Source: Sphingomonas sp. 28-63-12 (lineage in GTDB: Bacteria; Pseudomonadota; Alphaproteobacteria; Sphingomonadales; Sphingomonadaceae). From it: 64,000 nucleotides of DNA. The translations under genes were made by a program, and so were the position numbers. The stretch covers positions 124,001 to 188,000 of the forward strand of contig NCGD01000003.1 in NCBI GenBank assembly GCA_002281535.1, in the 5' to 3' direction. Position 1 is the first letter of the stretch. Every line of letters begins with the position of its first letter. Below the pieces are notes generated by a model. That model was not told the DNA's origin. It did not search any database and saw only the letters and a program-made list of their open reading frames with translations. Below are positions 1 to 64,000 of this stretch, piece by piece.

Positions 1-351
1 ATCTTTGCCGAGGACATGGCGGGCCAGCGCTTCACTTTCTACGCGCCGCAGGTGTGGACCCGGCAGCGCCGCATCCTGATGCCGACCGCGTCGATCCTTG
101 GCACACATCTGTGCAATGCCTTCGAAGTGGCACGGATGAACGACATGATTGCGGCGGGGTTGCTCGAAGTGACGGAACCGCAAGTGGTGCCGTGGGACGG
201 GCTGCCCGAGGCGCATCAGGCGATGTGGGACAACCGCCATTCGGGCGCGACCTATGTCGTCAACCATGCGCTGCCCGAGATGGGGCTGCGCAGTCGCGAT
301 GCCTTGCTGGAAGCATGGGCGGCGCGAGAATCGCTGGTGGCTGATCCCTAA
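1..351 (+). CDS. pcs: C-terminal fragment of an enoyl-CoA reductase, probably propionyl-CoA synthase (5' end outside window)
   Basis: The frame is open from the first base, so the gene starts upstream of the window. The visible 116 residues match the end of the medium-chain dehydrogenase/reductase family that includes crotonyl-CoA carboxylase/reductase and the C-terminal reductase domain of propionyl-CoA synthase: a WTRQRRI segment after the nucleotide-binding fold, then VVPWDGLPEAHQAMWDNRH and a short tail. Propionyl-CoA synthase is a three-domain enzyme (acyl-CoA synthetase, enoyl-CoA hydratase, acrylyl-CoA reductase) that converts 3-hydroxypropionate to propionyl-CoA. The next gene makes 3-hydroxypropionate, so that identity is the best inference. 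A stand-alone acrylyl-CoA or crotonyl-CoA reductase is the alternative, because only the reductase tail can be seen. Confidence 0.6.
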   Translation: MFAEDMAGQRFTFYAPQVWTRQRRILMPTASILGTHLCNAFEVARMNDMIAAGLLEVTEPQVVPWDGLPEAHQAMWDNRHSGATYVVNHALPEMGLRSRDALLEAWAARESLVADP

Positions 352-483
352 TCCGATCGGCATCGGGCAAACCCCGTTGCCGTTCTCTAATAATCAACGA
401 TATGATCAGCTTCGCCCTCCCCAGGCTCTGAACACATCAATGCGCGGATCATCAAGGCACCGCGAGATTACTGGGAGCGTGAC

Positions 484-3400
484 ATGGCCAAGGCAAAGAC
501 CAATCTGACTCCAGAAACGGGGCCCCCCACCGCTGGCGGCCGGCTGGCCGGCAAGATCGCTGTGGTCACGGGGGCGGCGGGCAATCTGGGCGGGTATATC
601 GTCCGCCATTATCTCGCCGAGGGCGCGACGGTGGTGATGACCGGTCGCACGCCCGCGCGCACTGACGCAGCGGCAGAAGCGATCCGCGCCGAGACTGGCG
701 TCGATGCGACGCGGCTGGCCACGGTGGCGCTCGACGGGGGCGATCCTGAATCGGTGCGCAAGGGCATTGCCGATGTCGTCAAGCGCTTTGGGCGGATCGA
801 CATTCTGGTCAACAATGCGGGCTCTGCGGGCCCCAAGCAGCCGCTGGAGCAATTGCCGATCGACGCCGCGGAACTGGCCGCGCTGCAAAAGGGCGGGTCG
901 ACCGATGGCGAGACCGTCGGCGACGCGATCCGCAACATCTTTGGCGTGGCCTGGAACGTGTCGCGCGCCGCCGCGTCGGCGATGGGTGAAGGCGGGTCGA
1001 TCATCAACGTCTCGACCATCTTCTCGCGCACGCCCTATTATGCGCGCACGGCCTATGTCGTGCCCAAGGCGGCAATGAACGCGTTTTCGCGCGAATTGTC
1101 GTTGGAACTCGGGCCACGAGGCATTCGCGTGAACCTCGTCTTCCCGGGGCCGATCGAAAGCGAACGCATCCGCAGCGTTTTCGCGACCATGGATACGATG
1201 CGCGGCGACGAAGCGGGCACCACCGCCAACCAGTTCTTCGATATGATGTCGCTCGAACGTGCGACCGGCGGCAATGCGAAGGCCAAGACCTTCCCGACCC
1301 CGACCGATATCGCCACCACCTGCGTGTTCCTGGGGAGCGACGAGTCGGCCGCCTATAACGGCCATGATTTCGAGGTCACCCACGGGATGACCGTGCGCAA
1401 GGAAGAGCGCGCCACCTATCTGTCGCGGCCGACGATGCGATCAATGGACGGGGCGGGCCTTGCGGTGCTGATCGCGGCGGGTGATGGCTGGCAGGAAGCG
1501 CTGGAGATCGCCAATATCCAGATCGCCTGTGGCGCGCGGGTGTTGCTGGGCCTGACGCGACAGGCGGACGTGGCGATTGCGCAGGCGCGGGCCAAGGCGG
1601 AAGGCGCCGATGACCGGCTGACGATCGTGCGCTTCAACCGCACCGAGCCCGGAGCGATGGAGGCGGCGCTCGACGCCTATACCAAGGACAATGCCCCGAT
1701 TACGGGCGCGATCTTCATGCCGGTGCTGGGGCCGGGCGAGCTGGTCGGCGATCTGGTCGACGCGACCGATGAGGATGTCGAACGCTTCATGGATGCCGAG
1801 CTGGCGGGCAGCATTGCGTTGGCGCGCACGCTCAGCCGTTACTGGAAGCGCAACGACAATCTGCTGCAGGAGCCACGTTTCGTGTTCCTGACCAACCCGA
1901 CCGACGGCAAGGGCGACGTCTATGCCCAGATGCTGCGCGCATCGACCGAGCAGCTGATCCGCATCTGGCGCGACGAATCCGACATCGACGTGGCGCATGG
2001 GCGGCGGCGACAGGCGGAATGGGGCAACCAGATCGTCCGCTTCGGCAATGCAGAAGCCGAGAATACGCGATTCACCGCGGGCCACGCCGCGCGCATCTTG
2101 CTGAAGGAGAGCAAAATCCGCGAGGTGACGCTTTATGTGCCATCGAGTATTGGCGAGGCAACGGGATCGCGCAAGGCGATGCCGGGGTTCAGCGAGAACA
2201 TCACCGGCCTGCATCTGGGCAAGGTGGCGCTGATCACGGGCGGGTCGGCCGGGATTGGCGGGCAGGTCGCGCGGTTGCTGGCGCTGGCGGGCGCCAAGGT
2301 GATGATGGTTGCGCGGCGCGAAAGCGAGCTTGCCGTGGCGCGCGCGCGGATCGTCAGCGAACTGGAGGATATCGGTTTTGCAGGGGTCGAACGGCGCGTG
2401 CAGACGCTCGCCAATGTCGACGTCAGTAATTTTGAATCGTTGAAGGGCGCGGTCGATGCGACGCTGAAGGCGTTCGGGCGGATCGATTATCTGATCAACA
2501 ATGCCGGGGTCGCGGGCGCCGAGGATATGGTCGTCGACATGAGTGTCGATGCCTGGAACTACACGCTCGATGCCAATCTGATCTCCAATTATTTCCTGAT
2601 GCACCATGTCGTGCCGCTGATGAAGCGCCAGGGATCGGGCTATGTGCTGAACGTCTCGTCCTATTTCGGCGGCGAGAAATATCTGGCGGTCGCCTATCCG
2701 AACCGTGCCGATTATGCGGTGTCGAAGTCGGGGCAGCGCGCGATGGTCGAGGCGATGTCGCGCTATCTGGGGCCGGAGGTGCAATTCAATGCGATCGCGC
2801 CGGGGCCGGTGGACGGTGATCGGCTGGCGGGGACGGGGGGCAAGCCCGGCCTGTTCGAACGGCGGGGCAAGCTGATCCTGGAGAATAAGCGGCTGAATGC
2901 GATCCATGCGGCGGTGGTGAAATCGCTGCGGCGCGGGGTACGCGTGGAGGCGGTGCTGACCCGGCTGGCGCGCAACGACACCGTCCGGATGTCGCACGAT
3001 ACCAACAACCCAAGGGAGATCCGCGATCTCGCGCTGGCCTGCGCGCGCGAGGGGGACGGGGTCTGTACGTGGGACCAGTATCTGCTGACCCCGCCGATCG
3101 CTGCAGCGCTCGTCTCGCGGCTGCGCAAGGGCGGCTATTTCCTTGATGCGCCAGGCTGGGCCGATCGGCCCGATACCCCGGAGGCCAATGGCGGCTGGCT
3201 GCTGCGCACGCCGCCCGCCGATGCGCCGTTCCTCCCCGCCGACAAGATCGCCGTGGAGGCGCAAAAGGTTGGGAGCGGGGTGCTGTCCAAGCTCTATCTC
3301 GGCAAGATGCCGACAGAGACCGATGTGGCACAGGCGACGGTTTTCTTTCTGGCCGACCGCGCGGTGTCGGGCGAAACCTTCATGCCCTCGGGCGGCCTGT

Positions 3401-4182
3401 CGGTCGAGCGATCGACCACGGAGCGTGAGTTGTTCGGCAGCCCCAAGCAGGAGCGGCTCGATCAGATGCGCGGCAAGACGGTGTGGATCGTCGGCGAGCA
3501 TCTGGTGGATTATATCGCCGAGACCGCGCGTGCCTTTATCAACGAATGCCAAGTCGCGCGCGTGGTGCTGATTACGCGGACGGCGGAAGGGTTCGATATG
3601 CTCAAAGAAGCGTTGGCGGATGTGCCCGCCAACGTGCTTCAATCGATCGTCTGCGGGGACTCGGTCGAGACGGCGATGAACGCGGCGCTGCTGCAATGGG
3701 GACGACCGACGACCTTGCTGTCGACGCCGTTCGACGCCCTGCCGCAAAAGCTGTTCGAGCTGGACGATCCGCTCAGCCCCGAGGAATTTCGCGCGCTGGT
3801 CGCGGGCAATTTGACCAATCATTTCCGCGTTGCGCGCAAAGCGTCGCTCTATGATGATTGCCAGCTGGTGCTGGCGTCGCCCGACGTGCCGATGGGCGAC
3901 AAGAGCCCGGCCTTTGCGCTTGCCAATTTCATCAAGACAACGCTCCATGCTTTTACAGCGACGCTGGCGGTGGAAAATGAGCGGCTGGTGCATGACGTGC
4001 CCGTCAACCAGATCAATCTGACGCGGCGCGTGCAATCGGAGGAACCACGCAATCTTGACGAACATCTCGAGGAGGTGAAGCGCTTTGCCCGCGCGGTGTT
4101 GCTGGTCGGCGCGCCGCTGCCCGATGCAGAAGATTCGCGCTATCGATCGCGCATCTATCGCGGCATGGCGATGACGGTTTAA
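484..4182 (+). CDS. mcr: bifunctional malonyl-CoA reductase (3-hydroxypropionate forming)
   Basis: The 1232-residue protein has two tandem short-chain dehydrogenase halves and matches the Chloroflexus aurantiacus enzyme (about 1220 aa) end to end from memory, with near-identical stretches such as LHLGKVALITGGSAGIGG. The N half has TGAAGNLG (29-36), NNAG (110-113) and a Tyr191-x3-Lys195 pair. The C half has TGGSAGIGG (585-593), NNAG (672-675) and Tyr744-x3-Lys748. In Chloroflexus the C half reduces malonyl-CoA to malonate semialdehyde and the N half reduces that to 3-hydroxypropionate, both with NADPH. The end, ALPLPDAEDSRY-like through RIYRGMAMTV, is also conserved. The ATG is preceded by GGGAG about 7 bases upstream. 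It lies 132 bases after the reductase fragment and 9 bases before accA, which suggests one operon. Confidence 0.95.
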   Translation: MAKAKTNLTPETGPPTAGGRLAGKIAVVTGAAGNLGGYIVRHYLAEGATVVMTGRTPARTDAAAEAIRAETGVDATRLATVALDGGDPESVRKGIADVVKRFGRIDILVNNAGSAGPKQPLEQLPIDAAELAALQKGGSTDGETVGDAIRNIFGVAWNVSRAAASAMGEGGSIINVSTIFSRTPYYARTAYVVPKAAMNAFSRELSLELGPRGIRVNLVFPGPIESERIRSVFATMDTMRGDEAGTTANQFFDMMSLERATGGNAKAKTFPTPTDIATTCVFLGSDESAAYNGHDFEVTHGMTVRKEERATYLSRPTMRSMDGAGLAVLIAAGDGWQEALEIANIQIACGARVLLGLTRQADVAIAQARAKAEGADDRLTIVRFNRTEPGAMEAALDAYTKDNAPITGAIFMPVLGPGELVGDLVDATDEDVERFMDAELAGSIALARTLSRYWKRNDNLLQEPRFVFLTNPTDGKGDVYAQMLRASTEQLIRIWRDESDIDVAHGRRRQAEWGNQIVRFGNAEAENTRFTAGHAARILLKESKIREVTLYVPSSIGEATGSRKAMPGFSENITGLHLGKVALITGGSAGIGGQVARLLALAGAKVMMVARRESELAVARARIVSELEDIGFAGVERRVQTLANVDVSNFESLKGAVDATLKAFGRIDYLINNAGVAGAEDMVVDMSVDAWNYTLDANLISNYFLMHHVVPLMKRQGSGYVLNVSSYFGGEKYLAVAYPNRADYAVSKSGQRAMVEAMSRYLGPEVQFNAIAPGPVDGDRLAGTGGKPGLFERRGKLILENKRLNAIHAAVVKSLRRGVRVEAVLTRLARNDTVRMSHDTNNPREIRDLALACAREGDGVCTWDQYLLTPPIAAALVSRLRKGGYFLDAPGWADRPDTPEANGGWLLRTPPADAPFLPADKIAVEAQKVGSGVLSKLYLGKMPTETDVAQATVFFLADRAVSGETFMPSGGLSVERSTTERELFGSPKQERLDQMRGKTVWIVGEHLVDYIAETARAFINECQVARVVLITRTAEGFDMLKEALADVPANVLQSIVCGDSVETAMNAALLQWGRPTTLLSTPFDALPQKLFELDDPLSPEEFRALVAGNLTNHFRVARKASLYDDCQLVLASPDVPMGDKSPAFALANFIKTTLHAFTATLAVENERLVHDVPVNQINLTRRVQSEEPRNLDEHLEEVKRFARAVLLVGAPLPDAEDSRYRSRIYRGMAMTV

Positions 4183-4191
4183 GGCGTTAGG

Positions 4192-5148
4192 GTGAGCGAT
4201 TATCTGCCCTTCGAGAAGGCCATCGAGGCGCTCGACCAGAGCGCGGCGAGCTTGCGCCGCGCGGGCGAGCGGCTGGACGAGGCCGCGCAGCTGGAGGAGC
4301 GGGCGCAGCGCCAACTGGCCTTTCTCTACAGCAAGCTGACGCCGTGGCAGCGCGCAATGGTCGCACGGCATCCGGCTCGTCCGCACATTAATCACTATAT
4401 CGCCGGCCTGCTGGACGATTTCATGCCGCTGGGCGGGGACCGTGCCTTTGCCGATGATCAGGCAATGATTGGCGGGCTGGCGAGCTTCCAGGGGCGGCCG
4501 GTGGTGGTGATGGGCCACGCCAAAGGCGAAGATACGGCCTCGCGGCTCAAGCATAATTTCGGGATGGCCAAGCCCGAGGGCTATCGCAAGGCGATCCGGC
4601 TGATGGACCTGGCCGATAAGTTCGGCTTGCCGGTGATCACGCTGGTCGACACGCCGGGTGCCTTTCCGGGCATGGATGCGGAGGAACGCGGCCAGGCCGA
4701 AGCGATCGCCCGCAGCACCGAGCGCTGCCTGTCGCTGGGCGTGCCGATCATCGCGGTGATTGCGGGTGAGGGCGGATCGGGCGGCGCGGTCGCGCTGGCG
4801 GCGGCCAACCGCGTGCTGATGCTGGAGCATTCGATCTATTCAGTGATTTCGCCGGAGGGCTGCGCCTCGATCCTGTGGCGCAGCGCCGCGCGCGCTGCCG
4901 AGGCGGCCGAAGCGATGAAGATCACCGCAAGCGAGCTGCTCCGCCTGGGGGTGATCGACCGTATCGTCTATGAGCCGGCCGGGGGCGCGCACCGCGACCA
5001 CGCCACGATGATCAAGCGGGTCGGGGTCGCGCTGGCAGCAGAATTGGCGGCGCTTGGCCCCATGTCATCCGGCGATCTGCGTGCCGAACGGCGGACCAAA
5101 TATCTCCAGATCGGGCGGCAGCTGCCGGCTGGGAGCGATCAGCATTGA
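4192..5148 (+). CDS. accA: acetyl-CoA carboxylase carboxyltransferase subunit alpha
   Basis: This 318-residue protein has the full length of AccA. It has the N-terminal coiled-coil-like helix rich in Glu, Arg and Ala, the RPHINHYI region, [35 protein letters not shown] and the oxyanion-type [11 protein letters not shown] and [11 protein letters not shown] motifs. With AccD it transfers the carboxyl group from carboxybiotin to acetyl-CoA to give malonyl-CoA, the substrate of the gene just upstream. It starts with GTG 9 bases after the mcr stop and is very probably co-transcribed. The accB and accC genes of the same enzyme lie about 21 kb away, and accD is not in the window. Whether this is the only accA or a dedicated second copy cannot be decided here. 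Confidence 0.93.
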
Positions 5149-5200
5149 CCGGTCATGCATTTGCCAACAAGCGCCGCTATGACGGGGGAATGGCGGGGGA

Positions 5201-5836
5201 ATGACGATGCGACAGGGCTGGGTAATGGTGATGGCGATGCTAGGGGCCTGCAGCGCGGCGCCGCCTGCCGCCAACACCCAGATGGCGGCCGCGGATGCGG
5301 GGGGCAAGTTCCCGGACAACAGTGCCAGTTCGGCAACCGACGTGCCGGCACCCGGCGCATCTGATCCCGCGGCAACCCCGCTTGTTGTCGCGTTGGCGGG
5401 GGACGGGCTCCAGCTTGTCGATGGCGATTCCGGCAAGACCTATTCGGTGCCGTTCGGCACTGAGCAGGGTCAGACCATCCAAAGTATCGGCAAGGCCCAG
5501 GGGCCAATCAGCGAAACAGGGGTGAATGAGGAATGTGGCGCCGGCCCAATTTATTTTGCTGATTTTTCGGGCACGTTGACCCTGGTGTTTCAGGACCGGA
5601 AATTTGCGGGCTGGAGCGTGGGCGGGAGCAAGGCCGATTCCAAGCTGACAACGATCGCCGGCATCGGTGTTGGCAGCACGCGCAAGGCGCTGGAGGCGGC
5701 TTATTCGGTCAAGATCGAGGAAAGCACGATCGGCACCGAATTTCTCGCCGGCGATCTTTCCGGCCTGCTCGACGGCGCCGGCGCTGGCGCCACCGTCTCG
5801 CATCTCTGGGCCGGCGTTACCTGTATTGCGCGCTGA
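5201..5836 (+). CDS. predicted lipoprotein of unknown function
   Basis: The 211-residue protein starts with a short signal peptide ending in the lipobox LGAC, followed by an Ala/Pro/Ser-rich linker (about 20-60) and a folded region rich in Gly and Thr. Two cysteines later in the chain (in NEECGAG and GVTCIAR) could form a disulfide in the periplasm. The ATG follows GGCGGGGGA. I do not recognise a family. It sits between accA and an ArsC-like gene on the same strand, with a 52-base gap to accA, so it need not belong to that operon. Confidence 0.7.
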   Translation: MTMRQGWVMVMAMLGACSAAPPAANTQMAAADAGGKFPDNSASSATDVPAPGASDPAATPLVVALAGDGLQLVDGDSGKTYSVPFGTEQGQTIQSIGKAQGPISETGVNEECGAGPIYFADFSGTLTLVFQDRKFAGWSVGGSKADSKLTTIAGIGVGSTRKALEAAYSVKIEESTIGTEFLAGDLSGLLDGAGAGATVSHLWAGVTCIAR

Positions 5837-5857
5837 AGCGGTGCTAGGCAGATCGGC

Positions 5858-6202
5858 ATGACAACGCTTTATGGCATCAAGAATTGCGACACGATGACGA
5901 AAGCACGGGCTTGGCTCGATGCGGCCGGTGTCACTTATCAATTCCACGATTATAAGCTGGCGGGCGCCGATCCTGCCCGGCTTGAAGCGTGGGTGGAGCG
6001 CGCTGGTTGGGAAATGCTGCTCAATCGCGCGGGCACGACCTTTCGCAAGTTGCCGGATGCCGACAAGCAGGGGATCGACCGCGACAAGGCGATTGCGCTG
6101 ATGCTGGCCAACCCGTCGATGATCAAGCGCCCGGTGATTGAGGTGGGCGACGCGTTACTGATCGGGTTCAAGCCTGACGCGTACGACAGCGCGTTCGGGT
6201 AA
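5858..6202 (+). CDS. ArsC/Spx/YffB-family thioredoxin-fold protein
   Basis: The 114-residue protein has the small ArsC-family fold. Its single N-terminal cysteine lies in GIKNCDTMTKA (Cys10), followed by DYKLAG and, later, IKRPVIEVGD with the cis-Pro region. The YffB/Spx branch carries a KNCDT-type motif and generally lacks the arginine triad of true arsenate reductases, so arsenate reduction is unlikely. A glutathione-dependent thiol reductase role has been suggested for YffB. A true arsC is present at 23.1 kb. Confidence 0.85.
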   Translation: MTTLYGIKNCDTMTKARAWLDAAGVTYQFHDYKLAGADPARLEAWVERAGWEMLLNRAGTTFRKLPDADKQGIDRDKAIALMLANPSMIKRPVIEVGDALLIGFKPDAYDSAFG

Positions 6203-6268
6203 TGGCGCCCTTGGCGCGCTGCGTGATGGCCCCCATATCGCCGCTTCATCGATCAGGAGCATAGCCGC

Positions 6269-6550
6269 ATGCCGACCGCCATCTGGAACGACACGATCAT
6301 CGCGCAATCCGAGGATACGATCGTCGTGGAGGGGAACCATTATTTCCCACCCGAATCGGTGAAAATGGATCTGCTTGAGGATAGCAATACCCATAGCCAT
6401 TGCCCCTGGAAGGGCGAGGCGAGCTACAAGACGATTGCCGCAGCCGGGCAGAAAAATGTCGATGCGGTCTGGTATTATCCCGCGCCGAAGGAAAAAGCCG
6501 CCCAGATCAAAGGCTATTTTGCCTTTTGGAAGGGCGTCAAAGTCTCCTGA
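6269..6550 (+). CDS. DUF427 domain protein
   Basis: The 93-residue protein matches the DUF427 family: VEGNHYFPPESV followed by THSHCPWKGEASYK and VWYYPAPK. These proteins form a small beta-tent-like fold of unknown biochemical role. The ATG has AGGAG 11 bases upstream. It is followed by a small membrane-protein gene on the same strand. Confidence 0.88.
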   Translation: MPTAIWNDTIIAQSEDTIVVEGNHYFPPESVKMDLLEDSNTHSHCPWKGEASYKTIAAAGQKNVDAVWYYPAPKEKAAQIKGYFAFWKGVKVS

Positions 6551-6635
6551 CGGGACCAGCGCCAACGCGCCGCCATTGCCATCTGCCAGCGATCACGGCA
6601 GATTTCCGTCCCTGAACCTTGGGGAGGGAAAGCCC

Positions 6636-7073
6636 ATGAACATCGCCAGTCAACGGCCGCCACGCTGGTTCTGGGTCGTCGCGCTGCTCCTGCTGCTATG
6701 GTCGGCAGCAGGCGTTTTTGCCTATTACGCGCACATGACCGTCGATCAAAAAACGCTGGCCGCGATGAGCGCTTATGACCGGGCCGCGTATCTGCGGTTA
6801 CCGGTGTGGTTCGGTTATGTGTTTGCGCTTGCCGTCCTGCCGGCGTTGGCGGGGGCGGTTGCGCTGCTGCTGCGATCGAAATTCGCCTGGCCGCTCTATG
6901 CGCTGTCGTTGATCGGCGTAATCGTCCAGTTCGGCTGGGTGTTCGGCGCGACTGACCTGATCGCGGCCAAGGGCGCGGCGGCAACCGTGCCGTTTCCGCT
7001 GATGATCTTCGTGCTTGCAGTGGTGCAACTCTGGTTGGCAGGCGTCGCAATCAGGCGGCGCTGGATTTCGTGA
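6636..7073 (+). CDS. small integral membrane protein (about 4 TM)
   Basis: The 145-residue protein has about four hydrophobic segments (residues 10-30, 57-78, 83-105 and 116-138) and a basic C-terminus, RRRWIS. The frame stays open further upstream into DUF427. The ATG at 6636 is chosen because GGGGAGGG lies 7-13 bases before it and the hydrophobic protein begins there. I do not recognise a function. Confidence 0.75.
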   Translation: MNIASQRPPRWFWVVALLLLLWSAAGVFAYYAHMTVDQKTLAAMSAYDRAAYLRLPVWFGYVFALAVLPALAGAVALLLRSKFAWPLYALSLIGVIVQFGWVFGATDLIAAKGAAATVPFPLMIFVLAVVQLWLAGVAIRRRWIS

Positions 7074-7096
7074 CGCCGCAGTCATAGACGGCGGCG

Positions 7097-7771
7097 ATGG
7101 TATCGCCGATTAAATCCCCGCCAGCTGGGCGCTTCGACGCAATCCGGGTCCGCGCCGAACGGGCAGGGCTTTTCGAGACCCCGCTGCTCCATGGCAAGCT
7201 GTCCGATGCCGAGCCGATGACAATCGCGCTTGAGCAGGCGATCGCCGCCCGGCGCGCTGCCGATGAGGGGCTCAAGCGCTCCAATGTCGGTGGCTGGCAT
7301 TCGACGACCGATATGATGCAATGGGGTGGCGCAGCGGCGGACAAGCTGGCCGACATGGCGATTCGCATGGCCAAGCGCCTGTCCCATTTCGAGGATCGTG
7401 ACCCAGCCAGCGTCAAATGGTCGGTGCGGATGTGGGCCAATGTTTCGCCGCCCGGTGCGCTCAATATGAGTCATGCTCATCCCGGGGTGCTCTGGGCGGC
7501 TGTCTATTATCTCGACATGGGGATGGCGCCGGGGGACCCGGACGGGGGCGAGCTGTATTTCGAGGACCCGCGCTTTCCCGTGCCGCAGATGACCTTTCCC
7601 GGCTTTCGCGCAATCGGCGCCGACGGCAAGCCGCAGGTGATCGAGCAGCGGGTACGGACAGAACGCGGCGACCTGGTGATCTTTCCGGGCTTTGTCCGCC
7701 ATGGCGTCCGCCCGCATACCGGCAGCCGTGAGCGTGTGTCGATCGCGATGAATATCTACGCCAAGGAATAA
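7097..7771 (+). CDS. putative 2-oxoglutarate/Fe(II)-dependent oxygenase
   Basis: The 224-residue protein resembles the conserved family annotated as putative 2OG-Fe(II) oxygenase. NMSHAHPGVLWAAVYYLD supplies a first histidine pair, GGELYFEDPR follows, and GDLVIFPGFVRHGVRPHTG supplies the distal histidine and an arginine that would bind 2-oxoglutarate, followed by RVSIAMNI on the closing strand. The substrate is unknown. It starts 23 bases after the preceding membrane-protein gene and converges on the XRE gene. Confidence 0.8.
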   Translation: MVSPIKSPPAGRFDAIRVRAERAGLFETPLLHGKLSDAEPMTIALEQAIAARRAADEGLKRSNVGGWHSTTDMMQWGGAAADKLADMAIRMAKRLSHFEDRDPASVKWSVRMWANVSPPGALNMSHAHPGVLWAAVYYLDMGMAPGDPDGGELYFEDPRFPVPQMTFPGFRAIGADGKPQVIEQRVRTERGDLVIFPGFVRHGVRPHTGSRERVSIAMNIYAKE

Positions 7772-7790
7772 CGCGCGGCGGCACCTTTGC

Positions 7791-8003
7791 TCACCCATGC
7801 CATTGGAATACGTCGTCCAGCGGCTTGCCGAACACGCTGGCGATCCGGAATGCTGCCTCGAGCGTCGGTGAATATTTGCCCGCTTCAATCGCTGCCACGG
7901 TCTGGCGCGTCATGCCGATCTTTTCGGCAAGCTCGGCCTGGGTCATCTCACCGGCCATGAAGCGCAGCGTTCGGATGCTGTTGGTGATGGGCGGGACGGC
8001 CAT
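7791..8003 (-). CDS. XRE-family helix-turn-helix regulator (small, YozG-like)
   Basis: This 70-residue protein is a single Cro/CI-type helix-turn-helix domain: MTQAELAEKIGMTRQTVAAIE is the recognition unit, followed by GKYSPTLEAAFRIASVFGKPLDDVF. It is encoded 2 bases after the membrane-protein gene upstream and forms an operon with it. Such small XRE proteins are often paired with a membrane protein and repress their own promoter. A candidate operator is described at 8492-8533. Confidence 0.9.
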   Translation of the reverse strand: MAVPPITNSIRTLRFMAGEMTQAELAEKIGMTRQTVAAIEAGKYSPTLEAAFRIASVFGKPLDDVFQWHG

Positions 8004-8005
8004 GA

Positions 8006-8470
8006 TCAGCCTTCCCGCCGATAACGCCAGAGCTGCGCGCCTGCGTGGACGACATGCGCCACCACCAAGGCCAGCAGCAGGGCATTGCCGATCACCACCG
8101 CAATCACCGTTGCGGGATCGCCGCTTAGCCAGCGCTGGGCCGCCGTGACGATCACCGGGGTCGCCAGCATCACGCCAACCACCAGCAGGCTGAGCAGGTT
8201 ATAGGCGGGGACCGCCGCCGTCGCTGCGAAATCCCGGTCGCGGGCATCCGTGGGCGCAGAGGCGTCGGCCGGGGCCATGACCGCAAGGGCGATCACGGCC
8301 GCCACTTCGACAATCACCAGCAGGATGACCGACTGAATGAAGCCGCCATAAGCCTGGCGGGCATCGACCGTTCCGCGCGCCAGCAATCGTCCGACGTCGA
8401 AAAGATATGAACCCCAGATCGCTGTCTCCGCGATGATCGATATCCACAGCATCTTCTCTCTAAACGTCAT
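8006..8470 (-). CDS. integral membrane protein paired with XRE regulator
   Basis: The 154-residue protein has four predicted membrane segments (about residues 7-27, 45-65, 85-110 and 125-145) and a charged loop rich in Asp and Ala (about 70-85). The ATG at 8470 is preferred to one 24 bases upstream because AAAGGG lies 6-11 bases before it. The arrangement resembles membrane-protein/XRE pairs such as DUF2975-YozG, though I do not see that family's sequence clearly. Confidence 0.75.
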   Translation of the reverse strand: MTFREKMLWISIIAETAIWGSYLFDVGRLLARGTVDARQAYGGFIQSVILLVIVEVAAVIALAVMAPADASAPTDARDRDFAATAAVPAYNLLSLLVVGVMLATPVIVTAAQRWLSGDPATVIAVVIGNALLLALVVAHVVHAGAQLWRYRREG

Positions 8471-8491
8471 TGCCAGCCCTTTCGATGTCAA

Positions 8492-8533
8492 CATACGACG
8501 TCATAATGTATGAAATAGCGAACATTGAGTCAA
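8492..8533 (-). promoter_or_regulatory. promoter and overlapping inverted repeat upstream of the membrane-protein/XRE operon
   Basis: On the minus strand a -35 TTGACT (8528-8533) and a -10 TACATT (8505-8510) are separated by exactly 17 bases. An inverted repeat CATAC-N11-GTATG (8492-8512) lies over the -10, the right place for a repressor site. The XRE protein of this operon is the obvious candidate ligand, by inference. The local sequence is AT-rich compared with its surroundings. Confidence 0.55.
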
Positions 8534-8597
8534 TTATATTTTACTCACATGACTCTCCTCTCTGGCCTCGCACGACTGAATCCGGTAGCGAAAGGCA

Positions 8598-9470
8598 ATG
8601 TCCACGACCTACACAATCGATAGCTCGACGAGCCGCGCCAACCCGACGCCTGCGCCGATGAAGCGGCTGACGGTACCCGCCATCCAGCGCCGCAAGGTCG
8701 AGGGCCGGACGCAGGAACCGCTGGTGATGCTGACGGCCTATACCGTGCGGATGGCGCAGCTGCTCGATCCGCATTGCGACATGCTGCTGGTCGGCGATTC
8801 GCTGGGGCAGGTCATCTACGGCCTGCCATCGACGCTGGCGGTAACGCTCGACATGATGTGCGCGCACGGCGCGGCAGTGGTGCGCGGCAGCTATCACAGC
8901 GTCGTGCTCGTCGACATGCCGTTCGGCAGCTATGAGGCCTCGCCGGAAACCGCCTTTGCCAGCGCGAGCCGGGTGATGGCCGAAACCGGGTGCGCCGCGA
9001 TCAAGCTGGAGGGCGGGCAGGCGATGGCACCGACGATCCGTTTCTTAACCGAGCGCGGTATTCCGGTGATGGCCCATATCGGGCTGACGCCGCAGGCGGT
9101 GAATGTGCTGGGCGGCTATGGCGCGCGCGGGCGCAGTCAGCAGGAGCATGAGAAGATATTGGCTGATGCGAAGGCCGTTGCCGATGCCGGTGCCTTTGCG
9201 ATGGTCCTGGAAGGCGTGGTCGAGCCGATTGGCGTTGCGGTGACGCAAAGCGTCGATGTGCCGGTGATCGGTATTGGCGCATCGGCGCAGTGCGACGGGC
9301 AGGTGCTGGTGGCCGAGGACATGCTTGGCCTGTTCGAGCGCACGCCGCGCTTCGTAAAGCGATTCGATGATCTGGCTGGCCGTATTTCCGCCGCGGTTGA
9401 GACCTATGCGGGCGATGTCCGTTCCCGGGTATTTCCCGGGCCGGAACAGACCTACGCCCCCAAGGATTGA
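8598..9470 (+). CDS. panB: 3-methyl-2-oxobutanoate hydroxymethyltransferase
   Basis: PanB transfers a hydroxymethyl group from methylenetetrahydrofolate to 2-oxoisovalerate, the first step of pantothenate (CoA) synthesis. The 290-residue sequence shows [47 protein letters not shown] and IGIGAS, all family signatures including the metal-binding aspartates and the catalytic Glu region. An N-terminal extension of about 20 Ser/Thr/Pro-rich residues precedes the core, so a later start at Met21 (8658) is possible. It is divergent from the XRE operon. panC is not in the window. Confidence 0.95.
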
Positions 9471-9524
9471 TACCCTTTCGTTTCCCCAAGGCCGCCGCTA
9501 AGGTCCGCGCCTTCCTGCCATCCG

Positions 9525-10238
9525 ATGGAGCATGTCTTGGCCGTTACGCCGCAAACCAATGAAGCATTTCTGCGCGAAGTCGATGAAGAGCTTCGCCGCG
9601 ATCAGGCCATGCATTTCTGGACCCGTTACGGCCGCTGGCTGATCGGCGCGGTTGTGCTGGGGCTGGCCGTTTTTGCCGGCGTGCTGGTCTGGCAGAATCA
9701 GCGCCAGAAGCAGGCGGGCGAGCAGGGCGAGCAACTCGCCGCCATGTTTGAAAAGCTCGGCAGTGGCGACGAAAAGGCGGCGACCAAGCCGCTTGCCGAT
9801 CTCGCCGCCAACGGTGTTGGCGGCTATCGCTCGCTCGCGCGTTTCACCCAGGCTGACATTCTGCTGCAAAAGAATGACCTGAAGGGTGCTGCGGCGAAAT
9901 TCGCCGAAGTCGCGAACGACACCAGCGCCGCGCAACCATTCCGCGATCTCGCGCTGATCCGCCAGACCTATGCCGAATATGACAGCCTGAAGCCCCAGAC
10001 GGTGATCGATCGGCTGAAGCCGCTCGCCGTCCCGGGCGGGGCTTGGTTTGGTTCGGCTGGCGAATTGGTGGCGATCGCCCAGTTGAAGTTGAACCAGAAG
10101 CGGGCAGCGGGCGACTTGTTCGGTCGAATTGCCAGAGATCAAACGGTGCCGGAAAGCCTGCGCCAGCGTGCCGTGCAGATGGCCGGTGAGCTTGGTGTCG
10201 ACGCCGTCGAGCAAATTGAGGAAAAGAAACCGCAATGA
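9525..10238 (+). CDS. YfgM-like TPR-type ancillary membrane protein
   Basis: The 237-residue protein has a cytosolic N-terminus (NEAFLREVDEELRRDQ), one membrane helix (about 43-62) and a periplasmic alpha-helical repeat domain. It matches the YfgM/DUF2133 family, which associates with SecYEG and periplasmic chaperones in E. coli. It is followed with a 4-base overlap by bamB and then der, the same order as in E. coli. A TTG start four codons in is an alternative. Confidence 0.85.
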   Translation: MEHVLAVTPQTNEAFLREVDEELRRDQAMHFWTRYGRWLIGAVVLGLAVFAGVLVWQNQRQKQAGEQGEQLAAMFEKLGSGDEKAATKPLADLAANGVGGYRSLARFTQADILLQKNDLKGAAAKFAEVANDTSAAQPFRDLALIRQTYAEYDSLKPQTVIDRLKPLAVPGGAWFGSAGELVAIAQLKLNQKRAAGDLFGRIARDQTVPESLRQRAVQMAGELGVDAVEQIEEKKPQ

Positions 10239-11557
10239 TGAAATCATTCAGATCGCCGTTTGCCATCGCGGTATTGATCGCGCTGAGCGGTTGCGGTGTC
10301 TTCAAGGGCGGCCAGAAGAAAACGCCGACATTGGGCGATCGCGTGCCGATCCTGGTGTCGGAAAACGGGGCCGAGGCCGACAAGACGATTGCCGATGTGC
10401 AGGTCTTGTTGCCGCCGGCCAGTGCCAATGCCGATTGGGCACAGCCAGGCGGCAGCGCGGCGAAGGCGCTCGGCCATGTCGCTCTGGGCGCGACGCTGTC
10501 GCGCGCCTGGAGTGCCAATATCAATGGTGGATCCAACCGCGAGCGGCTTGGCGCTGCCCCGGTGGTTGCCGACAACAAGCTGTTCGTGGTTGACGTCAAT
10601 GCCGTCGTCCATGCCTTCACGGCCGACACCGGCAAGCTACTCTGGGCCGCGCCGTTGACGGAGGGCAAGAAGAACCGCTCGGCCCGCTTCGGTGGTGGCG
10701 TCAGCTATGACGAGGGCAAATTGTTCGGCAGCGATGGCGTGGGCGATGTCGTCGCGATGGATGCCGCCAATGGCAAGGTGTTGTGGCGCGTACGGCCGTC
10801 GGGGCCGCTGCGCGGCGCGCCCACCGTCGCCAATGGTGCGGTTTATGTGGTGACCCAGAATAACGAGCTGTTCGCATTGTCGCAGACCGATGGGGTCGTG
10901 CAGTGGACCGGCAGCGGCTCGCTCGAATCGCAGGGTGTGTTTGGCGTCGCCGCCCCGGCCGCCGCGCGCGGTACGATCGTCGCGGGCTTTTCGTCGGGCG
11001 AGCTCAATGCCTATCGTTATGAGAATGGCCGCGTGCTGTGGCAGGAAATCCTGTCGCGGACGAGCGCGTCGACGTCCGTCTCCAGCCTTGCCGACATCGA
11101 TGCCGAACCGGTGATCGATCAGAACCGCGTATATGCGGTTGGCCAGGGTGGTCGCATGGTGGCACTGGAACTCACCACCGGGCAACGGCTGTGGGAACAG
11201 AATCTTGCCGGCATTTCCACCCCCTGGATTGCGGGCGAATGGCTGTTTGTCGTCACCGATGACGCCAAGCTCTATTGCCTGTCGCGCGCGAACGGCAAGA
11301 TTCGCTGGATCAGCGATCTGGGCGCCTTCAAAAATGTGAAGAAACGCAAGAACCCGATCATCTGGACCGGGCCAGTGCTGGCCGGCGGCCGGCTGATCCT
11401 GTTGAATTCGGAAGGCCAGATTCTGTCTGTGTCGCCGACGACGGGTGAAAAGGGTGCGGTCATTAAGGGCAGCGGCGCGTTCAGCCTGCCGCCACTGGTG
11501 GCGGGCAATATGCTCTACGCGCTCGACAGCAAGGGCCGAATTTCCGCCTATCGATAA
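10235..11557 (+). CDS. bamB: outer membrane assembly lipoprotein, PQQ-type beta-propeller
   Basis: BamB is a lipoprotein subunit of the beta-barrel assembly machinery that inserts outer membrane proteins. The 440-residue protein has a signal peptide with lipobox LSGC (Cys22), a linker, then repeated propeller blades with the pattern G(K/R)xLWxxxL, seen for example at TGKLLWAAPL, NGKVLWRVRPSG, NGRVLWQE and TGQRLWEQNLAG. The ATGATG start overlaps the yfgM stop, showing translational coupling. Confidence 0.93.
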   Translation: MMKSFRSPFAIAVLIALSGCGVFKGGQKKTPTLGDRVPILVSENGAEADKTIADVQVLLPPASANADWAQPGGSAAKALGHVALGATLSRAWSANINGGSNRERLGAAPVVADNKLFVVDVNAVVHAFTADTGKLLWAAPLTEGKKNRSARFGGGVSYDEGKLFGSDGVGDVVAMDAANGKVLWRVRPSGPLRGAPTVANGAVYVVTQNNELFALSQTDGVVQWTGSGSLESQGVFGVAAPAAARGTIVAGFSSGELNAYRYENGRVLWQEILSRTSASTSVSSLADIDAEPVIDQNRVYAVGQGGRMVALELTTGQRLWEQNLAGISTPWIAGEWLFVVTDDAKLYCLSRANGKIRWISDLGAFKNVKKRKNPIIWTGPVLAGGRLILLNSEGQILSVSPTTGEKGAVIKGSGAFSLPPLVAGNMLYALDSKGRISAYR

Positions 11558-11608
11558 TCGTTGCGCGCGGCGGGTGGCGAAAATCAGCGGCGGCGTTAAA
11601 AGGCCCCG

Positions 11609-12976
11609 ATGGCACAGCTTCCCGTCGTCGCAATCATCGGCCGCCCCAATGTGGGCAAATCCACGCTTTTCAACCGATTAGTCGGTAAAAAGCTCGCGCT
11701 TGTCGATGATCGACCCGGCGTGACCCGCGATCGCCGCGAGGGCGACGCGCATCTGATCGGCCTTGATTTCCGAATCATCGACACCGCCGGCTATGAAGAT
11801 GAGGACGCCGCGTCCTTGCCCGGGCGGATGCGCCAGCAGACCGAAGCGGCCGTCAAAATGGCGGATGTCGCGCTGTTCCTGATCGACGCGCGGGTCGGGC
11901 TGGTCCCGCTCGACGAGGAAATCGCGCGGTGGCTGCGCGGATCGACCACGCCAATCGTCCTTGTGGCGAACAAGGCAGAAGGGCGCGCCGGCGAGGCCGG
12001 CGTGCTCGATTCGCTGTCGCTCGGTCTGGGCGACCCCGTGCAGCTGTCCGCCGAACATGGCGAGGGGTTGGGCGACTTGTTCGAGGCGTTGTTTCCCTAT
12101 CTCGAGGGCAAGGCGATCGAGGATGAGGTGGATGAGGACGAGGACAACCCCAACGCCGTGCTCAAACTGGCGATCGTCGGGCGACCAAATGCCGGCAAGT
12201 CGACCCTGATCAATCGCATCCTGGGCGAAGAGCGGCTGATTACCGGGCCGGAAGCCGGCATTACCCGCGATTCGATCGCCGTCGACTGGGAATGGCATAA
12301 TCCGGCCGGCGGCGTCAGGCCGGTGCGGCTGATCGACACGGCGGGCATGCGCAAGCGTGCCAATGTGCAGGACAAGCTCGAAAAGCTGTCGGTGGCCGAT
12401 GCGCTCCACGCGATCGATTTCGCCGAAGTCGTGGTGCTGCTGCTCGATGCGACCCGTGGACTTGAGGTGCAGGATCTGAAGATCGCCGATCGCGCGCTGC
12501 AGGAAGGGCGCGCGCTGGTGATTGCGCTCAACAAATGGGATGTCGCCGAGGATGCGAGCCGCTTGTTCAACGGCGTGCGGGCCGCGCTGGATGAGGGCTT
12601 GGCGCAGGTGCGCGGCGTACCGCTGCTGACGATTTCGGGCGCGACCGGCAAGGGCATCGATCAGCTGATCGCCGCCGCCTTCGAAACGCGCGATGCTTGG
12701 TCGCGGCGGGTCGGCACCGGGGAGCTCAACCGCTGGTTCGAACGCGCGATCGAGGCCAATCCACCGCCCGCACCGGGCGGCCGACGCATCAAGCTGCGCT
12801 ATCTGACCCAGGCCAAGACGCGGCCGCCGGGCTTTGTGCTGTTCGGTACCCGGGTCGATCAATTGCCGGAAAGCTATCAACGCTATTTGATCAACGGCAT
12901 CCGCCGCGATTTGGGCTTTGGCGCGGTGCCGGTGCGGCTCACCCTGAGAGCGCCGAAAAATCCATTCGATTCATAA
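11609..12976 (+). CDS. der: ribosome biogenesis GTPase Der (EngA)
   Basis: The 455-residue protein has the tandem GTPase layout unique to Der. The first G domain has GRPNVGKSTLFN and DTAG (with the NKAE variant of G4), the second has GRPNAGKSTLIN, DTAG and NKWD, and a KH-like C-terminal domain follows (LRYLTQAKTRPPGFVLF, LRRDLGF-like). It acts in 50S subunit maturation. An acidic stretch rich in Asp and Glu links the G domains. AAAGG precedes the ATG. It follows yfgM-bamB as in many proteobacteria. Confidence 0.97.
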   Translation: MAQLPVVAIIGRPNVGKSTLFNRLVGKKLALVDDRPGVTRDRREGDAHLIGLDFRIIDTAGYEDEDAASLPGRMRQQTEAAVKMADVALFLIDARVGLVPLDEEIARWLRGSTTPIVLVANKAEGRAGEAGVLDSLSLGLGDPVQLSAEHGEGLGDLFEALFPYLEGKAIEDEVDEDEDNPNAVLKLAIVGRPNAGKSTLINRILGEERLITGPEAGITRDSIAVDWEWHNPAGGVRPVRLIDTAGMRKRANVQDKLEKLSVADALHAIDFAEVVVLLLDATRGLEVQDLKIADRALQEGRALVIALNKWDVAEDASRLFNGVRAALDEGLAQVRGVPLLTISGATGKGIDQLIAAAFETRDAWSRRVGTGELNRWFERAIEANPPPAPGGRRIKLRYLTQAKTRPPGFVLFGTRVDQLPESYQRYLINGIRRDLGFGAVPVRLTLRAPKNPFDS

Positions 12977-13218
12977 TGTTTGTGATCGATGCGCGCGGGC
13001 AGCCTTGTCCCTGGCCGGCGGTCCGCCTGGCCCGGGCCCTGCGTGAGGCACATCCGATGATCGAGATCATGGCCGATGACCCGGCCGCGGAGCGAGAACT
13101 CACTGCGGTTGCTGTGGCTGCTGGCGCCACGATCATGCGACTCCCAGGCGAGTTATCACTGCTTTTTCACGTTGTTGCGCCAGGTGTCGTCAACACCTCC
13201 TTTACCCCAAACGGCTAA
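12976..13218 (+). CDS. TusA/SirA-family sulfur carrier-like protein
   Basis: The 80-residue protein has the compact TusA fold with the signature DARGQPCPWPAVRLARAL, where the CPxP cysteine is the sulfur-carrying residue. TusA-family proteins relay persulfide sulfur for tRNA thiolation, molybdenum cofactor or sulfur oxidation. Its ATG overlaps the der stop (TAATG), so it is translated from the der message. The real tRNA-thiolating TusA may be elsewhere. Confidence 0.85.
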   Translation: MFVIDARGQPCPWPAVRLARALREAHPMIEIMADDPAAERELTAVAVAAGATIMRLPGELSLLFHVVAPGVVNTSFTPNG

Positions 13219-13268
13219 GCCAACAGTCGGACCTTCGCTAAGGTCTGAGGTGCGGTGGAGATTCTGAG

Positions 13269-13688
13269 GTGGAATTGCAGGGTAATCTTCTGGTCGATTG
13301 GGATGCCTTTACCCAGGCGCGCAGCGAACTGGGTGCGGGCTTTGTTCGTATTCTTGGCTATTTCCAGGAAGACGGTATCAAATCGGTGTCGGCGATCGAG
13401 ACCGCGATGCGCGCTGGCAATGCCGCCGCGTTAGTATTGCCGGCCCATACGCTGAAGGGCGAAGCGCGGCAGTTCGGCGCCGAACCGCTCGGCCTGCTGG
13501 CCGAAAAAATCGAGACGATTGCGCGGAGCTGCGTCGAAACGCGCGATACGCCCGATGGCGCATTGCAGCATGTGGTTGGTTTGCGCGATCTGTTCGATTC
13601 GACGTTGGCGCTGCTGCAACGCGAAGCCAACCCGCTGGTCGAGCGCCGACCCGGCGGCTTTGGGCGGCGGACAGCTTCGGGCCTGTAA
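13269..13688 (+). CDS. histidine phosphotransfer (Hpt) domain protein
   Basis: The 139-residue protein is a single four-helix Hpt domain. The phosphoacceptor is in AHTLKGEARQFGAEPL, with the His-x2-Lys-Gly pattern of the family. It probably relays phosphate between a hybrid kinase and a response regulator. The start is GTG with GGAG 9-12 bases upstream. The C-terminal 25 residues are basic and probably disordered. No kinase is adjacent; the only hybrid kinase in the window is at 54-56 kb. Confidence 0.88.
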   Translation: MELQGNLLVDWDAFTQARSELGAGFVRILGYFQEDGIKSVSAIETAMRAGNAAALVLPAHTLKGEARQFGAEPLGLLAEKIETIARSCVETRDTPDGALQHVVGLRDLFDSTLALLQREANPLVERRPGGFGRRTASGL

Positions 13689-13711
13689 TCGGCGACTGCC
13701 GGGGCTGACGG

Positions 13712-14386
13712 TCACAACCAACTGGTAATTTGCGCCAACGACTTTTTACGCAGCGCGTGGAGCGGCACCGTGGCATCGGCGGCGGCATGGCCGGCAACGA
13801 CGATCATGATCGGCTTCTCGCCCGATGGCCGCTGGCAGACGCGGTTGAGAAAGCGCATCGGGTTGGGTGTGTGGGTCAGCGTCACCACATTGGCGGCGTG
13901 GAGCGCGGCGAGCAGCAGGCCGGTGGCGATGCCGACGCTTTCGTTGACATAATAATTCTGCTTGTCGTCGCCTGGCGTGATTCCGCCGCGCCGTTGCCCA
14001 AAGATCACGATCAGCCAGGGCGCCACGGTAAGATAGGATTTATCGGCATCAGTGCCGAGCGGGCCAAGCGCCTCGAGCCATTCATCCCCGGCCTTGCCCG
14101 CATAAAAGGCACGCTCTTCGGCCTCTGCCGCTGCCCTGATTTCTGCCTTCAGGGCTGCTGATTCGATCACCGCGAAATGCCATGGCTGGTGATTGGCACC
14201 CGATGGCGCGGTGCCCGCAGCCTCGATTGCGGCCTCGATCACCGCGCGCGGGACCGGCGCATCGCTGAAATAGCGGCAAGTACGCCGGGTGCGGAGGTGA
14301 TCGCGAAAGTTCGTTGCGCGGGCGATGCGCTCGGCATCGTCAAGCGGGGGCAGGCCGGGCCAGGGTTGGGCGGGATGGTCGAGCAT
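13712..14386 (-). CDS. nitroreductase-family flavoprotein
   Basis: The 224-residue protein shows the FMN-binding signature RTRRTCRYFSDAPVP and APSGANHQPWHF, then NESVGIATGLLLAALHA, and PNPMRFLNRVCQRP with GEKPIMIV near the end. This arrangement is closest to the nitroreductase branch that includes iodotyrosine deiodinase-like enzymes and NfnB-type reductases. It would reduce a quinone, nitro or halogenated aromatic compound with NAD(P)H; the substrate is unknown. It is downstream of the MFS operon on the same strand, with a 140-base gap. Confidence 0.88.
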   Translation of the reverse strand: MLDHPAQPWPGLPPLDDAERIARATNFRDHLRTRRTCRYFSDAPVPRAVIEAAIEAAGTAPSGANHQPWHFAVIESAALKAEIRAAAEAEERAFYAGKAGDEWLEALGPLGTDADKSYLTVAPWLIVIFGQRRGGITPGDDKQNYYVNESVGIATGLLLAALHAANVVTLTHTPNPMRFLNRVCQRPSGEKPIMIVVAGHAAADATVPLHALRKKSLAQITSWL

Positions 14387-14526
14387 AAGTGTCTATCCGA
14401 CGGGTAGGGATGGCGGCGGCGACCGCTTGATGCACGGCTTGTGGCATGGCGCAGCGATCGTTGGCAGTCCCTTTGCGTGCGGCGCTGTCGAGATTGCAGG
14501 CGGTGTCGCGCGCCATTCCGGCACTG

Positions 14527-15831
14527 TCAGTCGAGCAGCGCTGCTTCCGCGACCGGCGTCAGGCTGGGTGAGAGGAAGTGGATTATCCCCAGCGCGAGCA
14601 GATAGGTGCAACCGGCGACCGCGAAGATCGGCGTATAGGACCCGATAGTCGCCAGCACCGCACCAGCATATTGTGACATCGCCATGCCACCGATCGCGCC
14701 CATCGCGCCGCCCATGCCGATCACCCGGCCGACGGCACGCTTGGGAAACATATCGGATGGCAGCGTGAACAGATTGACCGAAAACCCCTGATGCGCGCCG
14801 CCGGCGAGGCCGATGATGAGCACCGCCAGCCAGAGGTTCGACACATTGACGGCAAAGATCACCGGCAGCGCCAGCAGCGCGCAGACCAGCATCGTCAGCT
14901 TGCGCGCCCGGTTGACCGAGGCGCCGCGCTTGATCTGCGCGGACGACGCCCAGCCGCCCAAAATACTGCCGGCGTCCGACATGATATAGATCGCGGCGAG
15001 CGGCAGGCCGAAATTCTTCAGCTCCAGGCCGTGGCGCTTGTGCAGGAAATCGGGCAGCCAGAACAGGAACATCCAGAATACCGGATCGATCATCAACTTG
15101 CCGATTGCAAAGGCCCAGGCCTCGCGCGTGCGCAGAACCCGGCGCCAGGCGAGCGGCGTCGTCGGTCCTTCGTCGGCCGCGGCATCGATAGGGGCAGCGT
15201 TGCGGGCATCGGCGTTCGGCGGGCGTCGGTAGAAGACCAGCCAGAAGCCAAGCCAGACCAGGCTCGCCAGGCCGGTGGCGACAAACGCTGCACGCCAGCC
15301 ATAGGCGCCGACGATGATCGGCACGACCAGCGGGGTCACAATAGCGCCGACATTGACGCCGGCATTGAACAGGCCGGTCGCAAAGGCGCGTTCCTGCTTG
15401 TCGAACCACTGCGCGACCGCCGCCAGCCCGGCCGGATAACCGCCGCCCTCGCCGATGCCGAGCAGCGCGCGGGCGAGCATGAATTCGCCTGCCGTGCGCG
15501 CCACACCGTGCGCCATCTGCGCCACCGACCAGATCACGAACGCGACCGCAAGGCCGATCCGGGCACCGACCCGATCAACGACGGCGCCGAACATCAGATA
15601 GCTGGTGGCGTAGGCCGCCTGGAACCAGAAGACCATGTTGGCATAGTCCATCTCGCTCCAGCCAAGCTCGGCGGACAGGCTCGGCTTGAGCACGGCGAGC
15701 ATCTGGCGATCAAAATAGTTGAATGCCATCGCGCTGAACAACAGCGCCGCGACCCACCAGCGCCCGCGGTGACGCGCGGACCCGTCAATCGGCTTGGCGC
15801 GTAACCGGGCAACGAAACTGTCAGAATTCAC
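14527..15831 (-). CDS. MFS transporter, anion:cation symporter (ExuT/GudP-like) family
   Basis: The 434-residue protein has 12 predicted membrane helices. FNYFDRQMLAVLKPSLSAEL in the first helix, GAVVDRVGARIGL as the loop 2-3 motif, and GIGEGGGYPAG in helix 4 are typical of the anion:cation symporter subfamily, which takes up sugar acids and aromatic acids. The ATG overlaps the stop of the preceding 150-aa gene, itself coupled to an AroE-like gene. That context suggests uptake of a shikimate- or quinate-like acid, by inference. Confidence 0.9.
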   Translation of the reverse strand: MNSDSFVARLRAKPIDGSARHRGRWWVAALLFSAMAFNYFDRQMLAVLKPSLSAELGWSEMDYANMVFWFQAAYATSYLMFGAVVDRVGARIGLAVAFVIWSVAQMAHGVARTAGEFMLARALLGIGEGGGYPAGLAAVAQWFDKQERAFATGLFNAGVNVGAIVTPLVVPIIVGAYGWRAAFVATGLASLVWLGFWLVFYRRPPNADARNAAPIDAAADEGPTTPLAWRRVLRTREAWAFAIGKLMIDPVFWMFLFWLPDFLHKRHGLELKNFGLPLAAIYIMSDAGSILGGWASSAQIKRGASVNRARKLTMLVCALLALPVIFAVNVSNLWLAVLIIGLAGGAHQGFSVNLFTLPSDMFPKRAVGRVIGMGGAMGAIGGMAMSQYAGAVLATIGSYTPIFAVAGCTYLLALGIIHFLSPSLTPVAEAALLD

Positions 15832-16280
15832 TGGCCGTCCACATAAGCGAAACGGATTCGCGTGACGACGCCGCCACGCGCCTCCAGCGGTTCGCCATAA
15901 ATATCGAGCAGATGCGCCCTGAGTGACGTCTGGTCATGCACATCAGGCGAGGACCCGCTGAAATCGTCCGCCGTCAGCCTGCCGGGATCAAGGACATCGA
16001 TCGTCAATATCTGGATGCGGGTGCGCTGGTCGGTAAACACCGGCGGGATGCCCAGCGCGTCGGAACCGCATTTGGCAATTACGCGTGCCGTCACGATCTC
16101 GCCAGGCCGATAGCCGCGCCATTTCGGCCAGCGTCGATCGCCGGGGCGAAACACCGTCGTCAGGCTCTTGTCGACCAGCAGGGACTCATAGCCGGCGCGA
16201 AACGCCATCTCATCACGCGGCAGGTCAAGCGGCTGCACCGCCGCCACCGGAGACGTCACGGCCGGCTTGGCGCCCGTCAT
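15828..16280 (-). CDS. conserved hypothetical protein, possibly ASCH/PUA-like
   Basis: The 150-residue soluble protein is rich in beta-forming stretches. It contains SLTTVFRPGDRRWPKWRGYRPGE followed by TARVI, which resembles the ligand-binding portion of ASCH-type domains, but I cannot confirm the family. Both ends overlap neighbours by 4 bases (AroE-like gene upstream, MFS gene downstream), so it is translated in a fixed ratio with them and probably works with them. Confidence 0.65.
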   Translation of the reverse strand: MTGAKPAVTSPVAAVQPLDLPRDEMAFRAGYESLLVDKSLTTVFRPGDRRWPKWRGYRPGEIVTARVIAKCGSDALGIPPVFTDQRTRIQILTIDVLDPGRLTADDFSGSSPDVHDQTSLRAHLLDIYGEPLEARGGVVTRIRFAYVDGQ

Positions 16281-17293
16281 TCGACGGCCTTGCGCATGAT
16301 CTCCAGCAATGTTGCGTCAGGTTTGTCGAGGCCGGTCAGAATCTTGAAGGCCGGCGCGGCCTGGAACAGGTTCATATGGCGACCCGAATGGGTGCGATGC
16401 CCGGCATCACGGGCCAGTTTCAGCGTCAGCGGCAGTTCTTCGAGCAGAATGTCTGCCACGATTGCGGTGCCGGGCAGTCGCGCCAAATTCGCCATCGACT
16501 GGGCGAGGTCCATTTCGACATTGCCCGTCATGGCGGCAAAGGCGCTGAACTTCTCATTGGGTTGCGCGCCCTTGTTGGAGGTGTTGACGACAAGGCCGGC
16601 ATCAGCGAGCTCGTCGCCCAATGCTTCTTCGCCAACGGCGCGCGCAGTCGTCAACGGCGCGATCAGATCGGCAATGGTCTGGGCCTTGGCGACAGTGCGG
16701 TTGACGATCACCACCTCGCGCGGCTTTTCCTTCGACAGTTCATAGGAGATCGGCAGTGCCGTACCGCCGGCGCCGAGAATGACGACCTTCTGGCCAGCGA
16801 CGCAGTTCGCATATTCGTTGAGCAAGCCGGCGACAAAGCCGATGCCATCGGTGTTGTGGCCGATGAAGCGATCGCCATCGCGGGCAATCACGTTGACGCT
16901 GCCGATCACTTCGGCCGAGGGCGCCAGGCCATCAAGCGATGGCGCGATCTTATCCTTGAAGCCCGAACCGGCGCCGCCGCCATGATAGATGGGGCATGCG
17001 CGCAGGCCAGCGATGATCTCTGCAACCCGGGCCGGATCGCCGATCATGAAGCAGCTGCGATAGGGAAGCTTGAAATGGGCGAAGACCGCATTGTGCATCG
17101 CCGCCGAACCGCCGGGATAATCGTGATCGATCAGGAAGACATAGAGCCGCTCGAGCTTGTGATCGCCGAGATCAAGGGCATTGTTGCGCGGCTGCGCAGC
17201 AATGCTGATCAGACCCGAATCGATCATGGCCTGGAGTGGCGCCAAGGGTGCATGCTTATGGCCGCCCCCAAAAAGGGTGCTTAAAATTCCCAT
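16277..17293 (-). CDS. shikimate dehydrogenase-like protein (divergent AroE)
   Basis: The 338-residue protein has both AroE domains. The substrate domain keeps the catalytic Lys in GFKDKIAPSLD and the GSVNVIARDGDRFIGHNTDGIGF signature. The NAD(P) domain has GAGGTALPISYEL and VVIVNRT. Two features differ from housekeeping AroE (about 280 aa): an N-terminal extension of about 45 residues, and the SLSPxxHN shikimate-binding motif replaced by GGSAAMHN. It heads a coupled operon with a hypothetical protein and an MFS transporter, which fits a catabolic or alternative substrate rather than aromatic amino acid synthesis. Confidence 0.82.
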   Translation of the reverse strand: MGILSTLFGGGHKHAPLAPLQAMIDSGLISIAAQPRNNALDLGDHKLERLYVFLIDHDYPGGSAAMHNAVFAHFKLPYRSCFMIGDPARVAEIIAGLRACPIYHGGGAGSGFKDKIAPSLDGLAPSAEVIGSVNVIARDGDRFIGHNTDGIGFVAGLLNEYANCVAGQKVVILGAGGTALPISYELSKEKPREVVIVNRTVAKAQTIADLIAPLTTARAVGEEALGDELADAGLVVNTSNKGAQPNEKFSAFAAMTGNVEMDLAQSMANLARLPGTAIVADILLEELPLTLKLARDAGHRTHSGRHMNLFQAAPAFKILTGLDKPDATLLEIMRKAVE

Positions 17294-17588
17294 GATCCCG
17301 CCTCGCCCCGAGTAAGATGTCTGTGGTGCCGAGGGCTACCCCCTCGAGTCGAGCCGCGCAAGGTCGGTTGCCTGCCGCTACGGACGCCGTCAGCGCCAAT
17401 CGTTGGCCATTGGCCTGTCTGGCTGCCGACTATCTAACGGCAATTGGGGGACAATAGCCTTGCCCTGGGTTGGTGCAGACTTTTTGTCGATCGGTCGCAA
17501 AAAAAACGATAAGCCGCCCCGCAGGCATTAGGATCGTGACCGGCCGATTGCGATTGCGATTGCGATGCCGGCGGCGACCGGTTGGCGG
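17294..17588. other. intergenic region with a short GATTGC tandem repeat
   Basis: About 295 bases without a gene, upstream of the AroE-like gene and downstream of a minus-strand membrane-protein gene. It holds three perfect head-to-tail copies of GATTGC (17546-17563) and an A/T-flanked stretch near 17490-17512 (TTTTTG ... CAAAAAAAA) that could form a weak hairpin. No strong promoter or ORF is evident. Confidence 0.5.
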
Positions 17589-18119
17589 TTAACCGACCGA
17601 CCGCTCATCGCGCCGTGCGGCGAGCTTGGCCGTGATCGCGATGGGCAGCGCGACCAGAAAGATATGGCGCAGCAGCGGCGCGACGATGTCAACCGGTGTG
17701 GTGCCGGGCACCCGATCGGGCCAGCGCAGCGGCAATACGATCCAGATCATCACAAAACCCAGGATCAGGCCATAGCCAAAGGTACTGATTTCAGGTGTGC
17801 TGTTGACGAGCGGGAAGCGCGCGGCGGCAATCAGATACACCAGCACCATTACCAGGATGATCGCGAAATGAACCGCGCCACCGATGATCAGCAGTTGCTG
17901 GTCATCGGCAACGCTGGCTGGGTCGATCACCGCTGCAGCAATCGACCGAAGGACGCTTTCGGGCGCCGCCCCGGCGAGATGGGCGATGGCGACCTGACCG
18001 AGCAGGTCGGCCATGCCCGCAAAGAGCGTGCCGCCGATCAGGGCCAGAATGAAGCCGATAACGCTATAGGATGTCGGCTTTGCGCTAACGTACCACGACC
18101 CGCCATATGCCGTTGCCAT
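17589..18119 (-). CDS. integral membrane protein of unknown function
   Basis: The 176-residue protein has four likely membrane segments (about residues 17-38, 73-98, 109-130 and 148-168). A soluble loop between the first two contains AGAAPESVLRSIAAAVID. The C-terminus is basic. No family is recognised; similar uncharacterised four-helix proteins are common in sphingomonads. Confidence 0.72.
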   Translation of the reverse strand: MATAYGGSWYVSAKPTSYSVIGFILALIGGTLFAGMADLLGQVAIAHLAGAAPESVLRSIAAAVIDPASVADDQQLLIIGGAVHFAIILVMVLVYLIAAARFPLVNSTPEISTFGYGLILGFVMIWIVLPLRWPDRVPGTTPVDIVAPLLRHIFLVALPIAITAKLAARRDERSVG

Positions 18120-18210
18120 TGCCGCACTCCCCCCGGAAAGCCTGCCGTCTAACAGTGTTAACCATATAATTTTCGCGCGTGCAGGTCCAGAGGCGGTTGC
18201 GTTTGCCGCG

Positions 18211-20427
18211 TCAATCCGTGCTGCTTTCCATTAGTGCGGGGAAAAACCCCTGATGTGCAGCCCTTAACGCATCGAGACCGACAACATGGTCGGTTACCGG
18301 GCATTCGACGATGATTCGATTGGCGATGGTGCGGCCGATACGCTCTACATTGACCTCGGCATCAATCGAGGCGTGGAGGAAATCGTTGAGATGATCGTCG
18401 CGCACCGTGGCGACGTAGAGGCCCTGATCTTCGGCGAAATAGGTCGGGGCGAGGCCGTAAGGAAGCGGCGCGCTGATCATCGCGCCGATGCTGCCCGCCA
18501 GCGCCATTTCGGCGATGGCGACGAGCAGGCCGCCATCGGAGACGTCATGCACCGCGCTCAGTGCCCCCTTTTCGATCTGGGCGCGGACGAACTCGCCATT
18601 GGCGCGCTCGGCGGCGAGGTCGACGCGGGGCGGCGGGCCCTCCTCGCGGCCGTGCAACTCGCGCAGCCAGAGCGACTGGCCGAGATCATGGCGCGGGGTG
18701 CCGATTAGCATGATGACGTCGCCGGTGCCCTTGAAGGCGATGGTGGCGGATTTTGTCCAGTCGGCGATCAGCCCGACGCCGCCGATGGCGGGGGTGGGCA
18801 GGATGGCGGACCCGGTGCCGTCTTCATTCTTGGTTTCGTTGTACAGGCTGACATTGCCCGACACGATCGGGAAATCGAGCGCGGCACAGGCTTCGGCCAT
18901 GCCCTCGATGCAGCCGACGAACTGGCCCATAATCTCGGGCCGCTGCGGGTTGCCGAAATTCATGCAATCGGTGGTGGCGAGCGGCTTCGCACCAACCGCG
19001 CACAGATTGCGATAAGCCTCTGCAATTGCTTGCTTGCCGCCCTCGGCGGGATCGGCATAGCAATAGCGCGGGGTGCAGTCCGTGGTGATGGCGAGCGCCT
19101 TCTGGGTGCCGTGGACCCGGACGACGGCCGCGTCGCCGCCGGGCGGCTGGAGCGTGTCGCCGCCGACCTTCTGGTCGTACTGCTCCCAGATCCAGCGACG
19201 GCTGGCGAGATCGGGCGAGGCCATCAGCTTGAGCAGGTCGCCCGCGACGTCGCTGGTCTCGGGAATATTGACCAGCGCTTTGGCGGGCGGGGTGGGCACC
19301 CAGGGACGGTCATAAGCGGGGGCATCGTCGGCGAGGGGGCCGAGCGGGATATCAGCGACGGTCTCGCCGTGATGGACGAGGACCATCCGCCCGGTATCCG
19401 TGACTTCGCCGATCACCGCAAAATCGAGTTCCCATTTGCGGAAGATGGCTTCGGCGAAATCCTCGCGGCCGGGCTTGAGGACCATCAGCATGCGTTCCTG
19501 CGATTCGCTGAGCATCATCTCATAGGCGGTCATGCCGGTTTCGCGCTGCGGCACCTTGTCCATGTCGAGCCGGATGCCGACGCCGCCCTTCGACGCCATC
19601 TCGACGCTGGAGGAGGTGAGGCCCGCCGCGCCCATGTCCTGAATGGCGACGATCGCGTCGCTCGCCATGAGTTCGAGACAGGCCTCGATCAGCAGTTTTT
19701 CGGTAAAAGGGTCGCCAACCTGGACGGTTGGGCGCTTTTCTTCAGAATCGGTGTCAAAGTCGGCGCTTGCCATGGTCGCGCCGTGGATGCCGTCGCGGCC
19801 GGTCTTCGAGCCGACATAGACGATGGAGTTGCCGACGCCCGAGGCCGCCGAATAGAAGATCTTGTCCTGATCCGCGACGCCCACCGTCATCGCGTTGACG
19901 AGGATATTGCCGTCATAGGCGCGGTGGAAATTGACCTCGCCGCCGACCGTGGGCACGCCGACGCAATTGCCATAGCCGCCGATGCCGTGGACGACGCCCG
20001 CGATCAGGTGGCGCATCTTGGGGTGGTCTGGCCGCCCGAAGCGCAGCGCATTCATATTGGCGACGGGACGCGCGCCCATCGTGAAGACATCGCGCAGGAT
20101 GCCGCCGACGCCGGTCGCCGCGCCCTGATAGGGCTCGATGTAGGACGGATGGTTGTGGCTCTCCATCTTGAAGATCGCCGCCTGGCCATCGCCGATATCG
20201 ATCACGCCGGCATTCTCGCCGGGGCCGCAAATGACCTGGGGTCCGGTAGTCGGCAACTTTTTCAGATGGATACGGCTGGACTTGTAGCTGCAATGTTCAG
20301 ACCACATGACCGAGAAGATGCCGAGTTCGGTCAGATTGGGCTCGCGGCCCATCGCGGCGAGGACGCGATCATATTCCTCTGTGGACAGCCCGTGCTGGGC
20401 GACGATTTCGGGCGTGATCTGGTTCAT
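18211..20427 (-). CDS. purL: phosphoribosylformylglycinamidine synthase subunit PurL
   Basis: PurL makes FGAM from FGAR with ATP and ammonia in purine synthesis. The 738-residue length fits the small PurL of the PurLQS type. It has [14 protein letters not shown] with the catalytic His, [51 protein letters not shown] and the second-half AIGGVGLI and HDVSDGGL. purQ and purS are not in the window. It is convergent with no gene and transcribed alone here. Confidence 0.97.
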
Positions 20428-20459
20428 GCCCGGCCTTTAGCGGGGCAGGGGCGAGCGGG

Positions 20460-21302
20460 CTAGTGGCTGCTCGCCGGTGCCGTCGCGATCGACGCTTCCG
20501 GCGCCTTGGGCATCCGGATCAGCGGCCACAGCAACTGCTCGCCCGCACTTGTCGGCGGCAGGTTCTCCACGCCGAAAAGCGCCGGATAACGGCGGGTGAT
20601 CTTGGCGGTGCCAAAGATGATATCCCACACGAACAGGAGGTTGCCGAAATTGCCCTTGTAGTTGGTGATGCCGTCATCCGCGTGGCGGCCATGATGCGCG
20701 AAATGCGTGGCGGGCGTGGAGATGACGCGCTCGACGACCCACATCAGCGGGGCGGTGAAGCGGTTGCGATACAGAGACCGGTCCCAGCGGACATCGGAAT
20801 GCGCGCCGATGATCACCGTCATCTTGACGACTGCGTAGCCGGCATAAAGCCAGCCCAGCCCGAGATAGACCAGCGCGCCCGAAATCCATAGCGAGGGCAT
20901 CAGCACATAATAAAAGATGTTGTTCCGATAGACGACGCGGACCGACATATATTCGGCATTATGGTGGGGCCGGTGGAGCTTGTAGAGCCAGGGTATCGTG
21001 TGGCTGGCGCGGTGCCACCAATATTGCATCATGTCTTCGCACACGAGCAATAACACGAGCTGCCCCAGGATCGGCCAGCCGATCAGCGCATCGCGGGCGC
21101 CGGGGGCGATCGATTGGGCCAGGACAAAGCCAGCAGCGATGACGAGCGGCTGCGTGACCGCGATCAGCATCAGCGTCCCGACAATCTCGACGATCGCATC
21201 CTGCCGGGTTGCCCCAGCCTTGCTGAAAAAGCCGACGCTGATCGCCTCGAGCAGGGCAAAGCCCGCATAGACACCGCCGATCGCGATCAATTCGAGTCTC
21301 AT
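20460..21302 (-). CDS. sterol desaturase/fatty acid hydroxylase superfamily membrane protein
   Basis: The 280-residue protein has four to five membrane helices and the three diiron histidine clusters of the superfamily: WWHRASHTIPWLYKLHRPHHN (HRASH and HRPHH) and HFAHHGRH. Members hydroxylate or desaturate sterols, carotenoids or lipids with oxygen. In sphingomonads related proteins act on carotenoids or hopanoid-like lipids, but this protein's substrate cannot be read from the sequence. Confidence 0.88.
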   Translation of the reverse strand: MRLELIAIGGVYAGFALLEAISVGFFSKAGATRQDAIVEIVGTLMLIAVTQPLVIAAGFVLAQSIAPGARDALIGWPILGQLVLLLVCEDMMQYWWHRASHTIPWLYKLHRPHHNAEYMSVRVVYRNNIFYYVLMPSLWISGALVYLGLGWLYAGYAVVKMTVIIGAHSDVRWDRSLYRNRFTAPLMWVVERVISTPATHFAHHGRHADDGITNYKGNFGNLLFVWDIIFGTAKITRRYPALFGVENLPPTSAGEQLLWPLIRMPKAPEASIATAPASSH

Positions 21303-21400
21303 CTGCCGCTCTCCGTTGCGCCCGCTGCCGGGGCTGCCCGATTGCGATAGCCGATTCCCCGGCCTAAGAATGACAAGAAGATGGCATTTGGGCGGCGACG

Positions 21401-22096
21401 ATGCGACTCCTCGATTTCGATACCCCCAGCCTGACGTCGTTGCTGCCCGAAGATGCGGCGGCAGCGCTGCGGCGGGCGGCGACGATGATGGTCTATGGCG
21501 ATGGCGCCTTGATCTATTCGCGCGGCGATGCGCACCCCGGCCTGTCTTTGGTGCGGACGGGGGCAGTGCAGATCGGCAATCCGGGGATCGACGGGTCCTT
21601 CGTCGTCACCTCGGTCCTCGGCCCCGGCCAATGCTTTGGCGAGATGACGTTGTTCGGCCAGCTGCCGCGGACGCACGATTCGGTGGCGGTCGGCCAGACC
21701 GTCATCGATCAGCTGTCACCAGCCGCTTATGCTGCCGTCAGCGCCGTGCATCCCGCGATCAACCAGGCGATATTGGGGATGATGGCGCGGCGCATCCATG
21801 CCTTGCTCGAGTTCAGCGACGATCTGCGTCGCCTGCCGCTGATCGTGCAACTGGCCAAGACCTTGTTGCGCATGGCACCGGGAGCGGCGCGCGGCGGCGA
21901 AGTGCTGGCCAAGCAGGAGGCGATTGCCGCGACCCTGGGGGTGTCGCGGGTGGCGATCGGCACGGCACTGGCGACGCTGGAGGGCCAGGGGTTGATCCAG
22001 CGCGGCTATGGCCGGGTAACGATTCGGGATCGCAACGCGCTGCAGCAATGGCTTGCCCAGCGGACGATGCTTGCGCCGATTGATGGACTGGCATGA
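21401..22096 (+). CDS. Crp/Fnr-family transcriptional regulator
   Basis: The 231-residue protein has an N-terminal cyclic-nucleotide-binding-like beta-barrel (GDALIYSRGDAHPGLSLVRTGAV-like pattern, GPGQCFGEMTLFG) and a C-terminal winged helix (LAKQEAIAATLGVSRVAIGTAL). It lacks the N-terminal cysteine cluster of FNR, so it is not an iron-sulfur oxygen sensor. Its ligand and targets are unknown. It is divergent from the hydroxylase gene by 98 bases. Confidence 0.9.
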   Translation: MRLLDFDTPSLTSLLPEDAAAALRRAATMMVYGDGALIYSRGDAHPGLSLVRTGAVQIGNPGIDGSFVVTSVLGPGQCFGEMTLFGQLPRTHDSVAVGQTVIDQLSPAAYAAVSAVHPAINQAILGMMARRIHALLEFSDDLRRLPLIVQLAKTLLRMAPGAARGGEVLAKQEAIAATLGVSRVAIGTALATLEGQGLIQRGYGRVTIRDRNALQQWLAQRTMLAPIDGLA

Positions 22097-22115
22097 CGCT
22101 GGCGATCGGCGCTCG

Positions 22116-22409
22116 TCAGTCCTTGGGCAGTTCGCGGATTTCAATCGTGCCACCGGCTTCAAAGACCGGGTTGCCGATTACCAGCGTCTGAGCGGTCGCG
22201 AGATCGGGCGCCTGGATCCGGATGAACCCGCCCAGTTGCGCGCTGACTGGCGGCGGGCGGCCGGCCTTGTTGATGCAGATGCCGTCGCCGATGCTGCTGC
22301 CGCCCTGAAACATGCCTGTGGCGCTGAGCTTGTCGAAATAGGCATCCCAGCCGGTATCGTCGACATCGGGATCGGCGTCACGATGCATCAGCAGGATATA
22401 GTCGGTCAT
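22116..22409 (-). CDS. YciI-like (YCII) domain protein
   Basis: The 97-residue protein begins MTDYILLMHRDAD and includes GGSSIGDGICINKAG and GGFIRIQAPDLATAQTLVIGNPVFEAGGTIEIREL, typical of the YCII/DGPF family of small ferredoxin-fold proteins, some of which are dimeric hydrolase-like. Its start lies 32 bases inside the aqpS gene, so it may be the last gene of the arsenic operon, though no role in arsenic handling is known. Confidence 0.85.
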   Translation of the reverse strand: MTDYILLMHRDADPDVDDTGWDAYFDKLSATGMFQGGSSIGDGICINKAGRPPPVSAQLGGFIRIQAPDLATAQTLVIGNPVFEAGGTIEIRELPKD

Positions 22410-23064
22410 CGGACGTTATTCCTGGGCCGTTGATCCACCGCCCGATGATAGCACCGGCTGCGGCGCCGACAAACTGGGCGAAGATGAATCCCGGGGCGTC
22501 GATCGGCCGGATTCCGGCGAAACTGGTGGTCATCGCGCGCGCAACGGTGATCGCCGGATTGGCGAAGCTGGTCGATGAGGTGAACCAATAGCCGGCGACG
22601 ATCCACAGCGCGACAAGCGCTGGGACGGCTTCGGGCTTTTGTCTGCTGCCGACCACGATGGTAAACAACAGGCCAAAGGTGGCGATGAACTCGCCGATCC
22701 ATTGGCCGGTACCGGTACGGGGCTTGATGCCCGTTTGCAGGATGGTCATGTCGAACATGGCGTGCACGATCAGCACGCCGAGAATGCCGCCGACGAACTG
22801 CGCGGCTATGAATGGCAGCCAATCGCGGCGCGCGCCAAGCATCACCGTTACAGCCGGATTGAAATGCGCGCCCGAAACCGGGCCGAGCAGCGTGATGAGG
22901 ACATAAAGGACCGCCCCGGTCGCGCCGGTATTGCCGAGCAGTGCGACGGCATCATTGCCGCCCGCCAGCCGCTGGGCCATCACCCCCGATCCGACCACGG
23001 TGGCGAACAGGATGAGCGACCCGATAAATTCCGCCGCCAGCGCGCGGCCGGGGGCGTGGCTCAC
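22378..23064 (-). CDS. aqpS: MIP-family aquaglyceroporin, arsenite channel type
   Basis: The 228-residue protein has the aquaporin fold with two NPA-type boxes: HFNPAVTVML and ANPAITVARA, six membrane helices and PVSGAHFNPA. In Sinorhizobium meliloti AqpS replaces a pump, letting arsenite leave the cell down its gradient after arsenate reduction. Here it directly follows arsC, with GTGA overlap (GTG at 23064); an in-frame ATG 33 bases upstream inside arsC is less likely. No Acr3 or ArsB gene is present. Confidence 0.9.
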   Translation of the reverse strand: MSHAPGRALAAEFIGSLILFATVVGSGVMAQRLAGGNDAVALLGNTGATGAVLYVLITLLGPVSGAHFNPAVTVMLGARRDWLPFIAAQFVGGILGVLIVHAMFDMTILQTGIKPRTGTGQWIGEFIATFGLLFTIVVGSRQKPEAVPALVALWIVAGYWFTSSTSFANPAITVARAMTTSFAGIRPIDAPGFIFAQFVGAAAGAIIGRWINGPGITSDDRLYPADAS

Positions 23065-23417
23065 AGAATCTCGCGGACGAGGTCTTGCGGGCGGCAAAGG
23101 CGGACGCCCTGGTCGGTTTCGACCAGCGGCCGGTTGATCAACACCGGGTGCGCCATCATTGCGTCAAGAACAGCGTCGCCATCCTTGTCGAGCAGGCCAA
23201 GCTCGGCGCACAGCTCGGCCGCCGGTGTGTTGTGGGTCCGCAGCCCGGCTCGCGGCGTGATGCCGGCCCGGGCATAGAGCGCCGCCAGCTTGTCGCGGCT
23301 CGGTGGATTGTTGAGATACTCGATGATCTCGACCTCGACGCCTGGTGTTTCCTGCAAGATCGCCAGTGTCTTGCGCGATGTCCCGCAGGCGGGATTGTGC
23401 CAGATGGTCGCTTGCAT
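23061..23417 (-). CDS. arsC: arsenate reductase, glutaredoxin type
   Basis: The 118-residue protein begins MQATIWHNPACGTSRKTL, with the catalytic Cys11 in HNPACGTSR. Later INRPLVETDQGVRLCRP supplies arginines that bind the arsenate oxyanion. It reduces arsenate to arsenite using glutathione and glutaredoxin. The ATG overlaps the arsI stop (ATGA), so both are translated from one message behind the arsR operator. Confidence 0.93.
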   Translation of the reverse strand: MQATIWHNPACGTSRKTLAILQETPGVEVEIIEYLNNPPSRDKLAALYARAGITPRAGLRTHNTPAAELCAELGLLDKDGDAVLDAMMAHPVLINRPLVETDQGVRLCRPQDLVREIL

Positions 23418-23842
23418 CACGCGCAGCCACAGGCTGTCTTGGCCGTCAGCGCGTCGATGGTGGCCGATGTGCCATAGCTGGTGGAGGCGCCCTCGGTCAG
23501 AAAGGTTTCCCAGACGACTCCCTGCGGATCGGTGATCCAGCTTTTTTCCGACATCGCATAGCAACAGGTCGTCTGCCCCTCCTCGACGACGGGCGCATCG
23601 GCATCGGCGAGGCGGGCATAAACCTCGGCCAGCTCGCCCGCATCTTCGACCTGGATGCCAAGGTGCTCGATCCCGGGCGTTGTGCCGCGCATCGAGATCG
23701 CGAAATTGACGCATGGGTCATCGAGCATCCATTTGGCATAATCGGGCTTGGTCACGCTTGGTTGCGCGGCAAATAGCGTGGAATAGAAGCCGATCGAGCG
23801 ATCGAGATCCTCGACGGCGACGTGAACATGCAATCGCTTCAT
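23417..23842 (-). CDS. arsI: ArsI-type C-As lyase (VOC fold)
   Basis: The 141-residue protein is a vicinal-oxygen-chelate dioxygenase-like protein. It shows the features of ArsI, the enzyme that cleaves methylarsenite (MAs(III)) to arsenite: metal ligands His5 (KRLHVHV), His60 (GIEHLG) and Glu112 (VWETF), and a vicinal cysteine pair Cys93-Cys94 in GQTTCCYAMSEK, corresponding to the arsenic-binding pair of known ArsI. A C-terminal CGCA-type tail adds two more cysteines. It lies between arsR and arsC, overlapping both by 4 bases or less. Confidence 0.88.
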   Translation of the reverse strand: MKRLHVHVAVEDLDRSIGFYSTLFAAQPSVTKPDYAKWMLDDPCVNFAISMRGTTPGIEHLGIQVEDAGELAEVYARLADADAPVVEEGQTTCCYAMSEKSWITDPQGVVWETFLTEGASTSYGTSATIDALTAKTACGCA

Positions 23843-24186
23843 GCGACTTTCCTCTGCGCTTCGGTGGTGAGGGGATCGACGGAGTTGGAGGCACAATCTG
23901 TACCGCCGCAGCAATTCTCGGTGAGATAGCCAACCAGGGCGGTCATCGCCGCAAAATCGGCCGAATAGATCAGCGACCGGCCAGCGCGCCGGCGGATGAC
24001 GAGGTTCGATCGTTCCAGCTGCGCCAAATGAAAGGACAGCGAGGATGCCGGCAGTCCAAGCCGTGTCGCCATTGCACCGGCCGAAAGCCCTTCTGGCCCG
24101 GCCTCGACCAGTGCCCGAAAGGCAGCAAGCCGGTGGGGCTGGGCGAGCGCGCTCAACGCCGCAACAATGGTGTCCGGATCAGTCAT
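23839..24186 (-). CDS. arsR: ArsR/SmtB-family repressor with C-terminal arsenic site
   Basis: The 115-residue protein is a winged-helix ArsR. MATRLGLPASSLSFHLAQLERSNLV is the DNA-binding helix pair. It has no ELCVCDL site in that helix. Instead the C-terminus carries ENCCGGTDC, three cysteines spaced n, n+1 and n+6, like the C-terminal site of Acidithiobacillus ferrooxidans ArsR. An in-frame upstream TTG (24223-24225) would lie in the promoter, so ATG 24186 is the start. It is overlapped by its own operator and coupled to arsI by ATGA. Confidence 0.92.
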   Translation of the reverse strand: MTDPDTIVAALSALAQPHRLAAFRALVEAGPEGLSAGAMATRLGLPASSLSFHLAQLERSNLVIRRRAGRSLIYSADFAAMTALVGYLTENCCGGTDCASNSVDPLTTEAQRKVA

Positions 24187-24220
24187 TTCGATATTTCCAA
24201 TAATATCGAAATGACTGATC
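24177..24220 (-). promoter_or_regulatory. ars operator: 19-bp perfect inverted repeat overlapping promoter and arsR start
   Basis: GATCAGTCATTTCGATATT (24177-24195), a 6-base spacer, and its exact reverse complement (24202-24220) form a palindrome of 44 bases. On the minus strand a -35 TTGACG, 17 bases, then TATTGG place the RNA polymerase site across it. The arsR ATG (24186) lies in the arm nearer the gene, so a bound repressor would cover the promoter and the start of translation. Self-repression by ArsR is the inference. Confidence 0.85.
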
Positions 24221-24248
24221 GTCAATGCGAGTCAATTGGTGCGGGGGC

Positions 24249-24920
24249 TCAATCGGTGCGAGGGCGCCGTCCGCGTGCCATCCACCAGGCGATGATCGCG
24301 AGCAGTGTATAAGCAAACAGCCCAAGCGGCGCGAGCGTCGGGGGTGGTGGGTCGATGATATGATCGACGGGCTGGCCGAACCAGTTGAATGCCTGCAGCC
24401 CGGCCATTGCCAGCGCCAACACCACTGGGCTCCACCGCCCTGCCGCGCTCGTCGATCGGGTGCGGCGTAGATACCAGACCAGCCCGCCAAAGGCGAAGGC
24501 CAGCTCAAGCGGGATTTCGATCAGCGGATAATTCCACAGCCCGAGCCCGAGCTTGGGTGGTGCACCGGCGATCGTCAAATCCTTCGCGTGGACCAGCAGA
24601 TCGACCAGCCAATGTGACAGCACGACGGCGCCGCCGATCAGGGCCGCAGCGCGGCACCGCGTGGCGACGAGCAACAGGAGGCCAAAGCCGGTGCTCCACC
24701 CTAGCGCTCCGACCAGCGAATGGGTCCAGGGCATCGCATAAAGGTCCATCGGGTTCATTACGGTGGTGCCGGGGACCAGCCGCAGATGCTCGATCCCCAG
24801 CATGACGAAGGCGAAGAAGCCGAAATCGATCAGCTGGGCGGCGATAAACAGCGTGCCGAGCCGTGGTGCCCTGGGCTGGGTGGCGGCAACGAACGATGCG
24901 CCGTAATGACCAATGAACAT
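24249..24920 (-). CDS. integral membrane protein, YdjM/DUF457-like metal-dependent hydrolase family
   Basis: The 223-residue protein has about six membrane helices. It begins MFIGHYGASFVAA, and PWTHSLVGA and VVLSHWLVDLLVH contain histidines and an aspartate placed within or beside membrane segments, as in the YdjM/DUF457 group of putative membrane-bound metal-dependent hydrolases. The reaction is unknown. It ends just upstream of the ars promoter, on the same strand. Confidence 0.68.
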   Translation of the reverse strand: MFIGHYGASFVAATQPRAPRLGTLFIAAQLIDFGFFAFVMLGIEHLRLVPGTTVMNPMDLYAMPWTHSLVGALGWSTGFGLLLLVATRCRAAALIGGAVVLSHWLVDLLVHAKDLTIAGAPPKLGLGLWNYPLIEIPLELAFAFGGLVWYLRRTRSTSAAGRWSPVVLALAMAGLQAFNWFGQPVDHIIDPPPPTLAPLGLFAYTLLAIIAWWMARGRRPRTD

Positions 24921-24929
24921 CGGCTTTTC

Positions 24930-25898
24930 CTAGCGCTTTGGGGAGGCAGGCTCCGTATGCAACTCGATGAAGCGGTAGACGTCGGCAGCGCTCTGGTCGG
25001 CGCGTTCTTCCATCGGGACATGGCCGGTCTTTGGGTAGATGATCAGCTGCGATCCTGGCAGCCGGTCATGCAGCCAATGCGCCGATGAGACGGGGATCAG
25101 ATGATCTTCGTCACCCCACAGGATCAGCGTCGGCGTCTTGATCCGGGCGAGCTTTGCGGTGGTCGCGTAATCGGGTGTCGTAGAAAAGCGGTCGATCGTG
25201 GCGGTCCGGTTGCCGGGATAGCGCAGCAATTCCCAATAGAGGTCGATCGCCTTGTCGGTGGCGAATGACTTGTCGCTGAAGGCGGTCGGCAGGCTGTCGG
25301 CGATCAGAGAGCGTGGGGTGATCATGGCGGCCAGATTGCGGAGGACGGGCATGCGCGCGATCCGGAAAGCGAGCGGGGCGGAGTGGTTGCCGGGCTCGGG
25401 CTGGCCCGAGGCATCGACCAGGATCAGCCCGCGCAGATGCTCCGGATACATCAGCGCATAATGCCAGGCCACGCCGCCGCCCATCGAGTTGCCGGCCAGG
25501 ATCATGTGATCGACGCCAAGCTTGGCCCGGACCTTCTCGATGACATCGGCAAAGGCGGCGCTGCTGTAATCGCGCGATGGGCTTGGGCCGGTCAGCCCGT
25601 GGCCGGGCAGATCGAAGCGGATGATCCGGTAGCGTTGGCCGAGTCTCGCTGCCCAGGGTTCCCAGGTGTGGAGCGAGGCGTTCGAGCCGTGTATCAACAT
25701 CAATACCGGCGCGCTGCGCGATCCGGTATCGCGCAGATGGACCGTCAGCCCGCCGCCCAGATCAACGAATTGTGACGGCGCCGCCCCATATTTGGCGCGC
25801 ATCGCCGCCGGATCAGTATCGGGCGTACGGAAATACAGCAGCGCGCCGCCAATCGCGACCATCAGGATCAGCGCCAGCCAGCCGAAAAATTTGCGCAT
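24930..25898 (-). CDS. alpha/beta hydrolase, membrane-anchored
   Basis: The 322-residue protein has an N-terminal membrane segment (FGWLALILMVAIGGALLYF) then an alpha/beta hydrolase fold: LIHGSNASLHTW (oxyanion loop), FDLPGHGLTG, the nucleophile elbow GNSMGGGVAW with Ser in GNSMG, the acid in LWGDEDHLIP and His in KTGHVPMEE. It is probably an esterase or C-C hydrolase facing the periplasm. The ATG at 25898 is preceded by AAGGGG. The frame stays open upstream only through a 21-bp tandem duplication. Confidence 0.9.
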   Translation of the reverse strand: MRKFFGWLALILMVAIGGALLYFRTPDTDPAAMRAKYGAAPSQFVDLGGGLTVHLRDTGSRSAPVLMLIHGSNASLHTWEPWAARLGQRYRIIRFDLPGHGLTGPSPSRDYSSAAFADVIEKVRAKLGVDHMILAGNSMGGGVAWHYALMYPEHLRGLILVDASGQPEPGNHSAPLAFRIARMPVLRNLAAMITPRSLIADSLPTAFSDKSFATDKAIDLYWELLRYPGNRTATIDRFSTTPDYATTAKLARIKTPTLILWGDEDHLIPVSSAHWLHDRLPGSQLIIYPKTGHVPMEERADQSAADVYRFIELHTEPASPKR

Positions 25899-25911
25899 TG
25901 ATTTCCCCTTC

Positions 25912-25953
25912 ACCCCTGTCGGGCCGTCCAAGACCCCTGTCGGGCCGTCCAAG
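25912..25953. repeat. 21-bp perfect tandem duplication
   Basis: ACCCCTGTCGGGCCGTCCAA plus G occurs twice head to tail (25912-25932 and 25933-25953), between the secreted-protein gene and the hydrolase gene. Being 21 bases it keeps frame, so it could be a slip product in a 5' untranslated stretch. Confidence 0.85.
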
Positions 25954-25961
25954 CGATCACC

Positions 25962-26498
25962 TCAAGGATTGACGGGCTTGCCGGTCCGCCATTCCGTAAT
26001 CGCATCGCGATAAGCACTCGATCCTTTGAGTTTTGCAAGATAGCGGATCGGTCGTTTGCTGCGATAGGGGATTGCGCCGTGCAGGAACGAACCCCGCGCG
26101 CCGCAATAGGCTTTGCAGCTGCCCTCGTCGCTCCAGCGGAGTTCGTCGCCATTCCGTTCGATCCGGAGCATGCAAGTCTGCTCGTCCTCGACCAGCGGCG
26201 CGGCGGCGCGATAGACCAGTGCCTCTCCGTCGGCGGTCGCCACGCCGGCCAGGCTGCAGCTATGGCCATTGTAGAAATCGAGGGCAAAGCGGACATAGGC
26301 TGTGCGGGGAGCGACCGGGACGATTTCGACGATATCCTCGCCCGTATACGTCTCCCCCGTGACCAGGGCATTGGGAAATTGCTCATAATAGCGGCCGGCA
26401 AGTAGCGTCGCCGGGTCAGGTGCCGCGCCACTGGCGGCAGCCAGCAACGACAGCATCCCCGCCATCCCCGCCATCCCTGCCATCAGGGCACGCCGCAT
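25962..26498 (-). CDS. predicted secreted protein of unknown function
   Basis: The 178-residue protein has a signal peptide ([19 protein letters not shown], with cleavage near ASGA/AP) and four to six cysteines in the mature part (HSCSLAG, DEQTCML, GSCKAYCGARG), suggesting disulfides in the periplasm. The ATG overlaps the accC stop (TGATG) and has GGAGG upstream, so it is expressed with accBC. No family is recognised. Confidence 0.72.
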   Translation of the reverse strand: MRRALMAGMAGMAGMLSLLAAASGAAPDPATLLAGRYYEQFPNALVTGETYTGEDIVEIVPVAPRTAYVRFALDFYNGHSCSLAGVATADGEALVYRAAAPLVEDEQTCMLRIERNGDELRWSDEGSCKAYCGARGSFLHGAIPYRSKRPIRYLAKLKGSSAYRDAITEWRTGKPVNP

Positions 26499-27850
26499 CA
26501 CCCCTCCTGTCTGGCCAGCCACTCCTCAAGCCATTTGATCGTATACTCACCCTTCTGGAAATCGGGCTCGTCGAGCAGCGCCTGGTGGAGCGGAATGGTT
26601 GTCTTCATCCCGTCGATCACGAACTCCTTGAGCGCGCGGCGCAGGCGGCGCAGCGCGCCCTGGCGGGTGGTGCCGTAGACGATCAGCTTGGCGATCATCG
26701 AATCGTAATAAGGCGGCACCCGGTAACCGGCGTAAAGCCCGCTATCGACGCGGACATGCATGCCGCCCGGCGCATGAAACTGCTTCACCAGCCCTGGTGA
26801 GGGGGCGAAGGTGCGCGGGTCCTCGGCATTGATCCGGCATTCAATCGCATGGCCGCGAAACACCACATCTTCCTGGCGCAGCGTCAGCGGGTGGCCTTCG
26901 GCAATGCGGATCTGCTCGCGCACCAGATCAAGCCCGGTAATCGCCTCAGTCACGGGATGTTCGACCTGGAGCCGGGTGTTCATTTCGATGAAATAAAATT
27001 CGCCATTTTCCCACAGAAACTCGATCGTCCCGGCGCCACGATAGCCCATATCGGCCATCGCCTTGGCACAGATGCCGCCCATCCGCTCGCGATCTTCAGC
27101 GCCAAGCACGGGGGAGGGCGCCTCTTCGAGCACCTTCTGATGGCGGCGCTGCAGCGAGCAATCGCGCTCGCCAAGGTGAATGGCGTTGCCCTTGCCGTCG
27201 CCGAACACCTGAAACTCGATATGGCGCGGATTGCCGAGATATTTTTCGAGATAGACGGTAGCATCGCCAAATGCCGCCTTGGCCTCGGTGCCGGCCTGCT
27301 GCATCTGCGTCTCAAGGTCGGTTGCGCTGGTCACTACCTTCATGCCGCGCCCGCCGCCGCCCGATGCAGCCTTGATGATTACCGGATAGCCGACACGCTC
27401 GGCGATGGCTTTGGCTTCGGCAATGTCGCTGATTGCGCCGTCCGATCCCGGCACCAACGGCAGGCCCAATGCGCCCGCCGTACGCTTGGCTTCGACCTTG
27501 TCGCCCATCGTGCGGATATGTTCGGGCTTAGGGCCGACAAAGATGATGTCGTGCGCCTCGACGATATCAGCGAATTTGGCATTTTCGCTGAGAAAACCAT
27601 AGCCGGGGTGGATCGCATCCGCGCCCGAGATTTCGGCGGCCGAAATAATGTTGGGGATATTGAGATAGCTCTCGGTCGCCGGTGGCGGGCCGATGCAGAT
27701 CGCCTGATCGGCGAGCCGGACATGCATGGCATCGGTATCCGCCGTCGAATGGACCGCGACGGTTTCGATGCCCATTTCATGGCAGGCGCGGTGGATGCGC
27801 AGCGCGATCTCGCCGCGATTGGCGATCAGCAGCTTCTTGATCTGGGCCAT
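26498..27850 (-). CDS. accC: acetyl-CoA carboxylase biotin carboxylase subunit
   Basis: AccC carboxylates biotin on AccB using ATP and bicarbonate. The 450-residue protein has an ATP-grasp fold: [59 protein letters not shown] and [13 protein letters not shown]. It starts 1 base after the accB stop. The pair supplies the biotin half of the enzyme whose accA is at 4.2 kb. Confidence 0.97.
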
Positions 27851-27851
27851 G

Positions 27852-28337
27852 TTACTCGACGACGATAAGGGGTTGGTCGAATTCGACGGGTTGACCATTT
27901 TCGACCAGAATCGCGGTGACCGTGCCGGCGGCCGGCGCGATGATCGGGTTCATGACCTTCATCGCTTCGACGATGACCAGAGTTGCGCCCGCCGCTACCT
28001 TGTCGCCAATCGAGACAAACGCCTTGGCGCCCGGTTCGGGGAAAAGATACACGGTGCCGACCATCGGTGATTTCACGGCATTGGCGGTCGACGGCGCCGG
28101 TGCAGCCTCGATCATCGCTGGTGCAGCGGTAGCGGCAGCAGGCGGTGGCGGCGCGTAATGCGGCATCGGCGCAGCAGCGGCGGCCATCGTCACTGTCCGG
28201 GCGACGCGCACGCGGCGATCGCCGTCTTCGACTTCGATTTCAGTCAGCTGCGTTTCGTCGAGCAGTTCGGCGAGCTGGCGCACCAGCGACACGTCGATCC
28301 GCATCGGCCCTTCATCTGTACCCGTCGTATCCGCCAT
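27852..28337 (-). CDS. accB: acetyl-CoA carboxylase biotin carboxyl carrier protein
   Basis: The 161-residue BCCP has a N-terminal helical region, an Ala/Pro-rich linker (about 55-85) and a C-terminal biotinyl domain ending in [13 protein letters not shown], where the Lys of AMKVM is biotinylated. An AAGGGAC stretch precedes the ATG. It is followed closely by accC and preceded by aroQ, an arrangement common in alphaproteobacteria. Confidence 0.95.
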
Positions 28338-28372
28338 CTTTGTCCCTTTTCCCCGTTTGACAGGGTGTCCTG

Positions 28373-28807
28373 TCAGAACCGCGCCGCCGCTTCAAGCGCC
28401 AGAAGATAGGACAGGGCGCCGAACCCCGCGATTGTTCCCCGTGCCGCCTGCCCAACCAGGCTGACATGGCGAAATTCTTCACGGGCATGGGGGTTGGACA
28501 GATGCACCTCGATCACCGGCGTGGTGATCGCCTTGATCGCATCGTGCAAGGCCAACGAGCGATGGGTATAAGCGGCGGCGTTGAGGATCACGGCCTTGGC
28601 ACCCACCGCCTGTGCTTCCTGCAGCCAATCGACCAGATGGCCTTCATGATTGGACTGGCGCATGTCGATCACGAGATCGAGATCGCGGGCGCGATCTTCG
28701 AGCATGCCGGCAATGTCGTCGAGCGTGTCGCGGCCGTAAATCTCGGGTTCGCGGACGCCGAGCATGTTGAGGTTCGGGCCGTTCAGGACAAAGATTGTGG
28801 CGGTCAC
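28373..28807 (-). CDS. aroQ: 3-dehydroquinate dehydratase, type II
   Basis: AroQ converts 3-dehydroquinate to 3-dehydroshikimate in the shikimate pathway. The 144-residue protein shows the type II signatures [49 protein letters not shown] and [16 protein letters not shown]. It is the first gene of the aroQ-accB-accC run and diverges from thiSG. Confidence 0.97.
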
Positions 28808-28857
28808 GATGTGGGCTTTCGGTTGCGAGTTGGCTGCTTACCCCATATCTGGCGCGC

Positions 28858-29862
28858 ATGCACAACGACAACATTGTTTCCATCCACGTCAATGGCGAGC
28901 TTCGCCATGTTCCCGCCGGGCTCAGCCTGGCCGGCCTTGCCGCTTTGCTGGGCTTTGCGCCTGAAAAGGTGGCGGTGGAGCGCAATCTCGCCGTGGTCCC
29001 CCGTTCAACCCTGGGGCAGGTGATGATCGAGGACGGCGACGCGCTGGAGATCGTCCATTTCGTCGGCGGCGGTGATCATGCGCCGGCAATCGCCGATGAC
29101 AGCTGGACCGTTGCCGGTCGAACCTTCCGGTCGCGGCTGATCGTCGGCACCGGCAAGTACAAGGATTTCGCGCAGAACGCCGCCGCGCTGGAGGCGTCGG
29201 GCGCCGAGATCGTCACCGTCGCGGTGCGCCGGGTCAATGTGTCGGATCCAAAGGCACCGATGCTGACCGATTTCATCGATCCGAAGAAATTCACTTATCT
29301 GCCCAACACCGCCGGCTGTTTTACCGGCGACGATGCCGTGCGCACGCTGCGCCTGGCGCGCGAGGCGGGTGGCTGGGACCTCGTCAAGCTCGAGGTGCTG
29401 GGCGAGGCACGCACGCTCTATCCCGACATGGTCGAAACGCTGCGTGCGACCGAGATATTGGCCAAGGAAGGGTTCCTGCCGATGGTCTATTGCGTCGACG
29501 ATCCGATCGCCGCCAAGCGGCTTGAGAATGCCGGTGCGGTCGCGATCATGCCGCTCGGCGCACCGATCGGTTCGGGGCTCGGCATCCAGAATCGCGTGAC
29601 GATCCGGCTGATCGTCGAAGGCGCCGGCGTTCCGGTGCTGGTGGACGCCGGTGTCGGCACTGCATCCGATGCGTCGGTGGCGATGGAGCTGGGGTGTGAC
29701 GGCGTGTTGATGAACACCGCGATCGCCGAAGCCAAGGATCCGGTCATGATGGCCGCCGCCATGAAGCTTGCGGTCGAATCGGGTCGGCTGGCGTATCGTT
29801 CCGGTCGCATGGGGATCCGGCGCTACGCCGATCCATCGAGTCCGCTTGCCGGGTTGATCTGA
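28858..29862 (+). CDS. thiSG: ThiS-ThiG fusion: sulfur carrier plus thiazole synthase
   Basis: The 334-residue protein joins ThiS (about residues 1-72) to ThiG. ThiS ends with the Gly-Gly that becomes a thiocarboxylate, seen here as FVGGG (Gly70-72), but it is followed by a linker and then ThiG ([20 protein letters not shown] with the Schiff-base Lys, [28 protein letters not shown]). ThiG builds the thiazole phosphate of thiamine using sulfur from ThiS and a deoxyxylulose phosphate unit. In the fusion the ThiS tail is not free unless it is cleaved. Confidence 0.93.
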
Positions 29863-29901
29863 TCGTGTAACGATCTGGGGCCTGGAGACGAATAGACGCT
29901 T

Positions 29902-30213
29902 ATGCACCGCCTTGTTGCCTTGTTCATGCTCGCTGCTTTGGTTGCGATGAGCATGGGCATGGCCCTCGGAGCCCCCGCTTTTGCAGCGGGCCATGTGTCG
30001 GTGATGCCGCATGCGCCCAGCCCCGACAGAAGCTGCAACGATCGGGTTGCGATGACCTGCGACGCCTGTTGTCTTGCGGTGCCGGCGATACTGGGCGGGG
30101 CGACTGAGCAGGCGCGCCCCGGCATCGATTTTGCGGCAGCGGTCATTAGCCCGCAGATCGGCCGCGTCGTTGCGCCGGCTTTGCCACCGCCGCGACGGGG
30201 CGCCCGCTCATAA
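29902..30213 (+). CDS. small secreted cysteine-containing protein
   Basis: The 103-residue protein has a signal peptide of about 28 residues (ending GAPAFAAGH) and a mature part with CNDRVAMTCDACCLAV, a cluster of four cysteines, then a Pro/Arg-rich tail. Short secreted proteins with such a cluster often bind metal or form disulfides; DUF2946/CopL-like is a possible family but I cannot assign it. It is 39 bases downstream of thiSG and 55 upstream of another Cys-rich small gene. Confidence 0.55.
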   Translation: MHRLVALFMLAALVAMSMGMALGAPAFAAGHVSVMPHAPSPDRSCNDRVAMTCDACCLAVPAILGGATEQARPGIDFAAAVISPQIGRVVAPALPPPRRGARS

Positions 30214-30268
30214 CAACGCCTATTTCAGCGCGATGCCAGTCATCGCGGCTATTCATTGGAGAATTATC

Positions 30269-30424
30269 ATGGTTCGTTTCATCAAGTTCGCGGTTCTCGG
30301 CCTGGCCGTAACCGGTTCGGCCGCTTATGCCGCTGCGCCCGCCGCCATCACTGCTGCCTGCGGCGCCGCCTGCATGACGGTCTGCGCGACGCTCGGGGTC
30401 AATTGCGGCATGCCCAATTGCTGA
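30269..30424 (+). CDS. 51-residue secreted cysteine-rich peptide
   Basis: The peptide has a signal sequence (MVRFIKFAVLGLAVTGSAAYAA) and a mature part of about 29 residues with five cysteines: CGAACMTVC then CGMPNC at the end. The ATG has GGAG 8-11 bases upstream, and a strong terminator hairpin follows at 30466. This supports a real short gene. No family is recognised; a metal-binding or antimicrobial-like peptide is possible. Confidence 0.55.
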   Translation: MVRFIKFAVLGLAVTGSAAYAAAPAAITAACGAACMTVCATLGVNCGMPNC

Positions 30425-30431
30425 AATCGAT

Positions 30432-30499
30432 GATCGGATGACCTGTCCGATCACCTGAACGACAGAGTGCCGGGGCATTGCTGTCCCGGCACTTTTTTT
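30432..30499 (+). terminator. two adjacent hairpins, the second a canonical terminator
   Basis: A first hairpin has arms GATCGGA (30432-30438) and TCCGATC (30446-30452), extended by one T-A pair. A second has the 9-bp perfect stem AGTGCCGGG (30466-30474) and CCCGGCACT (30485-30493) followed by a run of T (30493-30499). The second fits a rho-independent terminator ending the thiSG/small-peptide run. Confidence 0.85.
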
Positions 30500-30515
30500 G
30501 GAGAAGGGAAGCGCA

Positions 30516-31304
30516 ATGCGCCTGTCTATTGTTCTTGCCGTCGCTGTTGTGGCGGCGTGTAGCCCTTCCGTTCCGGCGGCTGGCGGTGCGTCGCCAGCGG
30601 GCAATGCAGGCGCCGACGTACCAACGGCGAAGGCCGACGTGCCGATATCGCTGAAGGCAGCCGACGGTGTGACGGTGTACGGCACGCTGTATGCCGCTGC
30701 ACATCCAAAGGCGGTCATCCTGCTTTTTCACCAGGCCGGGTCGGGCAAGGGCGAATATGCGACGATCGCGCCGCGACTGGTGGCACTTGGCTATAGCGCG
30801 CTGGCGATCGATCAGCGATCGGGTGGCGATCTGTTCGGGCCGAACCAGACCGCGGCCGCCGTCATCGGCCAGGCGAGCTATCTTGACGCCAAGGCCGATC
30901 TGCAGGCGGCGCTCGATTGGGCCAAGCCGCAGGGCAAGCCGGTGCTGCTTTGGGGCAGCAGCTATTCGTCGGCGCTGGTCTTCCTGGTCGCGGCCGAAAA
31001 CCCTGGCGCCGTGGCAGCATTATTGTCGTTTTCGCCCGGGGAATATCTTGGCCAGCCCGATCTGGTCAGCCGCAACGCCGCCAAGCTTACCATCCCGGTA
31101 TTCGTGACATCTGCCAAAGATGCAGGCGAGATTGCCGCCGCCAGGGCGATCGTCGATGCTGTGCCGGGCACGGGCAATATCGCCGCGGTGCCGGCCATTG
31201 CCGGCGTCCATGGATCGTCAACGCTGATCCCGGCGCGCAACCCGCGCGGCGCGGAAGATAACTGGCGGGCGGTGACGGCGTTTCTGCACCAGGTTGCGCC
31301 CTGA
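30516..31304 (+). CDS. lipoprotein alpha/beta hydrolase
   Basis: The 262-residue protein has a signal peptide with lipobox VAACS then a hydrolase fold: LLFHQAGSGKGEYA, LAIDQRSGGD, the nucleophile region LLWGSSYSSALVFLVAAE and a C-terminal HGSSTLI with His. It is probably an esterase anchored to the outer or inner membrane. The chosen ATG follows AAGGGAA; a TTG 18 bases earlier is less likely. Confidence 0.85.
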   Translation: MRLSIVLAVAVVAACSPSVPAAGGASPAGNAGADVPTAKADVPISLKAADGVTVYGTLYAAAHPKAVILLFHQAGSGKGEYATIAPRLVALGYSALAIDQRSGGDLFGPNQTAAAVIGQASYLDAKADLQAALDWAKPQGKPVLLWGSSYSSALVFLVAAENPGAVAALLSFSPGEYLGQPDLVSRNAAKLTIPVFVTSAKDAGEIAAARAIVDAVPGTGNIAAVPAIAGVHGSSTLIPARNPRGAEDNWRAVTAFLHQVAP

Positions 31305-31306
31305 GA

Positions 31307-31900
31307 TCAGGCCTTGCGGACATACCAGATCGAGCGGCCGCCACAGCCTGGATCATCGGGCCGGTAATCGATCTCGGCCACTTCGGCGCGGGCAAAGGCT
31401 TCGCGATATTCATGCGGTTCGAGGCCGGCATGAAATAGGGGTTGGCCCTGAAAGGTGCCGGTTTCGGTACCCTTGATCGGGCTGGTGTTGAACAGCGCCC
31501 GTCCGCCCGGCGCCAGCCAGGCGCCAATCCGCTCGATCAATGCCGCCTGTTCGTCGCCCCGCAGATGGAACAGGCTGTCCCAGGCAAGCACGCCATCGTA
31601 AAATCCGTCCATCGCCACCCGGCGCATATCGGCGTTGATCCAGCGGTGACGGGGAAAGCGGGTCCGGCAGAGGCCAACCATCTTCGGCGAAATATCGACG
31701 CCCGAAACCATGAATCCGCGGTCGATCAGGTGGCGCGTTACCGGCTCACCGGCCCCACAACCAAGGTCAAGGATGCGGCCGCCTTTGGGCAGGGGCTGGA
31801 GGAAACGATCGAGCCAGGCGCGCTCGGTGAAGGACTTTCGGCGATCGGAATCGAACTTTGCGCTGTTGCGTTCGTAAAAGGCGGCGATCAGATCAGACAA
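31307..31900 (-). CDS. class I SAM-dependent methyltransferase
   Basis: The 197-residue protein has a Rossmann methyltransferase core: GRILDLGCGAGEPVTRHLIDRG (motif I), VSGVDISPKMV (motif II), WINADMRR, and LAWDSLFHL followed by APGGRALFNTSP. The acceptor substrate is unknown. It converges with the hydrolase lipoprotein gene, 2 bases apart. Confidence 0.88.
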   Translation of the reverse strand: MSDLIAAFYERNSAKFDSDRRKSFTERAWLDRFLQPLPKGGRILDLGCGAGEPVTRHLIDRGFMVSGVDISPKMVGLCRTRFPRHRWINADMRRVAMDGFYDGVLAWDSLFHLRGDEQAALIERIGAWLAPGGRALFNTSPIKGTETGTFQGQPLFHAGLEPHEYREAFARAEVAEIDYRPDDPGCGGRSIWYVRKA

Positions 31901-32037
31901 GTCGGTTGGTCCATTTTTACGGGCATCGCGCTCGATAGGGTGGATTTTTCAGGAACCCAAGCCCCGATTACCCGTTGTTTATTCAGTCGTCCCCAAGCCG
32001 GATGTTCCGGTCGAACGGCGCATATTGGAGTAATATC

Positions 32038-32208
32038 ATGGGTGAACTCACCGACAAGATCAAAGGCAACATCAATGAAGCGCTCGGCAAGATCAAGCAG
32101 AGCAGCAGCGATCCCGAGACGCAGGCCGACGGCAAGGTCCAGGAATTGAAGGGCAAGGCCCAGCAGACAATGGGCAAGGTCAAGGGCGCGCTCGGCGACG
32201 ATATCTAA
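32038..32208 (+). CDS. CsbD-family stress protein
   Basis: The 56-residue protein has the CsbD pattern GELTDKIKGNINEALGKIKQ, then KVQELKGKAQQTMGKVKGAL, a charged helix-rich sequence often induced by general stress. The ATG is preceded by TGGAG about 11 bases before. A terminator hairpin follows at 32236. Confidence 0.9.
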   Translation: MGELTDKIKGNINEALGKIKQSSSDPETQADGKVQELKGKAQQTMGKVKGALGDDI

Positions 32209-32235
32209 GCGTTCGGCGCGGTAGATTGCATTAAT

Positions 32236-32263
32236 GGGCCGTCCCGGGCGATCGGGGCGGCCC
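32236..32263 (+). terminator. GC-rich hairpin after csbD
   Basis: GGGCCGTCCCG (32236-32246) pairs with CGGGGCGGCCC (32253-32263) with one G-U pair and a 6-base loop. Only two T residues follow, so it is a weak or bidirectional terminator between csbD and the converging TPP-enzyme gene. Confidence 0.65.
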
Positions 32264-32282
32264 TTGGCACACCAGCGTCATC

Positions 32283-33938
32283 TCATCGACCCCGAATCGC
32301 GCTGATCGTGGTGCCGTTGGTGATGATTTCGATATCGGTTTTCAGGTGGAGCAGCTTGACGCCGGGCTGGGCGAGCGCGCGGTCCAGCGCGGGGGCGAAT
32401 TGCGCCGTGGTCTCGACGGCTTCGGACCAGGCGCCATAAGCCTTGGCGAGCGCTGCGAAATCGGGGTTGTGGAGCGTCGTGCCGCTCAGGCGCGCTGGGT
32501 ATTCGCGCTCCTGGTGCATGCGGATCGTCCCATAGCCGCCATTGTCGACGACGATGACGAGCATGTTCGCATTGTGCTGGATCGCGGTGGCGAGCTCCTG
32601 CCCGTTCATCAGGAAATCGCCGTCCCCCGCGACCGCGACGACGGTCTTGTCGGGGCAGCGCAAAGCCCCCGCAACGGCAGCGGGGACGCCGTAGCCCATC
32701 GCGCCTGCGGTTGGGGCGAGCTGGGTGCCGGGGTTGCCGTAATGCCAGTAGCGGTGCCACCAGCCGGAGAAATTCCCCGCGCCGTTGCAGATGATGGTGT
32801 CGGGTGCGCTGAGCCGCTCGCGCATCGCAGCGACGCACAGGCCGAGGTCGAGCGTGATGCCTTCGCGAGGTTTTGGCGTGGACCATTCGAGCCATTCGGC
32901 ATGGGCCGCTTTCGCAGCCGGATCGGCCACTTCGGGAAAGGGGAGGCGCGCCAGCATGTCGGCGATCTCGTACACCCCGGCGCTAATTGCCATGTCCGCC
33001 CGGTAAACCCGATTGAGTTCGGAAGGGTCGGGATGGAAATGGATCAGCGTCTGGCCCGGATGGTCGGGCGTGATCAGTGTATAGCCGTCGGTGGTTGCTT
33101 CACCCAATCGCGCCCCGACCGCGAGGATCAGGTCGGCGGCCTTGATCCGTGCCACAAGCTTGGGGTTTGGGCCGTAACCCAGATTGCCTGCCCACGCCTT
33201 TGACCAATTGCCGATAGCATCCTGCCGACGGAATGCGCCGGCGACCGGGATCCCCCATGAAGATGCGAATGCATTGAACGCGCCGGATGTTGCCATGTCC
33301 CAGCCTGCGCCACCGACGATGGCAACCGGACGCTCCGCCGATTGCAGGCGGTTCATTAGATCGCCATAATCGGCGGGATCGAGGCCCCGGCGTTCGGGCT
33401 CCACTCTTGGCCGGTCCACTGCCTCCACCACATCGCACAGCATATCTTCGGGCAGCGCGATCACGACCGGTCCCGGTCGCCCGCTCGTCGCAACATTGTA
33501 AGCCCGCGCGACATATTCCGGGATGCGGCAGGCGTCGTCGATGCGCAGCGCGAGTTTCGCCAGTGGGGTGAACATCGCCACCAGATCGATTTCCTGAAAG
33601 CCTTCGCGATCCCTCATCCCCCGGTCGACGTCGCCGATGAACAGGATCATTGGCTGCGAATCCTGCATCGCGACATGGACGCCGATGCTGGCATTGGTCG
33701 CGCCGGGGCCGCGTGTGACGAAGCAGATGCCGGGGCGCTGGGTCAGCGTGCCATCGGCGCAGGCCATGAACGCCGCGCCACCCTCCTGCCGACAGGTGAC
33801 GACATCAATCTCGGGGCTATCGTGGAGCGCGTCGAGCACCGCGAGGAAGCTCTCGCCCGGTACCTGGAAGATGCGGTCGCAACCTTGTGCGATCAGGTTG
33901 TCGACAAGGATGCGGCCGCCGGTGCGTTTGGTGCTCAT
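32283..33938 (-). CDS. thiamine diphosphate-dependent enzyme (acetolactate synthase-like)
   Basis: The 551-residue protein has the three domains of the TPP decarboxylase/acetolactate synthase family. The N domain has FQVPGESFLAVLDAL and CRQEGGAAFMACADG, with the catalytic Glu in RQEGG. The C domain binds Mg-TPP: GDGDFLMNGQELATA through VVDNGGYG. The ilvB-like annotation is generic. No regulatory IlvN subunit is adjacent, so it may make or cleave another 2-oxo acid. Aldehyde dehydrogenase and a lactonase flank it. Confidence 0.85.
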   Translation of the reverse strand: MSTKRTGGRILVDNLIAQGCDRIFQVPGESFLAVLDALHDSPEIDVVTCRQEGGAAFMACADGTLTQRPGICFVTRGPGATNASIGVHVAMQDSQPMILFIGDVDRGMRDREGFQEIDLVAMFTPLAKLALRIDDACRIPEYVARAYNVATSGRPGPVVIALPEDMLCDVVEAVDRPRVEPERRGLDPADYGDLMNRLQSAERPVAIVGGAGWDMATSGAFNAFASSWGIPVAGAFRRQDAIGNWSKAWAGNLGYGPNPKLVARIKAADLILAVGARLGEATTDGYTLITPDHPGQTLIHFHPDPSELNRVYRADMAISAGVYEIADMLARLPFPEVADPAAKAAHAEWLEWSTPKPREGITLDLGLCVAAMRERLSAPDTIICNGAGNFSGWWHRYWHYGNPGTQLAPTAGAMGYGVPAAVAGALRCPDKTVVAVAGDGDFLMNGQELATAIQHNANMLVIVVDNGGYGTIRMHQEREYPARLSGTTLHNPDFAALAKAYGAWSEAVETTAQFAPALDRALAQPGVKLLHLKTDIEIITNGTTISAIRGR

Positions 33939-34007
33939 AGGGGCGGGGTTTAGCGGGGGGCACCGCCCAGCGCTAGTTCACACGGATCGCCGATCTACCT
34001 TCGTACC

Positions 34008-34078
34008 GCTTCCCCGGCGAAGGCCGGGGTCCATGAGCGGGTCGGTCGTAACTGGGCCCCGGCCTTCGCCGGGGAAGC
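34008..34078. repeat. 22-bp perfect inverted repeat, REP-like
   Basis: GCTTCCCCGGCGAAGGCCGG plus GG (34008-34029) recurs as its exact reverse complement at 34057-34078, with a 27-base spacer. Each arm itself contains the smaller palindrome CCCCGGC...GCCGGGG. From memory, such arms are repeated in many sphingomonad intergenic regions, in the way REP elements are. It could stop transcription between the converging and parallel genes here. Confidence 0.8.
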
Positions 34079-34108
34079 AGGGAGGGGTGTTGTGGGCCAT
34101 GGTCCGGC

Positions 34109-35548
34109 CTAGGCCTGATGGATCGACTTGGTCACGCAATAGCTGTCGAACCCTTCGGTCCCACCTTCGCTGCCGAAGCCCGACAGCTTGACCCCGCCGA
34201 ACGGCGTGTCCGCGCCGCTGATCGCGAAGCTGTTGATGCCGACCATCCCGGCTTCGATCGCGTCGCCGAGCAGATTGGCGCGGCGGCCGTTCTCGGTGAA
34301 GGCGAAGGCGGCAAGGCCGTAGGGCAGGCGATTGGCCTGTTCGATCGCGTCGTCGAAATCCTTGAACGACCGGCTGACAGCGACCGGGCCGAAGGGTTCG
34401 TTGGACATGATGTCGGCCTCATTGGGTACATCGGCGAGAAGGGTGGGGCGGAAGAAGAAGCCGCCGTCTCCGAAACGCTCACCGCCCGCCATGGTCCGCG
34501 CGCCTTTGGCCTTGGCGTCGTCGACGAGGCGTTCGATCGCATCGGGACGGCGGATATTGGCGAGCGGGCCCATGCGGTTGGCGGGATCGAGCCCGTCGCC
34601 CACGGGCACCTGCGCGGTGCGGGCCGCGAAGCCTGCGAGGAAATCCTCGTAGATTGCTTCCTGGACATAGAAGCGGGTGGGGGACACGCAGACCTGCCCG
34701 GCGTTCCTGAATTTCTGCGGCACGACCATGTCGAGCGTCTTTTCCAGGTCGCAATCGGCGAAGATCAGCACCGGCGCATGGCCGCCCAATTCCATCGTCG
34801 TGCGCTTCACCCCGTCGGCCGCGAGTTTCAGCAGATGCTGGCCGACCGGCACCGACCCGGTGAAGCTGACCTTGCGCACGATCGGGGAGGCGATCAGGTG
34901 GCGGCTGACGGTGTCGGGCACGCCGAACACCAGCTGCGCGACCCCGGCGGGGAGCCCGGCATCCTCCAGGCAATGCAGGATCGCGCTGGTGCAGCCCGGC
35001 GTTTCCTCAGGCGGCTTGCAGATCACCGAGCACCCGGCCGCGAGCGCGGGGGCGAGCTTCTTGGCCATTAAATAAACCGGGAAATTCCAGGGGCTCAGCG
35101 CGGCGACGACGCCGACGGGCTGCTGGATGACGATCGAGCGTTGCCCGGTGGGGCGCACCAGCACGCGGCCATAATGGCGCAGCGCTTCTTCCGCGAACCA
35201 GTCGAACATCTGCGCCGAGCTGATCACCTCTCCGCGCGCTTCGCCGATCGGCTTGCCCTGTTCGCGCGTCATCAGCGTGGCGATGGCGTCGGCGCGCGCG
35301 CGGATCAGGTCGGCGGCCTTGTGGAGGATGGCCGCGCGGGCATTGACGTCGGTCGCGCGCCAGACTTTGAACCCCTTTTCGGCGGCGACCAGCGCTGCGT
35401 CGAGATCGGCGGCGGTCGCCAGCGGCACATCGGCAATCGCATCGCCGGTCGCCGGATTGACGACGGGCCGGGTGTCTCGCCCGTCGGACGCCTGCCAGGC
35501 ACCATCGATGAACAACGCCAGGTCTGCGTGATAGCCGGGGGTGGGCAT
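34109..35548 (-). CDS. aldehyde dehydrogenase, succinate-semialdehyde dehydrogenase-like
   Basis: The 479-residue NAD(P)-dependent enzyme has the N-terminal VNPATGDAIADVPL, SPWNFPVYLMAKKLAPALAAG, the nucleotide-binding FTGSVPVGQHLL, the base Glu in MELGGHAP and the catalytic Cys in NAGQVCVSPTRF. Succinate-semialdehyde dehydrogenases (GabD) are the closest well-known relatives, but other aldehydes are possible. The start ATG at 35548 is the first in the conserved reading frame; it diverges from the lactonase gene. Confidence 0.88.
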   Translation of the reverse strand: MPTPGYHADLALFIDGAWQASDGRDTRPVVNPATGDAIADVPLATAADLDAALVAAEKGFKVWRATDVNARAAILHKAADLIRARADAIATLMTREQGKPIGEARGEVISSAQMFDWFAEEALRHYGRVLVRPTGQRSIVIQQPVGVVAALSPWNFPVYLMAKKLAPALAAGCSVICKPPEETPGCTSAILHCLEDAGLPAGVAQLVFGVPDTVSRHLIASPIVRKVSFTGSVPVGQHLLKLAADGVKRTTMELGGHAPVLIFADCDLEKTLDMVVPQKFRNAGQVCVSPTRFYVQEAIYEDFLAGFAARTAQVPVGDGLDPANRMGPLANIRRPDAIERLVDDAKAKGARTMAGGERFGDGGFFFRPTLLADVPNEADIMSNEPFGPVAVSRSFKDFDDAIEQANRLPYGLAAFAFTENGRRANLLGDAIEAGMVGINSFAISGADTPFGGVKLSGFGSEGGTEGFDSYCVTKSIHQA

Positions 35549-35621
35549 CGGGAATTCTCCTTGGCGATCGGTCAGGTCAGGGGCAGATAAGCGTTCGAAC
35601 ACGCCAATGCGAGGGGATGCT

Positions 35622-36539
35622 ATGACCGACTTTACCGTGATTGCGAGCGGGCTGCGCTTTCCCGAAGGCCCGGTGGCGATGCCCGATGGCAGCGTCATCG
35701 TCGTGGAAATCGCCGACGGGCGGATCACGCGCTGCTTTCCCGATGGCCGCCGCGCCACGGTCGCCACCCCTGGCGGCGGGCCGAACGGGCTGGCGATGGG
35801 GCCCGATGGCAAGCTCTATTGCTGCAACAATGGCGGCTTCAATTACCATGAGCACCCCGCTGGACTGCTGATCCCCAGCGGCCAGGCGGATGATTATTCG
35901 GGTGGGCGGATCGAGCGGATCGATATTGATACCGGCGCCGTCGAGATTCTCTACAAGGACGGCGATTTCGGCTGTGTGCTGCGCGGCCCCAATGACATCG
36001 TGTTCGACAGCCATGGCGGGTTCTGGTTCACAGATCATGGCAAAAATCGGCCGCGCGAGCGCGACATTACCGGCATTTTTTACGCCAAGGCGGATGGCTC
36101 GTATCTCGAGGAAGTGATCTTCCCCAGCGAGAATCCCAACGGCATTGGCCTGTCGCCCGATGGCGCCACGCTTTATGCGGCGGAGACCTATACCTGCAGG
36201 CTGATGGCTTTCCGCGTGACGGCGCCCGGTACGGTTGATCAAACAGCCGGCCTTGGTGGCGCGGGGATGCCGCTGTATCGGCCGGCTGGCTACAAGTTCT
36301 TCGATTCGCTCGGCATCGAAGAGAATGGTAATATCTGTGTCGCGACGATCGGTGAGAGCGGCATTTCAGTGATTTCACCGGCCGGGGCATTGGTGGAGTT
36401 CGTCGCCACCCCCGATCCCTTCACCACCAATATTTGTTGGGGCGGCTTGGATAGGATGACAGCTTATATTACACTGTCCGGCACAGGTCAGTTGATCTCG
36501 ATGCCGTGGTCTCGTGCTGGACTGAAGCTTGTTTATTAG
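35622..36539 (+). CDS. SMP-30/gluconolactonase-family protein
   Basis: The 305-residue protein is a six-bladed propeller hydrolase of the SMP-30/gluconolactonase/LRE family: GLRFPEGPVAMPDGS with the metal-binding Glu, GGPNGLAMGPDGKLY, GPNDIVFDSHGGFWFTDHG, NPNGIGLSPDGATLYAAET and a final NICWGGLDRMTAYIT. Members open sugar or aromatic lactones with a divalent metal. AGGGGATGCT precedes the ATG. The neighbouring aldehyde dehydrogenase may act in the same pathway, by inference. Confidence 0.9.
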   Translation: MTDFTVIASGLRFPEGPVAMPDGSVIVVEIADGRITRCFPDGRRATVATPGGGPNGLAMGPDGKLYCCNNGGFNYHEHPAGLLIPSGQADDYSGGRIERIDIDTGAVEILYKDGDFGCVLRGPNDIVFDSHGGFWFTDHGKNRPRERDITGIFYAKADGSYLEEVIFPSENPNGIGLSPDGATLYAAETYTCRLMAFRVTAPGTVDQTAGLGGAGMPLYRPAGYKFFDSLGIEENGNICVATIGESGISVISPAGALVEFVATPDPFTTNICWGGLDRMTAYITLSGTGQLISMPWSRAGLKLVY

Positions 36540-36548
36540 GGAGGGGGC

Positions 36549-37160
36549 GTGACCGTATCAAAATCAGCGCTTGAGATCTGGCTCGAATTGGTTCGTTCGC
36601 TCGTCTGGCCCGCCACGGTCATTTTCGCGATTGCGATGTTTCGCGCGCAGATCATCAGTCTGATTGATCGATTGTCATCGTTCGAGGGCTTCGGGGTGAA
36701 GATGATGGCCTTTCAACAGGCCGCGCCGGATGCCCGCGAATCGCCGCCGGTGAAAAAGGCCGATGTCGTCACCAGGGGCACGGAATCGTTCCTGACCGAA
36801 ACGGGGGTTCGCACAGCGATCCGACAGGGCGCCGATCTGGCAGCCGATGACGAAATATACCGAACGATGCGGATATTTTCGACGCAGAGCCAGACGACCT
36901 GGCTCGCCTTTTCGAAGCAGAAGGTTTTTTTGCTGCTCGATGATGCCTCAACGCGCGCCAGCGGCCTGCTGGTGCAATGGGTTTTGCCACGCGATCAGGC
37001 GTCGCCAGTGCTGGCCCGGCCGCGCAGCCCGGGACTTGGGTTGCTCGATATCGGCCCCCGCAAGAACTGGCTCTATTCGACCAGCCTTTTTGCATCGCCC
37101 GAGCATCTCCAGAAGGAAATCACCAGCGCGATTCAGGAAGGAGCGCAAGCGACTGCTTGA
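36549..37160 (+). CDS. hypothetical protein with N-terminal membrane helix
   Basis: The 203-residue protein has one membrane segment (about residues 14-32), then a short basic patch and a soluble C-terminal region without recognisable motifs. A GTG start is chosen since GGGAGG lies 4-10 bases upstream and the protein begins there. It is 9 bases after the lactonase gene and may be co-transcribed. Confidence 0.6.
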   Translation: MTVSKSALEIWLELVRSLVWPATVIFAIAMFRAQIISLIDRLSSFEGFGVKMMAFQQAAPDARESPPVKKADVVTRGTESFLTETGVRTAIRQGADLAADDEIYRTMRIFSTQSQTTWLAFSKQKVFLLLDDASTRASGLLVQWVLPRDQASPVLARPRSPGLGLLDIGPRKNWLYSTSLFASPEHLQKEITSAIQEGAQATA

Positions 37161-37246
37161 CAATCGGTCGTGGCAGGCGCGCGGGATGGCGTGTGGCCGT
37201 CCCCAGCCTGTGCTCTCCCCAAGATGTTCTGCGCAAGGATCGCCCG

Positions 37247-37942
37247 ATGCCCCGATTGCACCGTGAATCGCATCTCGTCTCGCGTATCGGCTGGCTTCGT
37301 GCCTCGGTGCTTGGCGCAAATGACGGCATCGTCTCAACAGCCAGCCTGATCATCGGCGTGGCGGCGGCGGCGGCCAAGCCTGAGGCGATCTTGCTGACCG
37401 GGGTGGCGGCACTTGTCGCCGGTGCGATGTCGATGGCCGCCGGCGAATATGTGTCGGTCAGCTCGCAGGCCGATACCGAAAAGGCAGATCGCGCGCGCGA
37501 GGCTCAGGAACAACTGGACGATCCCGCTTCCGAGCTTGAGGAACTGACTCGGATTTACATGGCGCGCGGACTCGATCGGAAACTGGCGGCGGAAGTTGCG
37601 GGGCAGTTCACCGCTCGCGATCCGCTCAAGGCGCATCTGCGCGACGAATTGGGATTGAGCCCGCACTTTGAGGCAAAGCCAATCGAGGCGGCGGGTGCGT
37701 CGGCGGCGAGTTTTGCTGTCGGTGCCGCATTCCCGCTGCTGCTGGCGCTCGTTTTGCCGCGCTCGATGCTCGCATGGGGCGTTGGATTGGGATCGATCGC
37801 GTTTCTGGTCGTGCTGGGCATGGTCGGTGCGCGTGCAGGTGGCGCGCCGATGCTGCGGGCGACGCTGCGCGTGACCTTCTGGGGGGCGCTGGCCATGGCG
37901 ATCACAGCCGCGGTTGGATTGATGTTCGGTGCGGTCGGATAA
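37247..37942 (+). CDS. VIT/CCC1-family iron or manganese transporter
   Basis: The 231-residue protein shows the VIT family pattern: [30 protein letters not shown] in helix 1, [24 protein letters not shown] (helix 2 and metal-binding Glu/Asp positions), then a cytosolic acidic hinge ([19 protein letters not shown]), and three further helices. VIT proteins export ferrous or manganous ions across a membrane. The bacterial members are usually plasma-membrane proteins. The gene is monocistronic here. Confidence 0.9.
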
Positions 37943-38022
37943 GGCACGCGCCCCCCGTTGACCCAGGCTTGCCGACCAGACTAAGCGGCTCGCACGCCAC
38001 AACGACCACTGGAGCCGCGCCG

Positions 38023-38730
38023 ATGATGAAGCTCTACCCCAATGCTGCCGCCGCACTCGACGGGGCGTTGTTCGATGGGATGACGATCTGCGCCGGCGGC
38101 TTCGGCCTGTGCGGGATTCCCGAACGATTGATCGATGCGATCCTCGATGCGGGCACCAAGGATCTGACGATTGCCAGCAATAATGCCGGCATCGATGGCC
38201 AGGGGCTCGGCAAGCTGCTGCGCACCCGCCAGGTCAAGAAAATGATCTCCTCCTATGTCGGCGAGAACAAGGAATTTGAGCGGCAATATCTGAGCGGCGA
38301 GCTGGAAGTGGAATTCTCGCCACAGGGGACGCTGGCGGAGCGCTGCCGGGCAGGGGGCGCGGGCATTCCGGGTTTTTATACCAAGACCGGTGTCGGCACG
38401 CTGGTGGCAGAGGGCAAGCCAGTCATGGAATTCGACGGGGAGGAATATATCCTGGAGCGTGGCATCCGCGCCGATCTGTCGATCATCAAGGGCTGGAAGG
38501 CCGATGAGGCGGGAAACCTGATCTTTCGCAAGACCGCGCGCAATTTCAACCAGCCGATGGCGACCGCCGGCAAGATCTGTGTCGCTGAAGTCGAGGAAAT
38601 CCTGCCCGTTGGATCGTTCGATCCCGATCAGGTCCATCTGGCCGGCATCTATGTAAACCGGCTGATCCTGGGGGCGCCCTATGACAAGAAAATCGAATTC
38701 GTGACGACACGCGAAAGGGAGGCAGCATAA
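38023..38730 (+). CDS. scoA: 3-oxoacid CoA-transferase subunit A
   Basis: The 235-residue subunit shows the family's [64 protein letters not shown] and [13 protein letters not shown]. With subunit B it exchanges CoA between succinyl-CoA and acetoacetate or a similar acid. ATGATG with GGAG 9-12 bases upstream is the start. Its stop overlaps the ATG of scoB. Confidence 0.95.
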
Positions 38731-39365
38731 TGGCCTGGACCCGCGACGAGATGGCGGCGCGCGCCGCCAGGGAACTCCAGGACGGTTTTTATGTGAATCT
38801 TGGCATCGGCATCCCGACGCTGGTCGCCAACCACATTCCCGTCGGCATGGACGTGACACTCCAGTCGGAAAACGGGATGCTTGGCATCGGGCCGTTCCCC
38901 TATCCGGACGAAGTCGATCCCGATCTGATCAACGCCGGCAAGCAGACGATCAGCGAGTTGCCGTCTTCGGTCTATTTCAGCAGCGCAGACAGCTTCGCGA
39001 TGATCCGCGGCGGGCATATCGACCTGACGGTGCTTGGCGCGATGGAAATCAGCGAAGGCGGTGACATCGCCAACTGGATGATCCCCGGCAAGCTGATCAA
39101 GGGGATGGGCGGCGCGATGGACCTGGTCGCCGGCGTCAAGCGCATCGTTGTGGTGATGGAGCATGTCTCGAAGAACGGCGATCCAAAATTCATCCCCGCC
39201 TGCACGCTGCCGCTGACGGGCAAGAATGTTGTGGACATGGTCATCACCGATCTCGCCGTGTTCCACCGGCCCGATCATGCCAGCCCGTTCGAGCTGATTG
39301 AGCTGGCGCCCGGTGTCACGGCGGAAGACGTCCGCGCGAAGACGACCGCGCAGTATCGGGGCTGA
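38730..39365 (+). CDS. scoB: 3-oxoacid CoA-transferase subunit B
   Basis: The 211-residue subunit has VNLGIGIPTLVANHIP, the active-site Glu in LQSENGMLGIGPFP, GGHIDLTVLGAMEISEGGDIANWMIPG and KGMGGAMDLVAG. It starts at a TAATG overlap with scoA. It ends where an epimerase-like gene begins in another frame. Confidence 0.95.
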   Translation: MAWTRDEMAARAARELQDGFYVNLGIGIPTLVANHIPVGMDVTLQSENGMLGIGPFPYPDEVDPDLINAGKQTISELPSSVYFSSADSFAMIRGGHIDLTVLGAMEISEGGDIANWMIPGKLIKGMGGAMDLVAGVKRIVVVMEHVSKNGDPKFIPACTLPLTGKNVVDMVITDLAVFHRPDHASPFELIELAPGVTAEDVRAKTTAQYRG

Positions 39366-40332
39366 TTCGCTGCGGGTCTTGCTGACCGGATCATCGGGGT
39401 GGCTGGGACGGTTCCTAGCCCCCGGCCTGCGCGCAGCAGGGCACGAGGTTGTCGGACTGGACGTCGCGGCGGGTGCCGATACCAATGTGATCGGCAGCGT
39501 TGTCGATCGCGCGCTGATCGACCGCATATTCGCGGAATGCGCGATAGAGGCGGTCATCCATTCGGGGGGGCTGCACAAGCCCGATATCGCCCGCTATCCG
39601 ACGCAATACTTTGTCGATGTGAACATCACCGGCACGCTCAATCTGTTGGAGGCGGCAGTCGCCGCCGGGCATGATCGCTTTATCTTCACCTCCACCACGT
39701 CGCTGATGATTTCCGATGCAATCCGGCGTGCCGAGGGGGATCGGGCGGTATGGATCGACGAGACGATGGCGCCGCTGGAGCCGCGCAACATCTATGGCGT
39801 GACCAAGCTGGCCGCCGAGCATCTCTGCCGGCTGTTTCATCTGCAGCACGGGCTTGCTGCAATGGTGCTGCGGACGGGGCGGTTCTTTCCCGAGGATGAC
39901 GATACGCACGCCGAGCCGTCGGGCGAAAATCTGAAAGCGAACGAGTTTCTCAACCGGCGCCTGACGGTCGAGGATGCGGCGGCTGCGCATGTCGCGGCGC
40001 TTGATCGCGCAGCGGGCATTGGCTTCGGGACATTTATTTTGTCCGCTGCCACACCCTTCAGCGCCGCCGATGTTGCCGCGTTGAAAGCAGATGCCGCTGG
40101 CGTGATTGGGCGCTATTTTCCCGATGCGCCCGCACTCTTCGCGTCGCGCGGCTGGGTGCTGCCGGCGACGATCGATCGGGTTTATGATTCTGGGCACGCC
40201 GAACGCCTGCTCGGCTTTCGCTGTTCGACCGATTTCGGCACGGTATTGCAAGCCATTCGCGACGGTTTGCCGCTGCCGTTTACGCATGACGCAGGCTATG
40301 TCAGCCCCAAGGAGCGCGGCCCTGTGGGGTGA
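39298..40332 (+). CDS. NAD-dependent epimerase/dehydratase (start uncertain)
   Basis: The extended SDR has LLTGSSGWLGRFLAPGLR (NAD site), DVNITGTLNLLEAA, FTSTTSL and the Tyr-x3-Lys pair in NIYGVTKLAAEH. No ATG precedes the first beta strand in frame. The frame begins at TTG 39298 inside scoB, with GTG 39313, CTG 39370 and TTG 39379 as other possibilities. CTG 39370 just after the scoB stop has GGGG upstream and fits the fold's beginning, but it is a rare start. The substrate is unknown. Confidence 0.75.
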   Translation: MSWRPVSRRKTSARRRPRSIGADSLRVLLTGSSGWLGRFLAPGLRAAGHEVVGLDVAAGADTNVIGSVVDRALIDRIFAECAIEAVIHSGGLHKPDIARYPTQYFVDVNITGTLNLLEAAVAAGHDRFIFTSTTSLMISDAIRRAEGDRAVWIDETMAPLEPRNIYGVTKLAAEHLCRLFHLQHGLAAMVLRTGRFFPEDDDTHAEPSGENLKANEFLNRRLTVEDAAAAHVAALDRAAGIGFGTFILSAATPFSAADVAALKADAAGVIGRYFPDAPALFASRGWVLPATIDRVYDSGHAERLLGFRCSTDFGTVLQAIRDGLPLPFTHDAGYVSPKERGPVG

Positions 40333-40502
40333 CTATGGCAACGGCCGACGATCGGTCAAACTGTGTCAGGATGACGCCGATTATGTACCGCACCCGAAAC
40401 GACCTACTTTCACTCGCACAAACAAATGCGTAGGGGATAAGCGTGGCAGGAACGTCCGGTGACAGGACGATAGCCGGCCGGTGTTTCGCGGGGGGTCGTC
40501 AG

Positions 40503-41299
40503 GTGAAAAGAGCGCTTTTTCTGTTGGTCGCGGGCACCGTGCTCAGTGGCGTGTTCGCTTATGCGGCGAGCGGGCAGACTCCGTCGGCCATCAAATTGTG
40601 GCGGCTCGATTGCGGGGCGGCGCAGGTCAATGACCTCAACATGTTCAACGACTCGCGGGCTTTCACCGGCAAGAAGATGCGCTTCACGGCGAGCTGCTAT
40701 CTGATCAAGCATGGCGACAGCTATATGCTGTGGGACACGGGTTTGCCGATCGCGCTTAAGGGCGCGCCGATCAGCGACAAGGCGCCGCTCTCCGCCACGC
40801 TGACGACGACGATTGTCGAGCAACTGGCCAAGATTGGCGTCAAGCCGGAAGCGGTCTCAATCGTCGGCATCAGCCATTATCATTTCGATCATACCGGTCA
40901 GGCCGGCGACTTTCCGCAAGCCAAGTTGCTGATCGGCAAAGGTGATTATGACTCGCTCGCGGCCACCCCGCCGCTCAATGGCGCTGACCCGACGCCGCTC
41001 AAGCACTGGTTCGGCGGCGGCGGCAAGGCATCGACCTGCCCGGCCACACGCCCGGCCATCATGCGCTGCTGCTCAACCTGCCAAAGACGGGCATGGTATT
41101 GTTGTCGGGGGATCAGTTCCATTTCCGGGAAAACCAGGCGGCGAATGGCGTGCCCGGATTCAACTATAGCCGCACCGAAACGCTGGCATCGAGCGACCGT
41201 TTCAACACGCTCGCCGCCAACACACAGGCATTGGTCGTCATCCAGCACGACGCCCGCGACATCGCCAAACTGCCGGCTTTCCCCGCAGCGGCGGAATAA
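40503..41299 (+). pseudogene. broken metallo-beta-lactamase-fold hydrolase (internal deletion plus frameshift)
   Basis: A secreted MBL-fold protein is split between two frames. The first part runs from a signal peptide (GTG 40503) through TASCYLIKHGDSYMLWDTG and the metal motif SHYHFDHTG to KHWFGGGGK. At about 41025-41032 the frame changes and the rest continues as IDLPGHTPGHHALLLNLPK, LLSGDQFHF and NTLAANTQALVVIQHDA to a stop at 41299. Relatives have a further stretch (the second metal region and the linker to LDLPGHTPGHH), so some 20 codons appear lost as well. Reading straight through instead joins it to the next gene, which is an artefact. Confidence 0.75.
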
Positions 41300-41432
41300 A
41301 TCGCCGGCCAATCTGGCACCTGCTCAATATCCTACTGGACGCCGCCGCCCGGTCGCTGGCAAGGAAACCGCAACTTCGAATGGGCATGCCGGCGCTATCG
41401 CGCGCCGCTGCCTGATCTGCAGGAGAAGACTG

Positions 41433-42434
41433 ATGCGGGCATTGCTGTCGACGGCGCCGGGCGGACCGGAAACACTGACGCTTGAAACGCTGCCTGATCC
41501 CGTGGCCGGCAAGGGGCAGGTTGTCGTTGCCGTCATGGCCTGCGCGATCAACTATCCCGATGTGTTGATCATCGAGGACAAATATCAATTCAAGCCGCAA
41601 CGCCCTTTCGCACCGGGTGGTGAGATCGCCGGGATTGTCGACTCCGTCGGTGAGGGCGTGTCCGACTGGGCGCCGGGTGACCGCGTTGTCGCCACTGTCG
41701 GCCATGGCGGGCTGGTCGAAAAGATCGTGGTGGACGCGGTACGGCTCTACCGCCTGCCCGAAGGTCGCAGCTTCGAAGAAGGATCGGCGCTGCTGCTGAC
41801 GTATGCGACGACGATCCATGCCCTGCTCGATCGCGGCCATCTGGCCGAAGGGCAGACATTGCTGGTGCTGGGCGCAGCCGGCGGCGTTGGCCTGGCGGCA
41901 GTCGAGCTCGGCAAGGCGTTTGGCGCGCGCGTCGTCGCGGCGGTGTCCAGCGAGGCGAAGGCAGAGGCTTGCCGCAAGGCCGGGGCCGATGCGACAATCA
42001 TCTATGGTCGCGCGCCGTTCGACAAAGATCAGTCAAAGGCGCTCGCGGAACAGTTCAAGGCGGCGCTCGGCCCGAATGGCGCCGATGTGATCTACGATCC
42101 GGTCGGTGGTGATTATGCCGAGCCGGCGCTGCGCTCAATCGCCTGGGAAGGGCGCTATCTGGTCGTCGGCTTTCCCGCCGGCATTCCCCGATTGCCGCTC
42201 AACCTGACCTTGCTCAAGAGCTGCGATGTCTGTGGTGTGTTCTGGGGTGCCTTTGCCGCCCGCGACCCAAAGGCCAATCAGGATCATGTCGAGCGGCTGT
42301 TCCGATTGTGGAAAGAGGGCGCGATCAATCCGCTTGTCACCGATGTGTTCGCGTTCGAAGACGGGGGCAAGGCGATCGCGAAAATGGCGGCGCGCGAGGC
42401 GATCGGCAAGCTCGTCGTGCGAATTGGTGCTTAG
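41433..42434 (+). CDS. NADPH:quinone oxidoreductase-family protein (MDR superfamily)
   Basis: The 333-residue protein has ALLSTAPGGPETLTLETLPDP, VMACAINYPDVLIIEDKYQ, FAPGGEIAGIVDSVG and the NADPH site LLVLGAAGGVGLAAVELGKAFGARVVA. It is a zinc-free quinone reductase-type or enoyl reductase of the QOR family. The substrate is unknown. AGGAGA lies about 7 bases before the ATG at 41433. The frame stays open upstream into the broken MBL gene by chance. Confidence 0.88.
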   Translation: MRALLSTAPGGPETLTLETLPDPVAGKGQVVVAVMACAINYPDVLIIEDKYQFKPQRPFAPGGEIAGIVDSVGEGVSDWAPGDRVVATVGHGGLVEKIVVDAVRLYRLPEGRSFEEGSALLLTYATTIHALLDRGHLAEGQTLLVLGAAGGVGLAAVELGKAFGARVVAAVSSEAKAEACRKAGADATIIYGRAPFDKDQSKALAEQFKAALGPNGADVIYDPVGGDYAEPALRSIAWEGRYLVVGFPAGIPRLPLNLTLLKSCDVCGVFWGAFAARDPKANQDHVERLFRLWKEGAINPLVTDVFAFEDGGKAIAKMAAREAIGKLVVRIGA

Positions 42435-42505
42435 CCAAACGTTGCTTTAGCCGGGTTGCCTCCCTATTTGGGGCGCATAATGAATTTTACAGGGACTATC
42501 CCTTC

Positions 42506-42829
42506 ATGACGACTTTCGACGACCGGGAACGCGCGGCTGAGGCCCATTTTGCGCTTGGCGAGGAGATGGCATTCCGCGTGACCGCACGGCGCAACAAGCT
42601 GGTGGGGCATTGGGCGGCCGGGATGATGAAGCTCACCGCCGAAGAGGCGGACGCCTATGGCAAGTCGGTCGTTCAGGCCGATTTCGAGGAAGCAGGCGAC
42701 GAGGATGTCGTGCGCAAGGTATTCGGCGATCTGATCGCTGCCGGCGTTGAAACAACCGAAGATGCCGTGCGTGCGCAGCTCACTCTGCAGACATTCGTGG
42801 CGCGCCAGCAATTGAGCGAAGCGCAATAA
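42506..42829 (+). CDS. ATP synthase F1 inhibitor zeta subunit (DUF1476)
   Basis: The 107-residue protein begins MTTFDDRERAAEAHFALGEEM and continues AFRVTARRNKLVGHWAAGMM and LQADFEEAGDEDVV-like segments, the pattern of DUF1476. In Paracoccus this is the zeta subunit, which blocks ATP hydrolysis by F1. The family is typical of alphaproteobacteria and supports the taxonomic placing. It is followed by bolA and grxD. Confidence 0.88.
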   Translation: MTTFDDRERAAEAHFALGEEMAFRVTARRNKLVGHWAAGMMKLTAEEADAYGKSVVQADFEEAGDEDVVRKVFGDLIAAGVETTEDAVRAQLTLQTFVARQQLSEAQ

Positions 42830-42831
42830 CG

Positions 42832-43065
42832 ATGGCAATGCCAGCCGCCGAAATCGAACAGTTGATCCGCAACGGCATTCCCGATGCGCAGGTCGAGATC
42901 ACCGATCTGGCTGGTGATGGCGACCATTATGCAGCCCGAGTCACGGCAGAAAGTTTCCGGGGAATGCCGCGAATCAAACAACATCAGGCGGTATATGCAG
43001 CGCTTGGCGGTCGCATGGGGGGCGTCCTCCATGCGCTGCAGCTGACGACCGCGACCCCCGCGTAA
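42832..43065 (+). CDS. bolA: BolA-family protein
   Basis: The 77-residue protein has the BolA pattern: [51 protein letters not shown] with the conserved His. BolA proteins bind monothiol glutaredoxins with a shared Fe-S cluster. The grxD gene follows 14 bases on, so the pair is expressed together. Confidence 0.93.
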
Positions 43066-43079
43066 CAAAGGACCGACCG

Positions 43080-43412
43080 ATGACCGATGACGCCCAGGCC
43101 CGTATCGCCGAGATGGTAACAAGCAACGATGTGCTGTTGTTCATGAAGGGCAGCCCGCTGTTTCCGCAATGCGGCTTTTCCAGCAAGGCAGTCGCCATCC
43201 TGAATCATCTCAATGTCGAATTCGGCAGCGTCGATGTGCTGCAGGACCAGGGCGTCCGCCAGGGCATTAAGGCATTTTCCGACTGGCCGACAATTCCGCA
43301 GCTCTATGTGAAGGGCGAATTCGTTGGCGGGTCCGACATCATGATGGAAATGTTTGAAAGCGGCGAGTTGACGCAGCTGTTCGCCGACAAGGGGCTGGTC
43401 AGCGTCAGCTGA
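43080..43412 (+). CDS. grxD: monothiol glutaredoxin (Grx4 type)
   Basis: The 110-residue protein shows [24 protein letters not shown] with the CGFS active site, [23 protein letters not shown] and a glutathione-binding GGSD. Grx4-type proteins carry [2Fe-2S] clusters and, with BolA, help deliver or sense iron. Confidence 0.97.
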
Positions 43413-43434
43413 TCAGACGAAAAGGGGCGTTCTC

Positions 43435-44715
43435 ATGCTGCTGGACAAGGGCGAACTCCCGAGCGGCCCGAGCGGGCCTTCCCCGCTGCTGATCTGTGAT
43501 CTGACGCAAAGTTATTCCCCCGCCGGCGGCGGAGGCGTCAGCACCTATCTGCGGGAGAAGCGCGATTATATCCTGTCGAAGACACCGCACACGCTATTGC
43601 AGATCGTGCCCGGCCCCGAGGACAAGATCGTCGTCAACGGCCGGCATATCTGGGCCGAGGTTGGCGCCGACCCGGTCCGCGGCAGCCCCAATTACCGATT
43701 TATCCTGCGTACCGGGGTCGTCCGTGACCTGCTGGCGCGCTACCGACCCGATGTGATCGAGTCGCTGTGCCCGTGGGTGCTGCCCTGGACAGCGATCCAC
43801 CACCGTCGCGCGCACCCCGAAACCGCGCTGGTCGCCGCCTACAGCACCGATTTCCCCAATGCCCATGTCTACCGTGTTGCCAGCGCGAAATTTGGGACGT
43901 TTCTAGGCAAGGGGTTTCGCTGGCTTTCCTATGGCTATGCCGAAATTACCTATCGCGAATTCGATTGGGTCTACACGCTTAGCGACGATGTCTGCCAAGT
44001 GCTCGCCAAGCATAATGTGCCGCGTACCAGCGTCCTGCAACTGGGCGTCGATATCGACATGTTCCACCCCAGCAAGCGCGATCCTGCATTTCGGCAAGAG
44101 CTCGGCCTGCCCGGCGATGGGCCGCTCCTGATCTATGCCGGCCGGCTCGACAATGAAAAGCGCGCGGATCGCCTGATCGACATGTTCCGTCGTCTGCCCC
44201 CCGCCCTTGGCGCGGCGATGGTCCTGGTGGGTGACGGCAAGCTGCGCGCGCGGCTGGTGGAGGAAAGCGCTGGCCTGCCGATCGCATTCATGGGTTTTGT
44301 CCACGATCGGGCAGTGTTGGCGCGCGCGCTTGCGTCTTCGGATATCTATGTGTCGGGCATGGCGGACGAGACATTCGGGATCTCGATCGTCGAGGCGCAG
44401 GCCGCCGGCCTCCCGGTGGTTGGGGTTGCCAGCGGGGCAATGATCGATCGGGTGCCCGATGGTCTGGGCCTGCTCGGCCCCGTCGACGATACCCAGGCGA
44501 TGGCCGATCACGTCATGGCCTTGTGGCGCAGCGACCATCAGGCGATTGGCCTGGCCGCGCGCGCGCATGTCGAGGCGCGCTTCAGCTGGGATCGGACATT
44601 TGAGCGGCTGCTGAGCGATATTTACCCCAAGGCCCTGCAGAGCGCGGCGATGCGCCGGGTGACCGGCGGCCGACCTCGGCTGGCGGTGCAGCCTACGGTC
44701 GCGCCCGCCATCTGA
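43435..44715 (+). CDS. glycosyltransferase, GT4 family
   Basis: The 426-residue protein has the GT-B pattern. The N domain starts LLICDLTQSYSPAGGGGVSTYLREKR. The C domain has LLIYAGRLDNEKRADRLIDMF and SGMADETFGISIVEAQAAGLPVVG with the donor-binding E-x7-E (ETFGISIVE). It transfers a sugar from a nucleotide donor in capsule, lipopolysaccharide or glycolipid synthesis; the acceptor is unknown. No other glycan genes are near. Confidence 0.9.
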   Translation: MLLDKGELPSGPSGPSPLLICDLTQSYSPAGGGGVSTYLREKRDYILSKTPHTLLQIVPGPEDKIVVNGRHIWAEVGADPVRGSPNYRFILRTGVVRDLLARYRPDVIESLCPWVLPWTAIHHRRAHPETALVAAYSTDFPNAHVYRVASAKFGTFLGKGFRWLSYGYAEITYREFDWVYTLSDDVCQVLAKHNVPRTSVLQLGVDIDMFHPSKRDPAFRQELGLPGDGPLLIYAGRLDNEKRADRLIDMFRRLPPALGAAMVLVGDGKLRARLVEESAGLPIAFMGFVHDRAVLARALASSDIYVSGMADETFGISIVEAQAAGLPVVGVASGAMIDRVPDGLGLLGPVDDTQAMADHVMALWRSDHQAIGLAARAHVEARFSWDRTFERLLSDIYPKALQSAAMRRVTGGRPRLAVQPTVAPAI

Positions 44716-45038
44716 GCTTATTTTTGGGAAGAATGCCGGGGCGGGCGGATCGACGCGAAACCGGAACCAGCTGTCGATCCGCCCTGCTGAAGCGTTACCG
44801 CTCGGCATGGCCATTCTGTAGCAGCCTATGTGCCAGTTTGCACAACTTCCCGGTTACAGCCCGTTGCAATGGTTAATGACCATCCGGTCTCCCGTCGGGT
44901 TGTAAGAATTTCCGACAGATGCCGTTCATCGGCGGGTCATGTTTCCGCGATCACAAACCGGACCTGTCGACCTGGTGGGCCGGCTCTTGACTACGCGTGT
45001 AATCAGTGAGATTACAGATGTAGTCGAAGGAGCGAAAA
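44716..45038. other. 323-base intergenic region before blaI-like regulator
   Basis: The region holds a 12-bp perfect inverted repeat (GGGCGGATCGAC at 44743-44754, GTCGATCCGCCC at 44773-44784, 18-base loop) just after the glycosyltransferase gene. It is terminator-like but without a T-run. The BlaI-type operators lie at 44987-45022. The middle portion (44800-44980) shows nothing I can interpret and no ORF. Confidence 0.7.
44987..45022 (+). promoter_or_regulatory. BlaI/MecI-type operator pair and promoter
   Basis: Two boxes of the TACA-NN-TGTA type are present: TACGCGTGTA (44992-45001, one base off) and TACAGATGTA (45013-45022, perfect), 21 bases apart centre to centre. Between them is TGTAATC-AGTGA-GATTACA. 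They lie 17-47 bases before the regulator ATG. A -35 TTGACT at 44987 fits with a -10 near 45010 (GATTAC), so a bound repressor would block RNA polymerase. BlaI and MecI use this motif. Confidence 0.8.
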
Positions 45039-45407
45039 ATGGCCGAGCGAATCAGTGATGCCGAGCATGCCGTGATGGAGGTGTTGTGGGATTGCGCGCC
45101 GCTTTCGGCGCAGGATGTCGCCGAACGGATCACGCCGGATCGGGACTGGACGGTCAACACCGTCAAGACCTTGCTCGGGCGACTGCTTGCCAAGAATGTG
45201 ATCGGGCATGAGGAGGATGGCCGCCGCTATCTGTACCGGCCGCTGGTCGTGCGCGAGGATTATGTCGCCGGCGAATCGCGCCGGCTGATGGATCGGTTGT
45301 TCGGTGGCAAGCTGACCCCGTTGGTCGCTCACCTCGCCGAACGCGATCAGCTGACCGACCAGGATATCGCCGAGATCGAGGCGCTGCTGAAAGGGCTCAA
45401 ATCATGA
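45039..45407 (+). CDS. BlaI/MecI/CopY-family repressor
   Basis: The 122-residue protein is a winged helix with ISDAEHAVMEVLWDCAPLSAQDVAERI and DWTVNTVKTLLGRLLAKNVIGHEEDGRRYLYRPLVVREDYV, matching BlaI/MecI. In this family repression is lifted when the partner membrane protease cuts or triggers cutting of the repressor. GAAGGAG precedes the ATG. Its stop overlaps the ATG of the M56 gene (ATGA), the classical blaI-blaR1 arrangement. Confidence 0.93.
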   Translation: MAERISDAEHAVMEVLWDCAPLSAQDVAERITPDRDWTVNTVKTLLGRLLAKNVIGHEEDGRRYLYRPLVVREDYVAGESRRLMDRLFGGKLTPLVAHLAERDQLTDQDIAEIEALLKGLKS

Positions 45408-47209
45408 TCAGTTGGGGGGTGGAAACACTGCTGGCGACCAGCCTGCTGATGCTTGCCATATTGCTGCTGCGCAATCCGGTGCGCCGCGCCTTTGGCCCGA
45501 CGGTCGCCTATGCCCTCTGGGCATTGCCGGCACTCCGGCTGATCCTGCCGCCCTTGCCGGGCAATTGGCGATTGAGCGGCCTGGTATCGCCCGTCATCGA
45601 AAAATCGATGACGCAAGGGGTAGTGTTCGGGGTGCTCGCGCCTGAGCGACTGCCCGCCAATGTTGCCAACCATGCCATTGCGACGGTTGATCTGACTTTG
45701 GCCACTGAACCCATCCGGATGGTGGTGGTGCCGCCCGTTGCGGCGGCAGGCGGGCCGAGCTGGCTGCTGCTTGCGCTGATTTTGTGGGCGATCGGCGCAG
45801 CGATCTTTCTTGGATACCACCTTGTCACCTATCGACGTTTCTGCCGCCGCCTGGAACGCGAGACGCGGCGCCGCCACCGCATTGCGGGCAACCGGGTGGA
45901 GGTGATCGAAACCGATGCGACTGGTGGTCCGCTCGCCTTTGGCATTTGGCGCAAGGTGGTGGCGTTTCCGAGCGATTTTGCCGAGCGTTATGACGAGGAC
46001 GAGCGTACGCTCGCCTTGGCCCATGAACTCGCCCATCATGCGCGCGGTGACTTGGTTGCGAACTGGGTGGCGCTGGGTGTGCTTGCCCTGCACTGGTTCA
46101 ACCCGGTCGCCTGGCGTGCCTTCCGCGCCTTTCGCGCCGACCAGGAAATGGCCTGCGATGCGATGGTACTGGCCGGTCGCAATGCACGCTTCACCCATGC
46201 CTATGGCCGGGCGATCGTGAAATCGGCGCATGGCGGAGCGGTATCCGCCGCCTGCCACCTGCACACAATCAATGAATTGAAAGGGAGATTGAGGATGCTT
46301 TCCAGTTTAAAGAAGTCACGCACCCGCCTGATCGGTGGATCGCTGGCGGTGATGGCCGTCGGCATCGCCGGGCTTGGTCTTACCGCATCGGGGACGCAGG
46401 CCGCCGAACATGTGCGGACCAAGGTGAACCAGGCGATCGGCATCAATCTGGACGAGCTTGACCGGTTGGCCGCCAACAAAATGCGGCATGCGCTGGCCGC
46501 TGTCGCGTCGCCGGCCGTCCAGGCTGCCGGGGCGACACCGGTGCCGCCGACGGCACCCACGCCGCCGTTGCCGCCGCAGTCCGCGCTGCTGCCGCCATCC
46601 TCGGTAGCTCCCGCAGCGCCGCCTGCACCACCTGCGCCCCTCGCCACTAGTGTGGACAGCGATCGGCACGAATGGACCGATGCGAGCGGCAAGCGTCATG
46701 TGATCGTGATCAACAAGCGCAAGACGAACCGTTCTGAGACGGAGATGCTGGCCGATGGCTTCACTGCCGACGAACTGGCGCAATCGAAGCGCGAGGGCAC
46801 GCCGATGATGCACCGCCGGGTGAAGATTGTGGTCCGCGGGCCGGACGGCAAGATCCAGACAGAGGATATGCGCGGCATGGCCTTCGACGTCCCGGAAGTC
46901 CCCGAGATCGCCGAACAGAACTGCGGTAGCGGGCAAGGCAATGAAAAGAATATGGTTTTGCACGATGAAAAGGACGGCAAACGCCGCATCATCATCTGCC
47001 GCAACCGGATCGAAAAGGTCGCTGCTGAAGGCGCAGCGGTGGCTGCGAACAGCAAGAATATTGAGCGCAAGGCCTATCGGTCTGCGCTGGAAGGACTGCG
47101 CAATGCGCGGGCCGGCATGGCGGCAAAGGGCGCTCATAGCAGTGAAGCGCTGCAAGCGATCGACCAGGCGATTGCCGAAATCGAGGCCGATCTCGCCAAG
47201 GTGGAATAA
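45404..47209 (+). CDS. M56 membrane metalloprotease, BlaR1-like without a beta-lactam sensor domain
   Basis: The 601-residue protein has three N-terminal membrane helices and the M56 zinc site HELAHH (207-212) with Glu248 in DQEMACD, as in BlaR1. After about residue 305 comes another membrane helix (IGGSLAVMAVGIAGLGLTA), a Pro-rich linker (about 365-415) and a unique C-terminal region with VVRGPDGKIQTEDMRGM and RRIIICRNRIEK. There is no penicillin-binding SxxK sensor domain, so its signal is unlikely to be a beta-lactam. It probably controls release of the adjacent repressor. Confidence 0.85.
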   Translation: MISWGVETLLATSLLMLAILLLRNPVRRAFGPTVAYALWALPALRLILPPLPGNWRLSGLVSPVIEKSMTQGVVFGVLAPERLPANVANHAIATVDLTLATEPIRMVVVPPVAAAGGPSWLLLALILWAIGAAIFLGYHLVTYRRFCRRLERETRRRHRIAGNRVEVIETDATGGPLAFGIWRKVVAFPSDFAERYDEDERTLALAHELAHHARGDLVANWVALGVLALHWFNPVAWRAFRAFRADQEMACDAMVLAGRNARFTHAYGRAIVKSAHGGAVSAACHLHTINELKGRLRMLSSLKKSRTRLIGGSLAVMAVGIAGLGLTASGTQAAEHVRTKVNQAIGINLDELDRLAANKMRHALAAVASPAVQAAGATPVPPTAPTPPLPPQSALLPPSSVAPAAPPAPPAPLATSVDSDRHEWTDASGKRHVIVINKRKTNRSETEMLADGFTADELAQSKREGTPMMHRRVKIVVRGPDGKIQTEDMRGMAFDVPEVPEIAEQNCGSGQGNEKNMVLHDEKDGKRRIIICRNRIEKVAAEGAAVAANSKNIERKAYRSALEGLRNARAGMAAKGAHSSEALQAIDQAIAEIEADLAKVE

Positions 47210-47247
47210 TCGGCGCGACCGATGGCGTTGACATCGTGGCCAAATCC

Positions 47248-47282
47248 TATCCCGGCAGGCACTGCCCCTGCCTGCCGGGATA
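47248..47282 (+). terminator. 14-bp perfect hairpin after the BlaI/M56 pair
   Basis: TATCCCGGCAGGCA (47248-47261) and TGCCTGCCGGGATA (47269-47282) form a 14-bp perfect stem with a 7-base loop. No T-run follows, so it is a terminator-like structure, possibly rho-dependent or protecting the message end. Confidence 0.65.
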
Positions 47283-47346
47283 ACTGTCTCCAGCCGCCGA
47301 CGTCCCGCCCTTGTGTTTAGCCGGCCAAACCGGCATTTGCAGATCC

Positions 47347-48201
47347 ATGGAGGCGATACCGACCGGCGATTGCATCGCGATAGGACCGCTGGTGGCGCGG
47401 GTACTGGCGCCCAATCCGTCGCCCTTCACTTTTACCGGGACGCAGACTCACTTGGTCGGCATCAGCGATGTCGCAGTGATCGATCCGGGGCCTGAAGATC
47501 CGGCGCATATCGCGGCGATCGTCCGCGCGGTTGCCGGGCGCCCGGTGCGCGCGATCGTCATTACTCATACTCATAATGATCACAGCCCCGGCAGCCGACC
47601 GCTCAAGCATGCCACTGGCGCGCCGATCATCGGCTGTGCGCCGCTTGCGCTCGACACGCTGGGTCCGCGCGCCGATGCGGCCTTCGACCGGGCCTATGCA
47701 CCCGACCGGGTGATGGCGGAGGGTGACAGCGTCGCCGGTGACGGTTGGACGCTGACTGCGGTCGAAACGCCTGGCCATACCTCCAACCATCTCTGCTTCG
47801 CGCTGCCCGAGGCCGGGGCATTGTTTACCGGCGACCATGTCATGGGCTGGTCCACCACCGTCGTGTCGCCGCCCGATGGTGACATGGCTGCCTATATGGC
47901 CAGCCTTGCCAAGCTCCAGGCGCGCGATGATCGAATCTATTATCCCGCGCATGGCGAACCGATCGACAATCCGGCGCAGAAGGTGCGTGGTTTCCTGGGC
48001 CATCGGCGGCAGCGCGAGGCGCAGATCCTGCGCTTGATCGAGGAGGGCGTCGGCACCATCCCGGAACTGGTCGAGCGGATGTATGTTGGCCTCGATAAGC
48101 GGCTGTTCGGTGCGGCGGGCGGATCAGTGCATGCGCACCTGATCGACCTTGGCGCGCGCGGACGGATCATGGAGGATGGCGCGCAATGGCGGATACGGTG
48201 A
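47347..48201 (+). CDS. MBL-fold hydrolase with C-terminal winged helix (LACTB2-like)
   Basis: The 284-residue protein has the MBL motifs: TGTQTHLVG, DPGPEDPAH, the metal site ITHTHNDHSPGS, TAVETPGHTSNHLCF, and GDHVMGWSTTV with PAHGEPI. The C-terminal part (QREAQILRLIEEGVGTIPELVERMY) is the winged-helix tail of the LACTB2/Pfam MBL-C group, more often nucleases or hydrolases of glyoxylate-like esters than beta-lactamases. It follows the BlaI/M56 pair but after a hairpin, so co-regulation is uncertain. The start is taken at an ATG 36 bases inside the open frame. Confidence 0.88.
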   Translation: MEAIPTGDCIAIGPLVARVLAPNPSPFTFTGTQTHLVGISDVAVIDPGPEDPAHIAAIVRAVAGRPVRAIVITHTHNDHSPGSRPLKHATGAPIIGCAPLALDTLGPRADAAFDRAYAPDRVMAEGDSVAGDGWTLTAVETPGHTSNHLCFALPEAGALFTGDHVMGWSTTVVSPPDGDMAAYMASLAKLQARDDRIYYPAHGEPIDNPAQKVRGFLGHRRQREAQILRLIEEGVGTIPELVERMYVGLDKRLFGAAGGSVHAHLIDLGARGRIMEDGAQWRIR

Positions 48202-48899
48202 AATCCGGCGGAACGCGCTGGTTCTTCAGCCTGGCCATGCTGATCGGGCTGGGGTTGCTGGGGTTTTTGGCGTATAATCAATATATTGAACGCTATGTCC
48301 CGACAGTGGATGATGGCGGCGACGCGGTAACGCAGTTGGTGTCGGCCCGGCTGTCGGGCGCGAGCAGCCTGAAGGTCGCGTCGATGACCGGGACCGTCCA
48401 GAGCAGCGCTACTGACGTTCGCGGCTTTGGCTGGCTGCGATCCGATCAGGTGATCAAGATGCCCTATTCGGTCGACTATTTCGTCGACGTCTCCCGCATC
48501 GGCCCCGATGATGTCGAATGGAATGCCAAGACCGATACGTTGATCGTCAACGCGCCCGACATCACGGTGGCCTCACCCAATATCGATGAAGCGCATCGGA
48601 CCATGGTGGAAACCACCGGCGTGCTGGTTACCCGCGAGGCGGGCGAGGCGCTTAGCCAGCAGGCATCGCAAAAAGCGACGAGCAAGGCCCAGGTCGAGGC
48701 GGGCTCCCCGGAACGAATCGCGCAGGCGCGCGAATATGCGCGCGCGGCGCTCTCCCGGCTGCTTGCGGCGCCGCTTGGGACGCTGGGGCATGGCAATGCC
48801 CGCGTTATCGTGACTTTCCCCCCCGAACGCCGGCGCGCCAATGGCGAACGCTGGGACATGTCTCGATCGGTGCAGGAAGTGATCGGCAACGGGCAGTAG
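48186..48899 (+). CDS. DUF4230 domain protein
   Basis: The 237-residue protein has one N-terminal membrane helix (about 14-33) and a periplasmic domain with SLKVASMTGTVQS, KMPYSVDYFVDVSRIG and NIDEAHRTMVE, the DUF4230 pattern, plus an Ala-rich coiled-coil-like C-terminal region. Function unknown. Its ATG lies inside the end of the MBL gene, so the two are translationally linked. Confidence 0.8.
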   Translation: MADTVKSGGTRWFFSLAMLIGLGLLGFLAYNQYIERYVPTVDDGGDAVTQLVSARLSGASSLKVASMTGTVQSSATDVRGFGWLRSDQVIKMPYSVDYFVDVSRIGPDDVEWNAKTDTLIVNAPDITVASPNIDEAHRTMVETTGVLVTREAGEALSQQASQKATSKAQVEAGSPERIAQAREYARAALSRLLAAPLGTLGHGNARVIVTFPPERRRANGERWDMSRSVQEVIGNGQ

Positions 48900-48991
48900 G
48901 ACGCGGCAAGTCTCAGCTTGGGCCCCGTCATATTTTCTCGTCGAATTATTGCTGATATATGCTTGGTCCGGGGATCCGGGGCGAATCGACG

Positions 48992-49768
48992 ATGGCGACA
49001 CTGGCAATGCCGCAGCCGCGACAGGAGCGGCGTAGCGACGACAATTTTTTTCTGACGATGGCGTTCGTGATGGCGGGGGTGCTGATCGCGGGGTTCGGCC
49101 TGACGCTTGGGATGGGCCGGTCTACCTTCAGCCGGCCGCCGATCGTGCATGCCCATGCAATCGTGTTCATGGGCTGGATGGTCATATACGTGCTGCAAAA
49201 CTGGTTTGCGACCAAGGGACCGATCGCGCTCCATCGGCGGCTTGGTTGGCTGGCCATGGGGTGGCTGGCACTGATGCTCTATCTGGGCACCGCGGTAACG
49301 GTGATGAACGTGCGCGCGGGCACGGTGCCTTTCGTGTTTCAGCCGCTGCATTTCCTGGTGTTCGATCCGCTGTCACTGATCGGCTGCATCGCGCTGATCG
49401 GTGCCGGGGTGAGCGTGCGGGCCAATACCGGTTGGCACCGGCGTTTGAACTATTGCGGCATGGCGCTGCTGGTAGGACCGGGCGTCGGCAGGCTTCTGCC
49501 GATGCCGCTGCTGATTCCCTGGGCGTATCAATCGGCGTTTGCGTGCATCGTGTCGCTCCCGGTGATCGGCATGATTGCCGACTGGCGGCGCGACGGGCGC
49601 GTACATCCGGCATGGTGGTGGGGACTGGGCGGTATTCTGGCGACCGGGGTGCTGACCGACATCATCAGCTTTTCCCCGATCGGCCTGGCGCTATATCAGG
49701 CCGTCACCATCGGCACGCCGGGCGCGGCGGTTGCGCCGCTCGCGTTTCCGCCGTCGCCGCTGGGTTGA
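48992..49768 (+). CDS. integral membrane protein (about 7 TM)
   Basis: The 258-residue protein has about seven hydrophobic segments and conserved histidines at membrane borders (PIVHAHAIVFMGWM, LHRRLGW, PLHFLVFDPL, WHRRLNY). The pattern resembles heme- or quinone-associated membrane proteins, but I do not know a family. The ATG at 48992 is preferred to an upstream ATG at 48959 since the protein's recognisable part begins there. Confidence 0.65.
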   Translation: MATLAMPQPRQERRSDDNFFLTMAFVMAGVLIAGFGLTLGMGRSTFSRPPIVHAHAIVFMGWMVIYVLQNWFATKGPIALHRRLGWLAMGWLALMLYLGTAVTVMNVRAGTVPFVFQPLHFLVFDPLSLIGCIALIGAGVSVRANTGWHRRLNYCGMALLVGPGVGRLLPMPLLIPWAYQSAFACIVSLPVIGMIADWRRDGRVHPAWWWGLGGILATGVLTDIISFSPIGLALYQAVTIGTPGAAVAPLAFPPSPLG

Positions 49769-49819
49769 TCCCGCAAGCCTGCGGGGCCATGTGGGCCGCA
49801 ACGACGCAGGAGCAAAGAC

Positions 49820-50818
49820 ATGGATGCACGAGCCGGCATGGGCGGCAACCCGACAGGGACCGACCTGCGCGATGAGATCGACCGGCTGCGCAAGGAGCGC
49901 AACGCCGTCATCCTCGCGCATTACTATCAGCGGCCGGAGATTCAGGACATTGCCGATTTCGTCGGCGACAGCCTCGATCTAAGCCGGAAGGCGGCGGCGA
50001 CCGATGCCGATGTCATCGCGTTTTGCGGCGTGAAATTCATGGCCGATACGGCCAAGATCCTGTCGCCGCAAAAAATCGTAGTTCTGCCCGATCTTAAGGC
50101 CGGCTGCAGCCTGGAAGACAGCTGCCCGCCCGACAAATTTGCGGCATTTCGCGCCGCGCATCCCGATCATATTGCGCTGACCTACATCAACTGTTCGACC
50201 GAGGTGAAGGCGCTCTCCGACGTGATCGTCACTTCATCGTCGGCGGAAAAGATCCTCAGCCAGATTCCGGCTAGCCAGAAAATCATCTTCGGCCCCGACA
50301 AGCATCTGGGCGGCTATCTGGCGCGCAAGACCGGGCGTGACATGCTGCTCTGGCCGGGCGTGTGCATCGTCCATGAGGCGTTCAGCGAAACCGAGCTGCT
50401 CAAGCTTAAGGCCAGGCATCCCGGCGCGCCGGTGGCGGCACACCCGGAATGCCCGCCCTATATCCTCGACCATGCCGATTATGTCGGCTCGACCAGCGGC
50501 ATCCTGGATTTCGCGGCGAAGATGCCCGGCGACACGCTGATCGTAGCGACCGAGCCGCATATCATTCACCAGATGCAAAAGACCGATCCGACCAAGAATT
50601 TCATCGGCGCGCCGGGGGCGGACGGCAACTGCAACTGCAACATCTGCCCCTATATGGCGCTGAACACGATGGAGAAGCTGTACATTGCGCTGCGCGATCT
50701 CGAGCCACGCATCGAGATCGAGGAAGGGCTGCGGTTGCGGGCGAAGAAATCGCTTGATGCGATGCTGGCGATGGCCGGCGCAACCGTGGGGCAGGGCGAT
50801 CTGGGGCCGGTGGCGTAA
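49820..50818 (+). CDS. nadA: quinolinate synthase A
   Basis: NadA makes quinolinate from iminoaspartate and dihydroxyacetone phosphate for NAD synthesis, using a [4Fe-4S] cluster. The 332-residue protein shows AVILAHYYQRPEIQDIADFVGDS, DLKAGCSLEDSCP (a cluster Cys), PDKHLGGYLAR, WPGVCIVHEAF and HPECPPYI, and ends with NCNCNICPYM, which supplies the remaining ligand cysteines. nadB and nadC are not in the window. Confidence 0.97.
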   Translation: MDARAGMGGNPTGTDLRDEIDRLRKERNAVILAHYYQRPEIQDIADFVGDSLDLSRKAAATDADVIAFCGVKFMADTAKILSPQKIVVLPDLKAGCSLEDSCPPDKFAAFRAAHPDHIALTYINCSTEVKALSDVIVTSSSAEKILSQIPASQKIIFGPDKHLGGYLARKTGRDMLLWPGVCIVHEAFSETELLKLKARHPGAPVAAHPECPPYILDHADYVGSTSGILDFAAKMPGDTLIVATEPHIIHQMQKTDPTKNFIGAPGADGNCNCNICPYMALNTMEKLYIALRDLEPRIEIEEGLRLRAKKSLDAMLAMAGATVGQGDLGPVA

Positions 50819-50855
50819 ACCCCGCTGGCAATCTGGTTTGCGCTCCACCTAGTTC

Positions 50856-50881
50856 GGCCTGAGCGTTTCGGCGCTCAGGCC
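50856..50881. terminator. convergent terminator between nadA and emrB
   Basis: GGCCTGAGCG (50856-50865), loop TTTCGG, CGCTCAGGCC (50872-50881) form a 10-bp perfect stem in the gap between two converging genes. TT follows on the plus strand, so it may be a bidirectional terminator. Confidence 0.8.
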
Positions 50882-50957
50882 TTCCTCACGGTCATCGACA
50901 AGACGGGCAGGGCTCCGGCAAAGTCAGCCGGGGCCACGACACGGCCGTTGACCTGCT

Positions 50958-52538
50958 TTAATCGAACGCGACATGCGGCGTATCGTCGGCGGCGGGTTTG
51001 CTTGCCGGACGCTTGAGTAGCAGCACGAGCGGGATGGCAAGGATCGTCAGGATCATCATCAATCGAAAATCGTCGAGATAGGCGATCATCGCAGCCTGGC
51101 GATTCACTTCGGCGTTGATCATCGCCATCACCGTTTGGCCGGTGCCCCCGAGGATCGAGCTCATGCTGGGATCAACCGAACTGATGCTTGATGCCGTCAC
51201 ATGCGATCCGAGATCCTGATGTGCCGACTGGATGTTATAGCCAAGTATCGCGGTGACCATCGATATCCCGACCGACGCGCCGATGTTGCGCGCGAGATTA
51301 AGCAGGCTCGCCGCTTCGGTGCGGTACGCCGCTGCCAGCGTCCCGAAGGCGGAGATGTTGAGCGGGATGAAGATCAGCCCAAGACCGATCCCCTGGATGA
51401 ATCCGGTCACGATGAAAGGCGTCGTTTCCATCACCAAGGTCCACTGAGTCATGTCCCATAGCGACCAGGCAGCAATGATCAGCCCACCGCCGACCAGATA
51501 GCGCGGATCGGTACCGCGCTGAATGGCTTGCCCGGCAACTGCCATGCTGATGATGATGCCGATGCCGCGTGGCATCAGCAGGATGCCAGTGTCGAAAACG
51601 GGATAACCAAATAGCGTCTGCAGCATCGGCGGGAGCAGCGCCATCGTCGCCATCATCAGCACGCCGACCACCAGCATGAAGCCAAGTGCGGTCAGCAAGT
51701 TGCGGTTCCGCAGCAGCTCGCGATCAAACATGGGTTGATCGGCGGTGGTGACATGAATGGCGAACATCGTTGCAGCACAAAGCGCCACGAGCCCTTCCAC
51801 TACCACCTCCCAGGACTGGAACCAGTCATTGGACTGGCCGCGATCGCACATCACCTGGAAGGAAGCGATTGCGATCGCCAGCAGCGAGAAACCAAAGACG
51901 TCGAACTTGCGTTGCTTCTGGGGGCGTGACGGCAGCAGCGCCCAAAGGATGGCAAAACAGCCGATGCCGACGGGCACGTTGACATAGAACACCCAGCGCC
52001 AGTCGAAATTGTCGGTCAGATAGCCACCAATTACCGGCCCCAGCACGGGCCCGACCATTATCCCCATTCCCCACACTGCCATTGCCCCGGCCTGGCGCGA
52101 AGGCTTGTTGATATCCATCATCACGGTCTGGCTGAGCGGGTTCATGAAGGCCGCGGCGATCCCCTGCAGGATTCGGAAGCCGACCATTTGCGGCAGGTTC
52201 TGCGCCAAACCGCACAACATCGATGCGCCGACAAAGCCGACGACGGCGATCAGGAACAGGTTGCGCGAACCGATCCGGTCCGCGAGCCAGCCGGTAATCG
52301 GGATAGCCACCGCAGAGGCCACAATATAGCTGGTCAGCACCCAGGTGATCGTGTCTGCAGTCGCGCCAAGCGACGCGCGCATGTGCGGCAACGCGACATT
52401 CGCAATCGTCGAATCCAGGATCTGCATGATCGTTGCCGCCATCACGCCTAGGGTCAGCAACGCCCGGTTCGACGTGTAGAGCGCTGCCTCATCCCGCGCC
52501 CGCGCGCCGGGGCCGGACGCGATTCTAGCGTTGGCCAT
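50958..52538 (-). CDS. emrB: MFS multidrug efflux transporter, DHA2 (EmrB/QacA) family
   Basis: The 526-residue protein has 14 predicted membrane helices with DSTIANVALPHMRASLGAT, GWLADRIGSRNLFLI, RILQGIAAAFMNPLSQ and GPVLGPVIGGYL, all marks of the DHA2 family. It exports hydrophobic drugs with the periplasmic adaptor EmrA encoded just upstream. The ATG at 52538 lies within the end of emrA (14-base overlap). Confidence 0.93.
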   Translation of the reverse strand: MANARIASGPGARARDEAALYTSNRALLTLGVMAATIMQILDSTIANVALPHMRASLGATADTITWVLTSYIVASAVAIPITGWLADRIGSRNLFLIAVVGFVGASMLCGLAQNLPQMVGFRILQGIAAAFMNPLSQTVMMDINKPSRQAGAMAVWGMGIMVGPVLGPVIGGYLTDNFDWRWVFYVNVPVGIGCFAILWALLPSRPQKQRKFDVFGFSLLAIAIASFQVMCDRGQSNDWFQSWEVVVEGLVALCAATMFAIHVTTADQPMFDRELLRNRNLLTALGFMLVVGVLMMATMALLPPMLQTLFGYPVFDTGILLMPRGIGIIISMAVAGQAIQRGTDPRYLVGGGLIIAAWSLWDMTQWTLVMETTPFIVTGFIQGIGLGLIFIPLNISAFGTLAAAYRTEAASLLNLARNIGASVGISMVTAILGYNIQSAHQDLGSHVTASSISSVDPSMSSILGGTGQTVMAMINAEVNRQAAMIAYLDDFRLMMILTILAIPLVLLLKRPASKPAADDTPHVAFD

Positions 52539-53592
52539 GGTCGCGCACGTCGATCCGCACCTTGGCACTCAGCCCGGCGATGAGTTGGCGCGGACTGACG
52601 TCATCGATCGCGATCCGCACCGGCACGCGCTGCGTTACTTTGACCCAATTACCGGTCGCGTTCTGCGCCGGCAGCACCGAGAATTCGGAACCGGTTCCTG
52701 CGCCAATCGACTGGACATGCCCCTTGAGCGTCACACCGCCATAGGCATCGAAGCTGACGGTTGCGGGCTGCCCGACGCGCATCTTGTCGAGATCGGTTTC
52801 CTTGAAATTGGCCTCGATCCAAGTGCGCTGGCTGGCAACGATGCTGACGGCGGGCAGACCGGAGATCATCATCTGGCCGACCTGAAGCCGGTCCGCCTGC
52901 GTGATCGTACCGCCGGTGGGCGCGTAAACGGCTGTACGGGCAAGGTCGAGTTGCGCCTTTTCACGCTGTACCCGGGCTGCCGCGATTGCAGGGCTTTGGC
53001 CAGGCACGGCGGCACCAGTGGCAAGCTTGGCGCGCGCCTCGTCGGCGCTGGCAACGGCGTTGGCGAGCGCGGCATTGGCTTGCTCGACGCCATGTTCAGC
53101 GTCCTGCAGCCGGGCGCGAGTCGTGAAGCCCTTCTGCATCAGCGCGGTCTGGCGGTTAAATTCTTCCCGCGCGGCGGCAATCCGGTCGCGCGCAGCCTGG
53201 ATGTCTGCGGATGTGCCGCGATAGCTTGATTGCAGCGTGCCAATATTGACCTGCGCGGCCGCAATGGCAGCGTCCGCCTGATCGACCGCGATCCGATAGG
53301 GTGCAGGATCGATCCGGAACAGCAGATCGCCTGCCTTCACCGGCTGATTCTCCTTTACGGCGACCTGGACGATCCGGCCGGCAACATCGGCCGACACCGA
53401 CACTTTGTCCTGCTGGACATAGGCATTGTCGGTCGAGACGAACTGGCCCGATGTCAGCCAGATATAGCCCGCAATCGCAACGATGATAACCGGAACGGCA
53501 ATCAGCGCAATCGTGCGCCGCCATTTGTGCGGTGGCGTGTCGGGCGCCGCTGCGAGCGATGCAAAATTCTGGGCGGGATCGGCTTCAGCCAT
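52525..53592 (-). CDS. emrA: HlyD/EmrA-family membrane fusion protein
   Basis: The 355-residue adaptor has an N-terminal membrane helix (IALIAVPVIIVAIAGYIWL), lipoyl-like and coiled-coil segments (DNAYVQQDKVSVSADVAGRIVQV, then a helical hairpin about 100-200) and a beta-barrel region (RTWIEANFKETDLDKMRVGQPATVSFDAYGG). It bridges EmrB to an outer membrane channel, which is not encoded nearby. The start at 53592 overlaps the marR stop. Confidence 0.92.
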   Translation of the reverse strand: MAEADPAQNFASLAAAPDTPPHKWRRTIALIAVPVIIVAIAGYIWLTSGQFVSTDNAYVQQDKVSVSADVAGRIVQVAVKENQPVKAGDLLFRIDPAPYRIAVDQADAAIAAAQVNIGTLQSSYRGTSADIQAARDRIAAAREEFNRQTALMQKGFTTRARLQDAEHGVEQANAALANAVASADEARAKLATGAAVPGQSPAIAAARVQREKAQLDLARTAVYAPTGGTITQADRLQVGQMMISGLPAVSIVASQRTWIEANFKETDLDKMRVGQPATVSFDAYGGVTLKGHVQSIGAGTGSEFSVLPAQNATGNWVKVTQRVPVRIAIDDVSPRQLIAGLSAKVRIDVRDHGQR

Positions 53593-54031
53593 GATGTGCC
53601 TCTTGCGTGTCATCGGTTTCGGCCAGATTGGCGCGAATGTCGTTCAACGTTGCGATGAACTGCGATTGTCGTTGGGGATCGATGCCGGCAAGTGCTTCGG
53701 CGAACATCGTGTCGGCAATGGCCCGCAGGTCGTCGATCAGCGGTCGCGCCGAATCGGTCAGGTAGATCTGCCAGGCGCGGCGATCATGTGGATCGCGCCG
53801 GCGCTCGACATGGCCGGCCTCCTCCAGCCGGTCAACCATCCGGCACAAGGTGATCGGCTCCACCTCGAGCAGCTCGGCGAGCTTGCCCTGGTTGATGCCC
53901 TCATTGCGGTTGAGCATGGTGAGGGTGCGCCACTGCGCCCGGGTCACGCCAATCACGCGGGCGCGCTCGTCGAACTGCCGGCGCATCAGGCGCGAAACAT
54001 CGCTGATCAGAAAGCCGATATTGTCCGTCAT
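53585..54031 (-). CDS. MarR-family transcriptional regulator
   Basis: The 148-residue winged helix has VSRLMRRQFDERARVIGVTRAQWRTLTML, NQGKLAELLEVEPITLCRMVDRLEEAGHVERRRDPHDRRAW, typical of MarR. It sits in front of emrA-emrB and very probably represses them until a substrate is bound. The ATG at 54031 or 54040 is the start; a -10 element overlapping 54040 makes 54031 the likely leaderless start. Confidence 0.93.
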   Translation of the reverse strand: MTDNIGFLISDVSRLMRRQFDERARVIGVTRAQWRTLTMLNRNEGINQGKLAELLEVEPITLCRMVDRLEEAGHVERRRDPHDRRAWQIYLTDSARPLIDDLRAIADTMFAEALAGIDPQRQSQFIATLNDIRANLAETDDTQEAHHG

Positions 54032-54037
54032 ATCGCG

Positions 54038-54069
54038 CATATAATAAGTAGGCTTATTAATATCAATAC
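54038..54069 (-). promoter_or_regulatory. marR-emrAB promoter with 7-bp inverted repeat operator
   Basis: TAATAAG (54042-54048), spacer TAGG, CTTATTA (54053-54059) form an AT-rich inverted repeat. On the minus strand TTGATA and TATATG are separated by 17 bases and span it, so the repeat lies between -35 and -10, as MarR sites often do. The -10 (54038-54043) overlaps the first in-frame ATG, so RNA would begin near 54031. Confidence 0.7.
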
Positions 54070-54094
54070 ATACTAATGGCGGTAGCCGCCGAGG

Positions 54095-56674
54095 ATGATG
54101 GCCGCAGCAGGGGGCCAGCAGATTCCCGACATGGCAATTGCGCAATTGCGAGAAGTGGTGGAACAGAAGCAACGCTCGTACGTTGTTCCCAACCATCTGC
54201 CATCGTTTGACGGGCAGGATCGCCGACAGGGGCCAGTCACTATTCTCACCGTGCCAACCGTGTCGTTGCCCTTTTTGGATGGTGATCAGACGGTGATCGC
54301 CCTGATTCGGGCGTTTGACTGGGACCAGACGGCGCTGGGGCCGATTGATCAATGGTCGTCCCCGCTGCGGACGATCGTGGGCATGCTGTGCCGGGCGACC
54401 AACCCGATCGTCCTGCTCTGGGGAGCGGACGGCGTCATGATCTATAACGACGCCTATGCGGTCATTGCTGGCAAGCGCCATCCGGCGATGCTGGGCAGCA
54501 AAGTGCGCGAGGCCTGGCCCGAAGCGGCCGACTTCAATGATCATGTCATGACCGAAGCACTGGCGGGGCGATCGCTCGCCTATCGTGATCTGGCGCTGAC
54601 CATCGCCCGCAATGGCGTTGATGAAGAAGCGTGGTTCAACCTGGATTATGCGCCGGTGTTAGATGGCGTCCGTCCAGCCGGCGTTATCGCGTTTGTGACT
54701 GAAACGACGGGTGTTGTGAAAGACCACGCGGCTCTTCGCCAGAGCGAGGAGCAGTTTCGGGCTTTTGCGCAGGCGATGCCCAATCATGTCTGGGCGGCGC
54801 ACGCTGATGGATTCATCTATTGGCTCAATGATCAGACTTATAGCTATACCGGGGCGGCGCCCGGCACGATGGAAGGGACGAGCGCCTGGGGCAGTGTCGT
54901 CCATCCCGATGACTTTTTGCTGGCGGCATCGCGCTGGAGCGACGCGCTGGCCACCGGCGCAGTGTACGAAACCGAATTTCGGATTCGCCGGGCCGGCGGC
55001 GCCTATTGCTGGTTCCTGGTACGTGCCGAACCGGTTCGCGATGAATCTGGCAGTCTGGTCGGTTGGGTGGGGACCAACACCAATATTGATGCGCTGCGCG
55101 AAACCGAAAGCGCGCTGCGAATCGCGAATGACACGCTTGAGTCGCAGGTCAGCGCGCGCACGGCGGAACTCCAGGCGAAAAAAGCCCGGCTACGTGCGAT
55201 ATTCGAAACCAGTTTCGGGTTTCAGGGGCTGCTGGACCCGGCCGGTCGACTGCTCGATGCCAATGCCACATCGCTGGCGGCCATCGGCAACATGCTCGAC
55301 GATGTTGCGGGCGCTTTTTATTGGGAAACGCCCTGGTTTTCAGCGACCCCTGGCATGGCCGAGGCGATGCGCGTCGCGGTTGCCCGGGTGGCAAGTGGCG
55401 ATGTGGTACGACAGGAATTGCTGATCAACCTGCCGGTCGGCGGTTGGCGCTGGTTCGATTTCGTGATGCGCCCGATCTTGTCGCCTGAAGGACATGTGAC
55501 GGCGATCGTGCCTGAAGCGATCGAGACGACCGAGCGCCGCGTCGCCGAGGAAGCATTGCGCCAATCGCAAAAGCTGGAGGCGATGGGGCAGCTGACCGGT
55601 GGTGTCGCGCATGATTTCAACAATTTGTTGACGCCGATCATCGGTACGCTGGACTTGCTGAGTCGCCGCGAATTGGGCGGGGAGCGCGAGCGGCGGCTGA
55701 TCGAGGGGGGGCTGCAATCCGCCGAGCGGGCAAAAATGCTGGTCCAGCGCCTGCTCGCCTTTGCCCGACGCCAGCCCTTGCAGCCCCAGCCGGTCGATGT
55801 TGCGGTGTTGATCCATTCAATGAGCGATTTGATTGCCAGCACATCGGGGCCGCGCATTCGCATCGACCTTGCCATTGATGACCGGCTGCCGGCAGCGACG
55901 GCCGAGGTCAACCAGCTGGAAATGGCACTGCTCAACCTGGCGGTGAATGCGCGCGATGCGATGACGGCGGGTGGCACGCTGACGATCACGGCGTCCGCGG
56001 TGCACCTGGCCGACGACGGGAGGGGCGGCGGCGCCTCCGGACCGGCGCCGGGGCGCTATGTGCGCATTTCCGTCAGCGACACCGGCATCGGCATGGACGA
56101 GGACACGAGGCGCCGCGCGATCGAGCCGTTTTTCTCGACCAAGGGGATCGGCAAGGGCACGGGGCTGGGGCTCTCGATGGTGCATGGGTTGGCGTCGCAG
56201 CTTGGTGGAGCGCTCAAGATTTCGAGCAAGCTCGGCTTGGGGACGACGATCGAGCTGATGCTGCCGGCCTCGGCAACGCCGGTGGCCCCGGTCGACCAGC
56301 CCGATCTGCCGGCGGTGATCGCGTCGGGCATCGGGACCGTCCTGCTGGTCGATGATGAAGAACCAGTGCGGCAGACGACGGCCGACATGCTGATCGAGCT
56401 GGGCTATCGCGTGATCGAGGCGCATTCGGGCGAAGCCGCGATCGAACTGATGCAACACCATGGCGTCGATATGATCGTCACCGATCACCTCATGGGCGGC
56501 ATGACCGGCATGGCGTTGATCGATCATGTGCGGATCACCCAGCCCGATATGCCCGTGCTCGTGATCTCGGGCTATGCCGATGCCGCTGGAATCGCGGTTG
56601 ATGTGCCGCGGCTGACCAAGCCTTTCCGCAGCGCCGAGCTGGCCGCGATGCTGGCGACAATCCACAAATATTGA
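54095..56674 (+). CDS. hybrid sensor histidine kinase with PAS domains and C-terminal receiver
   Basis: The 859-residue protein, if it begins here, has PAS-type sensor regions (about 75-210, 215-335 and 365-485), a coiled coil between, a HisKA dimerisation helix with His506 in GGVAHDFNNLLTPIIG, an ATPase domain (NLAVNARDAM, DTGIGMDED, GKGTGLGLSMVHG) and a receiver domain with the acceptor Asp797 in DMIVTDHLMGG. It is probably cytoplasmic, since no membrane helices appear. The first 50 or so residues look poorly conserved, so GTG 54251 or 54260 may be the real start. Confidence 0.88.
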   Translation: MMAAAGGQQIPDMAIAQLREVVEQKQRSYVVPNHLPSFDGQDRRQGPVTILTVPTVSLPFLDGDQTVIALIRAFDWDQTALGPIDQWSSPLRTIVGMLCRATNPIVLLWGADGVMIYNDAYAVIAGKRHPAMLGSKVREAWPEAADFNDHVMTEALAGRSLAYRDLALTIARNGVDEEAWFNLDYAPVLDGVRPAGVIAFVTETTGVVKDHAALRQSEEQFRAFAQAMPNHVWAAHADGFIYWLNDQTYSYTGAAPGTMEGTSAWGSVVHPDDFLLAASRWSDALATGAVYETEFRIRRAGGAYCWFLVRAEPVRDESGSLVGWVGTNTNIDALRETESALRIANDTLESQVSARTAELQAKKARLRAIFETSFGFQGLLDPAGRLLDANATSLAAIGNMLDDVAGAFYWETPWFSATPGMAEAMRVAVARVASGDVVRQELLINLPVGGWRWFDFVMRPILSPEGHVTAIVPEAIETTERRVAEEALRQSQKLEAMGQLTGGVAHDFNNLLTPIIGTLDLLSRRELGGERERRLIEGGLQSAERAKMLVQRLLAFARRQPLQPQPVDVAVLIHSMSDLIASTSGPRIRIDLAIDDRLPAATAEVNQLEMALLNLAVNARDAMTAGGTLTITASAVHLADDGRGGGASGPAPGRYVRISVSDTGIGMDEDTRRRAIEPFFSTKGIGKGTGLGLSMVHGLASQLGGALKISSKLGLGTTIELMLPASATPVAPVDQPDLPAVIASGIGTVLLVDDEEPVRQTTADMLIELGYRVIEAHSGEAAIELMQHHGVDMIVTDHLMGGMTGMALIDHVRITQPDMPVLVISGYADAAGIAVDVPRLTKPFRSAELAAMLATIHKY

Positions 56675-56756
56675 TCGGGCGTCGGCACAGGAGGGGGCGG
56701 GAATAGCTGCATTTTCCCGGCTTGATCGCCGCTACCGCACAACGACTAGTGGATTC

Positions 56757-57512
56757 ATGCGCGGTCTTGTCCTAATGACTCGTTCAGTGCCGTCGATTCA
56801 TGCCCTTGCCAATCCTGCGCGCTTCCTGAAGCTGGCGCGGCCCCTTACCCCGGCGTTGTTCTGGGCGGGCGCGCTGCTGATTGCCTTTGGGAGCTGGGCA
56901 GGCTTGACCCAGACCCCGCCCGATTATCTGCAGGGCGAGACGGTTCGTATCCTTTATATCCACGTGCCGACCGCCTGGCTCGGCATGGCCGGGTGGAGCG
57001 GTATTGCCGTATCGAGCCTCACTTATCTGATCTGGCGGCACCCGCTGGCGATGCTGGCGGCGCGCGCAATTGCGCTGCCGGGCGCACTGTTCGCGGGACT
57101 CTGCCTGGCTACAGGGTCAATCTGGGGCCGGCCAACCTGGGGCACGTGGTGGGAATGGGATGGGCGGCTGACTTCGATGCTGCTGCTGTTTTTCGTCTAT
57201 CTTGGCTTCATGGCGCTGGCCCGGGCCGATGCCGATCGCGGCGGTGATGGCCGCATCCCGGCCCTTTACGGGGTTGCCGGTTCGGTGTTGCTGCCAATCA
57301 TCCGCTATTCGGTGGTGTGGTGGAATACGCTGCACCAGGGTCAGAGCATCGGTCTGACCAAACAGACGATCGATGGCTCGCTGATCTGGCCGCTCTGGTA
57401 CACGCTTTCGGGCTTCACCTTGTTTTTTGCGGCCATTGTGCTGATGCGGATGCGGGCGGCACTGGCGCTGACTAAGGCGGAAGCGCGGATGAAGCGGATG
57501 GCGCAAGCATGA
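56757..57512 (+). CDS. ccmC: heme exporter protein CcmC
   Basis: CcmC delivers heme to CcmE for cytochrome c maturation. The 251-residue protein has six membrane helices and the heme-handling WGTWWEWDGRLTSML (tryptophan-rich) motif, with histidines in YIHVPTAWLGM and NTLHQGQSI. The first few residues are variable, and ATG 56775 is an alternative. Its ATGA overlap starts ccmD. Confidence 0.95.
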   Translation: MRGLVLMTRSVPSIHALANPARFLKLARPLTPALFWAGALLIAFGSWAGLTQTPPDYLQGETVRILYIHVPTAWLGMAGWSGIAVSSLTYLIWRHPLAMLAARAIALPGALFAGLCLATGSIWGRPTWGTWWEWDGRLTSMLLLFFVYLGFMALARADADRGGDGRIPALYGVAGSVLLPIIRYSVVWWNTLHQGQSIGLTKQTIDGSLIWPLWYTLSGFTLFFAAIVLMRMRAALALTKAEARMKRMAQA

Positions 57513-57622
57513 ATCCCTGGCCTTTCGTCTCCGCCGCCTACGCCATCACGCTGATCTCTTCGGCGGTGATGGCGTTGGTCAGCTGGCTGGCGATGCGCAA
57601 TGCCGAGAAGGGCAACAAATGA
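57509..57622 (+). CDS. ccmD: heme exporter protein CcmD (short)
   Basis: The 37-residue protein begins MNPWPFVSAAYAITL and has a single membrane helix ending in a basic tail (MRNAEKGNK). CcmD is a tiny subunit of the heme-release complex with CcmC and CcmE. It overlaps both neighbours by 4 bases (ATGA), at the position where ccmD is always found. Confidence 0.88.
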   Translation: MNPWPFVSAAYAITLISSAVMALVSWLAMRNAEKGNK

Positions 57623-58065
57623 AAGCGAAGCATCAACGCCTGACATTGGGGCTGCTCGCCATCGCCGCGATCGCCGGTGCAAGCGGGCTCGCGCTGTCGG
57701 CGCTCAAGGATCAGGCCGCGTTTTTCTATGCGCCGGGCGATGTTGCCAAGCAGGGCTTGCCGCTCGGCCGCGCGGTGCGGCTTGGCGGGATGGTCGAGGG
57801 CGGATCGATCAAGAAGCAGACTGATGGGGTGACGATCAATTTCCTTGTCACTGACGGCAAGGCAACCGTGCCGGTTCGATTTAAGGGCATCACGCCTGAT
57901 CTGTTCAAGGAACGGTCGGGCGTCGTGGCGGAGGGCGAGTTTCAGCCCGATGGCAGTTTCGTGGCCAGCAACCTGCTCGCCAAACATGATGAGCGCTATA
58001 TGCCGCCGCAGATGGCGGGCAAGATGGCTGCCAACATGCCGGCCGGGAAATTGTCACCACAATGA
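57619..58065 (+). CDS. ccmE: cytochrome c-type biogenesis heme chaperone CcmE
   Basis: The 148-residue protein has an N-terminal membrane anchor (about 8-27) and a beta-barrel with RLGGMVEGGSIKKQTDGVTINFLVTD and AEGEFQPDGSFVASNLLAKHDERYMP, where the His in KHDERY binds heme covalently. It passes heme from CcmC to CcmF. Confidence 0.96.
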   Translation: MKAKHQRLTLGLLAIAAIAGASGLALSALKDQAAFFYAPGDVAKQGLPLGRAVRLGGMVEGGSIKKQTDGVTINFLVTDGKATVPVRFKGITPDLFKERSGVVAEGEFQPDGSFVASNLLAKHDERYMPPQMAGKMAANMPAGKLSPQ

Positions 58066-59987
58066 TTGCTGAAGCGGGGCTTGCCGCACTCTGGATCGCC
58101 GCCGCCCTCGCGGCGCTGCAATTTGTCCTCGCGGCGATTGGCGTCGCGCGGGGAGACCCGGAGGTGATGCGCGCGGTGCGGCCGGTGGCGGTCGTGCAGG
58201 GCGTGGTGGTCGTTGCGGCGCTCGCCATGCTGATGTGGTTGTTCGTCAATTCCGATATGTCGGTGCTGCTGGTCGCCGAGAACAGCCATTCGGCCAAGCC
58301 GCTGATCTACAAGATCGCCGGCACCTGGGGCAATCATGAAGGATCGATGCTGCTCTGGGTCACGATCCTGGGGCTGGCGGGCGGCGCGGTGGCGATCCTG
58401 GAGCATCGGCTTCAGGTGTCCACGCTGGTCGCGACGCTGGGCGCACAGGCGCTTATCGCACTTGGCTTTTATGCGTTCCTGCTCTTTTCTTCCAATCCCT
58501 TTACCCGGCTGACCCCTGCGCCCGCCGACGGCAACGGGCTCAATCCGTTGTTGCAGGACCCCGGACTCGCCTTCCACCCGCCGACGCTTTACATCGGTTA
58601 TGTCGGCATATCGGTGGCCTTTTCCTTCGCGGTTGGCGCAATGGTAACGCGCGATGTCGGCCCTGCCTTTGCCCGGGCGATGCGGCCTTGGGTGCTCGGT
58701 GCCTGGATTTTCCTGACATTGGGGATCACCGCTGGCAGCTATTGGGCCTATTATGAGCTTGGTTGGGGCGGCTGGTGGTTTTGGGACCCCGTCGAGAACG
58801 CCTCGTTGATGCCCTGGCTGGCGGCCACTGCCTTGCTCCATTCTGTGACCGTGCTGGCGACACGCGACGGGCTGCGCGCCTGGACGATCATGCTGGCCGT
58901 GGTTGCCTTCTCGATGTCGATGATCGGCACTTTTCTGGTGCGGTCGGGTATTTTGACGAGCGTCCACGCCTTTGCCGTCGATCCCGAACGCGGCAGCTTC
59001 ATCCTGGCGTTGCTCGCTATTTATATCGGCGGCGCGCTGGCGCTGTTTGCACTGCGGGTCGGCACGATCCGCTCGGGCAACACCTTTGAACTGGTCAGCC
59101 GAGAAGGCGCGCTGGTTGCCAATAATTTGCTGCTGTCAGTGATCCTGGGGATCGTGCTGATCGGCACGTTGTATCCGATCGTCGCAGCAGGCGCGTTCGG
59201 GTTGCAGCTCTCCATCGGGCCGCCCTTCTTCAACAAGGCGGCCGGTCCTGTTGCGCTCGCGCTGGTCGCCGTCATGGCGGCGGGGCCGCTGGTGCGCTGG
59301 CGCCGCGACGACGCGGGCGCTGTGGTATCGCGAATGATTGTGCCGATCGCGATTGCGGCGCTGGCTCTGGTCGCACTGGTGGTCTTTGCGGCCAATGCCG
59401 GCATATTGCCGATCCTCGGCCTCGGGCTGGCGGCCGGCCTGGCGGTGGCCAGTGTCGCGCCGCTGTGGAAGCGTAATCTCCGACGCACGCCGCTTTTCAC
59501 TTACGGCATGGTGCTCGCCCATCTGGGCATCGCCGTAAGCTTGGCCGGGATGGCATCCGAAACCGCCTTCACCCAGCAGACCTTGGTGGCGGCGACGATC
59601 GGCGAGCCGCAGCGGGTTGGGCCCTACACCGTCACGCTGCAGGGAATTACGCCCGTGCTCGGCCCCAATTGGTCAGCCTTGCAGGCCCGGCTCAAGGTGC
59701 AACGCGATGGCGGTGCGCCGTTCACGCTCAGCCCCCAATCGCGCTTCTTTTCCAACCCTGTCACGGTCACCAGCGAATCGGCAATCGCCACAGTGGCCGA
59801 TGGCCAACTCTATACCGTGCTTGGCCAGCCCGATGAGGCCGGGCGCTGGCAGCTTCGCTTGTGGTGGAAGCCGTTCGTGACCTTGATCTGGGCGGGCGGG
59901 GCGATGATCGCGCTGGGTGGTGCGCTGTCGCTGCTTGGACGCGTTAGTCGTGATCGCAAGACTGCGCTGCGCGAGGTTTGGGCATGA
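58062..59987 (+). CDS. ccmF: cytochrome c heme lyase CcmF
   Basis: The 641-residue protein has about 14 membrane helices and the WWD signature ELGWGGWWFWDPVENASLMPW, with conserved histidines in ENSHSAKPLIYK, TWGNHEGSML, ALLHSVTVLA and LAHLGIAVS-like positions. It attaches heme to apocytochrome with CcmH/CcmI. The ATG overlaps the ccmE stop. Confidence 0.96.
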   Translation: MIAEAGLAALWIAAALAALQFVLAAIGVARGDPEVMRAVRPVAVVQGVVVVAALAMLMWLFVNSDMSVLLVAENSHSAKPLIYKIAGTWGNHEGSMLLWVTILGLAGGAVAILEHRLQVSTLVATLGAQALIALGFYAFLLFSSNPFTRLTPAPADGNGLNPLLQDPGLAFHPPTLYIGYVGISVAFSFAVGAMVTRDVGPAFARAMRPWVLGAWIFLTLGITAGSYWAYYELGWGGWWFWDPVENASLMPWLAATALLHSVTVLATRDGLRAWTIMLAVVAFSMSMIGTFLVRSGILTSVHAFAVDPERGSFILALLAIYIGGALALFALRVGTIRSGNTFELVSREGALVANNLLLSVILGIVLIGTLYPIVAAGAFGLQLSIGPPFFNKAAGPVALALVAVMAAGPLVRWRRDDAGAVVSRMIVPIAIAALALVALVVFAANAGILPILGLGLAAGLAVASVAPLWKRNLRRTPLFTYGMVLAHLGIAVSLAGMASETAFTQQTLVAATIGEPQRVGPYTVTLQGITPVLGPNWSALQARLKVQRDGGAPFTLSPQSRFFSNPVTVTSESAIATVADGQLYTVLGQPDEAGRWQLRLWWKPFVTLIWAGGAMIALGGALSLLGRVSRDRKTALREVWA

Positions 59988-60511
59988 AGCGCACGGTGCT
60001 CTGGATGCCGCTGGCGCTGTTCGCCGGACTGTTTATCGTCGCCGGCTACGCACTCTACAAGCCGGCCGATCGCACTGTGCGATCCGCGATGATTGGCCGG
60101 GCGCTGCCTGAATTTACCCTGGGCGCTATGATTCCCGAAAAGCCGGGTCTGTCGACGTCGGTGTTTCACCAAGGCCAGCCGCGGCTGCTCAACGTGTTCG
60201 CCAGCTGGTGCATTCCCTGCGCCGCAGAAGCGCCGGCGCTTGCCCGGTTAAAGGCGATGGGTGTGCCGATCGACGCCGTGGCAATTCGCGATCGGCCCGA
60301 TGACATTCGCGGGTTCCTGGCGCGCAATGGCGATCCCTTTGAGCGGATCGGCGATGATCCCGAAAGCGCGGTCCAGCTGGCGCTTGGCTCTGCGGGGGTG
60401 CCGGAAACCTTTGTTATCGACGGCCAGGGCAAGATATTGCTGCAGCATGTCGGCGAAATTCGCGACGAGGACGTGCCGAAGATTCTCGAAGCGATGGGGA
60501 AGACATCGTGA
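59984..60511 (+). CDS. ccmG: thiol:disulfide interchange protein CcmG (DsbE)
   Basis: The 175-residue protein has a membrane anchor (about 5-24), a thioredoxin-like domain with LLNVFASWCIPCAAEAPAL (WCxxC) and GVPETFVID. It keeps the apocytochrome CXXCH cysteines reduced. Start at the ATGA overlap with ccmF. Confidence 0.95.
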   Translation: MKRTVLWMPLALFAGLFIVAGYALYKPADRTVRSAMIGRALPEFTLGAMIPEKPGLSTSVFHQGQPRLLNVFASWCIPCAAEAPALARLKAMGVPIDAVAIRDRPDDIRGFLARNGDPFERIGDDPESAVQLALGSAGVPETFVIDGQGKILLQHVGEIRDEDVPKILEAMGKTS

Positions 60512-60930
60512 TGCGCCGGTTGCTGTCCTTGCTTGCGCTGGCGATGCTCACGATGACCGGTCCGGCTTTGGCTGATTCGGCCCGCCCTCCGGCGCGCCTT
60601 GCCGACACACAATTGCCGGATCCCAAGCAGGAAGCCGAAGCGCAAGCGCTGATGGTCACGCTGCGTTGCCTCGTGTGCCAGGGCCAGTCGATCGCCGACA
60701 GCAATGCCGAGATGGCGGGCGACATGCGCGCGCTTGTTCGTCGGCAGATTTCGCAAGGATCGACCCCGACGCAGGTCCGTGACTGGCTGGTGGCACGCTA
60801 TGGTGATTATGTGACCTATGACCCGCCGCTATCGGCAGCCACTCTACCGCTTTGGATCGCGCCGATCGCCTTCATCGCCATCGGGCTGGCGCTGGCGCGC
60901 GCCAGCTTCAAACGACGCCGGCGGGTCTGA
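60508..60930 (+). CDS. ccmH: cytochrome c-type biogenesis protein CcmH (CycL)
   Basis: The 140-residue protein has a signal peptide, then the LRCLVCQGQSIADSNAEMAGDMR motif (CxxC) and a C-terminal membrane helix (LPLWIAPIAFIAIGLALA). It is the short thiol-reductase-type CcmH. GTG 60508 or ATG 60511 starts it, overlapping ccmG. Confidence 0.95.
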   Translation: MMRRLLSLLALAMLTMTGPALADSARPPARLADTQLPDPKQEAEAQALMVTLRCLVCQGQSIADSNAEMAGDMRALVRRQISQGSTPTQVRDWLVARYGDYVTYDPPLSAATLPLWIAPIAFIAIGLALARASFKRRRRV

Positions 60931-61577
60931 TGGGCTGGGCAATGCTTTTGCTGATTGGCGTTGGAGCGGCCATGTTGCTGCGGTGGCTGTCGCTGCCGCG
61001 CAATGTGTGGACGATTACCGCTGCGGCTTTGCTGTTCGGCGCGACTGGCTATGTGTTGCAAGGTTCGCCGAAGCTGCCCGCGAGCCCGGCACAGCCGCAA
61101 TCGACGAAGCTCGACGTTGCGCCCGACATTGTCGAACTGCGCGGCGCCTTTTTCGGCCGGTTTACCGGTGATGCCGCCTACCAAACCGCCGCCGATGCAA
61201 TGATCCGGATCAGCGACCCTGCCAGCGCCGTGCGGGTGACATTGGGAGGAATCGACCGCAACCCGCGCAGTGTGGCGCTTTGGACCGAATTGGGCAGCGT
61301 GCTGGTGACGCATGATGCCGGCAATGTTTCGCCCGCCGCGCTGTTTGCGTTTCGGCGCGCGATGTTCCTCGCGCCCCGCCACCCCGGTCCGCCATTCTTT
61401 CTCGGGCTGGGCTATGCTCAGGCCGGCCGGCTGCAAAATGCCCGGATATGGTGGCAGCGCTCGCTCGAATTATCGCCGCCCGGCGCCAGTTACCGCACCG
61501 CCATTCAGGAACGGCTGATGCTGCTCGACCAGTTCATCGCGATGAGCCAGGCGCAAGGTCAACAACCCGCGCCCTGA
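60930..61577 (+). CDS. CcmI-like TPR protein
   Basis: The 215-residue protein has two membrane segments (about 4-20 and 30-48) and a TPR-type domain with ALWTELGSVLV, AALFAFRRAMFLAPRHPGPPFFLGLGYAQAG and ARIWWQRSLELSPPGASYR. CcmI binds apocytochrome and presents it to CcmF/CcmH. It starts with TGATG overlap to ccmH, closing the operon. Confidence 0.85.
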   Translation: MGWAMLLLIGVGAAMLLRWLSLPRNVWTITAAALLFGATGYVLQGSPKLPASPAQPQSTKLDVAPDIVELRGAFFGRFTGDAAYQTAADAMIRISDPASAVRVTLGGIDRNPRSVALWTELGSVLVTHDAGNVSPAALFAFRRAMFLAPRHPGPPFFLGLGYAQAGRLQNARIWWQRSLELSPPGASYRTAIQERLMLLDQFIAMSQAQGQQPAP

Positions 61578-61587
61578 ACGCCGAACC

Positions 61588-62379
61588 TTACCGCTCGACG
61601 ATTCGCGTATAGAGATGCCAGGTCGAATAGCCGAGCCAGGGCAATACCACCGCCAGCCCGATCGCCAGCGGAATCAGGCCGATCACCAGCCAGATGGCGA
61701 TTCGGACACCCCAGCTCAGCATCACGATCGGATTGGTCCATACCGCATGGATCGACGTCCGCACGGCAACCCCTGCATCGACCGGCCTGTCGACGACCAT
61801 GGGAAATGACACGACCGAGACCATCAGTGTCGCAATCGCAAATCCCAGCCCGACAAGATTGCCGATGATGATCATCCGCCAGCCCGCATTGGTGCTGAAC
61901 AGCTGCCCGGCCAGCCCCTGCACGCGCAGAGGCGTGCCGAACCCGAAGTTGGCGGCATAGACCGCATAAGCAGCAATCAGCCAGCCGACAAAGAGCAGCC
62001 CCAGCATGATCGTCAACAGCGCAATCGGCCAGCGGCTGCGGCCCTTCAGCGGATCAAGGAAATGCCACCAGCTCGCATTGAGCCCAGCTTCGCGACGGCG
62101 CGCCAGTTCGTAAAATCCTGAAGCCACAGCTGGGCCCGCGATCGACAGGCCAGCGACCAGCGGAAACAGAAAGGGCAACAGCGGATTGTTGAGTGTCACC
62201 ACCACCGCCATCAGACAAATGAGCGGATAGAGCAGCCCAACCACGATCAGATCGCCGCGCTTCGCCTTGAAATCTCGCCACCCTTCAGCCAACGCCCAAT
62301 TCAGATCGTCCTGCCCGATCCGCCGAATCTGCAGAAAACGGACGGGATAGGCTTGCGAAGCGGCGTAAGGCGTTGCCAT
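61588..62379 (-). CDS. DUF2189 integral membrane protein
   Basis: The 263-residue protein has about six membrane helices and begins with a charged segment RRIGQDDLNWALAEGWRDFK, then GLSIAGPAVASGFYELARRREAG and a second DPLKGRSRWP region. This fits the DUF2189 family of unknown function. It converges with the ccm operon. Confidence 0.82.
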   Translation of the reverse strand: MATPYAASQAYPVRFLQIRRIGQDDLNWALAEGWRDFKAKRGDLIVVGLLYPLICLMAVVVTLNNPLLPFLFPLVAGLSIAGPAVASGFYELARRREAGLNASWWHFLDPLKGRSRWPIALLTIMLGLLFVGWLIAAYAVYAANFGFGTPLRVQGLAGQLFSTNAGWRMIIIGNLVGLGFAIATLMVSVVSFPMVVDRPVDAGVAVRTSIHAVWTNPIVMLSWGVRIAIWLVIGLIPLAIGLAVVLPWLGYSTWHLYTRIVER

Positions 62380-62478
62380 GACAATGTTCCTTAGGCGAGT
62401 GGGCGGCGCGCGATTCCTTTGTGATCGTCGTTAGATACTACACCCAAATGGGCGGCGGCCAAAATCGGGCAGGTGGTG

Positions 62479-62498
62479 GGCCCACATTCCTGTGGGCC
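62479..62498 (-). terminator. short hairpin after tspO
   Basis: GGCCCACA, loop TTCC, TGTGGGCC form an 8-bp stem in the 148-base gap between tspO and the DUF2189 gene. No T-run follows on the minus strand, so termination is only possible. Confidence 0.4.
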
Positions 62499-62527
62499 AT
62501 GGCCAGGCTTGATCGACTTTGCCCGGC

Positions 62528-63019
62528 TTATGGTGATGGTGCGGTTCCCTGACCGAACGGCTTGTTGAGCTTGACGATCGCGCTGTTGAGCCACGCGGCG
62601 AAGCTGACCCATAGTAGATAGGGCATGATCAACAGGCTGGCGAATGGCGAGATCGGCCGGAGCAGCACGACGAGCAGCACCAGCGACACCCACAGGAACA
62701 CCACCTCCACCAGTGCCCAATCAGGCCGCTGCGCGCGGAAGAAGAGCGGGCTCCACAGGAAATGGAACAGTGCGTTGGTGGCGAACAGGCAGAGCACGCG
62801 GGCGTGCTCGGCAGGCGTATCGGCGGCGTACCAGGCGGTGATTGCAGACCAGGCGGCGAGCCCCAGGATGATCGTCCAGGCCGGGCCGAACAGCCAGTTG
62901 GGCGGTTGCAGGCCGGGCTTTTTCAGATTGTGATACCAGGGGCCGATCGGCGTCATCACGCCACCGGCGCCGCCCAGAAAAACGGCGCCGCCAATGGCAA
63001 CGATAACGGGAATTTCCAT
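62528..63019 (-). CDS. tspO: TspO/MBR-family tryptophan-rich sensory protein
   Basis: The 163-residue protein has five membrane helices and the family's PIGPWYHNLKKPGLQPPNWLFGPAWTIILGL, then NALFHFLWSPLFF and PYLLWVSFAAWLN. In purple bacteria TspO binds porphyrins and modulates photosynthesis gene expression in response to oxygen, and its gene is often beside bch or crt genes. Here it is back to back with bchI. Confidence 0.95.
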   Translation of the reverse strand: MEIPVIVAIGGAVFLGGAGGVMTPIGPWYHNLKKPGLQPPNWLFGPAWTIILGLAAWSAITAWYAADTPAEHARVLCLFATNALFHFLWSPLFFRAQRPDWALVEVVFLWVSLVLLVVLLRPISPFASLLIMPYLLWVSFAAWLNSAIVKLNKPFGQGTAPSP

Positions 63020-63047
63020 GCGCGGCGGGCCAGTCTGTATTGTGGAG

Positions 63048-63065
63048 TGTCAAACTCCTGTTACA
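63048..63065. promoter_or_regulatory. PpsR/CrtJ-type site (TGT-N12-ACA) between tspO and bchI
   Basis: TGTCAAACTCCTGTTACA matches TGT-N12-ACA exactly. In purple bacteria PpsR/CrtJ recognises that motif and represses photosynthesis genes in oxygen or light. It lies 8 bases before the bchI ATG and 29 bases before the tspO start, so it could act on both. No ppsR gene is in the window. Confidence 0.75.
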
Positions 63066-63073
63066 CGCAAATC

Positions 63074-64000
63074 ATGCCTGCGTCCTTCCCCTTTTCCGCG
63101 ATCGTCGGCCAAGACGAAATGAAACTTGCCCTGCTGATTGCCGCTGTCGATGCGCGGATTGGCGGGGTGATGGTGTTCGGTGACCGTGGCACCGGCAAGT
63201 CGACTGCCGTGCGTGCGCTGGCGGCGTTGCTCCCGCCGATGCCGGTGGTGGCGGGGTGCCGCTATAATTGCGCGCCGGGGCAGGCGGTGTGCCCGACGCC
63301 CGAGACGCACCGGGTGGGCAAGGCCACCGCGCCGGTGCCCTTTGTCGATTTGCCGCTGGGCGCGACCGAGGACCGGGTGGTGGGTGCGCTCGACCTGGAA
63401 AAGGCGCTGGCGCACGGCGAAAAGGCGTTCGAGCCGGGGCTGCTCGCGCGGGCGCACCGGGGGTTTTTGTATATCGACGAGATCAATCTGCTCGAGGACC
63501 ATATCGTCGATCTGCTGCTCGACGTGGCGGCATCGGGCGAGAATGTCGTCGAGCGTGAGGGGTTGAGCGTGCGCCACGCCGCGCGCTTCGTGCTGGTCGG
63601 CAGCGGCAACCCCGAAGAGGGCGAGTTGCGGCCGCAGCTGCTCGACCGGTTCGGGCTGTCGGTCGAGGTGCGCACGCCGCAGGATCTGAAGCAGCGGGTG
63701 GAAATTTTGAAGCGTTGCGATGCCTTTGAGCGCACGCCCGATGCTTTTGCCGAGGAATGGGCGAAGGCCGAGCGCAAGACGCTGAAGCGGATCGCCAAGG
63801 GCAAGGATTTGCTGGCGCGCGTGACAATGCCCGATGCGGTGCTGACGCGCGCGTCCGAACTATGCATGGCGGTGGGCGCCGATGGCCTGCGCGGCGAGCT
63901 GACGCTGATGCGGTCAGCGCGCGCGCTGGCGGCGCTTGAGGGGCATGAGACGGTGACCGAGAGCGATCTGAAGCGGGTCTCCCCGCTCGCGCTGCGGCAC
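63074..64000 (+). CDS. bchI: magnesium chelatase ATPase subunit I (3' end outside window)
   Basis: The frame is open from ATG 63074 to the last base (309 codons). The protein has an AAA+ core: FSAIVGQDEMKLALLIAAVDARIGGVMVFGDRGTGKSTAVRALA (Walker A GDRGTGKST), the BchI insertion CAPGQAVCPTPE-like region, GFLYIDEINLLEDHIVDLLLD (Walker B), GSGNPEEGELRPQLLDRFGLSV. With BchD and BchH it inserts magnesium into protoporphyrin IX, the first step of bacteriochlorophyll synthesis. About the last tenth of the gene is missing from the window. Confidence 0.97.
   Translation, partial: MPASFPFSAIVGQDEMKLALLIAAVDARIGGVMVFGDRGTGKSTAVRALAALLPPMPVVAGCRYNCAPGQAVCPTPETHRVGKATAPVPFVDLPLGATEDRVVGALDLEKALAHGEKAFEPGLLARAHRGFLYIDEINLLEDHIVDLLLDVAASGENVVEREGLSVRHAARFVLVGSGNPEEGELRPQLLDRFGLSVEVRTPQDLKQRVEILKRCDAFERTPDAFAEEWAKAERKTLKRIAKGKDLLARVTMPDAVLTRASELCMAVGADGLRGELTLMRSARALAALEGHETVTESDLKRVSPLALRH

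Follow-up and report, generated by a model that had tools for sequence, protein, structure and literature searches.

A pcs-mcr-accA locus in a sphingomonad, its likely role in light-supported CO2 co-assimilation and its co-occurrence with photosynthesis genes

The window analysed here is a stretch of 64,000 nucleotides from Sphingomonas sp. 28-63-12, with base 1 at G000:C41:124001. At its start, three genes lie on the plus strand in the order pcs, mcr and accA: the 3' end of pcs, assigned to propionyl-CoA synthase by domain models and a match to 6eqo (1..351, the rest lying upstream of the window); mcr, encoding a bifunctional malonyl-CoA reductase with two SDR halves (484..4182; 1232 aa, ATG start); and accA2, a linked second copy of the gene for the acetyl-CoA carboxylase carboxyltransferase alpha subunit (4192..5148; 318 aa, GTG start). 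An earlier note on this DNA had placed a reductase tail, mcr and accA at these positions and on this strand in a sphingomonad-like genome, and these observations were correct. The intergenic gaps measure 132 bp (pcs-mcr) and 9 bp (mcr-accA2); judging from this spacing and the shared strand, the three genes probably constitute a single transcription unit. The trio is not a chance arrangement, because in the 30 loci examined in the host's order (from 35 mcr carriers, our own included) pcs adjoins mcr in all 30 and accA in 22.

Extension of the truncated first gene upstream of base 1 gave a whole pcs of 1809 aa (G000:C41:118922-124351, ATG start), whose product bears, in this order, acetyl-CoA-synthetase-type ligase, enoyl-CoA hydratase and crotonyl-CoA-reductase-type domains (Pfam/NCBIfam models). 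It matched 6eqo, which we take to be the Erythrobacter NAP1 enzyme, in two stretches (24-1594 and 1562-1797) spanning residues 24-1797 of 1802. On these domain assignments, Pcs has the architecture of a three-domain propionyl-CoA synthase, with ligase, hydratase and reductase joined in a single polypeptide of about 1800 residues; the synthetase and hydratase domains, on whose presence upstream the earlier note had staked its reading, are both there. The N and C halves of Mcr matched 6k8v and 6k8s, respectively (presumably the Porphyrobacter dokdonensis enzyme); Mcr also matched two longer chains, 8hi4 and 8hjw. Each SDR half contains one Tyr-Lys pair (Y191/K195 and Y744/K748), which we take to be the general SDR motif and which was invariant across 12 aligned sequences, our own included. 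With two such halves and about 1220 residues, Mcr has the predicted make-up of a fused SDR-type bifunctional malonyl-CoA reductase. Since both Pcs and Mcr have solved homologues, neither enzyme is new. The linked AccA scored above two curated equivalog cut-offs (NF004344, 439.1 versus 357; TIGR00513, 378.8 versus 319.3). Full-length Pcs, full-length Mcr and AccA, identified by domain models and matches to solved enzymes, agree with the earlier proposal that the first half of the 3-hydroxypropionate bicycle is encoded here.

Two further candidate carboxylase genes lie on the minus strand of the window. One is an accC-like biotin carboxylase gene (26498..27850), whose 450 aa product shows 54% identity to that of the accC adjoining pcs in a Roseiflexus MAG; the other is an accB-like gene (27852..28337; 161 aa), in which the biotin motif EAMKVM was spotted by eye, without a model, and which may be the source of the biotin carrier. 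For the set leading from acetyl-CoA to propionyl-CoA, Pcs, Mcr and AccA were assigned by model, the AccC-like protein by similarity, and AccB and AccD by eye from open reading frames. As for the downstream route, methylmalonyl-CoA mutase was found in 35/35 mcr carriers and in 18/20 mcr-less congeners. In this genome, a biotin-carboxylase-type open reading frame lies about 1.7 kb from the mutase gene, and a PccB-type gene, with propionyl-CoA as its putative substrate, is probably split over the ends of contigs C43 and C38. On these assignments, the genome encodes the propionyl-CoA carboxylase and methylmalonyl-CoA mutase that the bicycle requires, two enzymes for which the earlier note had proposed to look.

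The distribution of mcr ties it closely to phototrophy. The gene occurs in 35 of the 396 genomes of the order, so that the earlier view of mcr and pcs as belonging to a few marine strains does not stand, and every carrier has a reaction-centre match (PF00124; 35/35 versus 44/361 of the other genomes; Fisher p 1.9e-28, with species treated as independent). These species counts are not independent: on a tree of 40 housekeeping AccAs, no more than 4 changes are needed to account for where mcr is present, and at most 4 independent pairs exist, too few for a test. Counted by genus, 8/8 mcr genera have a reaction centre, among 22 reaction-centre genera in 84 (p 7e-6). Phototrophy in the order does not require mcr, which is missing from 44 of the 79 reaction-centre genomes. 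Across five phyla, 76 of 80 named mcr carriers showed a reaction-centre or BchY match: PF00124 was found in 43 of 50 and BchY in the other 7 (2 of them below the BchY cut-off), and among the remaining 30, for which BchY was the only marker tried, 26 carried it and 4 MAGs did not. Passages of PMC10674011 report that key 3-hydroxypropionate-bicycle enzymes and genes of Porphyrobacter ULC335 rise by day. A PpsR-like pattern (TGTN12ACA) upstream of pcs was found in 3 of 65 stretches of 460 bases, no more than chance by a hand estimate, and PpsR-type regulation of pcs was not counted as evidence. One of the three matches belongs to this genome and sits at about -201 relative to the protein start taken for it.

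The carboxyltransferase subunit does form part of the same run, as the earlier note had stressed, but it is not the cell's only copy: the higher-scoring, housekeeping accA is on another contig (C45:134227-135156). Two accA copies were found in 20 of the 35 mcr carriers and one in 15, and all 20 mcr-less congeners have one. In an AccA tree (short G297 row dropped beforehand; Roseiflexus AccA included but kept out of the linked set), the 42 linked AccAs group in a single clade (96/98), separate from the housekeeping copies, and an origin of accA2 as a recent duplicate of the host's own accA is unsupported by this tree. The linked label as run (43 rows) includes a Glacieibacterium AccA (L114 = G105), encoded 2 kb from mcr, which falls outside the linked clade, and needs 2 changes. 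The placement of G105 and G233 is unsure owing to long branches. The linked lineage is under purifying selection, with dN/dS of 0.065-0.23 versus 0.029-0.14 for the housekeeping copy (10 genome pairs sharing members). Linked AccA can serve acetyl-CoA carboxylase, because two genomes of another genus (G155 and G238) rely on it as their sole AccA. The route itself does not need accA2, since 8/30 loci of the order have no accA beside mcr. The AccA2 lineage accompanies pcs-mcr, and we suggest that AccA2 may increase the supply of malonyl-CoA while the unit is expressed.

It is possible, though we hold it somewhat doubtful, that accA2 is instead a hitch-hiker, in which case pcs-mcr would once have come to lie next to an accA native to its host and the three genes would then have spread together among sphingomonads, accA adding nothing specific to the route. 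A quick Mcr tree without bootstrap (101 sequences, that is, 115 matches less 7 below 90% coverage and 7 taken as same-genome duplicates) fits this in part: the linked accA is the sole accA in genus g28, which sits close to the base of the group of accA-bearing Mcrs. On this tree, the 38 accA-bearing rows need 3 changes, not 1, with a Caulobacteraceae MAG lacking accA inside that group and G233 at its base. Most invariant positions are also common to both kinds of copy (34 housekeeping AccAs, 6 deep-branching rows being left out, share 135 invariant positions, and at 104 of these the 42 linked AccAs show no more than one exception), a result that counts for our main reading as well, and many pcs-mcr loci have no adjoining accA. 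However, the copy stays by mcr under purifying selection despite a second accA and a dS of 0.36-1.0 (10 pairs), and among the genomes with two accA genes 1 linked copy in 20 is split and short (the G297 match). Different carboxylase genes, moreover, adjoin pcs or mcr in several other lineages, including a Roseiflexus MAG (accD-accA-mcr-pcs-accC) and Rhodopila and Phenylobacterium MAGs, where a biotin-dependent carboxylase gene lies immediately 5' of pcs; in a clustering of open reading frames over 80 named loci, the widest families were mcr, pcs and accA (accA in 17 loci), the next real family reaching 8/80.

We consider it likely that pcs-mcr-accA2, together with propionyl-CoA carboxylase and methylmalonyl-CoA mutase, takes acetyl-CoA and two bicarbonates to succinyl-CoA in a light-supported, anaplerotic co-assimilation, not in autotrophy. 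Acetyl-CoA carboxylase (AccA2 with AccD, AccB and AccC encoded elsewhere) would convert acetyl-CoA to malonyl-CoA, which Mcr would take to 3-hydroxypropionate, a reduction that consumes two NADPH. Pcs, by its domain content, would then form propionyl-CoA, a step that consumes ATP and a third NADPH, and propionyl-CoA carboxylase and methylmalonyl-CoA mutase, whose genes lie elsewhere in the genome, would yield succinyl-CoA. The net result would be a C4 acid from acetyl-CoA and two bicarbonates, paid for with ATP and NADPH spared with the help of light, in a photoheterotroph using the route for anaplerosis; we infer the enzyme activities in this strain and the direction of flux. A search for isocitrate lyase (PF00463), as the mark of a complementary pathway, gave 0/396 genomes at E up to 1e-60, a strict cut with a model that may miss other lyase types, and we draw no conclusion from it.

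That the route mainly assimilates external 3-hydroxypropionate or propionate, or disposes of reductant, with Mcr as a side entrance, seems unlikely to us. Pcs, propionyl-CoA carboxylase and methylmalonyl-CoA mutase would suffice for it, and parts of two papers propose organic-substrate assimilation for incomplete Actinobacteriota sets (PMC9802188) and CO2 co-assimilation with organic substrates (PMC10674011); but Mcr, which 3-hydroxypropionate uptake does not need, adjoins pcs at all 30 loci of the order, acetyl-CoA-side carboxylase genes recur near pcs-mcr, and reductant disposal leaves the ATP cost of Pcs unexplained. Regarding the second half of the bicycle, the genome (94.8% complete) has three HpcH_HpaI proteins, which share 26-28% identity with the Mcl-like proteins of Methylibium and Rhodopila MAGs (L107/L090). 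All three fall below a haloarchaeal malyl-CoA lyase model run on the aligned parts, itself no test, since the Rhodopila protein also stays under its cut-off (82.5 versus 500 bits). The search for Mct, Mch and Meh covered stretches near the HpcH_HpaI matches and on C41, C17 and C26, and gave no clear second-half match there. The HpcH_HpaI surroundings look like an itaconate-type cluster. A whole bicycle permitting autotrophic growth seems very improbable to us, even though the first half is complete, RuBisCO large subunit was found in 0/35 mcr carriers, this genome included (E up to 0.001), second-half-like genes adjoin pcs-mcr in the Methylibium and Rhodopila MAGs, and passages of PMC9802188 describe complete bicycles in phototrophic Burkholderiales MAGs, given the low Mcl identities and, around the HpcH_HpaI genes, best matches of 26-33% to the Mct of those two MAGs and of 34% over half of Mch, in that apparent itaconate-type setting.

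Beyond co-assimilation in this host, a bolder generalization can be put forward tentatively. Here, pcs-mcr would be a phototrophy-dependent module, kept only with a bacteriochlorophyll photosystem, transferred as a cassette from lineage to lineage and equipped more than once with a carboxylase component of its own, in this case a dedicated AccA lineage separating malonyl-CoA for CO2 assimilation from that for fatty acids. Parts of PMC9802188 link bicycle genes in Gemmatimonadota to inorganic electron donors, not light. If the generalization is true, mcr predicts phototrophy, and partial CO2 assimilation through 3-hydroxypropionate is commonly available to aerobic phototrophs (35/79 reaction-centre genomes of the order) and no peculiarity of isolated strains. 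It has long been asked what benefit, apart from ATP, light brings to aerobic anoxygenic phototrophs. A route from acetyl-CoA and two bicarbonates to a C4 acid, with mcr found solely in reaction-centre genomes among 396 of one order, offers a concrete answer whose genes can be deleted. The linked accA adds a testable idea on how cells divide malonyl-CoA between making lipids and assimilating CO2.

Overall, the gene observation of the earlier note is confirmed and its interpretation partly supported. The common Acc, Mcr and Pcs, followed by propionyl-CoA carboxylase and methylmalonyl-CoA mutase, make up the first half of the Chloroflexus/Roseiflexus 3-hydroxypropionate bicycle, and acc genes flank mcr-pcs in the Roseiflexus MAG too; the present locus differs in its order (pcs-mcr-accA), its AccA of a separate clade, its sphingomonad host and the second half not found in the stretches searched. 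Bicycle genes outside Chloroflexota, as here, are described in parts of PMC9802188 for Burkholderiales (with predicted photosynthesis) and Gemmatimonadota MAGs, whose bicycles are complete and include the glyoxylate-side genes, whereas none of these was found in the stretches searched here. Also close are the partial bicycles of Porphyrobacter ULC335 and Erythrobacter NAP1; according to passages of PMC10674011, they share the key enzymes and a host of this type, lack a full fixation pathway and show a day-time rise. The route is known, its key enzymes being already in print for Porphyrobacter in that source, whose passages name no accA. A limited, mostly shallow literature search found no precedent for the second accA lineage or for the order-wide count of mcr against reaction centres. 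What is new, compared with these systems, is the tight tie of the route to photosynthesis genes and the extra AccA subunit that travels with it.

The gene trio that the earlier note had read at 1-5148 of the window, namely the tail of a propionyl-CoA synthase gene (pcs), a full malonyl-CoA reductase gene (mcr) and accA, is real, and that reading is correct in outline; the enzymes themselves are already known. The pcs gene starts upstream of the window, at position 118922 of the parent contig (G000:C41), on which the window spans 124001-188000, so that base 1 of the window lies inside it, and encodes a product of 1809 residues with ligase, enoyl-CoA hydratase and crotonyl-CoA-reductase-type parts. 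The synthetase and hydratase domains on which the proposed module depended are thus both present, so the first condition set for refuting the module does not refute it. Using phmmer, Pcs was found to match 6eqo in two stretches over nearly the full length. The mcr gene follows after 132 bp, and both halves of its 1232-aa product match solved chains; accA follows after a further 9 bp, and its 318-aa product scores above the curated AccA cut-offs.

The accA gene beside mcr is an extra copy, as the same genome carries a second, higher-scoring accA on contig C45. We counted accA (E up to 1e-60) in 55 genomes, of which 35 carry mcr and 20 are congeners without it. Two copies were found in 20 of the 35 carriers and one in the other 15, as in all 20 congeners; the sole accA directly adjoins mcr in two carriers (G155 and G238) and lies about 2 kb from it in another (G105). 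The AccA tree (85 rows) places the 42 linked proteins in a single clade (96/98), separate from the housekeeping AccA; the AccA of Glacieibacterium, encoded 2 kb from mcr, falls outside the linked clade. Four positions are fixed differently between the linked and housekeeping groups. The dN/dS values of the linked copy were 0.065-0.23, versus 0.029-0.14 for the housekeeping copy (10 genome pairs, with members shared between pairs), and this range indicates that selection maintains the linked copy. Among the 20 two-copy carriers, one (G297, locus L026) has a linked accA match that is split, with a stretch missing and a short ORF, and its mcr has no internal stop; this accA may be on its way out.

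Most accA-bearing loci group together in a quick Mcr tree (38 rows, 3 changes), which fits a single joining of accA to pcs-mcr followed by joint descent or transfer. Most carriers in one genus (g2) have the accA-linked Mcr type, and three others (G205, G207 and G284) have an Mcr from a different branch, with no adjoining accA in the tree. The presence of two Mcr types within a genus points to transfer within the family.

Gene neighbourhoods were also compared among named loci, taken as the best 80 of 527 relatives. pcs is present in 66 of these 80; about half of the remaining 14 begin or end near mcr, and the rest belong to Chloroflexales, Chlorobi-type and Chloracidobacterium genomes. In 21 of the 80, some from genomes already counted within the order, accA lies directly 3' of mcr, and in one, Glacieibacterium, it lies 2 kb away. 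Carboxylase genes also lie beside pcs-mcr in other lineages: a Roseiflexus MAG has the order accD-accA-mcr-pcs-accC; pcs of a Phenylobacterium MAG (L108:1-4494) is preceded, at a distance of 22 bp, by a long carboxylase ORF that includes a biotin-carboxylase part and is truncated where the stretch starts; a Rhodopila MAG has a 66% identical homologue of this putative carboxylase, also before pcs; and in a Pseudomonadales MAG, the neighbour of pcs on the opposite strand is an ORF of carboxylase type that combines AccA-like with biotin-carboxylase parts. The strongest argument that carbon input would matter to the pcs-mcr route is this recurrent linkage, in which the types of gene differ.

Within the order, mcr occurs in 35 of 396 genomes and 8 of 84 genera, and the reaction-centre marker PF00124 in 79 genomes, including all 35 mcr carriers; the window's genome has two matches, both on contig C26. 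The converse fails, as 44 of the 79 reaction-centre genomes, over half, lack mcr. The association gave a Fisher p of 1.9e-28 when each species is treated as an independent observation, an assumption that does not hold, and p 7e-6 by genus; a test on independent pairs in a tree lacked power. RuBisCO was found in none of the 35 carriers. Among the best 80 of 527 relatives, PF00124 was detected in 43 of 50 searched genomes, and the seven negatives (one Sphingomonas MAG, three Chlorobi-type MAGs, two Chloracidobacterium and one Myxococcales MAG) all have the second marker BchY, two of them below the cut-off. For the remaining 30, the search covered BchY alone and gave 26 positives and four negative MAGs. 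Two MAGs with pcs-mcr and reaction-centre genes (L097 and L098) are titled Klebsiella pneumoniae, most likely wrongly.

Genes for a downstream route for propionyl-CoA, looked for elsewhere in the genome as the earlier note had proposed, were found: the genome has a methylmalonyl-CoA mutase (MCM) gene, about 1.7 kb from which lies a biotin-carboxylase-type ORF, and a PccB-type gene whose two parts probably sit at the ends of contigs C43 and C38. The three HpcH_HpaI proteins of this genome have their best scores, all under the cut-offs, with models of citrate lyase or of itaconate-type lyases, and are 26-28% identical to Mcl-like proteins of Rhodopila and Methylibium MAGs; malyl-CoA lyase is likely, though not certainly, absent, as the models matched included no suitable bacterial one for this enzyme. 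One of the three, RipC-like, lies in a run with two CaiB-type genes, an acyl-CoA dehydrogenase and an Ich-like hydratase (L190:5389-10198, on G000:C34; assigned partly by eye), which would serve either itaconate-type catabolism or a route from citramalyl-CoA to acetyl-CoA and pyruvate. Given the MCM and PccB-type genes and no clear malyl-CoA lyase, the likely product of the route is succinyl-CoA, not a closed cycle. In two carriers, MCM matches fall in two neighbouring pieces (G297:C1:2113481-2115014 and G382:C23:55213-56681), which a break in the frame, a sequencing error or a split gene would explain.

What is new here is a travelling second accA, reaction-centre genes in every mcr carrier of one order, and carboxylase genes repeatedly beside pcs-mcr. 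A partial literature search found no statement on the linked accA lineage or the order-wide count, which is no proof of novelty. In the literature, no full fixation pathway is reported for Porphyrobacter ULC335, which shares with Erythrobacter NAP1 the possession of key bicycle enzymes, raised by day (PMC10674011); the NAP1 Pcs ligase domain has been put to use (PMC11599936); the bicycle that phototrophs of Microcystis blooms apparently use is incomplete, propionyl-CoA carboxylase having gone undetected (PMC11089705); and Roseiflexus Pcs, Mcr and AccA peptides carried label from 13C-bicarbonate at mid-day, at relaxed stringency (PMC12542760). PMC9802188 proposes an HP/HB cycle for Luminiphilus and describes a complete bicycle in Gemmatimonadota, tied to inorganic electron donors. 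A Luminiphilus MAG (L119) encodes a fused Mcr downstream of the end of a Pcs, and this bicycle-type first half may account for part of the HP/HB assignment. Candidate genes for the second half occur in two other genomes: an acetobacterial Rhodopila MAG (L107:1-18158) has carboxylase, pcs and mcr together with Mch-, Mct- and Mcl-like genes, its Mct-like protein scoring 527 bits against TIGR04253 (cut-off 725), and Methylibium sp. NZG (L090:930-13672) has Mct-, Mcl- and Mch-like genes immediately upstream of pcs-mcr on the same strand. PMC9802188 had already described complete bicycles in phototrophic Burkholderiales MAGs.
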